Notes under the pieces: generated by a model | Told to the model about the DNA's origin: nothing | Database searches by the model: none | The model's input: the letters and a program-made list of their open reading frames with translations, nothing else | Shown here: piece by piece, positions 1 through 64,000 of the stretch | Layout: the number at the start of each line of letters is the position of its first letter | Numbering within the stretch: the first letter of the stretch is position 1 | From: Streptosporangium carneum | Lineage (GTDB): Bacteria; Actinomycetota; Actinomycetes; Streptosporangiales; Streptosporangiaceae | Direction: 5' to 3' | DNA length: 64,000 bases | Assembly: GCF_027922005.1 (NCBI RefSeq) | Contig: NZ_BSEV01000002.1 | Span: forward strand, 310,001 to 374,000 | Translations under genes and position numbers: made by a program

Positions 1-673
1 GCGCGCGGCGGTGAGCGCCGCCCTTGAGGGGTCCGTCGCCGACGTGCTGGTCACCCTGGTGGCCCCGTGGTCCCGGCTGCCGGAGGGCCGCCGTCCCGTG
101 CTCGGCGACCCGTCGTTCGAGCTGCGCCTGCTGCGGGAGCACTTCTCCCACGACGAGCGGATACGGCTGGCCGACGAGGTCTCCCCCACCCCGGGGCCGA
201 CCCCGTTCCGCTACACGGGCCCGGTCTCGGTCCCGCTGGGGCGCGACTCGCTGGAGCGGATGATCGCCGCGGTCCAGGACGACAGGTCGGGCCTGCTCGT
301 GGTCGACCTCGGAGACGAGGGCCAGGCGACGCTGGAGCGGGCGGAGGCGCTGGGCAGGGCCAGGCTGCTGGGCGCGGACGACGTCGTGACCTCGATCAAG
401 GCGACCCACGGCGTACGGCACGGCGACCAGGCGGAGTTCTGGCCGGTGAGGCCCGCGCCCCGACCTCAGCCCTCGCCCCGCCCCCAGGCGGGAAAGCCGC
501 TCCCCGCCCAGAGCGGGAGAGCCGAACGCCAGGGCGGGAAGGCGGAGTGCCAGGGCGGGAGGACCGCGCCGTCCACGCCGAGGCTTCCTTCGCCCTCCTC
601 GGGCCTGTCCGCGCCGCCCAGGTCCTGGCGGGCCAGACTCAGGTCGGCGATCCGGACGTTCAGGGCCGGATAG
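1..673 (+). CDS. Glycosyltransferase C-terminal part (5' truncated by window edge)
   Basis: The reading frame is open from the first bases, so the gene begins upstream and only about the last 220 residues are visible. They match the C-terminal half of the long glycosyltransferases at 3076-4764, 6608-8461 and 10380-12536: an 'ALEGSVADVLVTLVAPWSRLPEGRRP' type block split over residues 4-29, an acidic 'DPSFELRLLR' block, and a proline-flanked 'PFRYTGPVSVPLGRDSLERM' block. The family-2 catalytic domain is therefore expected upstream. The tail is rich in Pro, Arg and Gly and has no coiled coil, unlike the others. The gene is convergent with the MFS transporter. Assignment rests on paralogy inside the window; the acceptor and sugar are unknown. 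Confidence 0.7.
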   Translation, partial: RAAVSAALEGSVADVLVTLVAPWSRLPEGRRPVLGDPSFELRLLREHFSHDERIRLADEVSPTPGPTPFRYTGPVSVPLGRDSLERMIAAVQDDRSGLLVVDLGDEGQATLERAEALGRARLLGADDVVTSIKATHGVRHGDQAEFWPVRPAPRPQPSPRPQAGKPLPAQSGRAERQGGKAECQGGRTAPSTPRLPSPSSGLSAPPRSWRARLRSAIRTFRAG

Positions 674-749
674 CCGAACCCGCCGGACGTCCCCGGCCGG
701 TCGGGAGGAGGTCCCGGCCCGCCGGGCGACGGCAGGAGGCGAACCGGGG

Positions 750-2084
750 TCAGATCGGGGAGGGGACGGCCGCGCGTTCCTCAGGCAGGGGGATGACGCG
801 CCGCCGCACCGCCAGGCCGAAGGCGACGACGAGCAGGCCCGCCACGCCCGCGACCGCGAACGGCGCCGCGGGCCGCCACTCGCCGAAGAGCACCCCGCCG
901 ACCGTGGAGATGACGAAGATGCCGACGGCTCCGCAGACCGTCTGCACACCGTAGGCGGAGGCGCGCACGGCGGGAGGGACCTGCTGGGCCAGCAGGGGAC
1001 CCGCGGTGACGATCGCGGCGATCTCCCCGAGGCCGACGAGCACGGCCACGATCATCATTCCGGAGCCGAGCGGATCGTCGATCAGCAGCGTGGACAGGTA
1101 GGCGGCCGCGGCGACGGCCTGGGCGAGGACGACCGCGTCCTGGCGGCGCATCCGATCGCCGAGCCAGCCGAACAGCGGGGCCCCGAGGGTGGCCGTCGTC
1201 TGCGCGATGCCGACCACGATCCCCGCGCGGGCCAGGGCCTGGGCCGTGGTCAGGCCGCCCTCGCCGCTGGCGTGGTAGACGACCCACAGGGGCATGAACG
1301 CGGCGACGACGGACAGGTCGGCGCGGGCCACGAACGACGCCGCGTAGGACAGGGCGACTCCCGGGTCCCGGGCGAGCGCGACGCCCTCCCTGATCAGGCG
1401 GGTCAGCGGGACACGCTCGACGCCCCCGCCGACCCTGACCCCGGAGAGGGAGAACCACATCAGCGCGGCGACGACCAGGACGACCGCGGCGACGATCAGG
1501 AACGAGTAGCGGGCCGCGGCGACCGTGGCCGCCTTGCCGTCCCCGAGGGACGCCTCGAGGGTCGCGGGGATGCGGACCAGGCCGAGCACGGCGACCATCG
1601 CGCCCAGACCGCTGAAGAGGCCGACCAGGCCGTAGGACTTGCTTCTCGAGCGGTCGCGCACGTAGTCGATGGCGACCGTGGCCAGCATCCCGCTGAGGGC
1701 GGCGACGCCGAAGGCGAAGAGCACCCGCACCGCGACGAGCACCGCCACGTCGCCCGCGAACGGGAACAGCGCGGTGCCCAGGCCGCACAGCGTGAACCCG
1801 GCCACCACGACGGGCCGCCTGCCGAAACGGTCGGCCAGCGCGCCGTACCAGGGCAGGCTGACGATCATCGCGATCTCGGCGGCGGCGGCCAGCAGCCCGA
1901 CCACGCCGCCCTGGTTGCCCTCACCGTCGAGGACGCCCAGCAGGATGAACGGCTGGGCCGCGGGAAGGAAGGTGATGATCATGGTCGCGGCGAACGCCAT
2001 GACCATGGACGCCACCAGGTTGCCCGGCCGGATGCCGTCGGCGAGATGGAGTCCGATGAAGCGGCGCTGAGAGGAGGCGGCCAT
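750..2084 (-). CDS. MFS transporter, drug-efflux type
   Basis: A 444-residue integral membrane protein with about 12 hydrophobic segments. The loop motif 'GALADRFGRRPVV' after the second segment is the MFS signature (G-x3-D-R-x-G-R-R). The likely role is proton-coupled export of a small molecule at the cytoplasmic membrane; the substrate cannot be read from sequence. The start is set at Met-Ala-Ala-Ser-Ser (2084), preceded by GA-rich sequence; an upstream in-frame extension of 37 residues is polar and unlikely. It is divergent from the methyltransferase at 2177 (about 92 bp between) and convergent with the truncated glycosyltransferase. Confidence 0.85.
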   Translation of the reverse strand: MAASSQRRFIGLHLADGIRPGNLVASMVMAFAATMIITFLPAAQPFILLGVLDGEGNQGGVVGLLAAAAEIAMIVSLPWYGALADRFGRRPVVVAGFTLCGLGTALFPFAGDVAVLVAVRVLFAFGVAALSGMLATVAIDYVRDRSRSKSYGLVGLFSGLGAMVAVLGLVRIPATLEASLGDGKAATVAAARYSFLIVAAVVLVVAALMWFSLSGVRVGGGVERVPLTRLIREGVALARDPGVALSYAASFVARADLSVVAAFMPLWVVYHASGEGGLTTAQALARAGIVVGIAQTTATLGAPLFGWLGDRMRRQDAVVLAQAVAAAAYLSTLLIDDPLGSGMMIVAVLVGLGEIAAIVTAGPLLAQQVPPAVRASAYGVQTVCGAVGIFVISTVGGVLFGEWRPAAPFAVAGVAGLLVVAFGLAVRRRVIPLPEERAAVPSPI

Positions 2085-2176
2085 GTCGCGATCTTGCCAG
2101 CTCCGTCGATCCCTTCTCCAGCCTTCCTCGATATGATCACGACAATTCCGGAAATAACTCCACCGGGGAGCACCGA

Positions 2177-2971
2177 GTGACCGACCAGGCACCAAAGGGC
2201 ATCAACACCCAAATACCCAATGTCGCACGTATGTACGACTACTACCTCGGTGGTAAGGACAACTTCCCCGCCGACCGGGAGGCTGCGGAACGGGTCCTGA
2301 CGGTCGTCCCCGAGATCCGGCACAGCGCCAGGTCCAACCGCGCCTTCCTGCGCCGCACGGTCGACTTCGTCGCCAGGACGGGCGTCGACCAGTTCCTCGA
2401 CCTCGGCGCGGGCCTGCCGACCCAGAACAACGTCCACCAGGTCGCCCCGGGAGCCAAGGTCGTCTACGTCGACAACGACCCGACCGTGCTGGTCCACGGC
2501 AGGGCGATCCTCGGCAAGAACGAGAACGTGACCATCGTCGAAGGAGACGTGCGCCGCCCCCGCGAGATCCTGGAGCACCCGGACGTCCGCGCGGCGCTCG
2601 ACTTCGACAGGCCCGTGGGGATCCTGCTGCTGGCGATCATGCACTTCGTGCCGGACGACGACGACCCGGCGGGCATCCTCGCGACGTTCCGCGAGGCCGT
2701 GGTCCCCGGCAGCCACGTGGTCATGTCGCATGTCGCGATCGACGCGAGGCCCGCGGCGGCCGACGGGGTCACCAGGGTCTACGACCGGGCCTCCTCGCCG
2801 TTCGTCGCCAGGACCGGCGCGGAGATCATCCGTCTGTTCGACGGCCTCGACGTCGTCGAGCCCGGCATCGTCAACCTGCCGGAGTGGCGTCCCGACCCCG
2901 GCGCCCCGGTCCCCTACAAGGGCATCGGGTCCTACTTCCTCGGCGGGGTCGGAACCGTCACCGGCGGGTGA
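2177..2971 (+). CDS. SAM-dependent methyltransferase, SAV2177/DUF574 family
   Basis: A 264-residue protein with the family hallmark near the N-terminus, 'NVARMYDYYLGGKDNFPADR' (about residues 15-34), followed by 'FLDLGAGLPT' (SAM-binding glycine motif), 'VVYVDNDPTVLVHGRA' (acidic ribose-binding loop) and 'LLLAIMHFVPDDDDP'. The start is GTG with GGGGAG about 6 bases upstream. The family is greatly expanded in actinomycetes; substrates are mostly unknown. A second paralog lies at 57475-58245. It is a single gene, divergent from the MFS exporter and convergent with the glycosyltransferase pair. Family assignment is strong; function beyond methyl transfer is not supported. Confidence 0.9.
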   Translation: MTDQAPKGINTQIPNVARMYDYYLGGKDNFPADREAAERVLTVVPEIRHSARSNRAFLRRTVDFVARTGVDQFLDLGAGLPTQNNVHQVAPGAKVVYVDNDPTVLVHGRAILGKNENVTIVEGDVRRPREILEHPDVRAALDFDRPVGILLLAIMHFVPDDDDPAGILATFREAVVPGSHVVMSHVAIDARPAAADGVTRVYDRASSPFVARTGAEIIRLFDGLDVVEPGIVNLPEWRPDPGAPVPYKGIGSYFLGGVGTVTGG

Positions 2972-3075
2972 CCTCCCTCCCCCGCGGGCGGCGGTCCTCC
3001 GAGGACCCCTCTGAGGACAGGGCCGCCTGTGACGGTCTCCTCCCCGGCGGACGGCGCCCCCCCGAGGTCGAACCG

Positions 3076-4764
3076 TCACCGGCGGCGGATGATCGCCCGC
3101 TTGACGGTCGACAGCAGGCCGTACTGGACGACCTTCCTGGCGGCGGCCAGCTCCTTGCGCAGGCCGCCGACCTCCCTGCGCAGCTCGACCGCGCTCCTGC
3201 GCCAGCGCCCCGCCTCCTCACGCCACCGCGCGACCTGCCCGCGCAGCCGCTCGACCTCCTTGGCGAGGCGGGCCGCCTCGGCCTGGGCCTCAGTCCTGGC
3301 GCGGTAGGCCCCGCGGCGTCCGGTGAGCGCCCTGGCCTCGGGCAGGAACCCGTAGGTCTCCCCGTCGGCCCAGATCGTGCCGAAGGTGTCCTCGACGGCG
3401 TCGTCGAGCGCCTCGCCCTCCTCGCACACGACGGCGGCGCGGGCGAACGCGGCGGCACGCTCCAGCCTGGCCGTGACGACCCCCCGCTCGGGGTCCTCGG
3501 CCAGCAGCACGGAGACCAGGCCGTACCCCTCGCCCGTCGCCAGGTCGAGCAGGCGCGCGAGGGTGTCCTCCCCCGGCGTCCACCCGGCGGGCAGCCTCAG
3601 CCGGTACGGCACCGCCCCCCAGCCCCGCCCACCGCCGTCCGCGGGGTACGGCGTCGCGGGCTCGCCCGGCGGCGGGGAGGCGAGGGCGAAGCGCACCCTG
3701 GCGTCGTGGGCGTAGTGGCCCCGGATCAGCACCAGGTCCAGGTCGGGGTCGGTCAGGGGGGCGCGCCCCTCTCGGCCGACGCGGTCCCACGGCCCCGGGA
3801 CGGTGACCGCGACGTCGGGCACGGTGCCCGCGAGCACGGCGTCGACGGTGGCGCGGACCTCGTCGTAGCCGTGGGCGCCCTCCCCCGGCTCGACGACGAC
3901 CTCCAGGTAGGGGACCTTCCACTGCCTGGCCGGGTGGGAGCGGAGCCAGCGGTAGGCCGGAATCCTGTCGGCCACGAAGGCGTGGCTGACCCGGTCAATG
4001 GGCGCCTTGCCGCGCATCCGCATGGTCGGTCCCAGGTGGAAGGCGCGGGCCAGCGGCTCGGGCACGAAGACCGCGCCCGCCTGCGCGAGCCGGTAGCCCA
4101 TCTCGGTGTCCTGGCCGAGGACGAGGTCGGTGTCCATCGGCCCCGCCTTGGCCAGCAGCGCGGCGTTGACCGAGGTGGCTCCGCCCACGTGCAGGCTGAA
4201 GGCGCGGTGCGGGTTGTCGGTGAGGCCGTCGGTCCGCTCGATCAGGTCGACCAACCAGGCGTGCGGCTCCGCCGGCTCGAACAGCTCCGCCAGGTCCTCC
4301 GCCGCGGCGACCGCCTCGGGCGTGGGCAGCGGCGCGGGCGTGAAGCGCAGGTATCCGGTCACCACGAGGTACGGCGCCGCGTGGTGCCAGCGCATGTGCG
4401 CCTCGACGGACCGGCGGTCAAGGACCACGTCCGAGTCCAGCCAGTGGATCACGTCGCCGGTCGCGGCCCGCAGCCCGGCGTTGCGGGCGTGCGCCCTGCC
4501 GGGCGTCGGGCAGACGACCAGCCGGGTGTCCCGCGGCCTGAGGTCGGGCAGGCGCAGCGGCGGGTCGCTGCCGTTGTCGACCACGACGACCTCGGTCAGC
4601 TCCGCCGGATAGGTCTGGCCCGCGAGCCCGGCGAGCACCAGGTCGAGTTTGTCCTGGCCGCCGTAGGCGGGCACGACCACGCTGACCCTCAGGGACGGCG
4701 TCCAGGCGCCCAGCTCGGCGGGGGTGAGGACGCGGTAGTCGTTGCCCGCGACCCGCGCGATCAC
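3076..4764 (-). CDS. Long family-2 glycosyltransferase with C-terminal coiled coil
   Basis: 562 residues from GTG at 4764. This start overlaps the TGA of the upstream glycosyltransferase by four bases (GTGA), which implies translational coupling. Domains: GT-A fold at about 25-270 with 'VSVVVPAYGGQDKLDLVLAGL', 'VVVVDNGSDPPL', and metal-binding 'HWLDSDVVLDRRSVEAHMRW' (Asp-Ser-Asp); then a region of about 200 residues of unknown fold ('VPDVAVTVPGPWD', 'YRLRLPAGWTPGEDTLARLL', 'YGLVSVLL') shared with three other genes here; then a Arg/Glu-rich coiled coil near the C-terminus. It probably transfers sugars to a surface polymer on the cytoplasmic side of the membrane; donor and acceptor are unknown. 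Confidence 0.85.
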   Translation of the reverse strand: MIARVAGNDYRVLTPAELGAWTPSLRVSVVVPAYGGQDKLDLVLAGLAGQTYPAELTEVVVVDNGSDPPLRLPDLRPRDTRLVVCPTPGRAHARNAGLRAATGDVIHWLDSDVVLDRRSVEAHMRWHHAAPYLVVTGYLRFTPAPLPTPEAVAAAEDLAELFEPAEPHAWLVDLIERTDGLTDNPHRAFSLHVGGATSVNAALLAKAGPMDTDLVLGQDTEMGYRLAQAGAVFVPEPLARAFHLGPTMRMRGKAPIDRVSHAFVADRIPAYRWLRSHPARQWKVPYLEVVVEPGEGAHGYDEVRATVDAVLAGTVPDVAVTVPGPWDRVGREGRAPLTDPDLDLVLIRGHYAHDARVRFALASPPPGEPATPYPADGGGRGWGAVPYRLRLPAGWTPGEDTLARLLDLATGEGYGLVSVLLAEDPERGVVTARLERAAAFARAAVVCEEGEALDDAVEDTFGTIWADGETYGFLPEARALTGRRGAYRARTEAQAEAARLAKEVERLRGQVARWREEAGRWRRSAVELRREVGGLRKELAAARKVVQYGLLSTVKRAIIRRR

Positions 4765-5957
4765 GAGGCCTCCAGGATCAGGCTCGGCCTGAAACCACGC
4801 CACTGGTTGGAGGCGACACGCAGGAAGTGGGCGAGCGAGAGCCGCCAGGTGTGCTCGACGCTCATCGCGCGCCGCAGCACGTAGCCGAGGCCGTGGGTCC
4901 GGTAGATGCGCGCCCCCCGCGCGTGCGCGGCCTTCAGGAAGCCGGCGTCCACCCCTCGCGGCAGGGCGGGGAAGCCCCCGGACTCCCGGAACCCGGCCCG
5001 GTCGACCAGGATCGTGCCCCCCGCCACGTGGTCGGACCAGACCTCGCTGGTGTAGTCGGTGCGGCGGATCGTGACGTTCAGGGGCTCCAGGTAGAAGAAC
5101 TCGGCCGCGACGCCCACGATGTCCGCGCCCGCGTACGACCTCGCGAGGAGGAGGTCGGCCAGGTGCTCCGGGCCGTACCAGTCGTCGTCGTCCCATTTGG
5201 CGACGTACTCTCCGTCCGCCTTCGACGCGGCCAGGTTGAGCACCTCCCCGAAGGGGGTCGCCGCGTCGGCCTCGATCACCGTGACCGGCAGGCCGCTCTC
5301 CCCGACCGCGCGCCGTACCGCACCGTGGTCGGCGGGGACGCCGTGCAGGCCCAGCAGGACCTCGACCTCGACCCGGCGCTGCCCGGCGATCTGGGCGAGC
5401 GCGGAGCCCAGCAGGTGCGGCCGCATGCTGGACATCACCACGCTGACCTTGGGAGTGGTCTTCGCGGGGGTCGCGGCTCCGGCCTCAGGGCTCCTTCGTG
5501 CGAGGCCGTGTCGGCGCAGCCGTACGCTGTGCTCCTCCCTGCGCAGGACCGTCACCGAGCGGGGCCCGCCGTTCTTCGGCGGTTCTCCCCGCGGGGACTC
5601 CTGCGGCGTCCAGGCCGCGAGCAGGCGGGCGAGGCCGGGATCGACCCAGGCGGGTGAGACGGGGGCGTGCAGGGGCACGCCGGCGGCGGCCAGGCCGGTG
5701 ACCGCGCCGGTCGGAACCCGCGCGGAGGGCCAGCGGACGGTCAGGCCGAGCAGCGGCCTGAGGCGGGCCACCTCGGTGGCGTCCGGGCGCTCTCCGAGCG
5801 GTTCGCCCGCCGCCAGCCATCCCGTGCCGCTCCACGACAGCTCCTGCACCCCCTCTGTCGCCGGTCTCAGGAAACCGGCCGGAGTCGCGGGAAGGGCGGT
5901 GGACGAGGGGATCGACTGCACGAGCACCAGCGAAGGATAGCGAGGCGGAAAGATCAC
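4761..5957 (-). CDS. Family-2-like glycosyltransferase, short partner
   Basis: 398 residues. The first third is a divergent N-terminal region; the catalytic part begins near 'KVSVVMSSMRPHLLGSALAQ' and carries the acidic metal motif 'YVAKWDDDDWYGPEHL', 'GGTILVDRAGF' and a C-terminal 'NQWRGFRPSLILE'. This last motif recurs in the protein at 8461-10383, so the two are paralogs. It is first gene of a two-gene minus-strand operon with the long glycosyltransferase (4-bp overlap) and is divergent from 6138. It is predicted to act with the long enzyme in building a surface glycan; the specific linkage is unknown. Confidence 0.82.
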   Translation of the reverse strand: MIFPPRYPSLVLVQSIPSSTALPATPAGFLRPATEGVQELSWSGTGWLAAGEPLGERPDATEVARLRPLLGLTVRWPSARVPTGAVTGLAAAGVPLHAPVSPAWVDPGLARLLAAWTPQESPRGEPPKNGGPRSVTVLRREEHSVRLRRHGLARRSPEAGAATPAKTTPKVSVVMSSMRPHLLGSALAQIAGQRRVEVEVLLGLHGVPADHGAVRRAVGESGLPVTVIEADAATPFGEVLNLAASKADGEYVAKWDDDDWYGPEHLADLLLARSYAGADIVGVAAEFFYLEPLNVTIRRTDYTSEVWSDHVAGGTILVDRAGFRESGGFPALPRGVDAGFLKAAHARGARIYRTHGLGYVLRRAMSVEHTWRLSLAHFLRVASNQWRGFRPSLILEAS

Positions 5958-6137
5958 TTCGCTCCCCCCGCCGGACTTGACATGAGTGCTTACGGCCGTT
6001 CACTCACAGCGTTCACGCAGGTCACAAAAACCTTGGGGTTTGCGTTTATCGCCATGTCCACTCTCGAGTAGTAGATAGCCTCAAATATCCTCCCCAACCA
6101 ACAGGAAACGACAGAGCGGCACGGAAGGTAAGCGCGG

Positions 6138-6611
6138 ATGCCCACGCCCCGAAAATTGACGCTGCTGACGACAATCATCGGCCCGCTGGTGCTGATCGCG
6201 CTGGGCCTGCTCGCGGGCGCGGGCATCGTCTCGGTCACCGCGGCCGTCGTGCTCGGCGCCATCGCGGCCGTGCTGGCCGCCCAGGCCCTGGCGGTCGCCA
6301 CCGTCCGCAGGGTCGACGGCAAGGCCCAGCGCATCGACAACAGGGTCAAGCGCTACGAGGCGGAGCTGGCCCAGGTCAAGAAGACCGCGGAACGACTGGA
6401 CCGGCGGCTCGACGAGATCGTCTCCCTGCTCAGGGAGCACGACAGCAGACGCGACGAGGACATCAAGGCGATCCTGACCTCCCTCGGCGAGGACCGCCTC
6501 ACCTCCGTCCCCCGGCGCAGGGAGATGGAGGAGATGGTCAGCGAGCTGCTGCCGAGGCTGGCGGCGGTCGAGGCCAGGGCCGGACAGCCCGCCTCAGAGG
6601 GCAAGGCGTGA
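6138..6611 (+). CDS. Small membrane-anchored coiled-coil protein
   Basis: 157 residues: a basic N-terminus, two hydrophobic segments (about 11-31 and 33-55, Ala/Val/Leu rich), then a long heptad-like charged helix from about residue 60 ('KRYEAELAQVKKTAERLDRR') to the end. It leads a four-gene operon: its TGA overlaps the GTG of the next glycosyltransferase (GTGA). It may scaffold the glycosyltransferases at the membrane; that is inference from context. No enzymatic motif is visible. The 180 bp upstream separate it from the divergent glycosyltransferase pair and contain a short inverted repeat (AAACC-TTGG-GGTTT, about 6028-6045) that could lie in a shared control region. Confidence 0.65.
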   Translation: MPTPRKLTLLTTIIGPLVLIALGLLAGAGIVSVTAAVVLGAIAAVLAAQALAVATVRRVDGKAQRIDNRVKRYEAELAQVKKTAERLDRRLDEIVSLLREHDSRRDEDIKAILTSLGEDRLTSVPRRREMEEMVSELLPRLAAVEARAGQPASEGKA

Positions 6612-8461
6612 GGGAGACCGACACGCCCGGAGGGCGGCGGGCGGACAGGACGGCCGAAGCACGGCAGACGGGCGGGGTCACCGGCGAGCGGCGGACGGAC
6701 AGGGCCGCCGAAGGGCGGCGGGCGGACGGGGCCGCCGTCCCCCGCGTCAGGATCAGGCACAACGACTACGGCCCGCTGACCCCGCCCGCTCCCGGCCGCT
6801 GGGAGCCCCTGCTCGGGGTGAGCGTGGTGATCGCCGCCTACGACTGCCAGGAGTCCCTGGACCGCACGCTCGCCGGACTGGCGGCGCAGAGCTATCCCGC
6901 GCGGCTCACCGAGGTGATCGTCGTCGACGACGGCAGCGACCCGCCGCTGCGGATCCCCGACCTCGCCCCGGCGAACACCCGGCTCGTCCGGGTGCCGGAA
7001 GGCCGCTGGGGACGGGGCTGGGCACGCCGCACCGGCGCGGCGGCCGCGACCGGCGACGTCCTGCACTGGGTTGACTCCGACATGATCCTCGACAGGGAGC
7101 ACCTCGAGGCGCACATGCGCTGGCACCACCTCCTGTCGTACGCCGTCGTGCTCGGCGACGTCCGCTTCACCCCCGAGCCGACCCCCGACTCGCCCGCTCC
7201 CGCTCCTCCGGAGGTCTTCGCGGCGGTGCGGGCCTCGAACGCGGAAGGCCTGTTCGAGGAGTCGGCCCCGCACGCCTGGCGGGCGGGCGTGCTCGCCGAG
7301 ACCCGGTGGCTGCGGGACGCGGGCGCCGGAGCCTACCGGCTCCACTCGGGAGCGACCACGTCGGTCCCGCTGGCGCTCCTGCGCTCCGCGGGCGGGGTGA
7401 ACGCCGCGCTGAACATGGGCGAGGACACCGACCTCGGCTACCGCCTCGCGCAGGCGGGCGCGGTCTTCGTCCCGGACCCCGAGGCCCGTGCCTGGCACCT
7501 CGGCCCCTCGACGGTCATGCTCAGGGAGAAGGAGGTCCACCGGCACAACTGGTCGGTGCTGCCCGATCTCATCCCCGACCTGCGCTGGCTGCGCACCCAC
7601 CCGCGCAGGCACTGGCTGGTGCCGTACGCGCACGTCGTCGTGGACGTCGGCGACGCCTCCTACGAGGAGATCAGGACGACCGTCGACTCCGCGCTCGCGG
7701 GCACCCTCGTCGACGTCGCCGTCACGGTGGTCGGGCCGTGGGCGGCCCTTCCCGAGGGACGTCGCCCCTCCCTCGACGAGCCGCTGCTCGACCTGCGCCT
7801 GACGCGCAATCTCTACGCCTGCGAACCCCGCGTCTCCTTCGCCGAGGAGACGCCCCGCGACCGCGCGCCCGCCCCCTTCCGCCTCACCTGCCCCGCGGGG
7901 TGGGCACTCGCCCCCGACACCCTCTCCAACCTGGTCAAACTGGCCGAGCGTGAGAAGTACGGCCTGCTGAGCGTGGTGCTCGACGAGGGAGAGCGCGGGG
8001 TCAGGACCGCCAGGCTCGAACGCACCGCCGCCTTCGCCAGGGCGGCGCTGGTCCGCGACGGCGTCCCTGACGGCGTCCCTGACGGCGTCCCTGACGGCGT
8101 CCCTGACGGCGTCCCTGGCGGTGTTCCTGACGGCGTCCCCGGCGACGCTCCCGGCGCCGTCGCCGACGGTGTGCTCGACGACGTGGTGCACGAGCTGTTC
8201 GGCTCGCTCTGGGTGAGCGCGGACGAGTACGGCCTCGTGCCCTCGCAGGAGGCGCAGCCCGTCACGGGCGACACCGCCAAGTGGCGGGCGGGCGCGGCCA
8301 GGTGGCAGCGCGAGGCGGAACGCCTCGGCGGCGAGGCGGACGACCTCCGCCGCGAGGTCGAGCGCCTGCGGGCGGAGGTCGAACGGCTGGAGGGCGAACG
8401 GCGGCGCGGCCCGCTGGGAGAGATCATCGCGACGGCCATGCGGCAGAGGAAGGTGGGCTGA
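6608..8461 (+). CDS. Long family-2 glycosyltransferase with DGVP repeat
   Basis: 617 residues. Arg/Gly/Asp-rich N-terminus of about 45 residues, then 'GVSVVIAAYDCQESLDRTLAGL', 'VIVVDDGSDPPLRI', the catalytic acidic motif 'LHWVDSDMILDREHLEAHMRW' and 'GEDTDLGYRLAQAGAVF'. The unidentified C-terminal domain follows ('VDVAVTVVGPWAALPEGRRP', 'YGLLSVVLDEGERG'). It is interrupted by a run of Asp-Gly-Val-Pro tetrapeptides and ends in a coiled coil. It overlaps 4 bp with the gene before and shares its final base with the next start (TGATG). Predicted cytoplasmic sugar transferase for a surface polymer. Confidence 0.86.
   Translation: MRETDTPGGRRADRTAEARQTGGVTGERRTDRAAEGRRADGAAVPRVRIRHNDYGPLTPPAPGRWEPLLGVSVVIAAYDCQESLDRTLAGLAAQSYPARLTEVIVVDDGSDPPLRIPDLAPANTRLVRVPEGRWGRGWARRTGAAAATGDVLHWVDSDMILDREHLEAHMRWHHLLSYAVVLGDVRFTPEPTPDSPAPAPPEVFAAVRASNAEGLFEESAPHAWRAGVLAETRWLRDAGAGAYRLHSGATTSVPLALLRSAGGVNAALNMGEDTDLGYRLAQAGAVFVPDPEARAWHLGPSTVMLREKEVHRHNWSVLPDLIPDLRWLRTHPRRHWLVPYAHVVVDVGDASYEEIRTTVDSALAGTLVDVAVTVVGPWAALPEGRRPSLDEPLLDLRLTRNLYACEPRVSFAEETPRDRAPAPFRLTCPAGWALAPDTLSNLVKLAEREKYGLLSVVLDEGERGVRTARLERTAAFARAALVRDGVPDGVPDGVPDGVPDGVPGGVPDGVPGDAPGAVADGVLDDVVHELFGSLWVSADEYGLVPSQEAQPVTGDTAKWRAGAARWQREAERLGGEADDLRREVERLRAEVERLEGERRRGPLGEIIATAMRQRKVG
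8057..8152 (+). repeat. 12-bp tandem repeat inside glycosyltransferase gene
   Basis: Five exact copies of GACGGCGTCCCT (8057-8116) are followed by three degenerate copies to 8152. They are in frame and encode DGVP tetrapeptides near the end of the unidentified domain. Exact copies suggest recent slippage; copy number is likely to vary between strains. Confidence 0.95.
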
Positions 8462-10383
8462 TGTCGTTCCTGACCGGTCTGCTGCGCGAGGCGGCGGGAG
8501 GCGGTGGAGGGCGGCGCGTCCTGGTCTACCGCGCGGGCTTCGAGACGCTCGACGAGCTGGAACCGTACGGGGTGACAGACCTGGACGGCGACCTCGACGG
8601 GGCTCCCTCCGCCGAGGAGAAGGCCGCGGAGGTCCTGGTGGTCGCCAGGACGCCGACCGACGTCCGCAGGGCCGCGACCCTGCAGTCGCTGCTGCCCATG
8701 GCCACACGGGTCGTGATCGCCGTCGAGGAGACGCCCCACTGGTACACCGCGCCCGTGCTGTCCCCGACGCCCGCGCACCGCTGGCGGTCGCTGACCGAGT
8801 TGCGCGTGTACCGCCCCGAGCGCGCGGCGTGGGTGGTCGAGGCGCGCTTCTCCAAGCCCACCCCCGCCGGCCGTACGCTCGCCGCGACCGCCAGGGCGTT
8901 CGCCGGGCACCGGATGGACGCCGTCGCGGCCCCGGTCGCGGGCCTGGCAGGCCCGGGGGCGGCGCACTGGCGTCCCGGCGACCCGAACGCGGCTCCCGCG
9001 GGCGTGACGGGACCGCTCCCCGACCGGTTCGGCGCCAGGGGCGGCGACCTGGTGCTGCGCACCACGGACCAGGATCCGCCCCCCTGGTCGGGCGAGGAGA
9101 CGCCGGTCGACCGGCCGGTCGCCGAGCTGATGAGCTGGGAGAGGCTCGGCCGTCCCGGCGGAGCGGGAATCCTGCGAAGCGGTCTCGGCGACCTCTCCGA
9201 GCCGCAGACCATCCCCCCCGTCGACGACCGCTCGGTCAACCCGGTGGGCTTCGTCACGGTGCCGTCGCTCGGCATGGCCGACCTGTCCGTGCGGTCGGGA
9301 CGCTGGACGATCACCTGTGAGGGCAGGACGCTCACCGCGTTCGGCGCATCCGGCTGCGTCACCGACGTGGACGTCAGCCGGATCAGGCAGGCCAGAGGGG
9401 TGCGCGTCGACTGGCGGCGCGGCCACAGCGGCCCCGTGGCCGCACTGCGGGTCGTCACCGGGCTCGCCGCCGCAGGGGTGCCGCTGGTCTGCGACGCCGT
9501 GCCGCCGTGGGCGGGCGCCCTCGGCCCTGAGCTGGCCAGGCTGATCGCCTCGGTCGACGAGACAGGACTCGCCGACGACCTCGAACGGGAGGAGCACAGC
9601 GTCAGGCTCCGCCGGGAGGCGCTGCGCACCCACGGCGTCCGCAGCCGCTGGGAGCAGCTCGGCGCGCCCGCCGCGCCCGCGCCGCTGACCTCGGTGCTGC
9701 TCGCCACCCGCCGCCCCGAGATGGTGCGCTTCGCGCTGGAGCAGATGACCAGGCAGCGCGGAGCGGAGTTCGAGGTGATCCTCGCCCTGCACGGCATCCC
9801 CTCGGGCCACCCCGACGTGGCGGGCGCGCTGGCGTCCTTCGAACGGCCGATCACCGTGTTCGAGGCGGACAGGGCGACGGTGTTCGGCGCGATGCTCAAC
9901 GAGGCCGCGGCCAGGGCCTCGGGGTCGTTCCTGCTGAAGATGGACGACGACGACTGGTACGGGCCCGACTTCGTCTCCGACCTGCTCCTGGCCCACTCCT
10001 ACTCGGGGGCCGAGGTGGTCGGCATGGTCCCCGAGTTCGTCTATCTCGCGTCGATCGGGGTGACCGTCCACCGGGACCAGGTCACCGAGCAGATCACCAA
10101 CTTCATCGCCGGAGGGACCATCTTCGCCGAACGCTCGGCCTTCGAGGCGGTCGGCGGCTTCCGCACGCTGCCGGGGACGATCGACGCCCAGTTCCAGCAC
10201 GCCGTACAGGCCGCCGGCGGGCAGATCTACCGCACCCAGGGCCTGGGATACATCCTGCGGCGCGGCAACGTCGCCAACCACACGTGGCGCGAGCCCATCG
10301 GCACGTTCCTGCGGCGCAACAAACGCCAGTGGCGCGGCTTCAGGCCCAGCGCGCTCATGGAACTCCCCGGGGAGGCGGTGTGA
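8461..10383 (+). CDS. Family-2-like glycosyltransferase, short-partner type with long N-terminus
   Basis: 640 residues from ATG at 8461, overlapping the previous stop. The N-terminal half (about 1-400) has no motif I recognise; it includes 'RRVLVYRAGFETLDELEPYG', and a block near 395-430 ('EREEHSVRLRREALRTHG') is also found in the protein at 4761-5957. The C-terminal half is catalytic: 'TSVLLATRRPEMVRFALEQM', 'FLLKMDDDDWYGPDFVSDLL', 'FIAGGTIFAERSAFEAVGGF' and 'QWRGFRPSALME'. It sits between the two long glycosyltransferases, with a GTGA overlap to the next one, so all three are probably made together. Confidence 0.8.
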   Translation: MSFLTGLLREAAGGGGGRRVLVYRAGFETLDELEPYGVTDLDGDLDGAPSAEEKAAEVLVVARTPTDVRRAATLQSLLPMATRVVIAVEETPHWYTAPVLSPTPAHRWRSLTELRVYRPERAAWVVEARFSKPTPAGRTLAATARAFAGHRMDAVAAPVAGLAGPGAAHWRPGDPNAAPAGVTGPLPDRFGARGGDLVLRTTDQDPPPWSGEETPVDRPVAELMSWERLGRPGGAGILRSGLGDLSEPQTIPPVDDRSVNPVGFVTVPSLGMADLSVRSGRWTITCEGRTLTAFGASGCVTDVDVSRIRQARGVRVDWRRGHSGPVAALRVVTGLAAAGVPLVCDAVPPWAGALGPELARLIASVDETGLADDLEREEHSVRLRREALRTHGVRSRWEQLGAPAAPAPLTSVLLATRRPEMVRFALEQMTRQRGAEFEVILALHGIPSGHPDVAGALASFERPITVFEADRATVFGAMLNEAAARASGSFLLKMDDDDWYGPDFVSDLLLAHSYSGAEVVGMVPEFVYLASIGVTVHRDQVTEQITNFIAGGTIFAERSAFEAVGGFRTLPGTIDAQFQHAVQAAGGQIYRTQGLGYILRRGNVANHTWREPIGTFLRRNKRQWRGFRPSALMELPGEAV

Positions 10384-12536
10384 ACGCGCGGACCAGGCGT
10401 GAGGGGGGCGCGGCTCCCGCGACCTCCGCGGCCCGCGGGGAAGGGCGGGGAGACGGCGTGGACGCGCCGACGCGGGAGAAGGCCCGCGGGGAAGGGCGGG
10501 AAGAGGGCGTGGACGCGCCGACGCGAGGAAAGGCCCGCGAGGAAGGCCGGGAGCGGCGGGAGGAGGGGCAGGACGTGCCCGCGCGCCGAGAGCGAAGGGT
10601 GAGCCCGCCGAGGATCCCCGGCAACGACTTCGGGGTGCTGAACCCGCCCGCCCCCGGCACGTGGGAGCCGCGCGTGGCGGTGAGCGTGGTGATCCCCGCC
10701 AGGGGAGGCCAGAACAAGCTCGACCTCACGCTGGCCGCCCTGGCCGCGCAGACCTACCCCTCGCACCTCCTTGAGGTGATCGTCGTGGACGACGGGAGCG
10801 CGCCCCCGCTCAGGCTCCCCGAGATCGCCCCGGAGCACACCCGGATCGTCCACGGGCTCCCGGGCCGCCCCGGCATCGCCGGGGCCCTGGAGACCGGCAC
10901 GGCCGTCGCGGACGGCGAGGTGATCCACCGGATGGACGCCGACATCGTCTCCTACCGGGACCACGTCGAGGCGCACATGCGCTGGCACCATCTGGCCGAC
11001 TACCTGGTGGTGACGGGGACGTTGCGGTTCACCGCGATGGCCGGCACGCCGCCGACCGCCGCGGAGGTCAGGACCGCCGTCGCCGGGGACAGGGCCCGTT
11101 CCCTCTTCGAGGAGGACCCCGACCACGGGCACGACTGGATCGGCGATCTCCTCGCCGCCCATCGCGGCTTCCGGGACGCGCCGAGTCCGTTGCTGCACCG
11201 CGTCCACGTGGGCGCGACGGTCTCGTTGCCCGCCGCCCTGCTCAGGGAGGCCGGGGGGATGGACACCTCCCTGGCCCTCGGCGAGGACACCGAGCTCGGT
11301 TACCGGCTCACCCAGACGGGCGCGGTGTTCGTCCCCGACCAGGAGGCGCTCAGCTGGCATCTGGGCGTCACGACGGCCATGCGCAGGCCGGGAGAGGTCA
11401 GGCGGCACAACGACCCGTTCATCGCCGACCGCGTGCCGTACCGGCGCAACCTGCGCACCGACCCGGGCCGCCAGTGGCTGGTCCCCTACGTCGAGGTGGT
11501 CGTGGACGCCGAGGACGCCTCCTTCGAGGATGTCAGGGCGAGCGTGGACGGAGCGCTGGCGAGCACGCTGGCGGACGTGAGCGTCGTCGTGACCGGCCCG
11601 TGGGACGCCCTCTCCGAGAGCCTCCCGGGAACGCCTCCCGAAGGACCTTCCACAGGTTCTGCGGAATCCGCGGAGTCCGCAGGTTCCGTGAGCTCCGTAA
11701 GTTCCGTGGATTCCGCAGGTTCGGTGAGTTTCGCAGGTCCTGTGGGTCCCACAGGCTCCGTAGGCCCTGCGGACTCCCTGGCCCCTGCGGACCCTGCGGA
11801 CTCCCTGGACCCTGCGGACTCCGTGGGTCCCGCGGGTCCCGTGGGTCCTGTGGGGCAGGACACGCCGCTGGACGCTCCTCTGCTGGACCTCAGGCTGGTC
11901 CGGGGGCAGTACGCCAACGACGGCCGTGTCCGCTTCGCCGAGCGCGTCCCCCCGACCGCGTTCCCCGCGCCGTTCAGGCTCGTCTGCCCCGCCGGATGGG
12001 TCCCGGGGGCGGAGAGCCTGGCCATGCTGGTCGAGCTGGCGGACAAGGACGACGAGGGGCTGTTGCTGGTCGCGCTCGAGGAGCGCGAGACCGGTGTCGT
12101 GGCCGCCCGCTTCGAGCGGACCGCCGCCGTCGCGCGGGCGCTGCGCGTCGCCGGGGACGACGAGTCCCTGGACGACGTGATCGCCGACCTGTACGGCGCG
12201 ACCTGGCTGGACGCCGAGTCGTGGCGGTTCCGCCCGGCGGCGCGGGCGTACCCCGCCTGGGCGTCCGACCGCAACCGCGAAGCCGTACGGTGGCGTGCGG
12301 AGGCCGAGGCCCGTACCCGTGACGCCGAACGCGCCCGGCGTCAGGTCGCCGCCCTCAAGGCCGAGCTGAAGGAGCTGCGCGCCCAGGCGGCGAAGGGCAC
12401 GCGCGACACCGCCAGGTGGAGGGAGAAGGCGGAGCAACGCCGCCTCGAGGCCGTCGCCCTGCGCCAGACGCAGCAACGCTCCCTCCTGCGCCGCGCCACC
12501 CGCCGCCTGCGCAGGATCGTCGAGGGCCCCCGTTAG
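10380..12536 (+). CDS. Long family-2 glycosyltransferase with low-complexity inserts
   Basis: 718 residues from GTG at 10380 (GTGA overlap with the preceding stop). N-terminal 75 residues are a charged 17-residue repeat; then 'AVSVVIPARGGQNKLDLTLAAL', 'VIVVDDGSAPPLRL', 'IHRMDADIVSYRDHVEAHMRW' (Asp-Ala-Asp metal site) and 'GEDTELGYRLTQTGAVF'. The unidentified C-terminal domain is split by a Ser/Ala/Gly/Pro/Val-rich stretch of about 70 residues. It ends in a Lys/Arg/Glu coiled coil and a basic tail. Last gene of the 6138-12536 operon. The role is presumably the same surface polymer as its paralogs. Confidence 0.85.
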   Translation: MNARTRREGGAAPATSAARGEGRGDGVDAPTREKARGEGREEGVDAPTRGKAREEGRERREEGQDVPARRERRVSPPRIPGNDFGVLNPPAPGTWEPRVAVSVVIPARGGQNKLDLTLAALAAQTYPSHLLEVIVVDDGSAPPLRLPEIAPEHTRIVHGLPGRPGIAGALETGTAVADGEVIHRMDADIVSYRDHVEAHMRWHHLADYLVVTGTLRFTAMAGTPPTAAEVRTAVAGDRARSLFEEDPDHGHDWIGDLLAAHRGFRDAPSPLLHRVHVGATVSLPAALLREAGGMDTSLALGEDTELGYRLTQTGAVFVPDQEALSWHLGVTTAMRRPGEVRRHNDPFIADRVPYRRNLRTDPGRQWLVPYVEVVVDAEDASFEDVRASVDGALASTLADVSVVVTGPWDALSESLPGTPPEGPSTGSAESAESAGSVSSVSSVDSAGSVSFAGPVGPTGSVGPADSLAPADPADSLDPADSVGPAGPVGPVGQDTPLDAPLLDLRLVRGQYANDGRVRFAERVPPTAFPAPFRLVCPAGWVPGAESLAMLVELADKDDEGLLLVALEERETGVVAARFERTAAVARALRVAGDDESLDDVIADLYGATWLDAESWRFRPAARAYPAWASDRNREAVRWRAEAEARTRDAERARRQVAALKAELKELRAQAAKGTRDTARWREKAEQRRLEAVALRQTQQRSLLRRATRRLRRIVEGPR
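10431..10560 (+). repeat. 51-bp tandem repeat, 2.5 copies
   Basis: Units at 10431-10481 and 10482-10532 are nearly identical and a third degenerate part-copy follows. They encode a 17-residue repeat beginning Ala-Arg-Gly-Glu-Gly-Arg and ending Asp-Ala-Pro-Thr-Arg, in the disordered N-terminus of the glycosyltransferase. Confidence 0.9.
11650..11860 (+). repeat. Degenerate 9-bp repeat encoding Ser/Gly/Pro/Val triplets
   Basis: About 210 bases are built of short imperfect units such as TCCGCAGGT / TCCGTGAGC / TCCGTAAGT, giving (S-A/V-G/S/E)n and (P-V/A-G/D)n peptides. The stretch interrupts the otherwise conserved C-terminal domain. It is probably a flexible linker. Confidence 0.85.
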
Positions 12537-12830
12537 CGCGGTGACCGCACACCTCCACCGGGTTCGCGACGTCCCGAGCCCCGGCACGAACACCTCCGGC
12601 GCCCCCGAACGACACGCGACCCGGTGAACACCCTCACCCCCGCCGGGTTCGCAGCGCTTTCAAGCGCCGGTACGGAGAGCACCGGCACGGGCCCGCCCGG
12701 CGTCTTCGGACGGCGTGCGCCCCGGTGAACGTCACCCGTCACAGCATTGGTGCGACGCCCTGACCGGGCGGCCCCGAATCAGGCGGATCAGGGCGGCGGG
12801 CACAAGCTCCCCCGAAGCCCGACATCAAGT
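12537..12830. other. Intergenic region without recognised gene
   Basis: About 290 bases between the glycosyltransferase operon and the RHH regulator. It contains several short GC inverted repeats (for example AGCGCTTTCAAGCGC near 12652) but no open frame with plausible composition. It probably holds a transcription end and the regulator's promoter. Confidence 0.4.
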
Positions 12831-12882
12831 TGACGTCACCCATGGCTTGCGATGACGCCATCATGGCGTCATAGTGACGTCA
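12831..12882. promoter_or_regulatory. Three palindromes: probable RHH self-operator
   Basis: Two copies of TGACGTCA (12831-12838 and 12875-12882) bracket a larger dyad with 10-bp arms, ATGACGCCAT (12852-12861) and ATGGCGTCAT (12863-12872), around a single central base. The right TGACGTCA ends on the first base of the ATG of the RHH gene, so a bound protein would cover the start. RHH proteins bind such palindromes as dimers of dimers; autoregulation is inferred. Confidence 0.7.
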
Positions 12883-13487
12883 TGGATCTCGCGCCGTATG
12901 TCGAACACCTCCGACGTGATCTCACGGTCGCCGCCGAAGCCGGCGGCGAGGAAGCCCTCGCCCTGGCCAAGCGGCTCACCGCGTCATTGGAGTCGGCTGC
13001 CCGGCTCGCCCTGCTGGATGCCCTGTCCGCCGCCGCGGACGAGATCACCCGCGATCTCGCGCCCGGTTCGGTGGAGGTACGGCTGCGCAGGCGTGACCCC
13101 GAGTTCGTGGTGACGTCGCCGGTCGCCCCGCCGTTCGAGGGCATGTCCGAGGACGGCTCCGCCACCGCGCCGCCCGGGGCCTCCAGGGCGTCAGGGGCGT
13201 CAGGGGCCGCCGGAGCGTCAGGCGCGTCCGCCACGGACGCCCGGCCGTCCGCCCAGCCCGAGGCCGAGGACGGCGGGACGTCGCGGCTCTCGCTGCGGAT
13301 CCCCGAGCATCTCAAGCCGCGCATCGAGGAGGCGGCGGGGCGGGAGGGACTGTCGGTCAACGCCTGGCTGGTTCGAGCCGTCTCCGCCGCGCTCGAACCA
13401 GACGGCCGGGGACGCCGCCCGGATCAGCGCGCCGGGCGGCAGACCGCACAGCAGACCGGGCGGCGCTACACAGGCTGGGTCCGTTGA
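12882..13487 (+). CDS. Ribbon-helix-helix (HicB/Arc-like) regulator
   Basis: 201 residues from ATG at 12882. Residues 1-60 form a helical region ('YVEHLRRDLTVAAEAGGEEA'); about 75-130 is a disordered Ala/Ser/Gly linker with ASG repeats; about 135-172 is a RHH domain ('RLSLRIPEHLKPRIEEAAGR', then 'LSVNAWLVRAVSAALE'), the form typical of HicB-type antitoxin DNA-binding tails. No HicA-like toxin is adjacent, so a regulatory role is more likely than toxin neutralisation. Palindromes overlap its start codon. It is followed by a DUF4097 protein and a DrrA-like ATPase, which it probably controls. The tail after 175 is rich in Arg and Gln. Confidence 0.75.
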   Translation: MDLAPYVEHLRRDLTVAAEAGGEEALALAKRLTASLESAARLALLDALSAAADEITRDLAPGSVEVRLRRRDPEFVVTSPVAPPFEGMSEDGSATAPPGASRASGASGAAGASGASATDARPSAQPEAEDGGTSRLSLRIPEHLKPRIEEAAGREGLSVNAWLVRAVSAALEPDGRGRRPDQRAGRQTAQQTGRRYTGWVR

Positions 13488-13651
13488 CCGCCCGACCGTC
13501 GGCGTTCACCAGGTCACGCACCACGCACCGCCAACCGGCGTCGGTCCGCACCACCCCGCCGCCCGCCGCCCCGACGCCGTGAGCGACGGCGAGGGCACCC
13601 GGTTCACCACACCGCCGCGCTCGACGCCGCAACCATCAGCAAGGGAGCGTT

Positions 13652-14503
13652 ATGCCTACCTTCGACACCCCCGAACCGATCTTCGCTCTCATCGACATCG
13701 CGGCCGGGGACGTTCGGATCACCGCGAGCGACCGGGCCGACACCGTCGTCGAAGTGCGGCCGAGCGACGAGTTCGACGAGACGGACGTCCGAGCCGCCGA
13801 ACAGACCCGGATCGAGTACGCCCAGGGAAAGCTGCTGGTGAGAACCCCTGAGAACAACACCCGTTCGCTGTTCAGGTGGATCAGCTGGAGCGGCTCGATC
13901 GTGGTGACGGTCGACCTGCCGACGGGCTCCCGCGTCGAGGCGAACGCGACGGCGGATTTCCACTGCGAGGGACGTCTCGGCGAGTCGACGTTCAAGACGG
14001 CCACCGGCAACATCTGGCTCGACCAGACCGGCCCCCTCCGGCTGAACGCCGCCGACGGCGACATCACGGTGACCCGGTCGGTCGGACGCGCCGAGGTCAC
14101 CACCGCCAACGGCGACATCCGGATCCGTCAGATCGACGGCCCCGCGACGATCAGAACCGCCAACGGCGGCATCACCGTCGGCGAGGTGACCGGCGACCTC
14201 CAGCTGAACACGGCGTACGGCGACATCACGGTCGACCGCGCCCTGGCGAGCGTCAACGCCAAGACCGCCGCGGGCAGCATACGCATCGGGGAGGCGGTTC
14301 GCGGCCTGGTCACCCTCGAAACCGCCTACGGCAGGCTCGAGGTCGGCGTCAGGGAGGGCACCGCCGCCTGGCTGGACGTGAGCGCGCCGTACGGCAGCGT
14401 GCGCAACCACCTGAACGCCGCGGACGGCCCCGAGCCCACCGACGAGACCGTCGAGGTGCGCGCTCGCGCCTACTACGGCGACGTCGTGATCCGCCGTTCC
14501 TGA
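13652..14503 (+). CDS. DUF4097-family beta-repeat protein
   Basis: 283 residues with a good ribosome site (AAGGGAG about 6 bases before ATG). There is no signal peptide. The chain is a series of short beta repeats with the recurring pattern 'xxxGDIxVxxxxG' ('TATGNIWLDQTGPLRLNAAD', 'TANGDIRIRQIDGPATIRTA', 'TAYGDITVDRALASVNAKTA'), predicted to fold as a right-handed beta-helix/adhesin-like domain. The family's function is unknown. It lies between the RHH regulator and an ABC ATPase, an arrangement that suggests a common regulon. Family assignment good; function unassigned. Confidence 0.82.
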   Translation: MPTFDTPEPIFALIDIAAGDVRITASDRADTVVEVRPSDEFDETDVRAAEQTRIEYAQGKLLVRTPENNTRSLFRWISWSGSIVVTVDLPTGSRVEANATADFHCEGRLGESTFKTATGNIWLDQTGPLRLNAADGDITVTRSVGRAEVTTANGDIRIRQIDGPATIRTANGGITVGEVTGDLQLNTAYGDITVDRALASVNAKTAAGSIRIGEAVRGLVTLETAYGRLEVGVREGTAAWLDVSAPYGSVRNHLNAADGPEPTDETVEVRARAYYGDVVIRRS

Positions 14504-14574
14504 ACCCCGCGCTTTCCCGCCCCCGTGCGGAGCCCCGCCCTGAACTCCACGCCGAACGACGAAACGAGGAACAC

Positions 14575-15513
14575 ATGAGCACCTCCCCGCCCCGACCGGC
14601 GATCGCGGCGGTCGGACTGCGCAAGTCGTTCGGCGGCAGGGCCGTGCTGGACGGCATCGACCTGGACGTCCCCGAGGGAACGGTCTTCGCGCTGCTCGGC
14701 CCGGACGGAGCGGGCAAGACGACCACGGTCCGGATCCTTTCCGCACTGATCAGCGCCGACGCGGGCCAGGTGCGGGTGGCCGGTCACGACCTCGCCGGGG
14801 AGCCCGACGCGGTGCGTTCCGCGATCGGCGTCACCGGCCGGTTCTCCGGGGTGAACGACCTCCTCACCGGCGAGGAGAACCTGACCCTGGCGGCGCAGGC
14901 GCGCCGTCCCGGCCGGAGCGAGGGCCGGCGCCGCGCCGCCGAGCTGCTCGACCGCTTCGACCTGGCCGAGGCCGCGGGGGAACCGGTCGCGACCTACTCC
15001 GGCGGCATGCGGCGCAGGCTCGACCTCGCGACGGCCCTGGTCGGCGAGCCGCGGATCGTCTTCCTCGACGAACCGGCCACCGGCCTGGACCCACGGGGCC
15101 ACCGCGCCATGCGGCAGATCGTCCGCGACCTCGCGAACGACGGAGTAACGATCTTCCTGACGGCGCAGTCCGTGCGGGAGACGGAGGGTCTCGCGGACCG
15201 AATCGCGGTCCTCGACCGCGGAAAGCTGGTCGCCGAGGGGACCCCCGACGACCTCAGACGCCTCGTCCCCGGCCACGTCCGTCTGCGATTCACCGACCCG
15301 GACGCGCTCGAATGGGCCGCCCGCGCCTTCGGCGAGACGCCGCGCGACGACGACGCGCTCACCCTGCGCGTCCCGAACGACGGCAGCGTCAGCTCGCTGC
15401 GCGCCCTGCTCAGGCGGATCGACCACGAACTGCTCGCCGTCGACGAAGTGTCGGTTCACGCCCCCGATCTCGACGACGTCTTCCTCACCCTCACCGGCCG
15501 CTCCGCCCCCTGA
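14575..15513 (+). CDS. ABC transporter ATP-binding protein, DrrA-like
   Basis: 312 residues. Walker A 'GPDGAGKTTT' (Asp where Asn is usual), signature 'YSGGMRRRLDLATALVG', Walker B 'RIVFLDEPATGLDP', and 'LTAQSVRETEGLADRIAVLD' in the switch region where DrrA proteins have LTTQY. The C-terminal part of about 80 residues resembles the DrrA regulatory extension. These ATPases energise a separate DrrB-type permease for drug or lipid export. No permease gene follows: the next gene is a secreted peptide on its own transcript. The partner must be encoded elsewhere, or the system has lost it. Confidence 0.88.
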   Translation: MSTSPPRPAIAAVGLRKSFGGRAVLDGIDLDVPEGTVFALLGPDGAGKTTTVRILSALISADAGQVRVAGHDLAGEPDAVRSAIGVTGRFSGVNDLLTGEENLTLAAQARRPGRSEGRRRAAELLDRFDLAEAAGEPVATYSGGMRRRLDLATALVGEPRIVFLDEPATGLDPRGHRAMRQIVRDLANDGVTIFLTAQSVRETEGLADRIAVLDRGKLVAEGTPDDLRRLVPGHVRLRFTDPDALEWAARAFGETPRDDDALTLRVPNDGSVSSLRALLRRIDHELLAVDEVSVHAPDLDDVFLTLTGRSAP

Positions 15514-15769
15514 TCGATCGGTCCGCCGCCGCCACCGGCCCCCTGAACGCGTGACTCCTTCCGGCGACTTACCGCCGAATAAGGAAAACTCTTAAACGAT
15601 AATCTCGCCCAGCAGAAACCTCTTCAGTTTCCGGACCCGGATTCGCCTCCTGCGACCGGCCCGTAATCCACACACCCGAATCGCAAATCATTCCTCTATG
15701 GATGTCCACCACGACCGCGGTTAGCATCGGGAGACGAACAAAACACCAAACACCGAAAGGAGACGGTCA

Positions 15770-16096
15770 ATGGGCCGCATCAGAAAACTCGGCGCTTCGA
15801 CGGCCGCCGTTATCGCAATCACCGCCGCGACGTCCCTGCTGTCACCGGCTCTCCCGGCTCAGGCGGCTCAGGCGGCGAATTGCACCAGCGGCGGCCAGAT
15901 CGGCACGTATGGCGGATCCGGCTGGGCGACGTGCAGCGGCATCGGAGTGAACCAAGGACAGGTGATAATTTTCTGCGAGGACAACAGCGGTGCCTATAAC
16001 ACCGTTTATGGCCCTTGGGTCAGCAGCGGCTCCACATCCACTGCACGATGCAGCAGGGACACCGTGCTGATATCACTCGGCTATCGCTACCGGTGA
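15770..16096 (+). CDS. Small secreted cysteine-containing protein
   Basis: 108 residues with a clear Sec signal: basic start, hydrophobic core 'AAVIAITAATSLLSPALP', cleavage likely after an Ala-Gln-Ala site near residue 33-36. The mature part (about 72 residues) has four cysteines (in NCTSG, ATCSG, FCED, ARCSR), enough for two disulfides, and is Gly/Ser/Tyr rich. Ribosome site AAAGGAGA about 8 bases upstream. The 256 bp before it are unusually AT-rich for this genome, which fits a strong promoter. I do not recognise the family; an extracellular structural or inhibitor-like role is possible. Confidence 0.7.
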   Translation: MGRIRKLGASTAAVIAITAATSLLSPALPAQAAQAANCTSGGQIGTYGGSGWATCSGIGVNQGQVIIFCEDNSGAYNTVYGPWVSSGSTSTARCSRDTVLISLGYRYR

Positions 16097-16192
16097 GCCG
16101 ATCTCCTTCTCATCCGGCCGCGGCGAAGGACGACAGCGGTTCGAAAGAGACGATCAGGCGACCGGACGAGAAGACAGGCCGAAGGGCTCTCC

Positions 16193-16243
16193 CCATCACC
16201 TGTCCGTGATGCGACGAATCACCTCGGCACAGACAGGTGATGG
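16193..16243. terminator. Hairpin between convergent genes
   Basis: Perfect 12-bp arms, CCATCACCTGTC (16193-16204) and GACAGGTGATGG (16232-16243), with a 27-base loop that contains a smaller GTGAT/ATCAC stem. It lies between the secreted peptide and the oppositely oriented deacetylase. There is no U-tract, so a bidirectional terminator is likely but not certain. Confidence 0.5.
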
Positions 16244-16315
16244 CGTCGCCGCCCGATGTTCGTCGCCGCCCTGCCCCGACCGCTCGCCCTCTCAGCCGAG
16301 ACTCCCCAAGGCGGG

Positions 16316-17158
16316 TCATCCACGGGGCAGGGGGCGGTAGCGGGCGCCGACGGCGCTCTGAAGGGTCTTGACGACCGTGCCGCGGGCGCTGCGTCCCGCC
16401 AGCCAGTCGAGGAACTCGTTCATGATCTTCGGTGGGACCGAGTAGACGCCGCAGTCGTCGCAGACACGGTGGAACACCAGGGGCAGGACCCCGCCTCCGC
16501 CCTTCTCCGCGTTGAGGACCTGCTGCTTCATCTGCCGCAGAGAGGTGTCCTCGCGGACCGAGCCGGGCGTGCGGATCCCGTAACGGTCCTTGGGGCGCGG
16601 CGTCTCGGTCGCCGGACATCCAGGGCAGTTCCACTGCCTGAGCCCGCCGACCGTGCGGGCCGCGTCGTAGCCGCACTCCCGTGCCACCGCCTTCGCGTCG
16701 GCGTCCACCGCGCCGAACGGGTAGGCGAGGGTGGCGGGGCGCAGGCCCCACGCGACCAGTGTCCTGCGGTCGTCGCAGATCTGCGGGCCCTGCTCGTCAC
16801 GGGTCAACTCGTTGAGACGGACGTGGGTCAGTGTGTGACCGCCGATCTCGTGTCCCGCCTTGGCGAGCGCGGCGATCTGGCGGCGGGTCAGCTTGCCCGT
16901 CCGCCCGACGGTCTCGGTGTTGACGTAGAACGTCCCGCGCATGTTCCTTCGCTCCAGCGCGCGAGCCACCGACGGGTGGGTCGCGTCCCCGTCGTCGAAG
17001 GTGAGCGAGACGATCGTCGTGACCTTCTCAGAAGGAGCCGCCGCCGGAGGAACCGTCGCGGTCTGGGAGGTCGCCGCCTCGGCGGGGAGCGTCAGCGTCG
17101 ACGCCGCCAGAGCGGCCAGTGTCGCCAGCAGCGTCCTCGCCAGGTGAACGATCTTCAT
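16316..17158 (-). CDS. Secreted polysaccharide deacetylase (NodB-type)
   Basis: 280 residues with signal peptide ('MKIVHLARTLLATLAALAAS', cleavage near Ala-Glu-Ala-Ala at about 28). The NodB domain shows motif 1 'VSLTFDDGDATHP' (catalytic and metal Asp), motif 2 'GHEIGGHTLTHVRLNEL' (His-x3-His metal ligands), then 'LAYPFGAVDAD' and a C-terminal 'LPLVFHRVCDDCG' (His). It should de-N-acetylate or de-O-acetylate a cell-wall or extracellular polysaccharide in a metal-dependent way. Start chosen at Met-Lys-Ile-Val (17158). It is monocistronic and convergent with the secreted peptide. Confidence 0.88.
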   Translation of the reverse strand: MKIVHLARTLLATLAALAASTLTLPAEAATSQTATVPPAAAPSEKVTTIVSLTFDDGDATHPSVARALERRNMRGTFYVNTETVGRTGKLTRRQIAALAKAGHEIGGHTLTHVRLNELTRDEQGPQICDDRRTLVAWGLRPATLAYPFGAVDADAKAVARECGYDAARTVGGLRQWNCPGCPATETPRPKDRYGIRTPGSVREDTSLRQMKQQVLNAEKGGGGVLPLVFHRVCDDCGVYSVPPKIMNEFLDWLAGRSARGTVVKTLQSAVGARYRPLPRG

Positions 17159-17659
17159 GCGAGCCGCCCCTCCGGACAACGGGCCAAAGTATGCAAACCA
17201 CCATATAAGGCCATGCTTCGCTTAAAGTCCTCGCCGTCAAACATCCAAGGATCGCCCCCTCGTGCCGGTGCGACGCCGTACGGCAGGCCCTGTCTCGCCC
17301 GGCGCCCGGCAGGCGGTGACTCGGGCCGCACCGACGCTCGGCGTTCCCGACGAACGCCCCGGATCGGTCGGCCCACGAGGCGCCCCCGGCATCGAGGACG
17401 CCCGGGAGGCCAGGAGGCCGACCCGGTGACCGAAGACGTTTCGCTCACCGGGTCGAGCACCTCGCACCGGCGCCGATCCGTCCCGCCTCACCACTCGCCG
17501 TACCGGCGCTCAGACGGTCACGAACACGATGAGGGCGGGTCGCGACGGAAGCACACAACCACCACACGATGAAGGTGACCAGCCACCACGGCGAAGGCGG
17601 GCAGCCGTCGACACGGTGAGGGCGGGTCACCGACACGGCGGAGGCGAGCGGTTACCCCG
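17159..17659. other. Intergenic region with degenerate short repeats
   Basis: About 500 bases between the deacetylase and homoserine dehydrogenase. The part near 17160-17230 is AT-rich and probably carries the deacetylase promoter. From about 17524 to 17652 there are five imperfect copies of a roughly 20-bp unit ACACGRTGAGGGCGGGTC (starts 17524, 17564, 17586, 17611, 17633). No gene was found. Confidence 0.5.
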
Positions 17660-18952
17660 TCAGGAGGCGTCCTCGCCCTCGACCCGCATGACGCTCACCA
17701 CGTCGCGGACGATGTCCATCTCCCGCAGACCCTCGATGGTGGCCGACAGGGCGGCGTCGGTGGCCCTGTGCGTGACCAGGACGAGCTGGGCGTCGTCGCC
17801 GTGCCCCTCCTGCCGGACGGTCTGGATGGACACGTCCTGCTTGGCGAACATGTCGGCGACCCGGGCGAGCACGCCCGGCTTGTCGGCCACGTCCAGGGAG
17901 ACGTGGTAGCGCGTGACGGTCTCGCCCATCGGGTGCACGCTCAGGTCGGCGTAGGTGGACTCCTCGGGACCCCGCGTCCCCGCCAGCAGGTTGCGCCCGA
18001 CGGCCACGATGTCGCCGAGCACCGCGCTCGCGGTGGGAGCCCCGCCGGCGCCCGCGCCGTAGAACATGAGCTGCCCCGCCGAGCGGGCCTCGACGAAGAC
18101 CGCGTTGTAGGCCTCGCGGACCCCGGCCAGCGGGTGCGTCCTGGGGATCATGGCCGGGTGCACCCGCACGCCGAAGGATCGTCCGTCCTCGGAGCGGGAG
18201 CAGATCGCCAGCAGCTTGATGACGTATCCCATCGCCTTGGCACTGGCCACGTCGGTCGCGGTGATCTCGGTGATGCCCTCGCGGTGCACGTCGGCGGCCG
18301 TCACCCTGCTGTGGAAGGCGATCCCGGCCAGGATCGCGGCCTTGGCGGCGGCGTCGAAGCCCTCGACGTCGGCCGTCGGGTCGGCCTCGGCGTATCCCAG
18401 CGCCTGGGCCTCCTCGAGCGCGTCGGAGAACGACGCGCCGGAGGAGTCCATCTTGTCGAGGATGTAGTTGGTCGTGCCGTTGACGATGCCGAGCACCTGG
18501 TGGACGTGGTCGCCCGCCAGCGACTCGCGCAGCGGCCTGATCAGCGGGATCGCGCCCGCGACGGCCGCCTCGAAGTACAGGTCGGCGTTGTTGGCCCTGG
18601 CCGCGGCGTGAATGGTCGCGCCGTCCTCGGCGAGCAGCGCCTTGTTCGCCGTGACGACCGACTTGCCGCTGTTCATGGCCGCCAGGATGAGCGACCTGGC
18701 GGGCTCGATGCCGCCGATCACCTCGACGACGATGTCCACGTCGTCGCGGGTGACCAGGGCCTCGGCGTCGGTGGTGAGCAGGGCGGGGTCGACGTCGGTG
18801 TCCCGCCTGCGGCCCAGACGCCGTACGGCGACGCCGGCGATCTCCAGCGGCGCTCCGATGCGCGCGGCCAGATCGTCGGCCTGCTCGTGTATCAGCCGGA
18901 TCACCTGGGAACCGACGACGCCGCACCCGAGAAGAGCGACTTTCAGTGCCAT
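17660..18952 (-). CDS. hom: Homoserine dehydrogenase
   Basis: 430 residues. N-terminal Rossmann motif 'VALLGCGVVGSQVIRLI' (NAD(P) binding), 'VEVIGGIEPARSLILAAMNS', 'VVTANKALLAEDG' (Lys), 'YFEAAVAGAIPLIRPLRESL' and 'GIVNGTTNYILDKM', the family signature. C-terminal ACT domain from about 350 ('VTRYHVSLDVADKPGVLARV') for threonine feedback. It reduces aspartate semialdehyde to homoserine, feeding threonine, isoleucine and methionine. Downstream of lysA (91 bp gap), so the two aspartate-family genes are probably co-transcribed. thrC and thrB, which commonly follow, are absent here. Confidence 0.96.
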   Translation of the reverse strand: MALKVALLGCGVVGSQVIRLIHEQADDLAARIGAPLEIAGVAVRRLGRRRDTDVDPALLTTDAEALVTRDDVDIVVEVIGGIEPARSLILAAMNSGKSVVTANKALLAEDGATIHAAARANNADLYFEAAVAGAIPLIRPLRESLAGDHVHQVLGIVNGTTNYILDKMDSSGASFSDALEEAQALGYAEADPTADVEGFDAAAKAAILAGIAFHSRVTAADVHREGITEITATDVASAKAMGYVIKLLAICSRSEDGRSFGVRVHPAMIPRTHPLAGVREAYNAVFVEARSAGQLMFYGAGAGGAPTASAVLGDIVAVGRNLLAGTRGPEESTYADLSVHPMGETVTRYHVSLDVADKPGVLARVADMFAKQDVSIQTVRQEGHGDDAQLVLVTHRATDAALSATIEGLREMDIVRDVVSVMRVEGEDAS

Positions 18953-19043
18953 GCGACCGCACTCCTCATCTCGTTCGCTTCGCGAGCGGTCTGTCCCGCT
19001 CCCGCAGGTCCGCCCACTCGGCGGGCCGCCGCTCCAGATCGTT

Positions 19044-20426
19044 TCACGCCTGCCCCCTCAGGAGGTCGTCCTCGGTCTCGCGGCGGACGATCACGCGGGA
19101 CTCCCCGGCCCTGACCGCGACGACGGCGGGCCTGGGAAGGTAGTTGTAGTTGTTGGCGAGCGAGCGGCAGTAGGCGCCGGTGCCCGCGACGGCGATCAGG
19201 TCGCCGGTGGCCAGGTCGCTCGGCAGCCACAGGTCGCGCACGACCATGTCGCCGCTCTCGCAGTGCTTGCCGACCAGGCGGGAGAGCATCGGCTCGGCCG
19301 TGCTCTCGCGCGAGGCGAGCCGCGCGGTGTACTCGGCGCCGTAGAGGGCCGTGCGGATGTTGTCGCTCATGCCGCCGTCGACGCTGACGTAGGTCCGCAG
19401 CCCCTCGACGTCCTTGATCGTGCCGACCTCGTAGAGGGTCACACCGGCTCGGCCCGCGATGGCGCGGCCCGGCTCGACGGTGAGCCTGGGCGCCGGCAGG
19501 CCCGCGGACTCGGCCACCTTGGCCACGATCTCCCGCAGGCTGTCGGCGATCTCCTTCACGTCGGGCGCGACGTCGCCCTCGACGTAGGGGATGCCGTAGC
19601 CGCCGCCGAGGTCGAGCTCGGGCAGGACAACGCCGTGCTCCTCCTTGATCTGCACCAGAAGCGTGGCCAGGCGGCGCGCGGCCACCTCGAACCCGGCGGT
19701 GTCGGTGATCTGGGAGCCGATGTGGGAGTGCAGGCCGACGAGCTGGAGCTGGGGCAGCGCGAGGATGCGCCTGGCCGCCTCGGCCGCCGCGCCGCTGCTC
19801 AGCGAGAAGCCGAACTTCTGGTCGTCGTGGGCGGTGGCGATGAACTCGTGGGTGTGCGCCTCGACGCCGACGGTCACCCTGATCATGACCTGGGGCCGCT
19901 TGCCGTGCTTCTCAGCGAGGAAACCGAGGCGGGCGATCTCCTCGAAGGAGTCGGCCACGATGTGGCCGACTCCGACCTCCACGGCCTTCTCCAACTCGGC
20001 GAGCGACTTGTTGTTGCCGTGCATCGTGATCCGCTCGGGCGGGAACCCCACGCTCAGCGCGATGGCGAGCTCGCCCGCGCTGCACACGTCGAGGCCGAGA
20101 CCCTCCTGCATGATCCAGCGGGCGACCTCGCGGCACAGGAAGGCCTTGCCCGCGTAGTGGACGTCGCCTCCGGCGAAGGCGTCGCGGTAGTCACGGCACC
20201 GCGAGCGGAAGTCTTCCTCGTCCACCACGTAGAGCGGGCTGCCGTGCTCGGCGACCAGGTCTCTGACGTCCGCGTCACCGATCGTGACCGAGCCGTCGAC
20301 GCGGCCCGACGTTCGCGGCCAGATCGTGGGGTCGAGCGTGTTCAGGTCGGCAGGTGCGTGCGGAGGGCGGTCCTCGGGCAGCACTTCGGCGTGCCGGTCA
20401 CCGGCGGGGTGGGCGAATCGACTCAC
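19044..20426 (-). CDS. lysA: Diaminopimelate decarboxylase
   Basis: 460 residues from GTG (Val-Ser-Arg-Phe-Ala-His-Pro), the start common in actinomycete LysA; an extra upstream Met would add 22 unlikely residues. PLP-enzyme fold III: '[17 protein letters not shown]' (Schiff-base Lys), '[16 protein letters not shown]', '[20 protein letters not shown]', '[10 protein letters not shown]', '[11 protein letters not shown]', '[12 protein letters not shown]' and '[10 protein letters not shown]' (Cys-Glu-Ser). It makes lysine from meso-diaminopimelate. First of the lysA-hom pair; about 140 bp separate it from the upstream peptidase gene. Confidence 0.96.
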
Positions 20427-20566
20427 CCTATCGAGGCTATCGGACCCGGTGATCCCCATGGGACGAGTGCCCATGTACCGAGACGCGATCATCTCGGAAA
20501 ACGCGTATTTTTCGCGTAATCAATGGATCAGGACGGATATTTTTGTGTTTACGGATGGTCCGGCCG

Positions 20567-21379
20567 TCAGGACACCTCGTCCGCCGGGGCGCCCCAGGTG
20601 TTGCACGAGGCCACCTTGCCCCCTCGTTTCCCACGGGCTATCCAGGCGGCGCTGCTGGCTCCCGAACCGTGCGACCGGCGATAGCTCTCGGCCTGGTCGT
20701 CCGCGGCGTCGGTCTCGCCCTCGGCCAGCAGCAGCTGATTTTCCAGCACACGCGAGTCCACGCCACGCAGCGTCACCGCGGCGAGGCAGTCGGCCTGCAG
20801 TTCGAGCCTGCGCGACCAGGCCTCGTCGAAGACCTCCGCCCCCTGCTGGTCGGCGATCCCGCTGATCTCCTGGACGTGGTGGGCGTACTCGTGCGCGAGC
20901 GTGAACATCGTCGAGAGGGCCTGCTCCTCCTCGACCAGCACGTTGACCACACGCCGGTCGGGACAGTAGACCCCCGCCCAGTCGTAGTCGTCGACCCCGC
21001 ACGCCGCCTCCCCGGGAGCAGCGACCAGCCGTACCTCGTCGGGGCGCTCGTAGTCGACGTCCGCCTCCGCCAGCGTGGCCGTCCACATGCGGTCGAGGCA
21101 GCGCGAGAGGGCGTTCAGCGTCTTCCTGACGTCCGCGTCCGGGTCGGCGGGCAGGGTGTCGCACCGGGCGTCGACGGGCCCCGTCTCCCGGTAGACGTGG
21201 TGCGTGGCCGGGGCCGACCTGGGCGAACCCGGCGCGGTCCCGATCAGCTCCTGCAGGTCGCCCCGGAGGTAGGCGACGCCACCGAGGACGACGACGAAGG
21301 CGAGGGCCGCGGGCAGTATCCGCCGCGCGATCCCCCGCCTGCGCGGCTCAGCCACCGACCAGTCCCGCGGACCGCTCAC
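20567..21379 (-). CDS. Membrane-anchored HExxH metallopeptidase-like protein (paralog 1)
   Basis: 270 residues. One N-terminal membrane segment ('ILPAALAFVVVLGGVAYL', about 21-38), then an extracytoplasmic domain with 'FTLAHEYAHHVQEISGI' (HEYAH zinc motif) and 'SRRLELQADCLAAVTLRGVD' (Glu as likely third ligand). It matches the YpfJ-type neutral zinc metallopeptidase family. Paired cysteines around 'ARCDTL', 'SRCLDRMW', 'ACGVDDYDWAGVYC'. GTG start with GGAAGGGGG upstream. A paralog lies at 29340-30257 in the same orientation, and everything between them has a different character. Substrate unknown. Confidence 0.78.
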   Translation of the reverse strand: MSGPRDWSVAEPRRRGIARRILPAALAFVVVLGGVAYLRGDLQELIGTAPGSPRSAPATHHVYRETGPVDARCDTLPADPDADVRKTLNALSRCLDRMWTATLAEADVDYERPDEVRLVAAPGEAACGVDDYDWAGVYCPDRRVVNVLVEEEQALSTMFTLAHEYAHHVQEISGIADQQGAEVFDEAWSRRLELQADCLAAVTLRGVDSRVLENQLLLAEGETDAADDQAESYRRSHGSGASSAAWIARGKRGGKVASCNTWGAPADEVS

Positions 21380-21592
21380 CCGTCCCCCTTCCGGCTGTGC
21401 TCACGGGTTCCCCCGAGATCATCAGGCTCGCAGGTTTCCCGACTCACGGGGTGCCGGATTCACATTTTTCCGGATTTTATGATCTTCGAAGCTGATCCGG
21501 CCCGCCCACCTGCCTGGACGCCCGAGAAAAGAACCTGACCGAGGCGGTGCGACACGTGATGTGGATGACGGCGGAGCCGTAGGCGGCCCGGG

Positions 21593-21961
21593 TCAGGGGG
21601 CGGCGGTGTCCACCACCGTGTACTCCGCCCACTCCGAGCGCTGCTCACGATGACCGGTGACGGTGTGACGCAGCCGCAGCACGCCGTTCTCGGCGGCGCG
21701 CCGCAGCTCTCGCACCGGCACCCGGAAGCACAGGTACCCCTCCATCTGGGCGGCGCCCAGGATCAGCGAACCGACGCTCAGGACCACCGCGTCGCGGTAC
21801 CGGCCCGCGACGCCCACGGTCAAGGTCACGGTGTCCCCGCCCTCCACCGGGTATCCGCAGTCGGTCAGGACCTGGACGACCTCGGGCGACACGGCCAACT
21901 CCAGCCTGCCACCGGTGGCCTCGGCGATGACGGGGGCGGGCAGCGAGGACACAACGGTCAT
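21593..21961 (-). CDS. Hypothetical small protein
   Basis: 122 residues from ATG at 21961 with AGAAGGGACG about 4 bases upstream. There is no signal peptide or membrane segment. Predicted beta-rich: 'GRLELAVSPEVVQVLTDCGY', 'DTVTLTVGVAGRYRDAVVLS', 'LRLRHTVTGHREQRSEWAEY'. I do not recognise the family. It stands alone between the peptidase and the flavin reductase, on the same strand as both. Confidence 0.5.
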   Translation of the reverse strand: MTVVSSLPAPVIAEATGGRLELAVSPEVVQVLTDCGYPVEGGDTVTLTVGVAGRYRDAVVLSVGSLILGAAQMEGYLCFRVPVRELRRAAENGVLRLRHTVTGHREQRSEWAEYTVVDTAAP

Positions 21962-22313
21962 GAACGTCCCTTCTCGACGGCACAGGCGTGCCCGCGCGGG
22001 CACCAGGGCGTCATCGCGGGAGGCACCGGCCGAGTATCCCGCACCGCCGGGACCAGGGTGTTCCGTACAGGAGCGCACTCCGGTGACATTTCGGGATCAT
22101 GACTGGGGTCTGCGCCCCGGCCGGGGCGGTCCAGCGCCGGTTCTCCGCGTCCCAGATCTCCCCTCTCGCCGCGTGTCCTGGCGAACAGCACGGCGCGGGG
22201 CGCTTCACCGTCGGCTCTGGCGTTCTACCGGCAGGCGGGAGCTGCGAGGGCGGGGTTTTCGTCGGCCCGGCCCTCTCGCTTCACCTCGGATCGGCTGGAG
22301 CTTCGCCGGCGGA
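21962..22313. other. Gene-free stretch at the left edge of the catabolic island
   Basis: About 350 bases between the small hypothetical gene and the flavin reductase stop. Frames here are short or of poor composition. It probably holds the upstream gene's promoter and the reductase transcript end; no clear hairpin was found. Confidence 0.4.
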
Positions 22314-22847
22314 TCAGCACCAGTCTCCCGGCCTGGCCCAGGTGAGGAAGCCCTCCTGAGCCCCGGCGGGTGACGCCGGGGGTTCGGTGACGGTGTAGCC
22401 GCCCCGGTAGAACAGCAGGGGCCGCTCGCCCGGGCCTGCGCCCAGATCGTGCACCCGGCCCACGGCGATGTAGTGGTCGCCCGCCTCGTACACGGCCTCC
22501 AGCGAGCAGTCCACCCAGGCCAGCGCCCCTTCCAGCAGCGGCGAGCCGCTGGGCGAGCGCCGCCAGCGTGTGCCCGAGAACCGGTCCGCGCCTCCCCGCC
22601 CGAACAGCGTGCTGGTCTCGCGCTGGTCGTGGGCCAGCACGCTGACGGCGAAGCGGCCCGACCGCTCGACGGCCGGCCAGGTGCCGGATGACCTGGCCGG
22701 GCAGAACAGCACGAGCGGCGGGTCGAGCGAGAGCGCGGCGAAGGACTGGCAGGCGAAGCCCACCGGCCGCTCGTCCCGCATGGTCGCGACGACCGTCACA
22801 CCTGTGCAGAAGTGGCCCAGGACCTGCCGGAAGAGCGAGGGGTTCAC
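22314..22847 (-). CDS. Flavin reductase, small component of two-component monooxygenase
   Basis: 177 residues from GTG at 22847, overlapping the oxygenase stop by four bases (GTGA). The flavin-reductase-like fold is clear: 'FRQVLGHFCTGVTVVATM', 'PVGFACQSFAALSLDPPLVL', 'FAVSVLAHDQRETSTLFGRG', 'GDHYIAVGRVHDLG' and 'PLLFYRGGYTV'. It resembles HsaB/HpaC-type NAD(P)H:flavin reductases that supply reduced flavin to a partner oxygenase. Translational coupling to the oxygenase at 22844-24007 supports that pairing. The C-terminus extends about 20 residues past the usual end. Confidence 0.88.
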   Translation of the reverse strand: MNPSLFRQVLGHFCTGVTVVATMRDERPVGFACQSFAALSLDPPLVLFCPARSSGTWPAVERSGRFAVSVLAHDQRETSTLFGRGGADRFSGTRWRRSPSGSPLLEGALAWVDCSLEAVYEAGDHYIAVGRVHDLGAGPGERPLLFYRGGYTVTEPPASPAGAQEGFLTWARPGDWC

Positions 22848-24007
22848 AACATGCCCACCGTGACGTCCTCGCCGAACTCCCCGTCGCCGAAGAGCTTGAG
22901 CGCCGCCTCCGGGTCGTTGGCGACGTGCACCCGCGCCGCGTGCGCGTCGCGCCAGAACCGCTGGATCAGGGTGCCCTCGGCGAGCGCGCCTGCCCCGGAG
23001 TTCTCGAAGAGCTGGTCCACGGCCGCGATGCACCGTTCGGAGGCCCGCACCTGGTCGCGGCGCAGCCGCAGCCGCAGCGCGGTGGGGATCGACTCGCCAC
23101 GCCGTGCGGTGTCGTAGATCTCGGTGATGTTGCGGGTGAGCTGCAGCCAGGCGGCGTCCACCTCGCTGGCCGCGCGGGCGACGCGGACCTTCGCGAACGG
23201 GTCGTCCTTCACCTTCTCCCCCGCGAACACCCGCACGCGCTGCCGCTGGTGCGCCACGTGCGCCTCGTAGGCGCCGGTGGCCATGCCGACCAGCGGGGTG
23301 GCGATCGTGGTGGTCATCAGCGAGTAGAGCGGGATGCGGTACAGCGGGCCCGGGTTCACCTCCTGCCCCGGGCAGGCGCAGCGGAAGGAGTCGGCGAAGC
23401 TGAGCGCGCGGTGCGCGGGGACGAAGGCGTCCTCGACCACCACGTCGTTGCTGCCCGTGCCGCGCAGGCCCACAGTGCGCCAGACGTCGCGGACGGTGTA
23501 GTCCTCGCGCGGCACCAGGAAGGCCACCCAGTCGGCGGGCCTGCCGTCCTCGCCCATGATCAGGGCCCCAAGGACGGCGGCGGCGGCGTGGTCCACCCCC
23601 GAGGAGAAGTTCCACGTGCCCGACAGGCGGTAGCCGCCGTCGACGGCGGTGGCCCGGCCGACGGGCGCGTACGCGGAGGAGACCAGAGCGGCGGGGTCGC
23701 ACCCCCAGAGCTCCTCCTGGGCCGCGGCCGGGAAGGTGGCGACGTGCCACGCGTGGGCACCGAGCACCGAGGCGACCCAGCCGGTGGAGCCGCAGGCGCT
23801 GGAGATCAGGCGCACGGCGGTGTAGAAGGTCACCGGGTCGGCCTCGTGGCCGCCGAAGCGCGCGGGCTGCAGCAGACGGAAGAAGCCCGCCTCGCGCAAC
23901 TCCTTGATCGATTCCGCGGGAACCACGCGGGCGTCCTCGGCCGCCTGTGCGCGTTCTCTGAGGACGGGCAACAGGTCGCGGATCGCGGTCAGCACGTGCT
24001 CGCTCAT
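22844..24007 (-). CDS. Flavin-dependent monooxygenase of the acyl-CoA dehydrogenase fold (HsaA-like)
   Basis: 387 residues, the usual length of group D flavin monooxygenases. N-terminal helices with 'IKELREAGFFRLLQPARFGG', then 'GSTGWVASVLGAHAWHVATF', 'YRLSGTWNFSSGVDHAAAAV', 'VGLRGTGSNDVVVEDAFVP', and a C-terminal helical bundle ending 'LFGDGEFGEDVTVGML'. Paired with the adjacent reductase, it would hydroxylate an aromatic or heteroaromatic ring ortho to an oxygen. Given the HOD-type dioxygenase divergently encoded 176 bp away, 3-hydroxylation of a 4(1H)-quinolone is the proposed reaction (inference). HsaA itself acts on steroid ring A; no other steroid gene is present. Confidence 0.82.
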   Translation of the reverse strand: MSEHVLTAIRDLLPVLRERAQAAEDARVVPAESIKELREAGFFRLLQPARFGGHEADPVTFYTAVRLISSACGSTGWVASVLGAHAWHVATFPAAAQEELWGCDPAALVSSAYAPVGRATAVDGGYRLSGTWNFSSGVDHAAAAVLGALIMGEDGRPADWVAFLVPREDYTVRDVWRTVGLRGTGSNDVVVEDAFVPAHRALSFADSFRCACPGQEVNPGPLYRIPLYSLMTTTIATPLVGMATGAYEAHVAHQRQRVRVFAGEKVKDDPFAKVRVARAASEVDAAWLQLTRNITEIYDTARRGESIPTALRLRLRRDQVRASERCIAAVDQLFENSGAGALAEGTLIQRFWRDAHAARVHVANDPEAALKLFGDGEFGEDVTVGML

Positions 24008-24183
24008 CTGGCTGGGCTCCTGTGTCGGAGGGACGGTGGCCAGAATCTTCCAGCCGGTTGGACAGGGCCGCTAATACCTGTTCGCTCGGGACATATGCCC
24101 AGAGTGCGATGGTCGGCCAGGGTATACCGGCGGCTCGAAACGGTATTGGCGGCGAGGGCGGGCCGCACAGGACGCTGGGAGCC
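24008..24183. promoter_or_regulatory. Divergent control region, monooxygenase / dioxygenase
   Basis: This 176-bp region carries three related half-sites: AATACC (24073-24078), a perfect GGTATACC palindrome (24121-24128) and GGTATT (24142-24147). A palindrome of the GTAT-AC type suits a FadR-subfamily GntR protein or a LysR protein, both encoded 2-3 kb away. The outer pair is an inverted repeat around the central palindrome. Binding is inferred. Confidence 0.45.
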
Positions 24184-24975
24184 GTGAACACCCTGACTCT
24201 GCACGGACACCCCCTTGACCACGACGTCACCGGCTCCGCCGGTCCGACGCTGCTCCTGCTCAGCGGCTGGTGCCAGGACCACCGCCTGTTCGACCCGTTG
24301 GTGCCGCTGCTGGCCGGCGCGCACCGGGTGATCAGGGCGGACTGGCGGGGCCACGGCGCCGACCGCTCCCCCGTCGCCGACTTCGGCTACGCCGAGCAGG
24401 CCGAGGACCTGGTCGCGCTGCTCGACGCGCTCGACGTGGATCGGGTGGTGCCGGTCTCCACCTCGCACGGCGGCTGGGCGGCACTGGAACTCGCCGACCG
24501 GCTGGGGAGCGACCGGGTGCCGCGGGTGGCGGTCATCGACTGGCTGCAACTGGAGGCGCCCGCCGCCTTCCTCGCCGATCTGCGAGCCGGGCAGGCCCCC
24601 GAGCTGTGGGCACTGGGGCGGCAGCGGCTGTTCGACACGTGGCTGGACGGCGCCGATTGCCCGCCGGTGGCCGAGCACCTGAGCCGGGACATGGCCTCCT
24701 TCGGCTTCGAGATGTGGGCCCGCTCCTGCTGGGTGATCGAGGCGGCCTACGCGCACTGGGGCTCGCCGCTGGCCCGGATGGCCGCGCTCAGGGAGCAGCG
24801 GCCGATCCTGCACCTGTACTCGCAGCCTGCCGAGGACGCCTACCACCTGGCCCAGCTGGCCTTCAGCGCCGAGCAGCCCTGGTATCGCGCCCAGTGGCTG
24901 GGCGGGCGCACCCATTTCCCGACCCTGGAGTCGCCGGCGGCCCTCGCCCGGCATCTCGCGGAGTTCGCGCGGTGA
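24184..24975 (+). CDS. Cofactor-free 3-hydroxy-4-quinolone 2,4-dioxygenase-like protein (HOD/QDO/AqdC family)
   Basis: 263 residues, alpha/beta-hydrolase fold, GTG start. Compared from memory with HOD of Arthrobacter, the key residues fall at a constant offset of seven: Ser94 (HOD Ser101) in 'STSHGGW', Asp119 (126) in 'VIDWLQLE', Trp153 (160) in 'LFDTWLDG', His244 (251) in 'GGRTHFP'. Other matches: 'LLLLSGWCQDHRLF', 'DWRGHGADRSPVADFGYAEQ' and 'RPILHLYSQP'. HOD His38 and His100 appear as Gln31 and Thr93. The family cleaves the heterocycle of 3-hydroxy-4(1H)-quinolones with O2, releasing CO and an N-acylanthranilate. Its GTGA overlap with a formamidase-like gene supports this reaction. A plain hydrolase is the alternative. 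Confidence 0.82.
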   Translation: MNTLTLHGHPLDHDVTGSAGPTLLLLSGWCQDHRLFDPLVPLLAGAHRVIRADWRGHGADRSPVADFGYAEQAEDLVALLDALDVDRVVPVSTSHGGWAALELADRLGSDRVPRVAVIDWLQLEAPAAFLADLRAGQAPELWALGRQRLFDTWLDGADCPPVAEHLSRDMASFGFEMWARSCWVIEAAYAHWGSPLARMAALREQRPILHLYSQPAEDAYHLAQLAFSAEQPWYRAQWLGGRTHFPTLESPAALARHLAEFAR

Positions 24976-25784
24976 GTCCTGACGCGGGGTACGACGTGCG
25001 GGCCGGGGTGGGCGAAGCGGAGTTCGCCCGGGTGATGGAGCGCTACCGGACCGAGTCCGCCGCCGCGGTGGCCGGGCTGCCCGGCCGTCCCGGCCTGCCG
25101 TACGACGGCTCAGGAGAGATGCTCGACGTCTGGGGCACCGGCGCGCGGCCGCGGCCGGTCTTCGTCTTCCTGCACGGCGGCTACTGGCGGATGCTCTCCC
25201 GGCACGAGTCCGCCTTCATGGCCCGCGTGCTCGCCGCCCACGGCATCGCCACGGTGGTTCCCGATTACACGCTCGCGCCCCGCGTGAGCCTGGAGGAGAT
25301 CGTCCGTCAGGTGCGCACGGCGATCGCCTGGATCCACCGCCACGGCCCCGGACACGGGCTCGACCCGGCCCGGATCGTCGTGGGCGGCAGCTCGGCGGGC
25401 GGGCACCTGGCGGCCATGACCGCGGTCGGCGGCTGGCAGGAGCCGCTCGGCCTGCCGCCGTCGGCCGTCCGCGCGGTGCTCCCGGTCAGCGGCCTGTTCG
25501 ATCTGCGCCCGCTCGTCCGCACCTACGTCAACGAATGGCTCGGTCTCGACGAGGCTCGCGCCGCCGCGCTCAGCCCGCTGCTGCATCCGGTGGAGCCTGG
25601 CTGCCCGGCCCATGTCGCGGTGGCCGAGCACGACGGCGCGGGCTTCCTGGAGCAGGCGGCGCGCTTCCACGCGCGATGGCCGTCCGAGCTGCTGACCGTG
25701 CCCGGACGGCACCACTACGACGTCATCCTGGACCTCGCCGACGCGGATTCCGCGCTCACCCGTGCCCTGCTGAACCTGTTCTGA
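24972..25784 (+). CDS. Arylformamidase-like alpha/beta hydrolase
   Basis: 270 residues, GTG start overlapping the dioxygenase stop. 'FVFLHGGYWRML' (His68-Gly-Gly-Tyr-Trp72) is the HGGYW oxyanion motif of kynurenine formamidases; the nucleophile elbow is 'VVGGSSAGGHLAAM' (Ser141); late 'AVAEHDGAGF' and 'VPGRHHYDVI' provide Asp/His candidates. Kynurenine formamidases hydrolyse N-formylated anilines. After HOD-type cleavage of a 2-unsubstituted quinolone the product is N-formylanthranilate, so this enzyme would yield anthranilate and formate. The C-terminal 70 bp overlap the convergent LysR gene. Esterase activity cannot be excluded. Confidence 0.8.
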   Translation: MSPDAGYDVRAGVGEAEFARVMERYRTESAAAVAGLPGRPGLPYDGSGEMLDVWGTGARPRPVFVFLHGGYWRMLSRHESAFMARVLAAHGIATVVPDYTLAPRVSLEEIVRQVRTAIAWIHRHGPGHGLDPARIVVGGSSAGGHLAAMTAVGGWQEPLGLPPSAVRAVLPVSGLFDLRPLVRTYVNEWLGLDEARAAALSPLLHPVEPGCPAHVAVAEHDGAGFLEQAARFHARWPSELLTVPGRHHYDVILDLADADSALTRALLNLF

Positions 25785-26791
25785 TCCCCGCCGGCCGCCG
25801 GTTCCAGCGCGGAGGCGCGTTCGCGCAGGAAACCGATCAGCAGCCCGGCCGCCGGCGTCAGCGACCGCTCCTGCGGGACGGTGACCCCCACCGCCCGCCG
25901 AATCCCCTCCAGCGGTACGGCGAGCGGCGCGAGATCGCCGTCGGCGGCGGCGATCAGCTCCGGCAGCACAGCGATCATGTCGGTCTCCCGCACAAGGGTG
26001 CGCACAGTGAGGATCGAGGTGCACTCGACCACGTCCGCGGGCAGGTCGAGGTCCTCGGCGCGGAAGGCCTGCTCCACCTCCTGGCGCAGGGCGGTCTGCG
26101 CCAGCGGCAGGATCCACGGGTAGTCGAGCAGGTCGCCCAGGCCCAGTCCCGCCCGCCCGCGCACAGGGTGGTCGCGGCGGGCGACCAGCCGCATCGCCTC
26201 GCTGTAGAGCCGGATCTGCCGCAGTCCGCCCAGGCCGCCGAGCGGAGTGAGCCGGCCCACGATCAGGTCGAGCTCCCCGGCGAGCAGCCGCAGCACCTGC
26301 TTGTCGAAGGTCGCCTCCGACACCACCACGGTGACGCCCGGGTGCGCCCGCTTGAGGTCGGCGATCGCCCGGGGCAGGAGCTGGCTGGAGCCGGCCAGCA
26401 AGGTGCCGACCCGGACCGTGCCCAGGCGCCCGTCGGCGAGGTCGGTGATCCGCTCCCCCGCCCGCCGCAGCTCGGCCAGCGCGGCCCGCGCGTGCTCCAG
26501 GAACGCCTCGCCGTAGAAGGTGGGGCTCACCCCGCGCGGCCCGCGGACGAACAGCTCCACGTCCAGGATGCGTTCGAGCTCGCGCAGGCAGCGGGTCACG
26601 GCGGGCTGGGCCAGGCGCAGGTGCTGGGCGGCCCGCACCACGCTGCCCTGCTCGGCGATGGCCACCACCACGATGAGGTGACGGAGCTTCAGCCGTCCGT
26701 TGAGCAGGTCGATCTCGGGCTCCTCACTGGCTCGAAGATATGATCCAAAGGTGGATACATCTGACAGGTCGCGAACGGGCGACGCGGTCAC
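25715..26791 (-). CDS. LysR-family regulator, PcaQ/GbpR-like
   Basis: The core is 'GRLKLRHLIVVVAIAEQGSV', then 'QHLRLAQPAVTRCLRELER', an N-terminal winged HTH of the PcaQ/GbpR type, followed by a substrate-binding domain ('LGTVRVGTLLAGSSQLLPRA', 'GELDLIVGRLTP', 'VRETDMIAVLPELIA'). The start is uncertain: the first ATG (26836) and the GTG used here (26791, 358 residues) both overlap the divergent GntR gene. Family members normally begin about 25-30 codons later, where only a non-standard start is available. Probably activates the divergent catabolic genes in response to a pathway aromatic. Convergent overlap with the hydrolase. Confidence 0.8.
   Translation of the reverse strand: MTASPVRDLSDVSTFGSYLRASEEPEIDLLNGRLKLRHLIVVVAIAEQGSVVRAAQHLRLAQPAVTRCLRELERILDVELFVRGPRGVSPTFYGEAFLEHARAALAELRRAGERITDLADGRLGTVRVGTLLAGSSQLLPRAIADLKRAHPGVTVVVSEATFDKQVLRLLAGELDLIVGRLTPLGGLGGLRQIRLYSEAMRLVARRDHPVRGRAGLGLGDLLDYPWILPLAQTALRQEVEQAFRAEDLDLPADVVECTSILTVRTLVRETDMIAVLPELIAAADGDLAPLAVPLEGIRRAVGVTVPQERSLTPAAGLLIGFLRERASALEPAAGGDQNRFSRARVSAESASARSRMTS
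26743..26756. promoter_or_regulatory. Inverted repeat at the LysR/GntR junction
   Basis: ATCCA-AAGG-TGGAT, perfect 5-bp arms, overlapping the GTG start of the GntR gene at 26751. A closely related sequence, ATCCACTTTAGGAT, occurs at 27595-27608 at the end of the GntR gene ahead of the amidohydrolase. The pair suggests one regulator acting at both places, most simply GntR itself. Confidence 0.45.
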
Positions 26792-27605
26792 GCTGGTGCA
26801 CGAGGAGCTCCGGGAGCTGATCCTCAGCGGGCGCATCCCGCCCGGTCAGCGGCTCACCCAGCGCGAGCTCGGCGAGCGGCTCGGCGTGGGCCGCACCCCG
26901 CTGCGCGAGGCGCTGCGGATGCTGGAGGCCGAGGGGTTCGTGCTCTCCCGGGCCAACCACGGCGTCACCGTCGCCGGACTCGACCTCGACGAGGCCGAGG
27001 AGCTCTACGCCGCGCTGCTCATGCTGCAGGCGCCGATGGTGCCCCGGGCGGTCCGGGAGATCTCCGAGGAGTCGCTGACCCGGATGGCCGAGCTGTCGGC
27101 GCTGATGCGCGGCCGACCCCAGGAGCCACGCGACTTCCACCGCGACCACGCCGCCTTCCACGCCCTGCACGAGGCGACCTTCGGGCCCACCCTGTCCAAG
27201 ATCGCCCATGACCTGTACCGGCGACTGTCGCGGCTGCAGCGCTTCTATTACCGCAGCCGCCGTATCCCGGCCTTCGCCGTCGAGCTCGACCGGGCCCTCC
27301 TGGAGGCGATGCGGCGCCGGGACGGCGCGCGGGCGCGGCGGGTACAGGAGCTGCACGTGCTCAGCTCCGCGATCGGGCTGATCACCGACGCCGACCCCTG
27401 GCACCGCTTCGGGCCGCTGGTCGACGCCGCGGCGGGGCTGGGGATCACCGTGCCTCTCTCGGCGGACGGCACGCTCGCGCCGCCGGTCGAGGTCGCCTGG
27501 GCCGTGGAGCTGCCGGGATACGAGCCGGTGACCACGGATTACGTCGTGGACGTGACGTCTGCCCATGTCCACTCCCACCAGGGCCAGAAATTGGATCCAC
27601 TTTAG
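26751..27605 (+). CDS. GntR-family (FadR/FCD) transcriptional regulator
   Basis: 284 residues from GTG. N-terminal winged HTH 'VHEELRELILSGRIPPGQRL', then 'LGERLGVGRTPLREALRMLE' and 'GFVLSRANHGVTVAGLDLDE'; C-terminal helical FCD-type effector domain with metal-ligand-like 'DFHRDHAAFHALHEATFG' (Asp, His) and 'RRVQELHVLSSAIG'. The last 50 residues extend beyond the usual end. Effectors of this group are small acids or aromatics. It lies between LysR and the amidohydrolase, on the same strand as the latter; the stop is within the second inverted repeat. Confidence 0.85.
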   Translation: MDTSDRSRTGDAVTLVHEELRELILSGRIPPGQRLTQRELGERLGVGRTPLREALRMLEAEGFVLSRANHGVTVAGLDLDEAEELYAALLMLQAPMVPRAVREISEESLTRMAELSALMRGRPQEPRDFHRDHAAFHALHEATFGPTLSKIAHDLYRRLSRLQRFYYRSRRIPAFAVELDRALLEAMRRRDGARARRVQELHVLSSAIGLITDADPWHRFGPLVDAAAGLGITVPLSADGTLAPPVEVAWAVELPGYEPVTTDYVVDVTSAHVHSHQGQKLDPL

Positions 27606-27796
27606 GATATCTCTGCCGCCATCCTGCGTCGCCCGCCCGGCGCTGTCCAATACGCTTTCCGTCGCGAGCCATAACCAGGATGAGATACCTCCGAATCGGC
27701 ATACCTCGCCGCCTAAGCGGCATTGGCGCACCCCGCTCCCCCGCCGCCAGCATCGGACCGTCACCCAACCCGTTCGAGCCCGCGGAGCCGTACACG
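27595..27796. promoter_or_regulatory. Leader of the amidohydrolase gene
   Basis: It contains the ATCC-ACTTTA-GGAT inverted repeat (27595-27608), and further down two direct copies of ATACCT exactly 16 bp apart (27685-27690 and 27701-27706) and a GCCGC-CTAA-GCGGC stem near 27709. This is probably the amidohydrolase promoter and operator region. Confidence 0.4.
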
Positions 27797-29257
27797 ATGA
27801 ACCGCACACTGATCACCGGCGGACATGTGATCACCATGGACGACACCCTGGGCGACCTGCCCGACGGAGCCGTCCTGGTCGAGGGCGACCGGATCGCCGC
27901 GGTCGGCCGCACGGCCGAGGAGTTCGCCCACGTCGACGCCGAGCGCATCGACGCCGCGGGCGGCTTCGTCCTGCCCGGCATGATCGACAGCCACCGGCAC
28001 ACCTGGATGGCGCTGCTGCGCGGCCACTCGGCCGACCAGTCGCTCCTGGAGTTCCTCGCCTCCACCTTCTACGGCATCGGCTCGCTCGTCACCGCCGCCG
28101 ACCTCGGCGCCGCCGCGCAGGTGGGTGCCCTGGAGGCACTCGACGCCGGTGTCACCACCATCCTCGACTGCTGCGACTGCGTGAACAGCCCCGAGCACGC
28201 CGACGCGGCCGTGGAGTCGCTGAAGGCGTCCGGGATCCGGTTCGTCTACGCGTACGGCATGCAGGCCTTCGACTTCCAGCCTCCCGCCTTCGCCGGCCAC
28301 GCCGACCGGCTGCGTGACGCCCGCCGCCTGCGCGCGGAGCACTTCGCCGCCGACGGCCTGGGCCGGATGGGCCTGCTTTACAGTGACTTCGGCATCCTGC
28401 CCTTCGAGCAGACCGCCGAAGAGATCCGCACCGCCCGCGACCTGGGTGTCCTCGGCGCTTCCCACACCGGCGCCGCCACCGGCTCCATCCTGCTGCGTGG
28501 CCTGCGCGAACTGCACGACCACGACCTGCTGCTGCCCGGCCACCTGCACATCCACTGCCCGGCCCTGACCGATCAGGAATGGAAGCTCCTCGCCGGAACC
28601 GGAGGCAAGGTCACCATCGCCCCCGAGACCGAGATGCAGATGGGCATGGGCCACCCGCCTTTCCGCGCCGCCCTCGACCACGGACTCGCCCCCGCGATCA
28701 GCACCGACATCGTCTGCGTCGGCTCGGGCGACCTGTTCTCCCAGATGCGGCTCGGCCTGCAGTTCCAGCGCTGCCTCGACCACGACGCCGTGCACCGCAC
28801 CGGCACCATGCCCGTCCGCGTCGGTCTCGGCGTGCGCGACGCGCTCAACTGGGCCACCCGCAACGGCGCGGACGCCCTCGGCCTCGGCGCGCTCACCGGC
28901 TCCCTCACGCCCGGCAAGCAGGCCGACCTCATCGTCGTGGCCCCGCGCATGGACCTCGTCCGCTCCAGCCACCCGACCGGCTCCGTCGTGCTCCAGTCCA
29001 CCGCCGCGGACGTCTCCACCGTGCTCGTCGCCGGTCAGACCCGCAAGCTGTACGGCAGGCTCACCGGGGTCGACCTCGCCGCCGTACGCCGCCGCGCCAA
29101 CGCTGCGCTGGACCGGCTGCAGCAGGCCGCGTCGGCGCTTCCCTCACTGGCGCCGGAGGCTGTTCACGGGTGGTTCACCCAGGCCGAGCGGATGGCTTCG
29201 GCGAACTTCGCCCGTGCCTACATCCAGCAGCCCCAGGGTCTGTCCGGCAGATCTTGA
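27797..29257 (+). CDS. Amidohydrolase, AtzA/TrzN/cytosine-deaminase superfamily
   Basis: 486 residues. Metal ligands: His66 and His68 in 'PGMIDSHRHTWMALLRG', His in 'LPGHLHIHCPALT', a downstream Glu/His region 'VTIAPETEMQMGMGHPPF', and Asp in 'AISTDIVCVGSGDLFSQMRL'. N- and C-terminal beta-strands form the composite domain ('ITGGHVITMDDTLGDLPDGA', 'LTPGKQADLIVV'). The group hydrolyses C-N or C-Cl bonds on N-heteroaromatic rings. In this context it could convert a 4-amino- or 4-halo-quinoline to the 4-quinolone used by the neighbouring enzymes; that is inference. A longer in-frame start at 27680 lacks good composition. Confidence 0.83.
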   Translation: MNRTLITGGHVITMDDTLGDLPDGAVLVEGDRIAAVGRTAEEFAHVDAERIDAAGGFVLPGMIDSHRHTWMALLRGHSADQSLLEFLASTFYGIGSLVTAADLGAAAQVGALEALDAGVTTILDCCDCVNSPEHADAAVESLKASGIRFVYAYGMQAFDFQPPAFAGHADRLRDARRLRAEHFAADGLGRMGLLYSDFGILPFEQTAEEIRTARDLGVLGASHTGAATGSILLRGLRELHDHDLLLPGHLHIHCPALTDQEWKLLAGTGGKVTIAPETEMQMGMGHPPFRAALDHGLAPAISTDIVCVGSGDLFSQMRLGLQFQRCLDHDAVHRTGTMPVRVGLGVRDALNWATRNGADALGLGALTGSLTPGKQADLIVVAPRMDLVRSSHPTGSVVLQSTAADVSTVLVAGQTRKLYGRLTGVDLAAVRRRANAALDRLQQAASALPSLAPEAVHGWFTQAERMASANFARAYIQQPQGLSGRS

Positions 29258-29339
29258 TCTCGTCGGTGTGACTGGACAACGGACAGCCAGGCACCGGGCA
29301 CCGGGATCGGATGCTCGCGCGCCCCCGGCGACCGGGCTG

Positions 29340-30257
29340 TCAGGACACGCGCTTGGCGTGGACGCCCCAGGTGTCGCACGAGGCCACGGTCCCCTCCCGC
29401 TCTCCTCGCTTCATCCAGGCGACGGTGTGGGCCCACGAACCGTGCGTGCGCACGTATCCCTTCACCCAGTCGTCCGCCGGCATCTTCGCGTACTCCTCGA
29501 ACATCCGCCGATGGAGATCCAGCTCTCCTGGCAGGGCGGTTCGCAACGTCACCGCGGCCAGGCAGCTGGCCTGCAGTTCGAGCCTGCGCGACCAGTCCTC
29601 GTCGTGGCGTCGCGTCATCAAGCCGTCGGCGATCGCCCCGACGAACTGGGCGTGGTGGGCGTACTCGTGCGCGAGCACGAACATCGGGCGGATGTCTTCG
29701 CCGAGCCGTACGTTGACCACGTTCGTTCCGAAGCAGTAGAGCCCGCCCCACTCGTACGCGTTCAGCGCGCAGGCCGCCTCCTCCGGAGTGCGGACCAGGC
29801 GCAGCTCCGGCCTGGTGTAGGCGACGTCCACCTGCGCCAGCGTGGCGGCCCACATGCGGTCCAGGCAGAGCGCGAGGGCCCGCAGCGTCTTCTCGGTCTC
29901 CATGGTGCCCGGCAGGCTGTCACAACGCGCGTCGACCGGGCCGAGCCCGCGGTAGGAGCGATGTGTGACTCTCAGCCACACAGGTTGGCTGGGCGTGGCC
30001 GTCGGGAGCGCGGGCACCCCGGGCGTGACAGTCGGGGGCACGGACGCCCCAGGTGTGGCGGCCGGGGGCACGGACGCCCCGGGCGTGGCGGCCGCCCGTG
30101 CGAGAGGGCCGGGCGTGGACCCGGTCAGCTCCTCGAAGCGGCCGCCGAAGTAGATCGCGCCGCCGACGAGGGCGAAGGCGCAAAGGTAGGCCAGCGTCCG
30201 CCGGACGCCTCCGAACCGCGGTCGCTCGTCCCTCGTCCGGTCCCGCGGGTTCTCCAC
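29340..30257 (-). CDS. Membrane-anchored HExxH metallopeptidase-like protein (paralog 2)
   Basis: 305 residues. Membrane segment 'TLAYLCAFALVGGAIYFG' (about 21-38), a Pro/Thr/Ala repeat linker (about 50-95), then the peptidase domain: 'FVLAHEYAHHAQFVGAI' (HEYAH) and 'SRRLELQASCLAAVTLRTAL'. Where paralog 1 has QADC this copy has QASC, so an acidic residue next to the cysteine is replaced. The C-terminus 'EGTVASCDTWGVHAKRVS' closely matches paralog 1. It lies directly downstream of the DALR gene (47 bp) and is convergent with the amidohydrolase. Confidence 0.78.
   Translation of the reverse strand: MENPRDRTRDERPRFGGVRRTLAYLCAFALVGGAIYFGGRFEELTGSTPGPLARAAATPGASVPPAATPGASVPPTVTPGVPALPTATPSQPVWLRVTHRSYRGLGPVDARCDSLPGTMETEKTLRALALCLDRMWAATLAQVDVAYTRPELRLVRTPEEAACALNAYEWGGLYCFGTNVVNVRLGEDIRPMFVLAHEYAHHAQFVGAIADGLMTRRHDEDWSRRLELQASCLAAVTLRTALPGELDLHRRMFEEYAKMPADDWVKGYVRTHGSWAHTVAWMKRGEREGTVASCDTWGVHAKRVS
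29971..30120 (-). repeat. 30-bp in-frame tandem repeat
   Basis: Period exactly 30 bp: units 30001-30030, 30031-30060 and 30061-30090 are well conserved, with degenerate copies on each side. They encode a 10-residue Ala-Thr-Pro-Gly-Ala-Ser-Val-Pro-Pro-type repeat in the linker of the peptidase. Paralog 1 lacks it, so the expansion followed the duplication. Confidence 0.9.
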
Positions 30258-30304
30258 CCGCTCCCCCTATGACTGTTTCCGATCTTCCGGGCTTACCGGA
30301 TTTA

Positions 30305-31048
30305 TCACAACCTGTCAGGCGGCGTCTCGCCGATCGCCGCAAACGCCTCGGCGAGCACATCCCGTACGGCCCGCGCCAGCCGTACCCGGGCGGTGTGCAG
30401 CGCCTTCGGCTCCTTGTCTCCGCTGGGCAGCGCGGGAGCGCGCTCGAAGGCGTCGTGGTAGGCCAGGGCGAGCTGCTCGGCGTAGGCCGCCCATCCGGGG
30501 TCACGGCTCACCCGCCTGCCGTACACCTCGGCCAGCGCCCTGAGCACCGCCCGATCCTCCCGTCCGTCCAGCAGCTCAGGCCTGAACGTCCCGCCGACGC
30601 CCAGCTCGGCCGCCCAGCGCTGCACGGCCACCGCCCGCACGTGGGCGTACCGCACGACGAACCCCGGGTTCTGCCACGTCCTGGGGAAGTCGTCCCACGG
30701 CGACGTCCCCGCGCCCCGAAGGATTCCGGGGACTGCGACAGGGGCGGAGACGGCGGAAGAGGAGGCCGTGGCGGAGACGGCGGCGGAGGGCGCGTCGGCG
30801 AGGCCGGGCGGGACGGGGCCGACCTCGGTCACCAGCTCCCCCGGAACAGTCACCACGATCTCCAGCCACCCGCCGGGTCGCACCCGCACCTCGGCGACCC
30901 CCGGCAGCGCCCGCAACCGCGCGGCCATCTCCTCGGGAACCTCCCCCCGACGCAACGCGGCAGGAGAGGCGTAGAGCGCCTCCTCCTCCCACGTCCCCCG
31001 GGGAATGGGCGGCATGCCGAGGACCTCACCGAGCTGACCGGGCGTCAT
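30305..31048 (-). CDS. ArgS-like DALR anticodon-binding domain protein
   Basis: 247 residues. The C-terminal half matches the arginyl-tRNA synthetase C-terminal domain: 'NPGFVVRYAHVRAVAVQRW', 'ALAYHDAFERAPALPSGDKE' and 'LHTARVRLARAVRDVLAEAF', ending 'IGETPPDRL'. The catalytic half with HIGH and KMSKS motifs is absent, so it cannot charge tRNA. The N-terminal 90 residues resemble an ArgS-like N-terminal domain followed by a Ser/Ala linker. Such proteins are found near lysA in actinomycetes; here the 10-kb island and peptidases separate them. It may bind tRNA-Arg. Function not established. Confidence 0.8.
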   Translation of the reverse strand: MTPGQLGEVLGMPPIPRGTWEEEALYASPAALRRGEVPEEMAARLRALPGVAEVRVRPGGWLEIVVTVPGELVTEVGPVPPGLADAPSAAVSATASSSAVSAPVAVPGILRGAGTSPWDDFPRTWQNPGFVVRYAHVRAVAVQRWAAELGVGGTFRPELLDGREDRAVLRALAEVYGRRVSRDPGWAAYAEQLALAYHDAFERAPALPSGDKEPKALHTARVRLARAVRDVLAEAFAAIGETPPDRL

Positions 31049-31070
31049 GCCCGCAGCCTATGGGGAGTGG

Positions 31071-31150
31071 GCTGCGCCAGGCGGGGCGATTCCAGCCCAC
31101 CCGTGAGGCCCGCACTCCGGTGATGCACCCGATGCCCACCCCACCCACTC
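31071..31150 (-). repeat. Dispersed repeat, copy A
   Basis: The minus-strand sequence of about 78 bp aligns with the plus strand at 34086-34163 with roughly 86% identity by eye. The conserved core is GCGGGCCTCACGGGTGGGCT. The two copies are inverted relative to each other and lie in intergenic DNA on either side of the XRE/Nudix genes. Confidence 0.85.
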
Positions 31151-31226
31151 TCGGCCTGTTCCACAGGGATCGGGAAACGCTCCACGAGAAGCGGGAGACC
31201 GATGGCGCGGTTTCCAGCTGGCCGAG

Positions 31227-31258
31227 GTGCGGCCCAGGTCCCTCCTCCTGGGCCGCAC
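31227..31258. terminator. Perfect 12-bp hairpin
   Basis: Arms GTGCGGCCCAGG (31227-31238) and CCTGGGCCGCAC (31247-31258), loop of 8 bases. With the next hairpin it lies downstream of the small minus-strand operon ending at 31322, ahead of the DALR gene. No T-tract. Confidence 0.6.
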
Positions 31259-31265
31259 GCGGGGT

Positions 31266-31304
31266 GGTACGGCGGCGCGCGCCGGGGAAGGGCGCCGCCG
31301 TACC
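31266..31304. terminator. Perfect 13-bp hairpin
   Basis: Arms GGTACGGCGGCGC (31266-31278) and GCGCCGCCGTACC (31292-31304), loop of 13 bases. It is the first of two tandem hairpins met by minus-strand transcripts from the small operon. Confidence 0.6.
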
Positions 31305-31321
31305 GGCTTCGGGGACGATCG

Positions 31322-31672
31322 TCAGAGGGGGGCGGGCTCGCGCGGGGCGGGCGGGGCCGAGACGATCCGTCTCTGACGGTCCAGGACCGTCGGGAACAGG
31401 TCGGCGGAGGCGTGAACGGCCTCCGCCTCACGCATCCGCGCCTCCAGCCCCTCGGGGGTGGGGTCGCAGAGGATGAGAGGTTCGGGGGCGGGCCAGGCGG
31501 CGAGGGCGTGGAAGCGTCGGCTGCCGGTGCCGTACAGCACCACCCACCCCGGCCACGCCGTCTCCAGTCGTTCGGCCTCGGCCCGAGCCGGGCCGTCCCA
31601 CAGGCGGCGATGCACCGGCATGCGGTCCTGCCCAGCACGATGTCTTCCCGGATTACGGGGCTGCCCGATCAC
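31322..31672 (-). CDS. Hypothetical small protein
   Basis: 116 residues, GTG start overlapping the upstream stop by four bases. Mixed composition with 'ETAWPGWVVLYGTGSRRFHA', then 'PLILCDPTPEGLEARMREAE', suggesting a small alpha/beta domain. I do not recognise a named family. It forms a two-gene operon with 31669-31902, divergent from the XRE regulator at 32081, an arrangement often seen for XRE-controlled small-protein pairs in actinomycetes. Confidence 0.55.
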   Translation of the reverse strand: MIGQPRNPGRHRAGQDRMPVHRRLWDGPARAEAERLETAWPGWVVLYGTGSRRFHALAAWPAPEPLILCDPTPEGLEARMREAEAVHASADLFPTVLDRQRRIVSAPPAPREPAPL

Positions 31673-31902
31673 GAGGCCACCCGTCCGGCGCTCGTGGCCC
31701 GCTCGGCCGTCTCCTCCTGACGGGCCGTCGCGACGCGCAGCTCCTCCAGCGTGTCGCCGTCCACGGTGCGCTCGGCCCCCGCCTCGAACGCGGCGTCCGT
31801 GAACGGTGCCACCCGCGAGGCCCAGAACCGCCCCTGGTCACTGAGAAACACCCGCCAGCCGGGAATCATCAGCCCCAGAGGAATGGACTTAACATCTTCC
31901 AT
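31669..31902 (-). CDS. Hypothetical small protein with conserved GWRVF..GRFWA motif
   Basis: 77 residues. 'MIPGWRVFLSDQGRFWASR' followed by 'AGAERTVDGDTLEELRVATA' resembles small proteins that often accompany XRE regulators in actinomycetes (recollection, no search done). There is no signal or membrane segment. It is translationally coupled to the next gene. The divergent spacing to the XRE gene is about 180 bp. Confidence 0.55.
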   Translation of the reverse strand: MEDVKSIPLGLMIPGWRVFLSDQGRFWASRVAPFTDAAFEAGAERTVDGDTLEELRVATARQEETAERATSAGRVAS

Positions 31903-32080
31903 GGGTCAGGAGCACCTTCCTGATCAAGGACCCGTCCGGACGTTACGAGCGCCGGACGGGTCCGTCGTTTTCCGCGCCTTTGACTTGCGGCAATGCCATA
32001 GTGAGGACAGCCGGGAGCCGACAGAGGAAAAACGGCGTGGTCACAGCGTGGCCATGTGCGAACACGATCGCGAGGTGGCG

Positions 32081-33421
32081 ATGAGTGCGCAGTCAGGGGA
32101 ATCGATCGACCCTAATTTCATATTCGGTGCGGTTATGCGCCGATGGCGGGAGAACGACCGCAAGATAGGGTTGCGCAGGGCTGCCGACGAGCTCAGCATG
32201 AACTTCTCCCACCTGGCGAAATGGGAGCGCGGCGAGCGTCCTGTGCCGTCCGACATGATCCACAAGCTTGATCACGTGTACGCGGCCGACGGCCTCCTCA
32301 TAGCGCTCCACAATCTGATGGCCCGCCATGACGCGCTGCTTGCGATTTCCGATTCGGGGTACCTATCTAGCGGTACATTTGAGGGGAATCTCCCCCACCG
32401 TGAGGATGACGACACCATGGAGCGTCGCGCACTTCTGCAACTTCTCACCGCACTGGGCTACGGATCCGCCATTCCCATGAGCGCCCTGGAAACGATCTTC
32501 TCTCACGCCGAGAGCGTTATAGGCGGGCACGAAAACACCAATTTGGAAGAATGGGAGGAATCTGTCTTCGAGTACGGATTCCTCTATGTGACCCGCCCCC
32601 CGGGCAGTTTGATCAGCAGCGCCACCACAGACTTCGTCGAGATCTCACGCCTCCTCACGATCAGCCAGACCCCGGTGATGCGTTCGGGATTGCTACGGAT
32701 CAGCGCACAGCTCGCGGCCCTTCTGGGGATGGAGTTCAGCGACATCGGTGAGAAAAACGCCTCGCTGCGTTCGTGGCGACTGGCCCGCCGCGCCGCTGAC
32801 GCGACGGAGGACCGGGAACTGCGGGTGTGGGTGCGCGTCCGCGAGGCGTCCTACGCCTTCTGGACAGGACGGCCAGGCTCGATCACGTCCCGGCTGATCG
32901 ACGACGCCGTACAAATCGGCGACAGGACACCGTCCGCGAGCCTCGCACGGGCATTGAGCGTGAAAGCGACTGTGTCGGCCTCCGGGGGGGACACGGAGGC
33001 AACCCGGACTGCCCTGACTGACCTCCAGCGGGCATACGAAAGGATCCCCGACAGGCGCCGCGAGTCTCCGCTCTGGAGCTTCTCCGAACGAAGAATGCAC
33101 TGGGGACAGGCGTACCCCTCCGCCCTCATCGGCGACACCACCGAGGCGACAAAAGCGGTGGAACGGTCACTTGCCCTCTGCCCTGCCGACTATCGCGCGG
33201 ACATCGCCGAGCTCAAGCTGATCCAGGCACTCAGTCTCGCCCACGACCGGGACGTGACCACCAGTCTCGACATCGCGACCGCCGCCACCGAGGGACAGCC
33301 TCTCGGGGCGTCGCGCCGCCGGATCCTCGGCCAGATCGTCGACGCCCTCCCCGAGAAGGCCCGTGCCCTGCCCGCCGCCCGAGACCTCCACGTCCTGGCA
33401 GCGAGCGGCCAGTCGGCCTGA
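32081..33421 (+). CDS. XRE-family regulator with TPR-like C-terminal domain
   Basis: 446 residues from ATG at 32081, chosen because GAGG lies about 6 bases upstream; an ATG at 32054 would add nine residues. HTH at about 12-65 ('MRRWRENDRKIGLRRAADEL', 'NFSHLAKWERGERPVPSDMI'), then an all-helical C-terminal region of about 370 residues with TPR-like alternation ('LRSWRLARRAADATEDRELR', 'AYERIPDRRRESPLWSFSER', 'TEATKAVERSLALCPADYRA'). Such proteins are regulators of development or small-protein pairs in actinomycetes. Codon use is less GC-biased than its neighbours. The Nudix gene follows on the same strand. Confidence 0.82.
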   Translation: MSAQSGESIDPNFIFGAVMRRWRENDRKIGLRRAADELSMNFSHLAKWERGERPVPSDMIHKLDHVYAADGLLIALHNLMARHDALLAISDSGYLSSGTFEGNLPHREDDDTMERRALLQLLTALGYGSAIPMSALETIFSHAESVIGGHENTNLEEWEESVFEYGFLYVTRPPGSLISSATTDFVEISRLLTISQTPVMRSGLLRISAQLAALLGMEFSDIGEKNASLRSWRLARRAADATEDRELRVWVRVREASYAFWTGRPGSITSRLIDDAVQIGDRTPSASLARALSVKATVSASGGDTEATRTALTDLQRAYERIPDRRRESPLWSFSERRMHWGQAYPSALIGDTTEATKAVERSLALCPADYRADIAELKLIQALSLAHDRDVTTSLDIATAATEGQPLGASRRRILGQIVDALPEKARALPAARDLHVLAASGQSA

Positions 33422-33497
33422 CCCTCACAGGGGTTGTCTTCCTAAGCCAGCAATGGCGTCTGTCCTACGAATGGACCGCATCCTAGGAGGCTTCCCG

Positions 33498-33923
33498 ATG
33501 CCGAACCTTTCGCGTCACTCCGTCAGCGTGACGGCGGCGGTGTTCCACGAGGACGGCGGGGTGCTCGCGATCAAGCGACGGGACGACGGACGCTGGGTGC
33601 CTCCCGGAGGAGTCGTCGAGCTCGACGAGTCTCCCGAAGAAGCCGTGGTACGAGAAGTACTCGAGGAGACCGGCGTGATGATCAAGCCAGAGGTCCTGAC
33701 CGGCGTCTACAAGAACATGGTTCTGGGCGTCGTGTCGCTGACCTTCCGCTGCCATGTGATCGGCGGGGCTCCTCGCCCCAGTGACGAGGCTGTGGAGTCT
33801 GTTTGGCTGACACTTGACGAAGTACGCGACCGGATGCCGGAAGCACGAGGGATCCGGGTGCTGGACGCGCTTCGTACGGATGGTCCATTCGTACGGATTC
33901 ACGACGGCACGAGTCTGATCTGA
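33498..33923 (+). CDS. Nudix hydrolase
   Basis: 141 residues from ATG at 33498, with a perfect AGGAGG at 33485-33490. The Nudix box is complete: 'GGVVELDESPEEAVVREVLEETGV' (G-x5-E-x7-R-E-V-x-E-E-x-G), binding Mg2+ and hydrolysing a nucleoside-diphosphate-linked substrate. The N-terminus 'HSVSVTAAVFHEDGGVLAIK' and 'DDGRWVPPGGV' are typical of MutT-like members. It is downstream of the XRE regulator (76 bp), possibly co-transcribed. Substrate unknown. Confidence 0.9.
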   Translation: MPNLSRHSVSVTAAVFHEDGGVLAIKRRDDGRWVPPGGVVELDESPEEAVVREVLEETGVMIKPEVLTGVYKNMVLGVVSLTFRCHVIGGAPRPSDEAVESVWLTLDEVRDRMPEARGIRVLDALRTDGPFVRIHDGTSLI

Positions 33924-34085
33924 GCCAGGTCGTCCTGTCCTGGCACCGGCTCGCTCCTCCTCGAGCAGAGCGGCTCAGCGGAGACGACGAGGAAGGTGTG
34001 ATCCACGCCCAACAGCCGTCTCACATGGCATGAGACGAATTCAAGAGGTGTGGAGGCGAAGCTCTCGTCGAGTCCCGGCCGGGTG

Positions 34086-34163
34086 TGGTTGGGGCGGGCA
34101 TCGGGCGCACCACCGAAGGGCGGGCCTCACGGGTGGGCTGGAACCGGCCCACCCGGCGCAGCC
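34086..34163 (+). repeat. Dispersed repeat, copy B
   Basis: Inverted partner of 31071-31150; about 11 differences in 78 bp. It directly abuts the unit that holds the AAA ATPase and its arrays. Confidence 0.85.
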
Positions 34164-34247
34164 GATCGCCTTCGACGACTCGCCGCCGTACGGCCAGGCG
34201 GCTGTCGCCTCGGCCCTCTTCCTTGATGTAGATCACAGCAGTCGACC

Positions 34248-34322
34248 GACATTTGACGAGCTGTAGTACCGACAACTTAGAAAGGAAGAAGCGACATTTC
34301 ACGGAAACTTAAACCGACAGGC
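34248..34322 (-). repeat. Left phased array flanking the AAA ATPase
   Basis: The GACA cores start at 34248, 34271, 34293 and 34316, so spacing is 23, 22, 23 bp. Odd units read CCGACATTTGACG or GCGACATTTCACG, even units read CCGACAACTT and CCGACAGGCT. The same alternation and spacing are found on the other side of the ATPase. Orientation is direct; on the ATPase sense strand the unit reads AAATGTCGGTT. Confidence 0.9.
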
Positions 34323-34494
34323 TGTGACCCTGGACATCGGGCACCTGCCGGCCACAGTGGCGCCGGCGTCCCGATCTCGGTCGTGTCCGCCCCAAAGGAT
34401 CGATCCCCTCCGAGGCGGCCGACGTCACCGTCCCGGGGACGGCCGCTCGAACAACCGTCGTGGCGGACACCCGCCGACTGTCACGAATGACCGG

Positions 34495-35748
34495 TCATCT
34501 GTCCCAGAGAGCGCTGATGGGCAACGCTGTCAGCCGGTCTCCGAACGACAGTGATCTCGCACCGGTGTAGAAGACGAACCCGTGGACGAAGTCCTCCCCC
34601 AGACTGTCGCGTAGAGCCACGAGCCCTTTGAAATCGTCCTGGTTGACGGAGTCGGTTGCTTTGGCCTCCACACCGACGACACGCCCGTTGTTGCGTTCGA
34701 GCACAAGGTCCACCTCGGCTCCCTGGCTGATCCTCCAGTGATGAAGCCCGATTCGGAACGGTGCCCATGTGGCCTGTTTCGCGATCTCGTTGACGATGAA
34801 CGACTCGACAAGGGGCCCTCGCGCCGGCGAGATCCGGGCGGCCAGACCGTCGGCGTCGACCCCGATGAGGTGAGTGGCCAAACCGGTGTCGGTAACGTGA
34901 AGCTTGGGCCGGCGGACCGCCCGAGCCACGAGATTCCGAGACCAGGCCGGAACCTGGCGGATCAGGAAGACGGTCTCCAGCAGGCCGAGATAGCGGGTGA
35001 CCGTGGTGCGGTGAAGCTGGAGGTCGCTACCGACCTTGACCAGGTTCGGCTCCTGTGCCGTGCTCGCGGCGGCGATGCCCAGCAGCTGTCGGAGGTTGCT
35101 CGGTTCCTCGATTCTCGCCATCTCCCTGATGTCGGTGTCGATGACCGACTGCACGTAGGCGCGATACCACGAGTCTCTGGTGAGCTCCGATCTCATCGCC
35201 ACGGCCTCCGGATAGAAGCCGCGGCAGATCAGCTCGAAGTAGTCCCGGCGGCCGTGGTCACTGAACGACGGGGACCGCAACGCCTCGGGATCGTTGAAGG
35301 CGGTGACGAGGAAGGAGTCTCCTCTCCCTTCGAGCTCCTCCTGGGCGAAGGGCCAGACTTCCAGGACCCCCGCACGGCCCGCGAGCGACTCACTCAGCGA
35401 CGGCGTGGACAGAAACCTTGTCGATCCGGCCAGGACGAACTGCCCTCGGTCAGTCTTCCGGTCGACTTCCGCCTTGACGGCCAGAACGAGGTTGTCCCCC
35501 CCTCTCTGGATCTCATCGATCATCATCGGACGAGAGTCCTCGGCGACAAAGGCGACGGGGTCGGCCTGGGCGGCCGATCTCAGCGAACCGTCGTCCAGGG
35601 TGAGGTAGGTTCCCCCTCTGCCATGGTTGAGCTGCTGGAGCAGGGTCGTCTTGCCCGACTGCCTGGGACCGTTGACGATCACCACTCTGAAGGCGTCGAG
35701 GAACTCCTCGGCATGCCCGGCCACATGCCGTGAAACCAGTTTCGCCAT
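34495..35748 (-). CDS. AAA ATPase with C-terminal DUF4143 domain
   Basis: 417 residues from ATG at 35748 (GGAGGGGAG upstream). Walker A 'VNGPRQSGKTTLLQQL' (Lys33), Walker B 'SRPMMIDEIQRGGDN', sensor-like 'GQFVLAGSTRFL', a middle winged-helix-like region ('VGSDLQLHRTTVTRYLGLLE'), and a DUF4143 C-terminus with PD-(D/E)xK-like 'GAEVDLVLERNNGRVVGVEA' followed by Lys. This AAA_14/DUF4143 family is widespread, often sporadic, and its function is unknown. Both sides carry phased 22/23-bp arrays, and the upstream array forms an open frame whose stop overlaps this start. Confidence 0.88.
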   Translation of the reverse strand: MAKLVSRHVAGHAEEFLDAFRVVIVNGPRQSGKTTLLQQLNHGRGGTYLTLDDGSLRSAAQADPVAFVAEDSRPMMIDEIQRGGDNLVLAVKAEVDRKTDRGQFVLAGSTRFLSTPSLSESLAGRAGVLEVWPFAQEELEGRGDSFLVTAFNDPEALRSPSFSDHGRRDYFELICRGFYPEAVAMRSELTRDSWYRAYVQSVIDTDIREMARIEEPSNLRQLLGIAAASTAQEPNLVKVGSDLQLHRTTVTRYLGLLETVFLIRQVPAWSRNLVARAVRRPKLHVTDTGLATHLIGVDADGLAARISPARGPLVESFIVNEIAKQATWAPFRIGLHHWRISQGAEVDLVLERNNGRVVGVEAKATDSVNQDDFKGLVALRDSLGEDFVHGFVFYTGARSLSFGDRLTALPISALWDR

Positions 35749-35784
35749 CACGTCTCCCCTCCTGACGCCAACCCTCGATCACCC

Positions 35785-35890
35785 AACCGACATTTGACGA
35801 ACTCTCCAACCGACAGATTACAGAGATCGAGACGACATTTCACGGGATCCTCAACTGACAGATGACTCACCTCCAACCGACATTTGAGAG
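35785..35890 (-). repeat. Right phased array flanking the AAA ATPase
   Basis: The GACA cores start at 35789, 35812, 35834, 35857 and 35879: spacing 23, 22, 23, 22 bp. Units alternate between AACCGACATTTGACGA-like and AACYGACAGATKA-like sequences, a 45-bp double unit. Read on the ATPase strand it is open and encodes a 15-residue repeat, VKCRL-x4-LSV-x3. It lies immediately upstream of the ATPase start and could be an operator, a replication-type iteron set or a leader. Confidence 0.9.
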
Positions 35891-36021
35891 GAGCCGCAGC
35901 ACTCTCACGATGAGACACCACACTGCGTCCTCCCGCGTTCGGCGGCCCCCGAGCCGTACGTGTTCGACGACTCCTCGCAGAAGTCAGGTCGCCGTACGGC
36001 CAGGCGATCGGCGTCCGGCGA

Positions 36022-36330
36022 TCAGGCGGCGTGCGGCTCGAACCGCACCGAGCCCAGGTCGTGCCCCGGGGTGAGACGGACATCGGCGTTCAGTGCCGCG
36101 GCAAGACGTCGCAGCAGAGCGATCGTCGGCGCGGTGCCGCCCTCTTCGATGCACTCGATGTCGTCCTCAGTCATGCCCGCGCGTTCGGCGAGTTCCGCGA
36201 CAGTCAGTTCAAGGGCGTTACGGCGGCCGTACAGAGCCTTGCCGAAGGCCAGAGAGTCCCGGATCGTGATCCGTTCTGGATCCTCGGCCTGAGACTCAGA
36301 TCGCCCCCAACGGGTGTGACAACCAGCCAT
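36022..36330 (-). CDS. XRE-family antitoxin-like protein (HigA-like)
   Basis: 102 residues from ATG at 36330. HTH 'LTVAELAERAGMTEDDIECI' and 'TAPTIALLRRLAAALNADVR' near the C-terminal half; N-terminal helix 'IRDSLAFGKALYGRRNALEL'. This layout is that of HigA/MqsA-like antitoxins. No toxin gene is visible on either side: upstream are 330 bp with no convincing frame, downstream is the phased array. It may be an orphan regulator of the neighbouring ATPase or a remnant of a toxin-antitoxin pair. Confidence 0.72.
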   Translation of the reverse strand: MAGCHTRWGRSESQAEDPERITIRDSLAFGKALYGRRNALELTVAELAERAGMTEDDIECIEEGGTAPTIALLRRLAAALNADVRLTPGHDLGSVRFEPHAA

Positions 36331-36659
36331 CACACCTTCCTCTCGTAGATCTCAGCCTCAGCCCCCTGCTGGTCGCATTCACAGATCTTCTGCGATCGGA
36401 CCGCCCTGGCGCAGCTGTACGGGCTCGTGTCTCGGTGCCCAGGAAGGTTTTTCCACCTTGACGGCACAGGTCATCAGCGAATGAGCCGGAGCGAGCGGAG
36501 ATTCCCGGCAGGGCCGTGAAGGCCCGGGGTTCGGACGGCCTACAGCGGGCTGCATGTGGGTGTCGGACGGCTGAAAGCGCGTTGCAGGCGGTCGGCCCGT
36601 CAATGGTGACGCGGGCCCCCACCGAGCCCGCACGGTTCACACTCACATGGGAGACCCCG
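36331..36659. other. Intergenic region between XRE gene and secreted protein
   Basis: About 330 bases with no reliable gene. A 31-codon minus-strand frame (36379-36474) upstream of the XRE gene was noted but has no recognisable similarity. The region must contain two divergent promoters. Confidence 0.4.
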
Positions 36660-37121
36660 ATGAACCGCACCATCCGCACTCTGCTGGGAGCCGCCGCCAC
36701 CGCCGGAATCGTCGCCCTGGGCGTCCCGGCCCTCAGCTCCGCCGCGAACGCGTCGACCGCGTCGAGCACGTCCGCCACGGGCGTCACCGGCACGGCCTCC
36801 GCCGTCAGCGACCTCAGGCGGGCGGGCCAGCCCTTCCTGTTCAACTACACCTTCAACGGCCACCTCAAGGTCGCCGGCGGCAACTTCACCGTCGGCCGCC
36901 GCGTCTACCTGGTCGTCAAGTACAACACCGGCCGGATCGCGTTCTCCAGGTGGCAGGTCGCCAAGACGCACTCCATCACTCCCGGCGGGACCATCTACGT
37001 GGAGACGACGATCGCCGCCCCCTGCTCCGGGAGCAGGAACGGCTACGCCCGCGCGTACGACGAGGCCACCAGGACGTGGTCCCCTCGGCTGGCAGTGGAC
37101 ATCTGCCAGCGGATCGACTGA
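36660..37121 (+). CDS. Secreted protein of unknown function
   Basis: 153 residues. Sec signal 'TIRTLLGAAATAGIVALGVP' with cleavage likely after Ala-Asn-Ala near residue 32. The mature part is a beta-rich domain: 'LFNYTFNGHLKVAGGNFTVG', 'VYLVVKYNTGRIAFSRWQVA', 'TIYVETTIAAPCSGSRNGYA', with two cysteines (APCSG, DICQ) that could pair. The repeated extended strands suggest an immunoglobulin-like or jelly-roll fold. No family recognised. Single gene. Confidence 0.65.
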   Translation: MNRTIRTLLGAAATAGIVALGVPALSSAANASTASSTSATGVTGTASAVSDLRRAGQPFLFNYTFNGHLKVAGGNFTVGRRVYLVVKYNTGRIAFSRWQVAKTHSITPGGTIYVETTIAAPCSGSRNGYARAYDEATRTWSPRLAVDICQRID

Positions 37122-37341
37122 CCCCTCGCCGGCATGAGGTCATCCCGCCATGGCCGACGAACCCCTCCGCGCCCGGCGAGACGGCGACGGCCAGGCGCCC
37201 TCGCCGGGCGTGGAGGGGAGACCGCACGGGGACACCCGTCCTTCCGTATCCGGCCGAACCCGTCGCGGATCAGGCGCCGACCGTGTCGTCGGCGGTGGAA
37301 CACGGCAGGCTCCCGGTCGCGACCGATTAGGAGGTGACTGA

Positions 37342-38229
37342 TCAGGGCCGGGATCCACCCGCCTCAACGGTCTTCACGATGAGGTCGTGGACGGGGCGGG
37401 GCTTGGCCGACAGGAGGGTGGTCAGGTCGGTGTCGCGGGCTTCGAGGAGGCCCGCGTTGGCGTTGGAGAACAGCGAGAGCGCGTGGGTGACCTGGTAGGG
37501 CTCCAGGCCGCTGCCCGCCAGGGCCTCGCGTGTGTCGTGGAGGGAGACGGTCCGGTACTCGACGGTGCGGTCAAGCGCTTCGGTGAGCGCCTCGGCGATG
37601 TCCTGTCCACCGATGGCGACGACGCCCTCGAGTTCGTAGGTCTTGTCCGCGTGACGGCTGCGGCCGTCCGCTTCGAGGTCGCGCTGGGTCTCCGCCGCCA
37701 CCCGTACGGCCACGTCCGCCAGATCGTCCCTCGTCACGACCGACACCCTGCCGTCGCCGAAGGGGGCCGCGAAGACACCGGTGGCGGCGGCCGACTCGAT
37801 TCCCGCCGCGGCGAGGCCGACCGGCACCTCCGCGTACAACCCGTTGCGCAGGATGGTCACCTCGAACGGGGCGGCGGCCAGGCGTGCCTCGGTCCAGCGG
37901 TGCGGGAGCGCGAGGGTCATCAGATCACCCGAGCCCGCCAGGCTGGTGTAGATCACATGCCGAACGCCCGCCACGGCGGCCGCGTCGACCACGGCCCCGT
38001 GGCGGGCGAGCACCACGTCGTCCTCGGCGTACCCGGCCGAGATGAAAACCAGCACATCCACGCCCTTGAAGCCCTCGGTCAGGGTCGCCGGGTCGTCGAA
38101 GTCGATCCGCCTCACCGTCGTGCCGTCGCCAGATCGGCTGCCCGCCACCACCTCCACGTCCTCCACCGAAGACAGGCCTTGGAGAACCAGGCCGCCGAGC
38201 CCTCCGGAAACACCGGTGACGAGAATCAT
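37342..38229 (-). CDS. NAD(P)H:quinone oxidoreductase / NmrA-type reductase (YtfG/Qor2-like)
   Basis: 295 residues from Met-Ile-Leu-Val-Thr-Gly (38229). Rossmann motif 'MILVTGVSGGLGGLVLQGLS' (G-x2-G-x2-G), 'VDVLVFISAGYAEDDVV', 'VRHVIYTSLAGSGDLMT', 'FEVTILRNGLYAEVP' - atypical SDR of the NmrA/YtfG class. It probably reduces quinones or other electrophiles with NADPH. It is divergent from an HxlR regulator, the arrangement of qor2-qorR in Corynebacterium, so induction by quinone or thiol stress is expected. Confidence 0.88.
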   Translation of the reverse strand: MILVTGVSGGLGGLVLQGLSSVEDVEVVAGSRSGDGTTVRRIDFDDPATLTEGFKGVDVLVFISAGYAEDDVVLARHGAVVDAAAVAGVRHVIYTSLAGSGDLMTLALPHRWTEARLAAAPFEVTILRNGLYAEVPVGLAAAGIESAAATGVFAAPFGDGRVSVVTRDDLADVAVRVAAETQRDLEADGRSRHADKTYELEGVVAIGGQDIAEALTEALDRTVEYRTVSLHDTREALAGSGLEPYQVTHALSLFSNANAGLLEARDTDLTTLLSAKPRPVHDLIVKTVEAGGSRP

Positions 38230-38310
38230 CAGGACACTCCTTGCGTTGCTCTGATTGGAAACACGTCCGAGCATCCGCGCAGATCGGCGGGGCCGTAAGG
38301 AGGCACTCTC

Positions 38311-38739
38311 GTGTCAGTCACGAACACGCCCATAACTTCCCAGGTCAGCGCACCTGTCACCACCGGGCCGTGTGGCGAGGACGACTGCGGCATCCGAGAC
38401 GTGCTCGACCGGCTCGGCGACCGGTGGACCGTGCTGGTGATCGTGGAACTGTCGAAGGGCACACGCCGGTTCCGCGAGTTGCATCGAGCGATTCCGGGGA
38501 TCTCACAGCGAATGCTGACGCTGACCACCAAACGGCTCTGCCGGGACGGGCTCGTCGAGCGGAACGCCTATCCGACCATCCCGCCGCAGGTCGACTACCG
38601 CCTCACGGAGATGGGACGCAGCCTCGCCGACACCGTCTTCGGCCTGGCCGACTGGTCGCGCGACCACAAGAACGCCATCGCCGCCGCCCGCGACCGCTGG
38701 GACGCCGATCACCCCGGCGCCGAACCCGCCCTCCGGTGA
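38311..38739 (+). CDS. HxlR-family redox-type regulator (QorR-like)
   Basis: 142 residues, GTG start preceded by AGGAGG. HxlR winged HTH: 'CGIRDVLDRLGDRWTVLVIV', 'TRRFRELHRAIPGISQRMLT', 'LCRDGLVERNAYPTIPPQVD', 'YRLTEMGRSLADTV'. Two cysteines at the N-terminus ('GPCGEDDCGIRD') flank the first helix; in QorR and HypR-type proteins a cysteine here senses oxidants. It probably represses the divergent reductase and itself from the 81-bp shared region. Redox sensing is inferred from the cysteine positions. Confidence 0.87.
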   Translation: MSVTNTPITSQVSAPVTTGPCGEDDCGIRDVLDRLGDRWTVLVIVELSKGTRRFRELHRAIPGISQRMLTLTTKRLCRDGLVERNAYPTIPPQVDYRLTEMGRSLADTVFGLADWSRDHKNAIAAARDRWDADHPGAEPALR

Positions 38740-38813
38740 CCGATTGCCGGTCGTGCGCCTTGCCTGCCGTGCGCCTTCACGACGAGAGCCGTGTGCCTTC
38801 ACGACGGGAATCG

Positions 38814-39152
38814 TCACCCGGTACGGCGTCCGCGGGGCATGTCGATCACCATGGACGAGTCGCCGAAATCGGCCACGATCTTGAGCTGACCTCCGAGTGC
38901 CGTCACGTAGGCGGCCAGTGTGGCCACTTCACTGATCGCCCCGCTCTCGATCTGCGAGACACGCGCCTGCGACACGCCCATCGCCTGGGCGACGTCCTCC
39001 TGCCTCAGGCCAAGCTTGTGTCTCGCCTCAGCCAGCTGGTAGGCACGCTGGCGAATCACTAGCTCATCACGGAGCCTGGCGACCTCCTGCTCGTCCTCAG
39101 GCCGAACGAGCTCAGCACGCAGTTCCTCCCACGTCACCGCCTGATCGCTCAT
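38814..39152 (-). CDS. higA: XRE-family antitoxin (HigA-like)
   Basis: 112 residues from ATG at 39152; the start overlaps the toxin stop (TAATG). HTH 'LAEARHKLGLRQEDVAQAMG' and 'VSQARVSQIESGAISEVATL'; C-terminal strands 'AYVTALGGQLKIVADFGDSS'. The toxin-first order and coupling identify a HigBA-like type II module. The antitoxin should neutralise the toxin and repress the operon. The 39509-39669 region upstream of the toxin is AT-rich (TAATAAATTTCTTATG) and is the probable promoter and operator. Confidence 0.85.
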   Translation of the reverse strand: MSDQAVTWEELRAELVRPEDEQEVARLRDELVIRQRAYQLAEARHKLGLRQEDVAQAMGVSQARVSQIESGAISEVATLAAYVTALGGQLKIVADFGDSSMVIDMPRGRRTG

Positions 39153-39508
39153 TACTCCTCCTTGAGGTATCGGGCGAAGCGGGCCTCCGCCGTTTTGATC
39201 GCCACGTCGTACCAACCGTTCCAGTCACTGGATTTGTCTCCGGCGACCAGGAAGACGGCTTGACGCCATGGATCGAAGACGAAGAGGATCCGCACCTCGC
39301 TCCGTCCGCTGGATCCGGGTCTCAACTCCTTGAGATTACGGATGGTCGACCCCTGGAGCGTGTCCACCAGAGGCCGCCCCAGGGCAGGGCCTTCCTCTGC
39401 GACTCGATCCAGAGCGGCGGTGACCTGCAAAAGCGTCTGCCTGTCTGTTTTCCGTAGCTCATGAAGCCAGTCACGCACCTCAGGAACGATCACTATCTGC
39501 CAGTCCAC
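39152..39508 (-). CDS. higB: RelE/HigB-family toxin
   Basis: 118 residues. 'VPEVRDWLHELRKTDRQTLL', 'LQGSTIRNLKELRPGSSGRS', 'VRILFVFDPWRQAVFLVAGD' and 'AEARFARYLKEE' match the phage-derived Gp49/HigB-like group of RelE-fold ribosome-dependent mRNA endonucleases. The basic residues expected on the RNA-binding face are present (Lys, Arg). First gene of the pair with the antitoxin directly after. Toxicity is inferred from family. Confidence 0.85.
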   Translation of the reverse strand: MDWQIVIVPEVRDWLHELRKTDRQTLLQVTAALDRVAEEGPALGRPLVDTLQGSTIRNLKELRPGSSGRSEVRILFVFDPWRQAVFLVAGDKSSDWNGWYDVAIKTAEARFARYLKEE

Positions 39509-39669
39509 CTCAGCATAATAAATTTCTTATGTCGCTCCAAGTGCAGCTTTGCCAACTCAGAGTATTCGAACCGTCACGGGTATCAGTCGCTCGTGTCCCG
39601 CGCCACGGTCAGAACAGGACGTTTCCCCGCCAGCCACTCATACCACCTGTCTCGCGCGGCCGTACGGGC

Positions 39670-41637
39670 TCAGGCCAGGGCGTGGGGTTCCGGGGGGCCG
39701 TAGGCGACGAGCTGGGCTGAGCCGAGGAGCCAGCGGTCGCGGTCGCGGAGGCGGACGTAGCCGAAGCGGTCGGCGGAGAAGACCTTGACGCCGTCCGCGC
39801 GGCACTGCCGCATGAGCACCTCGTCCCAGCCCTCGGAGACGTCGGCGAACCCGATGCCGCGCAGGACGGCGCGGCGGGCCAGCAGGGTCGCGCCTGCGAC
39901 CTCGGGGAGGTAGGCGTACTCGGCGGACGGCTGGCGCAGCACCGTCGCGGCGACGTCGCGCAGGTGCGCGTGGTAGGCGGCCTTGCCGACGATGTCGGCG
40001 GTGGTGAACAGGAAGGCGCGGGTCAGGTCGGCCAGGTAGTGCTCGCCGTACAGGTCCTGGGCGTCCATGATCGCCACCAGGTCGCCCTGGCACAGGTCGA
40101 GGGCGCGGTTCAGCATGGTGCCGGTGGTGAGCTCGGGGTCGATGGGACGGACCACGACCTCGACCTTGGCGGACATCGTCTCGCGGGCCCGCTTCGCGGC
40201 GTCCTCCGCGTCGGAGAGCAGCACCAGCTGGACGACGCCCTTCTGCGGCGCGACCTGGGCCAGGGTGTGGTCGAGGTCGCCCCTGTCGATCATGATCACC
40301 GAGATGTTCAGGGTGGCGCGGGCGCTGGGCAGGCCGACCGCGTCCAGCAGGTCGTCCACCTTGTGGGTCATCGTGCCCGAGGCGTAGGCCTGGCGGAGCG
40401 CCGCGTGGGCCCTGCGGGCGTCGGCGCCGGTGTCGGGGGCGACGCCGAGCGGGAGGGGTTCGGCGGGCTGCGCGGCCTGCGCGGCGCGCGACGCCACGAT
40501 CGGCGTGCCGCAGGCGGCCAGCTCGGCCATGCGCCAGGCCTCGGTGCCCGGCGGGCAGTCGACCGCCTTCGGCCAGCGGTAGGAGGTGAGCACGTCGGGA
40601 TACGACAGGTGCTCGGGAAGCAGCTCGTCCAGGGTGAGCACCCGGTCGAAACGGTCTCCCGCGAGCGGCAGCGGGTTGTGCACGCGGGGCTGCACGGCGA
40701 AGGGCAGCAGGCCCAGCGACGGCGAGCGGCGCCCTGGCTCCGGCTCACGTGCGGCCAGGGCCGCCCCCCACGCGCCCACCGACTTGGGTTGCGCGGTGAC
40801 GATGTGCTCGAACAGGGCGGCGGCGGGGGCGAAGGCCGCGACCTCTCCCCCGGTGTGCCAGAAGACGGTGCGGATGCCCCGCTCGGCGCACCACGACAGC
40901 AGCGCGTGCAGGCCCTCGCCGGGCTCGGCCAGCTCCTGGGCCCACGGTCCCGTGGTGACCGACTCGACCAGCAGCAGGTGCGGGACCTCCGCGGCCAGGA
41001 CCCTGGCGAAGTCTCTCGGCGTGAAGCCGGTGGTCTGCCGCCACTCGTAGCGCAGCAGCGCCTCGGCGTGCGGCTCGGCGACCACGGCCACGGTCAGGTG
41101 CGGCCGGGTGTTCGGCCCGGTCGGCACCCGGTAGGGCTTGAGCTTGACGGACTTGCCGCCGACGGTCCTGGTCGACGTGGTGGCCTGGAAGGACGCGCCG
41201 GGAACCGGCTTGCCCGCCGCCTTCTGCTGCACCGGCTGGCGTTTCGGCGCAGCGGGTCGCTTGGCGGGTTTGGCGGCCCCGCGCAGGCCGCGCGCCAGCC
41301 TCACCGGGTTGCTCTTGCCGGTCCTGATCGCGTCACCGAGCCTGGACCAGCGGGCCACCTGCACCGACGACAGCTTCCACTTCGCCACCTCGGCCTGGTA
41401 GCGCTGCTCGGCCAGGTCCCTGCGGAGCTTCTCCTCCGCGGCCTGGGCGGCCTGAAGCCGCTCCTCGGCCTCGCTCAGGCGCTCCTGGAGCCCCTGCAGC
41501 TCCGCTGTCGCGCCCTCCGCCTCAGCGGCCCTCGCCTCGGCCTCGGCGAGGAGCCTGGCCAGTTCGGCGGCCCGCTCTCCCTGGGCCATGGCCTCCCGCA
41601 ACGCCAGTCGCGTGCTTTCCAATTGCCCGTCCGCCAC
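39670..41637 (-). CDS. Coiled-coil protein with family-2-like glycosyltransferase domain
   Basis: 655 residues. N-terminal 100 residues form a long Glu/Ala/Leu coiled coil; a basic Lys/Pro/Gln linker follows (about 115-150); residues 180-420 form a middle region resembling the CgeB-type or GT-B-like domain ('LTVAVVAEPHAEALLRYEWR', 'HLLLVESVTTGPWAQELAEP', 'MAELAACGTPIVASRA'); the C-terminal part ('ISVIMIDRGDLDHTLAQVAP', 'GDLVAIMDAQDLYGEHYLAD', 'EVAGATLLARRAVLRGIGF') is a degenerate family-2 domain (DAQD where the others have DDDD). It is a single gene divergent from the asparagine-synthase-like gene. Role in surface or spore glycan is likely. Confidence 0.7.
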   Translation of the reverse strand: MADGQLESTRLALREAMAQGERAAELARLLAEAEARAAEAEGATAELQGLQERLSEAEERLQAAQAAEEKLRRDLAEQRYQAEVAKWKLSSVQVARWSRLGDAIRTGKSNPVRLARGLRGAAKPAKRPAAPKRQPVQQKAAGKPVPGASFQATTSTRTVGGKSVKLKPYRVPTGPNTRPHLTVAVVAEPHAEALLRYEWRQTTGFTPRDFARVLAAEVPHLLLVESVTTGPWAQELAEPGEGLHALLSWCAERGIRTVFWHTGGEVAAFAPAAALFEHIVTAQPKSVGAWGAALAAREPEPGRRSPSLGLLPFAVQPRVHNPLPLAGDRFDRVLTLDELLPEHLSYPDVLTSYRWPKAVDCPPGTEAWRMAELAACGTPIVASRAAQAAQPAEPLPLGVAPDTGADARRAHAALRQAYASGTMTHKVDDLLDAVGLPSARATLNISVIMIDRGDLDHTLAQVAPQKGVVQLVLLSDAEDAAKRARETMSAKVEVVVRPIDPELTTGTMLNRALDLCQGDLVAIMDAQDLYGEHYLADLTRAFLFTTADIVGKAAYHAHLRDVAATVLRQPSAEYAYLPEVAGATLLARRAVLRGIGFADVSEGWDEVLMRQCRADGVKVFSADRFGYVRLRDRDRWLLGSAQLVAYGPPEPHALA

Positions 41638-41707
41638 GCCGTCCTCCGATTCCTGAGCCGGGCAAAGGATACCCTTTGGTCAATCGCGACACAGAGGAGT
41701 CAGCACG

Positions 41708-43366
41708 GTGCAGTGGCCGACGTTCAATGTGAGACCGTACGTCTGCGGCGGCATCGGCCACCTCGACGAGTCCGCCCTCGAGACTCTGCGAGGGGCGGGC
41801 CCACGGGTGAGGCCCGCGTTGCAGGCGCCCGAGGCGGCGCTGTTCAGCTCCTCCCCGCTGCCGCCCTACCGGCGCGACGAGCGGACGTGGGCGTTCGCCT
41901 GGGGTGAGCGCAGGCCGGTCGGGGCCGGGGCGTGGATCACCGTGGCGGAGGAGTTCGAGACACCCGGCCTGATCGACGAGGGCGGACGCGTCGTCCTGCA
42001 CTCGGGCGGGCTCGGGCTGGTCGACCTCTACTACCTGTTCAAGGACGGGGCGGTCTACTTCTCCTCCCTGCTGGAACCGCTGCTCTCGCTGGCGCGCGCG
42101 CCGTACGAGGTCAACTGGGACGCCTGGGCCTCGATCATCCAACTGACCTTCCCGCTCCGCGACGACACACCGTACGCCCAGGTCAAGCGACTGGCGGGGG
42201 CGAGCGCGCTGGTCTTCGACCGGGCGTCGGGGCGGATCTCGACCGAGCGGACGCTGCCGAGGTGGCTGCGTGAGGAGCCGTTCGAGGCGGGGCGCACGGC
42301 CGGGGAGATCCTGGAGATCCTGCACGACGTCTACAAGGAGTTCGACGGGCGGCCGCTGCTGGTGCCCGTCAGCGGCGGCTACGACTCGAGGCTGCTGTGC
42401 TCGGTCGCGGTGGCCAGGGGCGCGGACGTGGAGTCGTGGACGACCAGCCCCGACGACGGCACCGACACCGACATCGCCTTCGCCCGCGCGATCACCCGCG
42501 AGCTGGGGGTGCGGCACCGGGTGATCGCCCAGGACGCCGCCGCCTACCCGGACGACGCGCTGGCCGTCGCGCGACGCCTGGAGTTCCTCACCCCGCACCA
42601 CGCCTGGTACAGCCCCTTCGCCCGCGAGGTGCACCAGGCAGGCAGGACGCTGGTCGACGGCCTCGCCGGAGGTCCGCTGCTGAAGAACTTCATGGTCAGC
42701 GGGGCCGCCCTGGAGGCCTCGACGCAGGCGGAGCGCAAGGCCGCGCTGCTCGGCTCCCTGGCGCTCGGCGCCCCGTCGGTGCCGTTCCTGTCCGAGGAGG
42801 CCTCGGACTGGATCGGCTCCTCGGTCCGCGCGGCCTTCGCCCAGGCGACCTCGATGCTGAACGGCCACCGGGCCGAGCTGCCGCTGTCGGTCCTGCACAC
42901 CAGGACGGCCAGGGGCATCGCCCGCTCCCCGGTCAACCTGGTCGGTCCGGAGGTGTCGTTCGCGGCGCCGTTCATGCACCCGGCCTTCTTCGACGCGGCG
43001 CTCTCGGTGGGCGTGGCCCGCAAGGCCCAGGGCCGGTTCTACCGGGAGCTGCTGCACGCGGCCAACCCGCGCGTCGCCGCCCTGCCCTCGACCAACGTGG
43101 TCAAGCAGCCGCTGCAGCGGGTGCCGCTGCGCTCGGCCGCCGCGCCCGCCAGGGAGTACGGCCACCGGATGCTCACCCGGGTCGCGACCCTGGTCCCCTC
43201 GCTGCTGTCGGAGCCGCTGCACGGCGTGGTGGCCGACGGGCCGGACGCCCTGACCCGGTTCAACGGGTGGAACGACCGGTTCTGGGTGCGGAGTCTGGTG
43301 CTGTTCGGGGCCTGGCTGGGCGACTACGAGACGCGGCTCACCGAGCTCGCCCCACCGTGGGCCTGA
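41708..43366 (+). CDS. Asparagine-synthase-like ATP-dependent amidotransferase, glutaminase site missing
   Basis: 552 residues, GTG start after a GAGGAG site. The synthetase domain has the PP-loop 'LLVPVSGGYDSRLLCSVAVA' (SGGxDS), 'DTDIAFARAITRELGVRHRV' and 'GPEVSFAAPFMHPAFFDAAL'. The N-terminal domain starts Met-Gln-Trp-Pro and lacks the Cys2 nucleophile of glutamine-dependent AsnB. It may therefore use free ammonia or an amine, or form an amide or lactam. Relatives are found in glycan amidation and in lasso-peptide or beta-lactam-type loci. Divergent from the coiled-coil glycosyltransferase (70 bp), so probably linked to the same polymer. Confidence 0.78.
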   Translation: MQWPTFNVRPYVCGGIGHLDESALETLRGAGPRVRPALQAPEAALFSSSPLPPYRRDERTWAFAWGERRPVGAGAWITVAEEFETPGLIDEGGRVVLHSGGLGLVDLYYLFKDGAVYFSSLLEPLLSLARAPYEVNWDAWASIIQLTFPLRDDTPYAQVKRLAGASALVFDRASGRISTERTLPRWLREEPFEAGRTAGEILEILHDVYKEFDGRPLLVPVSGGYDSRLLCSVAVARGADVESWTTSPDDGTDTDIAFARAITRELGVRHRVIAQDAAAYPDDALAVARRLEFLTPHHAWYSPFAREVHQAGRTLVDGLAGGPLLKNFMVSGAALEASTQAERKAALLGSLALGAPSVPFLSEEASDWIGSSVRAAFAQATSMLNGHRAELPLSVLHTRTARGIARSPVNLVGPEVSFAAPFMHPAFFDAALSVGVARKAQGRFYRELLHAANPRVAALPSTNVVKQPLQRVPLRSAAAPAREYGHRMLTRVATLVPSLLSEPLHGVVADGPDALTRFNGWNDRFWVRSLVLFGAWLGDYETRLTELAPPWA

Positions 43367-43514
43367 CCCGGGCGGCCGGGGGCCGCCCGGGCCGCCCCTG
43401 CTGTGCGACCGGCGGATTCCAGGAGTGACCGACGAGTTTCCCCGCGTGACCGGCGGGCTCGCCCGCCTCGCGTCCCACGGGAAATCGATCTTCCCTCAGT
43501 AGTCTTTTCGTGAT

Positions 43515-43535
43515 TTTTACCTTTTCAAGGTAAAA
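43515..43535. promoter_or_regulatory. AT-rich perfect inverted repeat
   Basis: TTTTACCTT (43515-43523) and AAGGTAAAA (43527-43535) around TTC. In a genome of this GC content a 21-bp AT-rich palindrome is notable. It could be a terminator for the upstream gene (about 150 bp after its stop) or an operator. Confidence 0.5.
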
Positions 43536-43932
43536 CTTCGTGCTTTCTGATGACATTCATCTTCGAGGGATCGTCCCACCTTTGGCTAACCGTCCGTGAG
43601 CGTCCGAATTCATTTCCGAAGCCGCCCTGTCGAAAAGACGGAAGGGAAGGCGCGCGCCCGCTGTCGCGCCGCCCCGCCCGAATCCCCGGCGGGCGAGGGC
43701 GTCCGGACGCCTCGAACGAGGCCATAAGCCCAGCGAGACGTGTGTCGAGGTCACAGCGGTGCGGACCCCGGGTTTCCCGCCGTGGGACGCACGGTGACGA
43801 CGCGATTACGAGCGGACGGCGCGATGTCGGCGAGGATTCCGCGCGGCCCGGGGGTGGCGACCTGTTTGAGGGGGCTTCGGCGCACTCATACGGCTGGTAG
43901 TCTTCGGCCCAGAAAGCGCCACAACGGATGGC

Positions 43933-43951
43933 ACCGAATCACAAATTCGGT
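43933..43951. promoter_or_regulatory. Inverted repeat about 100 bp before treS
   Basis: ACCGAAT (43933-43939) and ATTCGGT (43945-43951) around CACAA. This is a candidate operator for the trehalose synthase gene; the binding protein is unknown. Confidence 0.45.
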
Positions 43952-44054
43952 CCGCCGAGGGCACGGAGCTCGTGGGGATGACGGCTCCCGCCAGCGCAGT
44001 CATCAAACATCATGAGCCGGATACTCCGGTCACTTCGTCCTGCCCTTTCTCACT

Positions 44055-45758
<1,704 letters not shown>

Positions 45759-45768
45759 CGGCCTCACG

Positions 45769-45804
45769 GAAGGCGTGGCACGGTCCCGGCCGTGCCACGC
45801 CTTC
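45769..45804 (+). terminator. Rho-independent terminator after treS
   Basis: Perfect 15-bp arms GAAGGCGTGGCACGG (45769-45783) and CCGTGCCACGCCTTC (45790-45804), loop TCCCGG, followed by TCCTTTT. It lies between convergent treS and the ABC permease and probably serves both. Confidence 0.92.
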
Positions 45805-45846
45805 TCCTTTTCGCGCCGACCTCCGGTGAGCGACCGCCGCGCGCCT

Positions 45847-48126
45847 CTATCTCGCCGTCACCGGCACTCGGGCACGGGCGGCCCTCCTCGCCGGGATCAG
45901 CGCCACCAGCAGCGCCGCCCCGGTCGCGGCGAGCACCGCGACGATCAGGGTCAGGGCCGAGGGCGTGCGGCCGATGCCCGCGCCGACGCCGCTGCTGTGG
46001 CCCTGCAGGTCGATCAGGCCGCCGACGAGCGAGGCTCCCGCCGCCGTGCCCGTGACCACGCCCAGCACGACGAGCAGCCCGGTTCCGGTGACCAGGGTCG
46101 CGGCCACCTGCCTGGGGGTCAGGCCCATGGCCTTGAGCACCGCCAGGTCGAGCGCGTGGTCGCGCAGGCCGAGGGCGCTGGCGGTCAGCAGGTTGGCCAG
46201 GCCGAGCAGCGAGAGCACGACGACCAGCGCCACGATCACCCCCCGGATGACGGCGAGCCGTTCGGCCGGGTTGACCACCCGCTGCACCTCGAGCGCCTCG
46301 CCCGAGGCGGCCAGCAGCCGTGCCCTGACCGCCACGGGGTCGGCTCCCGGTCTGAGCACCAGACTGTAGAACTGCGGCGGCACGGCGTCCTTCGCGGCCA
46401 GGCTGTCCATGCCGAGGGAGAGCACCTCGCCGTCCTGCTCCGGCTCGACCACCCGGCCGACGATGTGCACGATCAGCGGCGTGCCGCCGACCGTCATCCT
46501 GACCCGGTCGCCGATCTTCGCCCCCATCAGGTCGAGCAGGCCCTGCCCCGCGACCGCCTCGCCCCTGGCGGCGAACATGCGCCCCTCGACCACGGAGAAG
46601 GGGTACGGCTCCGCGGAGGTGCCCAGCGCCCGGGCGAGCACGCTCCTGGTCTGCTCGGGCTCCAGGGCGGAGACCTCGCTGCCCGGGTAGACGGCGGCCA
46701 CCTCGGGGTCCGCCCTGGCCAGGCGCGCGGCGTCCTCCGCGGGCAGCTTGTCGGGACGGACCGTGAGCGCCGCCGCCTGGCCGACCTGTTCCGGATGACG
46801 CAGGAAGTCGTCCAGGGTGGCCCAGCAGCCGAGGCCGATCGTGATCATCATCATCGGGACGGCGAGGCCGAAGATGCTCAGGAGCGCGGGGACCCGCCTG
46901 GTGAAGGCGTCGCGGGTGCCCAGCACGAGGGCGGGCGGCAGCCGTACGAGGAGGGCCAGCCTGGCCAGCCGCGACAGGTGGCCCCTCGGCGGGGCGGTGG
47001 GGGCGGAGGGGAGCGGCGCGATGCGCCCGCCGCGCCAGGCGGGCAGGGCGACCGCGACGAGGACGACCGCGGCGGTGCCCGCGGTGATGGCGAGCAGCGG
47101 GACCGGCGAGAGCGGCAGGATCGACATGCCTCCGAGCGCCGCCGAGGCGGCGAGCTGGCCGCACAGGAGCCCGAGGGCGATGCCGATCAGGCCGAGGGCT
47201 CCGTGCTCGGCCATGAGCAGGCCGAAGATCTGGCCCCTGGTGTAGCCGAGGGACTTGAGGGTGGCGAGGTCGCGGGTCTGGCCGAGCACGCGGCCTCCCG
47301 CCGCGTTGGCGATGGCCAGAGCGGCGGCGACCAGCCCCGCCACGCCGAACAGCGCGAGCAGCAGGCCGAGCAGCCGGTTGTCCAGCTCCATGGCGGCGCG
47401 GACCTCGCGCCAGGTCGACATGCGCTGGATCTGCCCGCCCAGCATGGTGACCGCGCCGTGCGCGACGGGCAGGGTGTCCTCCCCGTCGGCGAGCCTGAGC
47501 CCGGTGACCGACTCGCTGCGCCCGAGCGCGGGCTCGATCCTGTCGAGGGTGGTGGTGAGGGTCCAGGCGAGACCCGGCGTCGACTCGGGGTAGAAGCCCT
47601 GGTCGGCCGTGTCGGCCAGGCCGACGACGGTCAGCGGGTGCGTCGCGCCGTTGAGCGCGGTGACGGTGAAGGGAGCGCCGATCCGCAGGTCGAGCGCCCG
47701 CGCGAAGGACCGCTCGACGACCACCCCCTCGCCGTCGCCCGCGCGCAGCCAGCGCCCCTGGCGGACCAGCGGAACGGCGACGGCCGGCAGCCGCGCCTCC
47801 ATCCCCCGCAGCGTGACCGGCGACTTCCTGCCGTCCGTGGTGAGCATCACCGGCGCGGCCCGGTACGGCCCCGCCACCCGGACCACCCCCTGGAGCCGTG
47901 ACAGCGCGGCCACGTCGGGGGCGTCCCTGGTGTGGATCCACACGTGCGCGCCCCGGGACTCGGTGAACAGCCCCCGCCACGGGTTGGTGCCGTCCTCGAG
48001 GAGCGTCGCCGAGGTGATCAGCGCCGTGACGATCCCCGCGACCGCGAGAACCGTCAGCAGCGCCTGCCCCCGCCGCGCTCTGAGGTCTGCCCTGATCCAT
48101 CTGGCGGAGGCCCGCAGGGTGCTCAC
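45847..48126 (-). CDS. ABC transporter permease, FtsX/MacB type
   Basis: 759 residues with the duplicated FtsX layout: N-terminal membrane segment ('ALLTVLAVAGIVTALITSAT'), a periplasmic domain (about 45-240), membrane segments near 260-400, a second extracellular domain (about 440-600) and a terminal group of three segments ('VIVALVVVLSLLGLANLLTA', 'LLVVLGVVTGTAAGASLVGG', 'LTLIVAVLAATGAALLVALI'). Partner of the LolD-like ATPase at 48134-48880 (7 bp gap). Probably exports a hydrophobic molecule or antibiotic or works in envelope stress; substrate unknown. Confidence 0.88.
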   Translation of the reverse strand: MSTLRASARWIRADLRARRGQALLTVLAVAGIVTALITSATLLEDGTNPWRGLFTESRGAHVWIHTRDAPDVAALSRLQGVVRVAGPYRAAPVMLTTDGRKSPVTLRGMEARLPAVAVPLVRQGRWLRAGDGEGVVVERSFARALDLRIGAPFTVTALNGATHPLTVVGLADTADQGFYPESTPGLAWTLTTTLDRIEPALGRSESVTGLRLADGEDTLPVAHGAVTMLGGQIQRMSTWREVRAAMELDNRLLGLLLALFGVAGLVAAALAIANAAGGRVLGQTRDLATLKSLGYTRGQIFGLLMAEHGALGLIGIALGLLCGQLAASAALGGMSILPLSPVPLLAITAGTAAVVLVAVALPAWRGGRIAPLPSAPTAPPRGHLSRLARLALLVRLPPALVLGTRDAFTRRVPALLSIFGLAVPMMMITIGLGCWATLDDFLRHPEQVGQAAALTVRPDKLPAEDAARLARADPEVAAVYPGSEVSALEPEQTRSVLARALGTSAEPYPFSVVEGRMFAARGEAVAGQGLLDLMGAKIGDRVRMTVGGTPLIVHIVGRVVEPEQDGEVLSLGMDSLAAKDAVPPQFYSLVLRPGADPVAVRARLLAASGEALEVQRVVNPAERLAVIRGVIVALVVVLSLLGLANLLTASALGLRDHALDLAVLKAMGLTPRQVAATLVTGTGLLVVLGVVTGTAAGASLVGGLIDLQGHSSGVGAGIGRTPSALTLIVAVLAATGAALLVALIPARRAARARVPVTAR

Positions 48127-48133
48127 GGCCCGG

Positions 48134-48880
48134 TTACCCTCTCAGCTCGACGACGTCGCCCGCGGTGCCCCTGGGGCGGCGGCGGGTGGCCCCGATGAAG
48201 CCGTCGTCGACGATCTCACCGTCGAGCAGGGAGACCACGCGGTCGGCCAGGCTTGCCACCCGGGCGTCGTGGGTGACCAGGATGACGGTCTGCCCGTCGC
48301 GGTGGACCTCGCCGAGCAGGCGCAGGACGTCACGGGTGTTGCGGCTGTCGAGGTTGCCCGTCGGCTCGTCGGCCAGCAGCAGGCTGGGCCTGTTGGCCAG
48401 CGCGCGGGCCAGCGCGACCCGCTGCTGCTCGCCGCCCGCGAGCTGGGCGGGGGAGGCGTCCGCGCGGTCGGTCAGGCCCAGCTCGCCGAGGAGGTGCTCC
48501 CTGCGCTCGCGCGCCTCGCGGGCCGAGGCGCCGGCCAGCAGCGCGGGCAGCTCGACGTTGTCGGCCACGGTCATGTTGGCGACCAGGTTGAAGAACTGGA
48601 AGACGAAGCCGATCTTCTGACGGCGCAGCAGCGCCCAGGCGCTCTCGCCGAGCGTGTCCGCCCTCTTGCCGTCCAACCAGATCTCGCCGCTGGTGCGGGT
48701 GTCCAGGCCGCCGAGCATGTGCACCAGCGTGGACTTGCCCGACCCGGAGGGGCCGGTGATCGCGACGAACTGTCCCGCCTCGACCCGCAGGTCGACCCCC
48801 CGTACGGCGGGCACCGGCACGCCCCCGTTCTGGTAGATCTTGACCAGGTTGACCGCGTGAACGACGGGGGGTGGGCTCAC
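48134..48880 (-). CDS. ABC transporter ATP-binding protein, LolD/MacB type
   Basis: 248 residues, GTG start overlapping the padR stop (GTGA). Walker A 'ITGPSGSGKSTLVHMLGGLD', Q-loop 'IGFVFQFFNLVANMTVADNV', signature 'AGGEQQRVALARALANRPSL' (a variant of LSGGQ), Walker B 'LLLADEPTGNLD', H-loop 'VILVTHDARVASLADRVV'. The subfamily pairs with FtsX-type permeases. Middle gene of padR-ATPase-permease. Confidence 0.92.
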   Translation of the reverse strand: MSPPPVVHAVNLVKIYQNGGVPVPAVRGVDLRVEAGQFVAITGPSGSGKSTLVHMLGGLDTRTSGEIWLDGKRADTLGESAWALLRRQKIGFVFQFFNLVANMTVADNVELPALLAGASAREARERREHLLGELGLTDRADASPAQLAGGEQQRVALARALANRPSLLLADEPTGNLDSRNTRDVLRLLGEVHRDGQTVILVTHDARVASLADRVVSLLDGEIVDDGFIGATRRRPRGTAGDVVELRG

Positions 48881-49383
48881 GACAGGTCCTCCTGACAGCG
48901 TTCGAGCCAGTCGAGGTCGGCCTGCAGGTGCAGCATGGCCCCCTCGATCAACAGAAGCGCGACGTAGTCCTCGCGGTCGGTGCGGTCGGCCAGCTCGTTG
49001 AGGTCGCGCATGAGCCCGAGGTAGTGACGCCTCTGGCGGTTGATCAGCGCCATCCGGTCGGCGATGCCGGTCATCGGGGCCAGCACGAGTTTCATGAAGA
49101 ACTCGTCGCGGACCCGCGGCCCCTCCGTCGGCTCGTCGACCCACGCGTCGAGGGCGTCCCGGCCCGCGGCGGTCAGATAGTACACCTTTTTGTTCGGCCG
49201 GTTGGACTGCTCGACGTCCACGGCGCGCACCAGGCCGTCCTTCTCGAGACGACCGAGCGTGACGTAGATCTGCCCGATGTTCGGCGGCGGATAGGCGCTG
49301 CCAAAGATCTGTTCAAGCGCCTGTTTCAGCTCGTATCCGTGGGCAGGTTCCTTCGCGAGGAGCGCCAGCAGCGACAGCCTCAC
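48877..49383 (-). CDS. PadR-family transcriptional regulator
   Basis: 168 residues. 'LSLLALLAKEPAHGYELKQA', 'NIGQIYVTLGRLEKDGLVRA', 'KKVYYLTAAGRDALDAWVDE' form the PadR winged HTH; the C-terminal helices (100-165) are the dimerisation and ligand domain. It leads the exporter operon and most likely represses it until the exported compound binds, as in LmrR and related proteins. It is divergent from the sugar-binding lipoprotein gene, sharing a 132-bp region with an ATGCATGCAT palindrome. Confidence 0.9.
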   Translation of the reverse strand: MRLSLLALLAKEPAHGYELKQALEQIFGSAYPPPNIGQIYVTLGRLEKDGLVRAVDVEQSNRPNKKVYYLTAAGRDALDAWVDEPTEGPRVRDEFFMKLVLAPMTGIADRMALINRQRRHYLGLMRDLNELADRTDREDYVALLLIEGAMLHLQADLDWLERCQEDLS

Positions 49384-49432
49384 GCCTCACCTCCTCGAAC
49401 TGCTCGTTATCTGAGCGTTACGGGACTATCCG

Positions 49433-49471
49433 TTGACGCCCACATTAACGCTGTGCATAACATGCATGCAT
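49433..49471 (+). promoter_or_regulatory. Promoter of the sugar-binding lipoprotein gene with overlapping palindrome
   Basis: TTGACG (49433-49438), 17 bases, then CATAAC (49456-49461): a good sigma-70-like match. A palindrome ATGCATGCAT (49462-49471) follows the -10 directly, the position of a repressor site. It may be a PadR operator serving both directions. Confidence 0.6.
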
Positions 49472-49515
49472 CTACCTAACACGTATGTAACCGCCGGGAA
49501 ATGAGGAGGCAATCC

Positions 49516-50772
49516 ATGCGCCGCCTGCTCATCGCGTCGCTCGCCGTGCTGCTGACGGCCGGCTGTTCCGGGGCCGTCGCGCAGGACACCGAGCGTTCCG
49601 GCGGCAGCGGCCCGTTCACGCTCGTGATCGGACGCGACACCACCGCCTACCTGCAACCGCTGCTCGACCGGTGGAACCAGGCGCACCCGGCGGAGCGGGC
49701 GACCCTGCTCGAGCTGCCGGAGGCGGCCGACGAGCAACGCGCCCAGATGGTCGCCAACCTGCAGGCCAAGAGCGACCGCTACGACGTGCTCGGCCTCGAC
49801 GTGGTCTGGACCGCGGAGTTCGCCGACGCGGGCTGGATCGTGCCGCTCGAACGCGGCATGTTCCCGCTGGACCGCTTCCTGCCCCCGGTGGTCGACACCG
49901 CGACCTACCGGGGCAAGCTCTGGGCGGTGCCGTACACCAGCAACGCCGGCCTGCTCTACTACCGCAGGGACCTACTGGCGAAGCAGGGCCTCAAGCCGCC
50001 CACGACCTGGGCGGAGCTGCGGGAGCAGGCCCGCTCGCTGCACGACAGGTACGGCATCGGCGGCTACGCCGGGCAGTTCCTCGCCTACGAGGGGCTGACG
50101 GTCAACTTCGCCGAGGCCGTGCAGTCGGCGGGCGGGCAGATCCTCAACCACGACGGCACCCAGGTCACCATGGACGCCGCCAAGGCGAGAACCGGCCTCG
50201 ACTTCCTGGTCGGCGGGCTCCGCGAGGGGTGGATCCCCCGCGAGTCGCTCTCCTACAAGGAGGAGGAGTCGCGGCTGGCCTTCCAGGAGGGCCGCCTGGC
50301 CTTCGCCCGCAACTGGCCGCACGCCTACGGCCCGGCCACGACCTCCGCGGTCGCCCGCAAGTTCGGGGTGACCCGGCTGCCCGGCCTGAACGGCCCCGGG
50401 TCGAGCTCGCTGGGCGGGGTCAACCTCGCGCTCAGCGCCTACTCGAAGCGGCAGAAGTCGGCGGCCGAGTTCATCCGCTACTTCACCGGCCTGGAGAACC
50501 AGCGACGGGTGCTCGTCGACGGCTCGTTCCCGCCCGTGTGGGCCGAACTGTACGACGACCCCGGCCTGATCAAGCGCTTCCCCTACCTGCCCGTGCTCAA
50601 GCAGAGCATCCTCTCCGCTCGGCCACGACCGGCGAGCGCCAACTACAACCAGGTGAGCCTGGTGATCGCCAGCGCGGTCTCCAACGCGCTCACCCCACCC
50701 TTCGACGAGGCGAGCGACGACGTCGTCGCCTCCATGAAGGGCCAGCTCAACGAGATCATCCGGGCTCAGTGA
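49516..50772 (+). CDS. ABC sugar-binding lipoprotein (trehalose/maltose type)
   Basis: 418 residues from ATG at 49516 (GAGGAGG upstream). Lipobox 'LLTAGC' with Cys17. Solute-binding fold: 'VIGRDTTAYLQPLLDRWNQA', 'YDVLGLDVVWTAEFADAGWI', 'GKLWAVPYTSNAGLLYYRRD', 'GLKPPTTWAELREQARSL' and 'LAFQEGRLAFARNWPHAYGP' are typical of ThuE/LpqY-like trehalose and maltose binding proteins. Lipid-anchored at the outer face of the membrane. It is followed after 200 bp by a second binding protein and two permeases. Next to treS, trehalose or maltose is a reasonable ligand, by context only. Confidence 0.85.
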   Translation: MRRLLIASLAVLLTAGCSGAVAQDTERSGGSGPFTLVIGRDTTAYLQPLLDRWNQAHPAERATLLELPEAADEQRAQMVANLQAKSDRYDVLGLDVVWTAEFADAGWIVPLERGMFPLDRFLPPVVDTATYRGKLWAVPYTSNAGLLYYRRDLLAKQGLKPPTTWAELREQARSLHDRYGIGGYAGQFLAYEGLTVNFAEAVQSAGGQILNHDGTQVTMDAAKARTGLDFLVGGLREGWIPRESLSYKEEESRLAFQEGRLAFARNWPHAYGPATTSAVARKFGVTRLPGLNGPGSSSLGGVNLALSAYSKRQKSAAEFIRYFTGLENQRRVLVDGSFPPVWAELYDDPGLIKRFPYLPVLKQSILSARPRPASANYNQVSLVIASAVSNALTPPFDEASDDVVASMKGQLNEIIRAQ

Positions 50773-50799
50773 CCGGGGGCGACCCCTCCGGCGAGCCGT

Positions 50800-50890
50800 C
50801 ATCCCACCGCATTTCATCCCACCGCACGACCCGCACGACATCCCATCGAACGACCCGCACGCACATCCCGCCGAACGACCCGCGTCGACC
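50800..50890 (+). repeat. Imperfect tandem repeats between the two binding-protein genes
   Basis: Copies of CATCCCACCG/CATCCCATCGAA start at 50800, 50815, 50839 and 50864, interleaved with CGAACGACCCGCA-like segments. Non-coding; no hairpin structure was evident. Confidence 0.6.
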
Positions 50891-50974
50891 CGTACCGAAC
50901 CGGTGTCTCCCTGAAGGCCCCTCTCCCTCCCGATCCGCGCGTCGGGCCCCACCAGCACAGGAGGTTTGCTCAGC

Positions 50975-52306
50975 ATGCGTAAATCCATCGCCATGGTGAC
51001 GATGTCGGGACTGGCCCTCGCGCTCGCCGCGTGCGGCGGCCAGGCCGCGTCCACCGAACCGACCGCGAGCGGCAGCGCCTCCGCGTCCGCGCCCGCCCCT
51101 GCCGCCAAGACCCTGGACGGAGTGACCATCGAGGTCGCCGCCAAGTGGACGGGCCCGGAGCAGGCCAACTTCCAGCAGGTCCTCAAGGCCTTCGAGGCCA
51201 AGACCGGCGCCAAGGTCACCTACGCCTCGACCGGTGAGGACACCGGCGCCTACCTCGGCCCGCGCATCCAGGGCGGCAACCCGCCGGACATCGCGATCCT
51301 GCCGCAGCCCGGCCTGGTCCAGCAGTACGCCAAGGAGAAGGCCCTCAAGCCGCTCACCCCGGAGGTCCAGAAGCAGATCGACGACAACTACACCCCGTAC
51401 TGGAAGGAACTGGGCTCGGCCGACGGCCAGGTCTACGGCGTGCTGGTGAAGGCGGCGCACAAGTCGCTCATCTGGTATCGCGACCAGGCCTTCCAGGACG
51501 CCGGGGCGCAGCCGCCGACCAACTGGGACGAGCTTGTGAAGACCGCCCAGACCGTCGCCGACTCCGGCACCCCGCCCTTCTCGCTCTGCGGCGCGTCGGG
51601 CTGGACCCTGACCGACCTGTTCGAGAACGTCTACCTGTCGACCGCGGGCCCGGAGAACTACACCAAGCTCTCCAAGCACGAGATCCCCTGGACCGACGCC
51701 ACCGTGACCACCGCGCTGGAGAAGATCGGCCAGCTCGTCGGCAAGAAGGAGTTCCTGCTCGGCGGCGCCTCCGGAGCGCTGCAGACCGACTTCCCGACCT
51801 GTGTCACCCAGGTCTACGGCCAGGACAAGTCCGCGATGGTCATCGAGGCCGACTTCGTGGCCACCTCGGCGGAGCAGTCGGGGGCCAAGCTCGGCGAGGA
51901 GGCCAAGTACTTCGCCTTCCCCAAGGCCGGTGACACCGAGCCGGTCGTGCTGGGCGGCGACATCGCGGTGGCGCTGAAGGACTCCAAGGGCGGCATGGCG
52001 CTGCTGGAGTTCCTCGCCTCGAAGGAGGGCGGCGAGATCTGGGCCAAGCTGCCCGGCTACCTGTCCCCCAACCGCAACGTCTCGCCGGACAACTACCCGG
52101 CCGAGCTGACCAAGAAGCTCGCCCAGACGATCATCTCCGCGGGTGAGGCGGTCCGCTACGACATGTCCGACCTCGCGCCGAGCGCGTTCGGCGGCACCGA
52201 GGGCAAGGGCGAGTGGAAGCTCCTGCAGGACTTCGTCCGCAACCCCTCCGACGTCAAGTCGATCCAGAGCAAGCTCGAGGACGAGGCCAAGAAGGCCTGG
52301 AAGTAA
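50975..52306 (+). CDS. ABC sugar-binding lipoprotein (alpha-glucoside type)
   Basis: 443 residues from ATG at 50975, with AGGAGG 10 bases upstream. Lipobox 'LALAACGGQ' (Cys20) and an Ala/Ser/Pro linker. 'TIEVAAKWTGPEQANFQQVL', 'GPRIQGGNPPDIAILPQPGL', 'LVKAAHKSLIWYRDQAFQDA', 'LGGDIAVALKDSKGGMALLE' resemble AglE-like alpha-glucoside-binding proteins. It is directly followed by two permeases (12 bp and an overlap) and so is the cognate receptor. Two cysteines (SLCGAS, PTCVTQ) may form a disulfide. Confidence 0.9.
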   Translation: MRKSIAMVTMSGLALALAACGGQAASTEPTASGSASASAPAPAAKTLDGVTIEVAAKWTGPEQANFQQVLKAFEAKTGAKVTYASTGEDTGAYLGPRIQGGNPPDIAILPQPGLVQQYAKEKALKPLTPEVQKQIDDNYTPYWKELGSADGQVYGVLVKAAHKSLIWYRDQAFQDAGAQPPTNWDELVKTAQTVADSGTPPFSLCGASGWTLTDLFENVYLSTAGPENYTKLSKHEIPWTDATVTTALEKIGQLVGKKEFLLGGASGALQTDFPTCVTQVYGQDKSAMVIEADFVATSAEQSGAKLGEEAKYFAFPKAGDTEPVVLGGDIAVALKDSKGGMALLEFLASKEGGEIWAKLPGYLSPNRNVSPDNYPAELTKKLAQTIISAGEAVRYDMSDLAPSAFGGTEGKGEWKLLQDFVRNPSDVKSIQSKLEDEAKKAWK

Positions 52307-52318
52307 GGGAGGCAGGCC

Positions 52319-53932
52319 GTGACCGACCGGTTGGACGGCCCGCAGAGCTCGCGGGGCGGCGAGGACGCCGCCCGCGAGTCCTCCTCCGGACCAGAAGAAC
52401 CCCCCGGGACCTCCCCCGTCCCTGACGACGCCCCTCCGCCCGCGGAGGAGGGCGTCGAGCGGGACGGCTCCGACGGGGACGTCCACCCCGCCCTGGCGGA
52501 CGTGGAGTCGGACGACCCCGCTGCTCCGCGGGCCGCACCCGAACTCGCGACCGCCGGGGCCGCCGCCCCGGCGGCCGGGCCCGCCGCGACCACCCGGGGA
52601 ACCGGGCAGGGCGCGACCGCCCAGGGGACGGCGCGCGGCCGTACGGCGAGGCTCGGGCCCGCCCCGACGCTGGCGCTGGTGTTCCTGCTTCCCGCCGCGC
52701 TCGTCCTGGGCGCGATGGTGATCTACCCGATCGTCTACTCGATCTTCCGGAGCCTCTTCGACGCCACCGGGGACACCTTCGTCGGCGCGGGCAACTACGC
52801 GTCGATCTTCAGTGACTCCTCGACGCTGACCACGATCAGGAACAACCTGATCTGGGTCGTGGTCGCCCCCGCCCTGGTCACGGTGATCGGCCTGATCTTC
52901 GCGGTGCTGACCGAGCGGATCCGCTGGGCGACCGCGTTCAAGCTGGTCGTCTTCATGCCGATGGCCGTCTCCCTGATGGCCTCGGGCGTCATCTTCCGGC
53001 TGGTCTACGAGCAGGACCCCGACCGGGGCGTGGCCAACGCCGTGATCACCTCGGTCCAGGGGCTCTTCGGCTCACAGCAGGGCTATCCCGACGCCAGGCC
53101 CAGGGAGAACGACAAGGCGCCGGTCGCCCTCCAGCAGGGCGCGGTCGTGTCCAGGCAGCCGGCGAGGCCCGGGCAGGCCGTGCTCGTCCCGCTGGTCGGG
53201 GTCAAGCCCGCGACCCTCGCCTCCGCGTCGGCGGCCAAGGCCGCGCAGCCGGGCCCCGGCGAGCTGGCCGGCACCGTCTGGGTGGACTTCACCCAGGGCG
53301 GCGGCGGCACGCTCAACCAGGTCGACGGCACGGAGAAGGCCCTGGCCGGGGTGACGGTCGAGGCGGTGCGGGACGGCTCCGTCAAGGCCACCGCGACCAC
53401 GGAGGCCGACGGGACCTTCCGCTTCGCCGGCCTCCCCCAGGGGGACTACCTCGTGCGGCTGCCGCAGTCGAACTTCCAGGAGGCCTTCAACGGGATCCCC
53501 TGGCTGGGCCCGACCCTGATCACCCCGGCGATCATCGGGGCGTTCATCTGGGTGTGGGCGGGCTTCGCCATGGTGCTGATCGCGGCGGGTCTGTCGGCCA
53601 TCCCGCGTGACGCGCTCGAGGCGGCCCGCATCGACGGGGCCACCGAGTGGCAGGTGTTCCGGAAGATCACCGTTCCGCTGCTCTCCCCCGTGCTGCTCGT
53701 CGTGTTCGTCACCATGATCATCAACACTCTCAAGGTCTTCGACCTGGTCTTCGTGATCGCTCCGGGCTCCGTGCAGCCCCAGGCGAACGTGATCGCGCTG
53801 GAGATGTGGCGGGTCTCGTTCGGCGGCGGCGGCAACCAGGGACTGGGCAGCGCGCTGGCCATCTTCCTGCTGGTCCTCGTCCTGCCATTCATGATCATCA
53901 ACATCCGCCGGTTCAGGAGGGACAACCAGTGA
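52319..53932 (+). CDS. Sugar ABC permease (AglF-like) with inserted extracytoplasmic domain
   Basis: 537 residues, far longer than the usual 300. Residues 1-110 are a disordered acidic and Ala/Pro-rich cytoplasmic tail. Membrane segments near 116-142, 175-197, 207-228, then 400-424, 452-475 and 505-528. Between the third and fourth is an insertion of about 150 residues (245-395) whose second half (317-382: 'LAGTVWVDFTQGG', 'KALAGVTVEAVRDGSVKATA', 'DGTFRFAGLPQGDYLVRLP') looks like a carboxypeptidase-regulatory / SdrD-B beta-sandwich. The EAA loop is 'ALEAARIDGATEWQVFRKIT'. Forms a pair with 53929-54804; the ATPase is probably a shared MsiK-like protein. Confidence 0.88.
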   Translation: MTDRLDGPQSSRGGEDAARESSSGPEEPPGTSPVPDDAPPPAEEGVERDGSDGDVHPALADVESDDPAAPRAAPELATAGAAAPAAGPAATTRGTGQGATAQGTARGRTARLGPAPTLALVFLLPAALVLGAMVIYPIVYSIFRSLFDATGDTFVGAGNYASIFSDSSTLTTIRNNLIWVVVAPALVTVIGLIFAVLTERIRWATAFKLVVFMPMAVSLMASGVIFRLVYEQDPDRGVANAVITSVQGLFGSQQGYPDARPRENDKAPVALQQGAVVSRQPARPGQAVLVPLVGVKPATLASASAAKAAQPGPGELAGTVWVDFTQGGGGTLNQVDGTEKALAGVTVEAVRDGSVKATATTEADGTFRFAGLPQGDYLVRLPQSNFQEAFNGIPWLGPTLITPAIIGAFIWVWAGFAMVLIAAGLSAIPRDALEAARIDGATEWQVFRKITVPLLSPVLLVVFVTMIINTLKVFDLVFVIAPGSVQPQANVIALEMWRVSFGGGGNQGLGSALAIFLLVLVLPFMIINIRRFRRDNQ

Positions 53933-54804
53933 CGACCTCCGCTCTCGGCGCTCCGCGTCGCGGCGCCCTCGGCAGGACCCTCGACCGGGTCGGCGGCGGC
54001 CTGCTCCAGGCCCTGCTGGCGGTGATCGGCGTGTTCTGGCTGGTCCCCACGCTCGGCCTGTTCGTGGTCTCGATCCGCGGGGACGCCGCGAACAACTCGA
54101 CGGGCTGGTGGACGGCGTTCACCAAGCCTGCGGAGCTGACCCTCGGGAACTACTCCAGCCTGCTGGCCACCGGCTTCACCGGGTCGTTCTGGAACACCGT
54201 GCTGATCACGGTGCCGACGACCGTCCTGGTGATCGGCATCGCCGCCATGGCCGCCTACGCCTTCGCCTGGATGGAGTTCCCCGGCAGGGACACGCTGTTC
54301 CTGGTCGTGGTCGGCCTGCTGGTCGTGCCGGTCCAGATCGCGCTGATCCCGATCGCGAAGCTCTACGGCACGTTCGGGATCTTCGGCTCCATCGCCGGTG
54401 TGGTGATCTTCCACACCGCCTTCGGTCTCCCCTTCGCCATCTTCCTGCTCCGCAACTTCTTCGCGGGCATTCCGCGTTCGCTGCTCGAGGCGGCGCGGAT
54501 GGACGGCGCGGGCGAGTGGAAGATCTTCTCGACCGTGGTGTTCCCGCTGGCCAAGCCCGCGGTCGCCTCGCTCGGCATCTTCCAGTTCCTCTGGGTCTGG
54601 AACGACCTGCTCATCGCCCTGGTTTTCGCCGACACCGACAACCAGCCGATGACCAAGGCCCTCCAATCCCAGATGCGGCAGTTCGGAACCAACATCGACA
54701 TCCTCGCTCCCGGTGCCTTTCTGTCGCTAATAATCCCGTTAATCCTGTTCTTTGCGTTTCAGCGCTATTTCGTGCAGGGCATGATGGCGGGATCAGTGAA
54801 ATAA
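53929..54804 (+). CDS. Sugar ABC permease (AglG/MalG-like)
   Basis: 291 residues, GTG start overlapping the first permease (GTGA). Six membrane segments, first at 'LLQALLAVIGVFWLVPTLGL', last at 'LSLIIPLILFFAFQRYFVQG'. EAA motif 'SLLEAARMDGAGEWKIFSTV' for ATPase coupling. Last gene of the importer operon; a hairpin follows. No ATP-binding gene in the operon, the usual situation where an MsiK-type multi-importer ATPase is used. Confidence 0.92.
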   Translation: MTTSALGAPRRGALGRTLDRVGGGLLQALLAVIGVFWLVPTLGLFVVSIRGDAANNSTGWWTAFTKPAELTLGNYSSLLATGFTGSFWNTVLITVPTTVLVIGIAAMAAYAFAWMEFPGRDTLFLVVVGLLVVPVQIALIPIAKLYGTFGIFGSIAGVVIFHTAFGLPFAIFLLRNFFAGIPRSLLEAARMDGAGEWKIFSTVVFPLAKPAVASLGIFQFLWVWNDLLIALVFADTDNQPMTKALQSQMRQFGTNIDILAPGAFLSLIIPLILFFAFQRYFVQGMMAGSVK

Positions 54805-54814
54805 AGGGGCAGGT

Positions 54815-54853
54815 CCGGTACGGCTGGCGGTTTTCCCGTGCGAGCCGTACCGG
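54815..54853 (+). terminator. Hairpin after the sugar importer operon
   Basis: CCGGTACGGCT (54815-54825) and AGCCGTACCGG (54843-54853), 11-bp perfect arms, 17-base loop containing TTTT. No terminal T-run. Confidence 0.55.
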
Positions 54854-54879
54854 GTCTCAAACCTCGATAAGGTTTTCGC

Positions 54880-55557
54880 ATGGCCGCACGTCCCTTGAAC
54901 GAAGTCGTGGAAGCCGGGTGGGCCGAGGCCCTGGAACCCGTCGCTGAGAAGATCGCCGAGCTGGGCGAGTTCCTCAGGAAGGAGGTCGCGGAAGGCAGGC
55001 AGTACCTCCCTGCGGGAGCGAATGTGCTCCGGGCCTTCCAACAGCCCTTCGACCAGGTGAAGGTGCTGATCGTCGGACAGGACCCCTATCCGACTCCGGG
55101 CCACCCCATCGGCCTGAGCTTCTCGGTCGCCGCCGACGTGAAGCCGATCCCGGGAAGCCTCCGCAACATCTACAAGGAGCTCACCGAGGACCTCGGGCTG
55201 CCGATGCCGAGCAACGGCGACCTGACCCCGTGGACCGAGCAGGGCGTGCTGCTGCTCAACCGAGTGCTCACCGTCATGCCGGGCAAGCCCGCCTCGCACC
55301 GGGGCAAGGGCTGGGAGGACGTCACCGAGCAGGCCATCAAGGCCCTCGTCGCCCGCGACCGGCCGATGGTCTCGATCCTGTGGGGCCGCGACGCCCGCTC
55401 CCTGCGCCCGATGCTGGGCCAGACCCCCGCCATCGAGTCGGCCCACCCGAGCCCCCTGTCCGCCCGCAGCGGCTTCTTCGGCTCCCGTCCGTTCAGCCGC
55501 GCGAACGACCTTCTCCAGCAGCAGGGCGCGACGCCGGTCGAGTGGAAGCTGCCTTAG
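54880..55557 (+). CDS. ung: Uracil-DNA glycosylase, family 1
   Basis: 225 residues. '[20 protein letters not shown]' (water-activating Asp in GQDPY), '[15 protein letters not shown]', '[20 protein letters not shown]', '[11 protein letters not shown]' and '[20 protein letters not shown]' (His of the HPSPLS loop) identify family 1. It excises uracil from DNA to start base-excision repair. Monocistronic. Confidence 0.96.
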
Positions 55558-55592
55558 TCTGGTCGCCCCCGTCAGGGCACTAGGATTCCACC

Positions 55593-55934
55593 ATGAGTGA
55601 TGAATCGGGCACCGAACGCTATCTGCGTCTGACAGTTGAGCTGACCGTGGAGGTGAGCGACCTCGCCGGCTTGCAGGACGCCGCGTTGAAGGAGATCAAC
55701 CACCCGGACGCGGATCTGGACGACGACGAGCGCAGGGAGCAGGCGGAGATGGTCTCCGCCGACGAGACGGGGGCCACGGCGCTGCAGTGGCTCATCGAGC
55801 CGGACCACGTCCTGGGTCTGATCGAGCACGTGGAGCAGATCGAGCCCCGGGAGGCCGTCCTGGGAGTCGAGCCGTCCGAGGGCCCCTCGGACGAGGACGA
55901 CGAGCATGACCACGACCACGACCACCAGCACTGA
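55593..55934 (+). CDS. Hypothetical acidic protein with His-rich tail
   Basis: 113 residues. 'RYLRLTVELTVEVSDLAGLQ' then helices; the C-terminus is a run of Asp/Glu/His ('DEDDEHDHDHDHQH') able to bind divalent metal. No family recognised. It lies 35 bp after ung on the same strand and is convergent with the VOC gene. Confidence 0.65.
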   Translation: MSDESGTERYLRLTVELTVEVSDLAGLQDAALKEINHPDADLDDDERREQAEMVSADETGATALQWLIEPDHVLGLIEHVEQIEPREAVLGVEPSEGPSDEDDEHDHDHDHQH

Positions 55935-55936
55935 GG

Positions 55937-56338
55937 TCAGTCGTTGACCTCGAAGCCGTCCCCGAAAGCCCAGAGCTGGCCTTCCAGATCGAAGGCCATG
56001 TAGACCCTGGCGCCTTCGGGGGTGGCCTCGAGCTCGACCACGATCTCGGCGCCCCTGGCGACGGCCTGGTCGTAGTGGGCCTCGACGTCGTCGACCACGA
56101 CGAACACCCCCTGACTGACGGCGGGCAGATCGAGGGCGCTGCGGAGATACGGCTCCCCCTGACGGACCGAGGCCAGCATGACCACCGCCTCCCCCAGGGT
56201 GAGCTGGGCGTACCCGATGCCCCCGCGAGGGCCGGGCACCGTGACCGAAGGCCGGAAGCCGAAGACCTTGCCCAGCCATTCGACGGCGGCCGGGGCATCC
56301 TGGTAACGAAGGAACGGAACCACATGGGGGTTCGACAT
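55937..56338 (-). CDS. VOC (glyoxalase/bleomycin-resistance fold) protein
   Basis: 133 residues from ATG at 56338, with GGAGGG upstream. Beta-alpha-beta-beta-beta repeats: 'VVPFLRYQDAPAAVEWLGKV', 'GYAQLTLGEAVVMLASVRQG', 'GVFVVVDDVEAHYDQAVARG', 'YMAFDLEGQLWAFGDGFE'. The first metal ligand position is not clearly His, so enzymatic activity is uncertain; similar proteins are dioxygenase-fold or drug-binding. Convergent with the acidic protein gene. Confidence 0.82.
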   Translation of the reverse strand: MSNPHVVPFLRYQDAPAAVEWLGKVFGFRPSVTVPGPRGGIGYAQLTLGEAVVMLASVRQGEPYLRSALDLPAVSQGVFVVVDDVEAHYDQAVARGAEIVVELEATPEGARVYMAFDLEGQLWAFGDGFEVND

Positions 56339-56427
56339 GCTGCCCTCCATCGAGACGACGCGATGCCTTCAGCCCAGAGCTTGTCACCGTTGGCCGGTCC
56401 CGTCAGCCCACCGGAGGCACCTTCCTG

Positions 56428-57372
56428 TCAGCCGGTGAGCACTTCCTCCCGGCGGGCCACGAGAAGGTCGCGCCGCTGCGCCAGCTCCCCGCAGCGGACG
56501 CCCAGGTTGCCGACCGTGCCGTTCACCCACTGACCGATCTCGGCGACCGCCTCGCCGGTGCGGGCGATCCGCTGGTGCTTGATCGCGTCGGTGACGATGT
56601 TGTCGAAGAACATGTCGGCGAACCAGCGGGTGTCCACCTCGGGCAGTTGCAGGCAGGCGCGCACCCCGACGTCCGACAGCTCCCTCGAGAAGACGTCCAG
56701 AGCCCGCTGGGCGTGCCAGGCCGCCTCGTCCGCGTTGCGCAGGTGGCCGTGCTCCACCATGTCGGCGAAACCGCCGCCGCCGCTCAGCATGTCCCAGCGG
56801 GAGGCGCCGCGGGCGCTGCCGAGGCAGCGCAGGACCTGATCGACCGCGTGGCCCGCGGCGACCCCGGCCTCATGGGCCTCCTCGTGCTCGCGGAGGTCGG
56901 CGTGGGTGTCGGCGAGCCGCTGGCCGATCTCGGTGAGCTCACCGCCGCGAGGGTCGCCCGACTCGACCAGCACGCGCTCCTTGCGCTCGAGCAGCGCGGC
57001 GAACTCCTCGCGGGCCGCGCCGACCTCGGCCAGGCCGCTCTCCACGCTCACCCTGTCGGCCTCCAGCCACTGCAGGCGGGTCCGCTGGCCGTCCAGGCGC
57101 TGCCGCAGCGCCTGCGCCTGCGCCCGTTCCCTGGCGAGCCTGTCCTCCTTCGAGCCGACGAGCCCGGCCAGGAACGCCGTGAAACCACCCCCCTCGAGTT
57201 TGGAGACGTCCTGCTCCTCCTCGGCGAGCCGGTCCTCGAGGTCGACGAGCAGCTGCCCGACCTCGTCGAGCTGCTGGGCCAGCGCCTGACGCCGCGTGGT
57301 CAGTTGTTCCAGCCGCCGCACCCGCTCACGGGCGGCACGCAGGCCGTCGTCGATGTCGTCGTAGGAGATCAC
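56428..57372 (-). CDS. Coiled-coil protein of unknown function
   Basis: 314 residues. Residues 8-165 are almost continuous heptad coiled coil ('RRLEQLTTRRQALAQQLDEV', 'LQWLEADRVSVESGLAEVGA'), with a short break 'GGGFTAFLAGLVGSKEDR' at about 62-79. A C-terminal helical domain (190-310, 'VDTRWFADMFFDNIVTDAIK') follows. It resembles uncharacterised actinobacterial or phage-shock-like proteins, but I would not name it. Single gene on the minus strand. Confidence 0.75.
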   Translation of the reverse strand: MISYDDIDDGLRAARERVRRLEQLTTRRQALAQQLDEVGQLLVDLEDRLAEEEQDVSKLEGGGFTAFLAGLVGSKEDRLARERAQAQALRQRLDGQRTRLQWLEADRVSVESGLAEVGAAREEFAALLERKERVLVESGDPRGGELTEIGQRLADTHADLREHEEAHEAGVAAGHAVDQVLRCLGSARGASRWDMLSGGGGFADMVEHGHLRNADEAAWHAQRALDVFSRELSDVGVRACLQLPEVDTRWFADMFFDNIVTDAIKHQRIARTGEAVAEIGQWVNGTVGNLGVRCGELAQRRDLLVARREEVLTG

Positions 57373-57474
57373 ATCTGTGCGACGTGCGGCGGCGGCGGAT
57401 CGTTCCGCTCACGACATATCAGCACTTGCGGTCATGGCCGGATCCCCGGGCGCGGCCGGCTCGCCACGCGCCGC

Positions 57475-58245
57475 TCACACCTTGCGGCCGACCCCGGCCC
57501 AGCCGAGCATCTCGAAGCGCCTGAGCGCGATCGGCGAGATGAACCCGCCGCTGTCCAGGATCTCGAAGTCGCCGAAGAACTCCTTGATCTCCTCGACGCC
57601 GCGGGGGAACACCCCGGAACCGGCCCCGGTGTAGATCTGCCTGACCCGGTCGATGTCCTCGCTGCGCCGCGGCGTCGAGGACAGGTGGGTGATCACGAGA
57701 TGGCTTCCCGGCGCCATCAGCTCCCGCAGCTTGGCCACCTCGGCGTGCGGGTCGTCGAGGAAGTGCAGGATGGCGACGAGGAGGACGGCGACCGGCTCCG
57801 CGGGGTCGAGCAGCCCCGTCTCCACGGCCCCGGCCCAGATCTCCTCGGGACGGCGCAGGTCGCCCTCGAGCATGGCGACCGTCGGGGTGTTCGCGAGCAG
57901 CGCCCTGCCGTGCACGCACACGACGGGGTCGTTGTCGACGTAGACCGTACGGGCCGCGGGGTCGACGGAACCCGCGACCTGGTGGACGTTGTCACGCGTC
58001 GGCAGGCCCGCGCCGATGTCCACGAACTGGCGGATGCCCACCTCGCCCGCGAGATGGCGGACGGCGTTGCCGAGGAACTCCCGGTTGGCCCTGACACCCT
58101 CGCGGGACTCGGGGAAGGCCTGGAGGATCTGCTCGGCCGCCCTGCGATCGGCGGCGAAGTTGTCCTTGCCGCCCAGGACGTAGTCGTAGATCCGGGCCAC
58201 GTTGGGCGTGTTCACATCGAAGCCGGAGGACTTTCGCGCGTTCAC
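57475..58245 (-). CDS. SAM-dependent methyltransferase, SAV2177/DUF574 family (second paralog)
   Basis: 256 residues from GTG (Val-Asn-Ala-Arg-Lys). 'NVARIYDYVLGGKDNFAADR', 'FVDIGAGLPTRDNVHQVAG', 'TVYVDNDPVVCVHGRALLAN', 'VLLVAILHFLDDPHAEVAKL' and the late 'GWAGVGRKV' are the family pattern. It shares the hallmark with the protein at 2177-2971 but the two differ widely. Substrate unknown. An in-frame upstream extension of 76 residues is poor and was left out. Confidence 0.9.
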   Translation of the reverse strand: MNARKSSGFDVNTPNVARIYDYVLGGKDNFAADRRAAEQILQAFPESREGVRANREFLGNAVRHLAGEVGIRQFVDIGAGLPTRDNVHQVAGSVDPAARTVYVDNDPVVCVHGRALLANTPTVAMLEGDLRRPEEIWAGAVETGLLDPAEPVAVLLVAILHFLDDPHAEVAKLRELMAPGSHLVITHLSSTPRRSEDIDRVRQIYTGAGSGVFPRGVEEIKEFFGDFEILDSGGFISPIALRRFEMLGWAGVGRKV

Positions 58246-58572
58246 TGCCACCACCTCGCCCTGCCACTGATCGTGGTAGCCGTAGATCGGCTCAGTCGCA
58301 GATCGTAGCCCACCTGTGGCACTGCGAGCTCGTCCGGCGGGCATTCGTGACAGCCCCGCCGCCTTACGGTGACAGGACGTCCCGGGGAGAGCGCCCGATC
58401 CGGCCGTTCCCGGACGGCCTCCGGGTGGCTGACCCGCCGCCTGGCCACAGGACGGACGGCGGGTCACACGCACCCCCGCGTCGGCCCCCCTGTCCGCGCG
58501 AGGGGGCGGAGTCCGTTCGCCGTGTGTGCTCCCGCGCGGCCGGAAGGCCGCCCGGGCCGACCTGGGCGGCGC
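58246..58572. other. Gene-free region between methyltransferase and photolyase
   Basis: About 330 bases containing the methyltransferase promoter (near 58250-58330) and the end of the photolyase transcript. GC-rich; no reliable frame or strong hairpin. Confidence 0.4.
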
Positions 58573-59850
58573 TCAGTCCATCGAGACCAGCGGTGCGGGA
58601 TATCCCCTGACGCCCTTCGGCATGCGCCACGGCTCATAGATCATTTTCATCGGCACGGCGTCCAGTTCGGGCAGGTAGCGCCGGATGTACTCCCCCTCGG
58701 GATCGAATCGCCTGGCCTGCCTGACCGGGTTGACGATCCGGTTGGGGCGGGTGTCGTTCCCGGTTCCCGCCACCCACTGCCAGTTGCCGTAGTTGTCGGC
58801 CACGTCCCCGTCGAGCAGCAGGCGGTAGAAGTGCTCGGCCCCCACCCTCCAGTCGACGCCCAGCCTCCTGACCAGGAACGACGCCGTGAGCATGCGGGCG
58901 CGGTTGTGCATCCAGCCCTCGGCGAGCAGCTGCCGCATGCCCGCGTCCACGATCGGCACGCCGGTCCTGCCCTCCTTCCACGCCTGCGCCGCGTCCCGGT
59001 CGTCGAGCCACTGCTGTCCGCGCGGCCGGTAGTCGTCCCGGTTGATGCGCGGGAAGGCCAGCGTGACCTGGTGGAAGAAGTCCCGCCAGCACAGCTGCCT
59101 GACGAAGTCGCCGCCGTTGACGGACAGCGACTCGACCTCGAGCGGCGACAGGCAGCCGAAACGCAGGTAGGGGCCGAGCTTGGACGTGCGGTTGCCCGCG
59201 AGGTCGTCGTGCCCCTGCGCGTAGTCCTCGACGCAGTACTTCAGCCACTTGTCCATCCGCTCGCGCGCCACCGTCTCGCCGCCCCTGAACAGCCCGTGCG
59301 GCGCGCGCCTCGACACGGGCAGCGAGCCCGCGTCGAGCTCCTCGGGGAAGCGCACGGTCGCGGGGGCGTCCAGGACGGCCCTGCGCGGGTGCTCGCTCCA
59401 GACGCGCCAGTAGGGCGTGAAGATCCGGTAGTGGTCGCCGCCGCCGGAGGGCCGCAGCGCGCCCGGCGGCACGACCGTCACGCCGGGGAAGGTCCTGAAG
59501 TCCATCCGGTCGTGTTCGCACCCCTCCGCCAGCAGGCGCTGCCTGCGGCGCGCGAGCGCGCTGACGTCCTCGCTGACGTAGACGGCCTGGGCGGAGACCT
59601 CCCGCGCCACGCGCATCGTCTCCGCGACCGGGTCGCCCCAGCGGATCGCGAGCTCGCCGCCCCGCCCGCGCAGGGACTCGCGCAGGTCGGCGAGGCTCTC
59701 CGCGAGGAAGCCCGTCCGGTGGCCGACGGCCAGGGCGGGGTCGACGACGAACAGGGGCGCCACGCGGCGCGCGTCCGCGCACGCCGCGGACAGCGCCGGG
59801 TGGTCGTGCACCCGGAGGTCACGGTTGAGCAGGACGACGACGGTCTCCAT
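58573..59850 (-). CDS. phr: Deoxyribodipyrimidine photolyase
   Basis: 425 residues from ATG at 59850. N-terminal alpha/beta antenna domain ('VVVLLNRDLRVHDHPALSAA', 'LAESLADLRESLRGRGGELA'), C-terminal FAD domain with 'TSKLGPYLRFGCLSPLEVES', 'QLCWRDFFHQVTLAFPRINR', 'TGVPIVDAGMRQLLAEGWMH', 'NRARMLTASFLVRRLGVDWR', 'DNYGNWQWVAGTGNDTRPNR'. It repairs cyclobutane pyrimidine dimers with blue light. Divergent from a MerR regulator 150 bp away; part of a light-response group like lit/phr loci in Streptomyces. Confidence 0.95.
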   Translation of the reverse strand: METVVVLLNRDLRVHDHPALSAACADARRVAPLFVVDPALAVGHRTGFLAESLADLRESLRGRGGELAIRWGDPVAETMRVAREVSAQAVYVSEDVSALARRRQRLLAEGCEHDRMDFRTFPGVTVVPPGALRPSGGGDHYRIFTPYWRVWSEHPRRAVLDAPATVRFPEELDAGSLPVSRRAPHGLFRGGETVARERMDKWLKYCVEDYAQGHDDLAGNRTSKLGPYLRFGCLSPLEVESLSVNGGDFVRQLCWRDFFHQVTLAFPRINRDDYRPRGQQWLDDRDAAQAWKEGRTGVPIVDAGMRQLLAEGWMHNRARMLTASFLVRRLGVDWRVGAEHFYRLLLDGDVADNYGNWQWVAGTGNDTRPNRIVNPVRQARRFDPEGEYIRRYLPELDAVPMKMIYEPWRMPKGVRGYPAPLVSMD

Positions 59851-60001
59851 CACAGAATGACTTTCGTGCCTCCCCCGCCCGTGGTTGCATCCACCTGGGG
59901 CTGAGCCGTCGAAGAAGCTCAGGGATGGATCGACCACACGCGACGGCTGGCAGTCTGGTACGGCGGTCGCGGGGATGTCCCGCGGATGAGGTGAGGCGGC
60001 G

Positions 60002-60952
60002 ATGGACGAGCAGGGGCGGGCGACCACCGAGGAGGAGGCGGGCTACGGCATCGGCGCCGTGGCCCGCAGGCTCGGCGTTCCCGCCCCGACGCTGCGCACC
60101 TGGAACCTGCGCTACGGCATCGGCCCCAGCCGCCGGAGCCCGGGGGGGCATCGCCGCTACGACGCCGACGACCTGCGCCGTCTCGAGGAGATGAACCGGC
60201 TCATCAAGGCCGGGGTGCCCGCGGCGGACGCCGCGCGGCAGGTCCTGAGGATCAGGGCCGTCCCGCCGCCCGCGGAGGCCGGGCCGCCGCCCGCCGTGCC
60301 GGCTCCCGCGCCCCCTCCGGCCCTGGCGTTGCCCGCGCGTGCCGAGATCCCGACCGTGGCGATGCTGGCGCGGGCGGCGATCGCGCTGGACAGCCAGACG
60401 GTCTCCGAGTGGATCGGCGTCGCGCTGAGCAGGCACGGCGTCATCTGGACCTGGGAGAACCTGGTGCTGCCGGTCTTCGACACGATCTGCAGGCGTCAGG
60501 CGGAGACCGGTGCGAGCGTCGAGGTCGAGCACGTGTTCTCCGACCGGGTGCTGGCCGCGCTGGCCCCGCTCGTGAGGCGTCCCGCCAGGCCCGTCAACGA
60601 CCGCCCGGTGCTGCTGGCCTGCGCCGAGGACGAGCAGCACTGCCTGCCGATCTACGCGCTGGCCGCGGTGCTGACGATCGACCACCACGTCGAGACCCGC
60701 GTGCTGGGCGCGCGGACCCCGTACTCGGCCCTCGGTGACGCCATGCGCCGTCTCGGGCCCGCGGTGGTCTTCGTCTGGTCCCAGCGTCCGGAGACCGGCG
60801 ACCCCGCCCCGCTGCTCTCGCTTCCCCTGCTGCGTCCGCCGAGCCGCCTCGTCGTGGGCGGCGTGGGGTGGCGGGACGACCTGCCCGCGTCGGTCACGCG
60901 GGTCGCCTCCTTCTCCGAGGCTCTCTCCCGGATCGGCGCCGCGCTGCGCTGA
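60002..60952 (+). CDS. MerR-family regulator with B12-binding-like domain (LitR/CarH type)
   Basis: 316 residues. MerR HTH at about 16-75 ('YGIGAVARRLGVPAPTLRTW', 'RRSPGGHRRYDADDLRRLEE'), Pro/Ala linker, helical bundle (about 120-195) and C-terminal flavodoxin-like domain (200-315). In CarH the domain has EH and E-x-H cobalamin contacts; here 'ASVEVEHVFSDRVLAALAPL' supplies EH and 'ACAEDEQHCLPIYALAAVLT' supplies a His, but the Trp before EH and the Gly after His are not conserved. It likely controls the adjacent ECF sigma and photolyase in the light; B12 dependence is not certain. Confidence 0.85.
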   Translation: MDEQGRATTEEEAGYGIGAVARRLGVPAPTLRTWNLRYGIGPSRRSPGGHRRYDADDLRRLEEMNRLIKAGVPAADAARQVLRIRAVPPPAEAGPPPAVPAPAPPPALALPARAEIPTVAMLARAAIALDSQTVSEWIGVALSRHGVIWTWENLVLPVFDTICRRQAETGASVEVEHVFSDRVLAALAPLVRRPARPVNDRPVLLACAEDEQHCLPIYALAAVLTIDHHVETRVLGARTPYSALGDAMRRLGPAVVFVWSQRPETGDPAPLLSLPLLRPPSRLVVGGVGWRDDLPASVTRVASFSEALSRIGAALR

Positions 60953-61000
60953 CCCGCCCGCGCGGGCGTTCTCCGCGCCGCACCGGGCTTCCCGCCAAGG

Positions 61001-61046
61001 TTGCGATCACCAAACCGGAGGAGTATGAATAAGTTTTGAATAGGTT
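61001..61046 (+). promoter_or_regulatory. Promoter of the ECF sigma gene with two 11-bp direct repeats
   Basis: TTGCGA (61001-61006), 17 bases, TATGAA (61024-61029) gives a sigma-70-like promoter. Two 11-bp tandem units overlap the -10 and start region: ATGAATAAGTT (61025-61035) and TTGAATAGGTT (61036-61046), 9 of 11 identical. CarH-type MerR proteins bind tandem 11-bp direct repeats over promoters, so the MerR protein encoded next door is the obvious candidate. Confidence 0.65.
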
Positions 61047-61067
61047 TTCTCGGTAAGGGGAGCCACC

Positions 61068-61592
61068 ATGACAGACACGCTGAACGTCCGGCTCGCCGAC
61101 GGCGACGACACCGCGCTGGCTGAGTGCTTCCGTACGCACGGCTCGCTCGTCCGCTCCTACCTGCGCCGTTTCGTGGCTCCCCAGGACATCGAGGACCTGC
61201 AGCAGATCGTGTTCGCGGAGGTCTGGCGGTCACGTCACCGCTTCGACCCGGCCCGCAGCCTCCCCGCCTGGCTGCTCGGCATCGCGCACAACCGGGCGGT
61301 CGACCACCTGCGGGCCCGCGTGCCCCAGACGGTGCCGTTGGACGTGGTCGCCGACCCCGCCGGACCGGACGGCCGGACCCACGGGGACGGGATGGCCGAG
61401 CGCGACGAGGTCCAGCGGGCGCTGGCCGAGCTGCCCGCGCCGCAGCGCCAGGCCATCGAGCTCGCCTACTACGGCGACATGACCCAGCGGGAGATCGCCG
61501 AGAGGCTGAGCATCCCCCTCGGCACCGTCAAGGCCCGTACGGCCCGCGGCCTGCGCCGCCTGTCCGACCTCCTCACCCCGGTTGCGGCGTGA
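61068..61592 (+). CDS. ECF sigma factor (LitS-like)
   Basis: 174 residues. Region 2 'ALAECFRTHGSLVRSYLRRF' and 'DIEDLQQIVFAEVWRSRHRF' with 'LPAWLLGIAHNRAVDHLRAR'; region 4 'LAELPAPQRQAIELAYYGDM', 'TQREIAERLSIPLGTVKART'. A complete ECF sigma with no adjacent anti-sigma gene. In Streptomyces, LitS directs light-induced carotenoid and photolyase genes; the same neighbours are here. It is coupled (GTGA) to the DUF523-DUF1722 gene. Confidence 0.9.
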   Translation: MTDTLNVRLADGDDTALAECFRTHGSLVRSYLRRFVAPQDIEDLQQIVFAEVWRSRHRFDPARSLPAWLLGIAHNRAVDHLRARVPQTVPLDVVADPAGPDGRTHGDGMAERDEVQRALAELPAPQRQAIELAYYGDMTQREIAERLSIPLGTVKARTARGLRRLSDLLTPVAA

Positions 61593-62605
61593 GCGAGATG
61601 TCCGGTGTGCACGACGTGACCGAAGCGACCGGCGCGGGTCCGACGGGCCCGGCCCACGACGGGATCAGGCCCCGGGTCGCGGTCTCCAGCTGCCTGATGG
61701 GCGAGCCCGTGCGGTTCAACGGCGGCCACAGCCGGGACAGATTCCTCAGCGGGGAGCTGGACCCGTACGTCGACTGGGTGCGCGTCTGCCCGGAGATCGA
61801 GCTCGGCCTCGGCGCCCCTCGGGAGACCCTCCGCCTCGAACGGTCCCCCGCCGGGCCGCGCCTGGTCACCCGTAAGAGCGGCGTGGACCTGACGGCCGGG
61901 ATGGCGTCCCTGGGGGAGCGGCGGGCCCGGACCCTCGACGTCGACGGCTACGTCTTCAAGTCGAGGAGCCCCAGCTGCGGCCTGCACGGCATTCCGGTCT
62001 ACGAGGGCGACGCCGCCGTCGACCGCAGGGGCACCGGCGTCTTCGCCGCCCGGATCCTCGCCGCCCACCCCCTGCTGCCGGTCGAGGACGAGGGGCGGCT
62101 GAACGACCCGCTGCTCCGCGAGACCTTCGTGGAGCGGATCTTCGCGCAGGCCCGGCTGCGGGCGCTGCTGGAGAGCGACTGGCACGCGCGCGACCTGGTC
62201 GCCTTCCACTCCCGGCACAAGATGCAGATGCTCGCCCACGACCCGGCCGCCTACCGCGAGGCGGGCCGGGTGGTCGCCCACGCGGGCTCGCGCCCCCGCG
62301 AGGAGCTGGCCGCCGACTACGCCCGCGCGTTCGGCACGGCCTTCGCCAGGAAGGCGAGCATCGGACGCAACGTCAACGTGCTCCAGCACTGCATGGGGAT
62401 GATGAGCGACTCACTGGACGCGGCCAGGCGCGCCGACCTGGGCGAGGTCATCGCCTCATACCGGGCGGGCCAGGTGGCGCTCAGCGTGCCCGCCACCCTG
62501 CTCCGCCACCACGCGCGGGGCGAGGACGCCGGATACGTCAGGGACCAGACCTACTTCTCCCCCTATCCGCAGGAGCTCCGCCTGCGCAACCACGTCCCGG
62601 CGTGA
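61589..62605 (+). CDS. DUF523-DUF1722 protein (YbgA-like)
   Basis: 338 residues, GTG start in the sigma stop overlap. N-terminal DUF523 ('VAVSSCLMGEPVRFNGGHSR', 'VCPEIELGLGAPRETLRL', 'GYVFKSRSPSCGLHGIPVYE') with conserved cysteines able to bind a metal or cluster; C-terminal DUF1722/YbgA ('LRALLESDWHARDLVAFHSR', 'HKMQMLAHDPAAYREAGR', 'RNVNVLQHCMGMMSD', 'LRHHARGEDAGYVRDQTYFS'). In Escherichia coli ybgA is in an operon with phr, so its presence here with photolyase is consistent. Biochemical role unknown; possibly linked to thiouracil desulfuration or repair of RNA/DNA damage. Confidence 0.88.
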   Translation: MSEMSGVHDVTEATGAGPTGPAHDGIRPRVAVSSCLMGEPVRFNGGHSRDRFLSGELDPYVDWVRVCPEIELGLGAPRETLRLERSPAGPRLVTRKSGVDLTAGMASLGERRARTLDVDGYVFKSRSPSCGLHGIPVYEGDAAVDRRGTGVFAARILAAHPLLPVEDEGRLNDPLLRETFVERIFAQARLRALLESDWHARDLVAFHSRHKMQMLAHDPAAYREAGRVVAHAGSRPREELAADYARAFGTAFARKASIGRNVNVLQHCMGMMSDSLDAARRADLGEVIASYRAGQVALSVPATLLRHHARGEDAGYVRDQTYFSPYPQELRLRNHVPA

Positions 62606-62652
62606 CCCCGGCCCCCGGCATCTCGGCGGCACGGGGTCACGGGGTCACGGGG

Positions 62653-64000
62653 TCAGACCTTCAGCACGGCCAGCGAGCGGGCGGGCAGGAACAGCTCCTC
62701 CCCCTTCACCGTCGCCGAGGGGTCGGAGGCGAGCAGGACGTGCCCGGGCTCGAGCCGTACGGTGATCGGGATCGGGCTGAGGTTGGCCGCGACGCGGAGC
62801 GTCCCCCGGTGGACGACCAGCCAGGTCTCGCCGTACTCGACCTTGACGCGGTCCAGCCTCGGGTCGGTGAGCTCGGGGTGCGCGCGGCGCAGCGCGATCA
62901 GCGCCCGGTACCAGTCGAGGTGGGCCCGGTGGGCGTCGTCGTCCAGCTCGTCCCAGTCGAGCTTCGAGCGCAGGAACGTCGACTCCTCGCCGGGGTCGGG
63001 CGCCTTCTCCGCCCAGTCGTCGTAGCCGTGGCCGACGAACTCCCGCCGCCGCCTGTCCCCCTCCCCCTCGCGGAGCTGCGGCTCCACGTGGTCGGTGAAG
63101 AACAAGAAGGGCGTGCTCGCCCCCCACTCCTCCCCCATGAACAGCATCGGGGTGAACGGCGAGGTCAGCAGCAGCCCGGCGGCGAGGCGCAGCGCCTCGG
63201 ACGGCATCCGGTCCCCCGTGGCGCGGTTGCCGATCTGGTCGTGGTTCTGCGCGCTGCAGACGAAACGGTAGGCGGGCACGTGCCGCGCGGGACGGCCGTG
63301 CGAGCGTCCCCTGAAGGATGAGTAGGTCCCGTCGTGGTAGTAGCCCGCGGTCAGCACCTTGGCCAGGGCCCCGGCGAAGTCGTCGTAGTAGCCGTGCCGC
63401 TCCCCGGTCACCGCCACGTGCAGCGCGTGGTGGACGTCGTCGTTCCAGGCGGCGGCCAGGCCGTACCCCCCGGCCTCGCGCGGGGTCATCAGCCTGGGGT
63501 CGTTGAGGTCGGACTCGGCGATCAGCGTCAGCGGCCTGCCGACGGCCGCGGAGAGCACCTCGACCTCCGTGGCCAGCTCCTCCAGCAGGTGCGTGGCCCG
63601 GGTGTCGTGCAGCGCGTGCACGGCGTCCAGGCGAAGGCCGTCCACGTGGTAGTCGCGCAGCCACTGCAGCGCGTTGCCGACGAAGTAGCGGCGCACCTCG
63701 TCGGAGCCCGGCCCGTCCAGGTTGACCGCCTGCCCCCAGAAGGAGGCGGCGTTCGCGTTGAAGTAGGGGCCGAAGGGCGCCAGGAAGTTGCCCGAGGGGC
63801 CGAGGTGGTTGTAGACGACGTCCAGGATCACCCCGAGCCCCCGCCGGTGACAGGCGTCGACGAAGCGCTTGAACCCGTCGGGGCCGCCGTAGTCGTCGGT
63901 GACGGCCCACAGGTCGACGCCGTCGTAGCCCCAGTTGCGCCTCCCCGGCACCGGGGGCACCGGCATGACCTCCACGAAGTCGACGCCGAGCTCGGTCAGG
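62653..64000 (-). CDS. treZ: Malto-oligosyltrehalose trehalohydrolase, 5' end beyond window
   Basis: About 450 residues are seen; the frame is open to the edge, so the N-terminal sandwich domain lies outside. GH13 motifs: 'VILDVVYNHLGPSGNFLAPF' (region I), 'DYHVDGLRLDAVHALHD' (region II, Asp), 'TLIAESDLNDPRLM' (region III, Glu), 'CSAQNHDQIGNRATGDRM' (region IV, Asp), 'SPFTPMLFMGEEWGASTPF'. It releases trehalose from maltooligosyl-trehalose. treY is expected upstream, outside the window. With treS this shows two trehalose pathways in the organism. The C-terminal beta-sandwich is complete. Confidence 0.93.
   Translation of the reverse strand, partial: LTELGVDFVEVMPVPPVPGRRNWGYDGVDLWAVTDDYGGPDGFKRFVDACHRRGLGVILDVVYNHLGPSGNFLAPFGPYFNANAASFWGQAVNLDGPGSDEVRRYFVGNALQWLRDYHVDGLRLDAVHALHDTRATHLLEELATEVEVLSAAVGRPLTLIAESDLNDPRLMTPREAGGYGLAAAWNDDVHHALHVAVTGERHGYYDDFAGALAKVLTAGYYHDGTYSSFRGRSHGRPARHVPAYRFVCSAQNHDQIGNRATGDRMPSEALRLAAGLLLTSPFTPMLFMGEEWGASTPFLFFTDHVEPQLREGEGDRRRREFVGHGYDDWAEKAPDPGEESTFLRSKLDWDELDDDAHRAHLDWYRALIALRRAHPELTDPRLDRVKVEYGETWLVVHRGTLRVAANLSPIPITVRLEPGHVLLASDPSATVKGEELFLPARSLAVLKV

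Follow-up and report, generated by a model that had tools for sequence, protein, structure and literature searches.

The window analysed here is a stretch of 64,000 nucleotides from Streptosporangium carneum (contig NZ_BSEV01000002.1, positions 310,001 to 374,000). It contains a DUF4143 ATPase gene with an array of direct repeats on its promoter side and a second array beyond its 3' end. The features, in coordinates of the window, are:

34495..35748, minus strand: AAA_14/DUF4143 ATPase gene, 417 aa (Pfam, PADLOC, AlphaFold2, fold matches)
35785..35890, minus strand: promoter-side array of five CCGTSAAATGTCGGTT-type sites at 22/23-bp steps (comparison with relatives, chain score)
35785-35800, 35808-35823, 35830-35845, 35853-35868 and 35875-35890, minus strand: the individual sites of the promoter-side array
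34244..34327, minus strand: second array, 3' of the gene, four sites in the same orientation as the promoter array; not conserved
34160..34200, plus strand: left outer match, adjoining a repeat dispersed in the genus; nothing ties it to the arrays
35952..36006, plus strand: right outer match; likewise nothing ties it to the arrays

The ATPase gene is the only DUF4143 gene in the 9.84-Mb S. carneum genome, and an alternative start (GTG at 35751) is possible. Both Pfam domains score above their curated cut-offs (PF13635: 135.3 bits against 28.1; PF13173: 77.1 bits against 27), and the PADLOC model PDC-S01 matches the protein end to end (residues 1-416 of 417, E=3.5e-156). In the available part of the source paper, PDC-S01 is described as an ATPase fused to PD-(D/E)XK, very widespread (9986 genes in Archaea, 29 494 in Bacteria) and among the commonest phage defence candidates, with antiviral validation of most PDCs described as pending (PMC12988326). 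The statement in the original prediction that DUF4143 ATPases have no known role is therefore to be updated: the protein is a predicted antiviral ATPase-nuclease, a candidate defence gene.

The AlphaFold2 model of the ATPase (mean pLDDT 90.4) resembles STAND NTPases, with predicted NTPase, helical and winged-helix domains in the STAND order. Winged-helix domains of STAND proteins often do not bind DNA. The C-terminal part is PD-(D/E)XK-like, and its D...ExK motif (D347, E361, K363) is invariant in 25 sequences. A possible similarity of this part to Card1 came up at E=0.065 in a profile comparison and at E=7e-5 with Foldseek, with TM-scores near 0.2, the domain being searched within a longer query. 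Fold matches include the filament formers AVAST5 (9nc9), EfAvs5 (9jap) and MuB filaments, as well as the maltose-system complex 8bob, and none of the listed matches spans the whole architecture. NCBIfam returned two weak rows only, one of them FnrL at E 0.038 over the winged-helix part, and a PHROGs search with the ATPase gave no match.

The two iteron-like arrays with alternating 22/23-bp phasing described in the original prediction are real, with five TGTC cores in one and four in the other on the strand of the gene. On the plus strand the GACA cores of the right, promoter-side array lie at 35789, 35812, 35834, 35857 and 35879 (steps of 23, 22, 23 and 22), and those of the left, downstream array at 34248, 34271, 34293 and 34316 (23, 22 and 23). 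Read on the minus strand, the sites are AAATGTCGGTT or CTGTCGGTT, and the TGTC cores of the promoter array fall at -134, -112, -89, -67 and -44 from the start codon. Aligned over 76 nt, the two arrays share 75% identity. The promoter array has a chain score of 21.3 (in a null of 291 shuffles the 99% level is 6.0 and the maximum 8.5), and TGTCGGTT occurs 5 times in the 64-kb window against 1.03 expected, a number reached by 0/100 shuffles. Across the whole genome, three TGTC at 22/23-bp steps are found 11 times, 5 of them within the two arrays. The remaining 6 chains are at control level, as the reversed control pattern occurs 5 times in the same genome.

A scan of genome contigs yielded 13 relatives, 11 of which (L013-L023) belong to the actinobacterial genera Nonomuraea, Sphaerimonospora, Streptosporangium, Sphaerisporangium, Planomonospora and Acrocarpospora. 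In all 11, TGTC cores at 22/23-bp steps are located directly 5' of the ATPase start, with a single exact-TGTC pair at such a step near the gene in L014 and L018. The clade consensus CCGTSAAATGTCGGTT was built from 50 sites in 12 loci, and the information between sites is close to zero. Gaps between exact TGTC cores alternate between 22 and 23 bp in 26/26 adjacent gap pairs from 11 loci (the gap list of L016 was split at a 44-bp gap), so the 45-bp double unit (22+23) noticed earlier is close to a rule of the S. carneum clade. With degenerate sites admitted, L017 and L020 have one 22-22 step each.

For a wider survey a family sample of 200 genomes (DUF4143 in 83) and a phylum sample of 246 genomes (DUF4143 in 90) were used, together with 20 plasmid/phage loci and 60 additional stretches. 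Of the 154 resulting loci 123 had a gene model and 97 were non-redundant. The other 31 were dropped for want of a gene model by a Walker A + ExK motif rule, among them L023 and L054, in which repeats are visible by eye. L021 was scored array-free despite having an array, the second DUF4143 gene there probably having been modelled. Start codons of the survey genes were chosen by rule. The two DUF4143 genes of L021 stand tail to tail (112645-113124, plus strand; 113553-114032, minus strand).

A direct-repeat array with a 22/23-bp period scored above the 99% null level in the 220 bp upstream of 65 of the 97 non-redundant genes. The same level was exceeded by 0/97 coding, 1/93 distal and 7/95 downstream control regions, the seven downstream ones scoring 7.0-8.5. 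A score above 8.5, higher than every shuffle and control, was found for 58/97 upstream regions; these 58 arrays have 3 to 7 sites, with 130 gaps of 23 bp and 49 of 22 bp. Similar arrays thus accompany related ATPases, in the close relatives as in the survey, and are not equally common away from them, in agreement with the original prediction. The chain detector was built for 22/23-bp steps and was checked by the lag spectrum and by other step pairs. Lag peaks in the 200 bp upstream are found at 22 (21.6%), 23 (42.3%), 44-46, 67-69, 90 and 92. The same lags reach at most 3.2% in distal upstream, coding and downstream DNA, where other lag peaks go up to 10.3% (lag 51). With detectors set to other step pairs, between 14/15 and 39/40, arrays were found in 0-5 of the 97 regions, barring the pairs which share a true step (21/22: 22/97; 23/24: 48/97).

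The share of genes with an array is 50/56 in the family set (including close relatives), 7/16 in the plasmid/phage set and 8/25 in the phylum set. Of 26 loci on viral contigs, six apparent duplicates and L193, which was short of upstream DNA, were left aside; 8 of the 19 scored have an array, one of the 8 consisting of two sites only. The comparison shows that the upstream direct-repeat array with a 22/23-bp period is a widespread trait of the sampled DUF4143 family, most array loci coming from one actinobacterial family. In a midpoint-rooted FastTree phylogeny of the DUF4143 proteins, a single branch with 69 rows and support 99 contains 62 of the 65 array genes. Genes of the same step class cluster on the tree (0/500 shuffles as low for each of the three array classes), and the mixed-step class contains 11 rows, seven of the S. 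carneum clade and four others. Since 45 bp equal 15 codons, and one frame of the array at the S. carneum locus is open and gives a 15-residue repeat, the array could also be read as a coding repeat of a small peptide. This reading was rejected as practically impossible, because the uniform 22- or 23-bp steps of relatives break the frame.

Array-free genes more often have a palindrome within 80 bp of the start (arm score of at least 9): 12/32, against 2/65 array genes and 2/31 distal controls. The remaining 20/32 array-free genes have no strong palindrome either. Palindromes near the start and no direct repeats were noted in L077, L079, L098, L101, L198 and others from other DUF4143 clades, and some palindromic loci, by eye, apparently have two palindromes ~22 bp apart.

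Pure 23-bp steps occur in 39 loci, and 16 of these have a -10-like hexamer at exactly -12 from the start codon (the next best position has 3, the mean per position is 0.95), suggesting leaderless transcripts. Nineteen loci have the hexamer at -12 or -13, and the last site detected in 13 of them overlaps -35 to -30. As the comparison shows, the start-proximal site covers the core promoter in many loci; a protein bound there would stand in the way of RNA polymerase, which makes repression the first guess. In the S. carneum clade a TAYGCT hexamer is present 13-14 bp past the start of the near-gene TGTC core in 7/14 loci and is absent after the last site at the S. carneum locus itself. Upstream of the genes in L187 and L195, 23-bp steps coincide by eye with -35-like (TTGACT) and -10-like (TATACT) boxes in successive repeats.

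Of the two arrays, it is the promoter-side one that is conserved in the sequences compared. A chain just 3' of the stop codon is absent in L013-L023 (for L018, 36 bp downstream were covered), L023 having one isolated TGTC pair 705 bp from the stop, and none of the other array-bearing loci scanned has sites of its own motif 3' of the gene. Beside the downstream array no convincing ATPase remnant was detected (best tblastn E 0.45). In blastn comparisons of the ATPase gene with the flanks beyond the arrays, a 19-nt match was found on the left (E 0.029) and a 39-nt match on the right (E 6.7e-4), with no excess over 60 random window stretches, of which 5/60 and 56/60 score as high.

Arrays without an intact gene were found elsewhere. 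The pattern TGTCGGTN{15,16}TGTCGGT has 53 occurrences in 35 of the 200 family genomes, against 10 for the reversed control, and chains of at least 3 exact sites exist in seven places. Three of these (G058, G170, G064) have intact ATPases. At two others tblastn detected an ATPase remnant comprising the first 81 residues (G142) and a 44-residue fragment (G141). Behind the G100 chain, some eleven codons resembling the start of an ATPase were recognised by eye and not listed by tblastn, and beside the G047 array nothing recognisable as an ATPase was found. Isolated two-site TGTCGGT pairs outside the loci discussed make up 30 of the 53 matches, against 10 for the reversed control. The loci L235, L236, L237 and L238 have S. 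carneum-type arrays beside broken or absent ATPase genes, perhaps as stages of decay. Arrays can persist after the gene has been lost, and this is the simplest precedent for the downstream array at the S. carneum locus. The best reading of the downstream array is a duplicate of the promoter array that was left behind. This reading rests on the similarity of the two arrays and on the orphan arrays elsewhere.

The proposal that the arrays bracket a small mobile unit was not supported. It would fit the patchy presence of DUF4143 (83/200 family genomes) and the homology among relatives, which mostly starts within the array or gene and ends within ~25 bp of the stop codon, alignable sequence beginning at most ~230 bp upstream. 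However, a downstream array of the gene's own motif exists at the S. carneum locus only, among the array loci scanned, and arrays are not conserved at both ends among copies. There is no transposase or recombinase between the S. carneum arrays, and no empty site was found in 15 other genomes of the genus. In addition, L018 and L022 have common flanks, and the L015 flank is found ~5 kb from the ATPase gene in the L013 genome, so some copies are in old positions. The bracketed element was rejected as very improbable. The unit is promoter plus gene, often in plastic surroundings, and not a clean cassette; by comparison, the array is kept with the gene while the flanks are not.

The original prediction also included a pair of short matches (11 and 17 bp) outside the arrays. 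These exist and may be more than pure chance: 34184-34200 and 35990-36006 are identical at 17/17 bp (E=0.002 within the window), and a longer match, 78% over 27 nt, pairs 34160 with 35952. Their inclusion in an array-ATPase unit was not upheld, as nothing ties them to the arrays. The sole match of 34140-34215 in its own genome is itself. Next to the left outer match, a GC-rich dispersed repeat is present at 34074-34165 and 31070-31156 (87 bp, 86% identical between the copies), and partial copies of the 34074-34165 repeat occur elsewhere in the same genome and in other genomes of the genus.

Repeat motifs were also compared with protein sequences. Different clades have different repeats, for example AAATGTCGGTT and CGGCAGATCCACCA. 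For 82 arrays, close relatives among them, motif similarity correlates with protein identity at rho 0.57, against at most 0.21 in 2000 permutations, a test which ignores relatedness. Motif similarity is 0.22-0.23 at identities under 50% and reaches 0.67 at those over 80%. In 13 pairs of paralogues from the same genome the mean motif similarity is 0.25 (highest 0.47), against 0.22 for unrelated pairs. On present sequences, the repeat tracks the protein clade, not the host genome. Between genomes, the best 16-mer match in the array region increases with protein identity from 11.2 to 14.3 of 16, and changes little over the same range in distal DNA (11.7 to 12.3) or downstream of the gene (11.6 to 12.2). 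This speaks for selection on the sites and against a single host regulator. Shared descent of array and gene explains part of the correlation, and the winged helix covaries with the motif no more strongly than other protein parts (partial 0.145 against 0.19-0.30); for these reasons the correlation does not prove binding by the ATPase.

A separate regulator, such as an XRE protein or a host defence regulator, could occupy the array as an operator instead. An XRE gene adjoins the ATPase region at the S. carneum locus, and separate repressors can control defence genes: RptR, as far as the accessible text goes, represses a defence island by way of three direct repeats (PMC12255303). Yet within the genus the XRE homologues lie far from the ATPase (G447: C1:209338 and C1:8037674; G449: C1:1104249 and C1:3291634), so the neighbouring XRE protein, one of the two binders originally suggested, was rejected as a partner. 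Each ATPase clade has its own repeat and the same-genome paralogues mostly have unlike ones, which makes one shared regulator unlikely and would require many dedicated regulators. Overall we consider a separate regulator unlikely. At 38814-39508 (minus strand) a Gp49-like gene is followed by an HTH/XRE gene, and the two are probably a toxin-antitoxin pair.

The ATPase itself is the best candidate binder, and the phasing suggests the cooperative binding put forward in the original prediction. Our preferred reading, with a probability of roughly 0.6, is that the promoter array is an operator, bound cooperatively by the ATPase, which keeps its own expression low. In this proposal cooperating subunits of the ATPase would line up along the array, one for every 22.5 bp or so (two turns of DNA), and would hold its own expression low until called upon. 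Assembly on DNA may then be a state in which a STAND-type nuclease rests or senses.

The array might also be purely a nucleation or target site, on which a STAND-type ATPase filament forms for sensing, nuclease sequestration or gene maintenance. The predicted fold resembles filament formers (9nc9 AVAST5, 9jap EfAvs5, MuB filaments), the sites are in direct orientation about two helical turns apart, and array and gene are kept together. However, many arrays are in a core-promoter register that a pure target site does not need, and the S. carneum genome has no further chains above chance, which leaves this reading distinctly unlikely. Doubtful, too, is a picture in which a row or filament of a STAND-type ATPase-nuclease, one subunit per 22-23 bp, forms on the array of its own promoter under a clade-specific code between array and protein, the array serving both as a switch and as a parking place for the effector.

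If the ATPase operator reading applies, the widespread array would be a concrete candidate DNA ligand for the DUF4143/PDC-S01 protein, and DNA binding by the protein would lend itself to direct tests. The array promoter would offer an expression handle for finding the trigger of the system, and the clade-specific repeats would be natural specificity variants for how the DUF4143 protein reads DNA. No report of DUF4143 promoter arrays was found in the literature searched, in which subscription journals are thinly covered, and the accessible part of the PDC-S01 paper does not mention promoter repeats (PMC12988326).

Among known systems, a PDC-S01 model matches the S. carneum ATPase end to end. 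The archaeal AAA+/STAND proteins SSO1545 (2fna) and PABY2304 (2qen) differ in that the S. carneum ATPase continues with a nuclease-like domain instead. ParA of plasmid F (type Ia partition) is, according to the portion of the source available, a winged-helix Walker ATPase; it binds cooperatively to its own promoter at hexamers, three of which stand in direct order at 13-bp intervals (PMC8465637). ParA differs in its ATPase family, its 19-bp period, an added inverted motif and the ParB/parS partner system. The repeats bound by RptR, in the portion of that paper available, are direct repeats in a defence-gene promoter and lie over the -10 box (PMC12255303). RptR differs in being a separate small repressor with 9-bp repeats containing a 6-bp palindrome, whereas here the likely binder is the effector. 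MalT and Avs5 share the predicted STAND NTPase fold with the ATPase (8bob, 9jap and 9nc9 matches). MalT, a STAND protein that binds direct-repeat boxes, is an activator of other genes, and Avs5 has SIR2 and sensor parts; for neither did an array at its own promoter come up. ParA, RptR and MalT are parallels, and none is the same thing.
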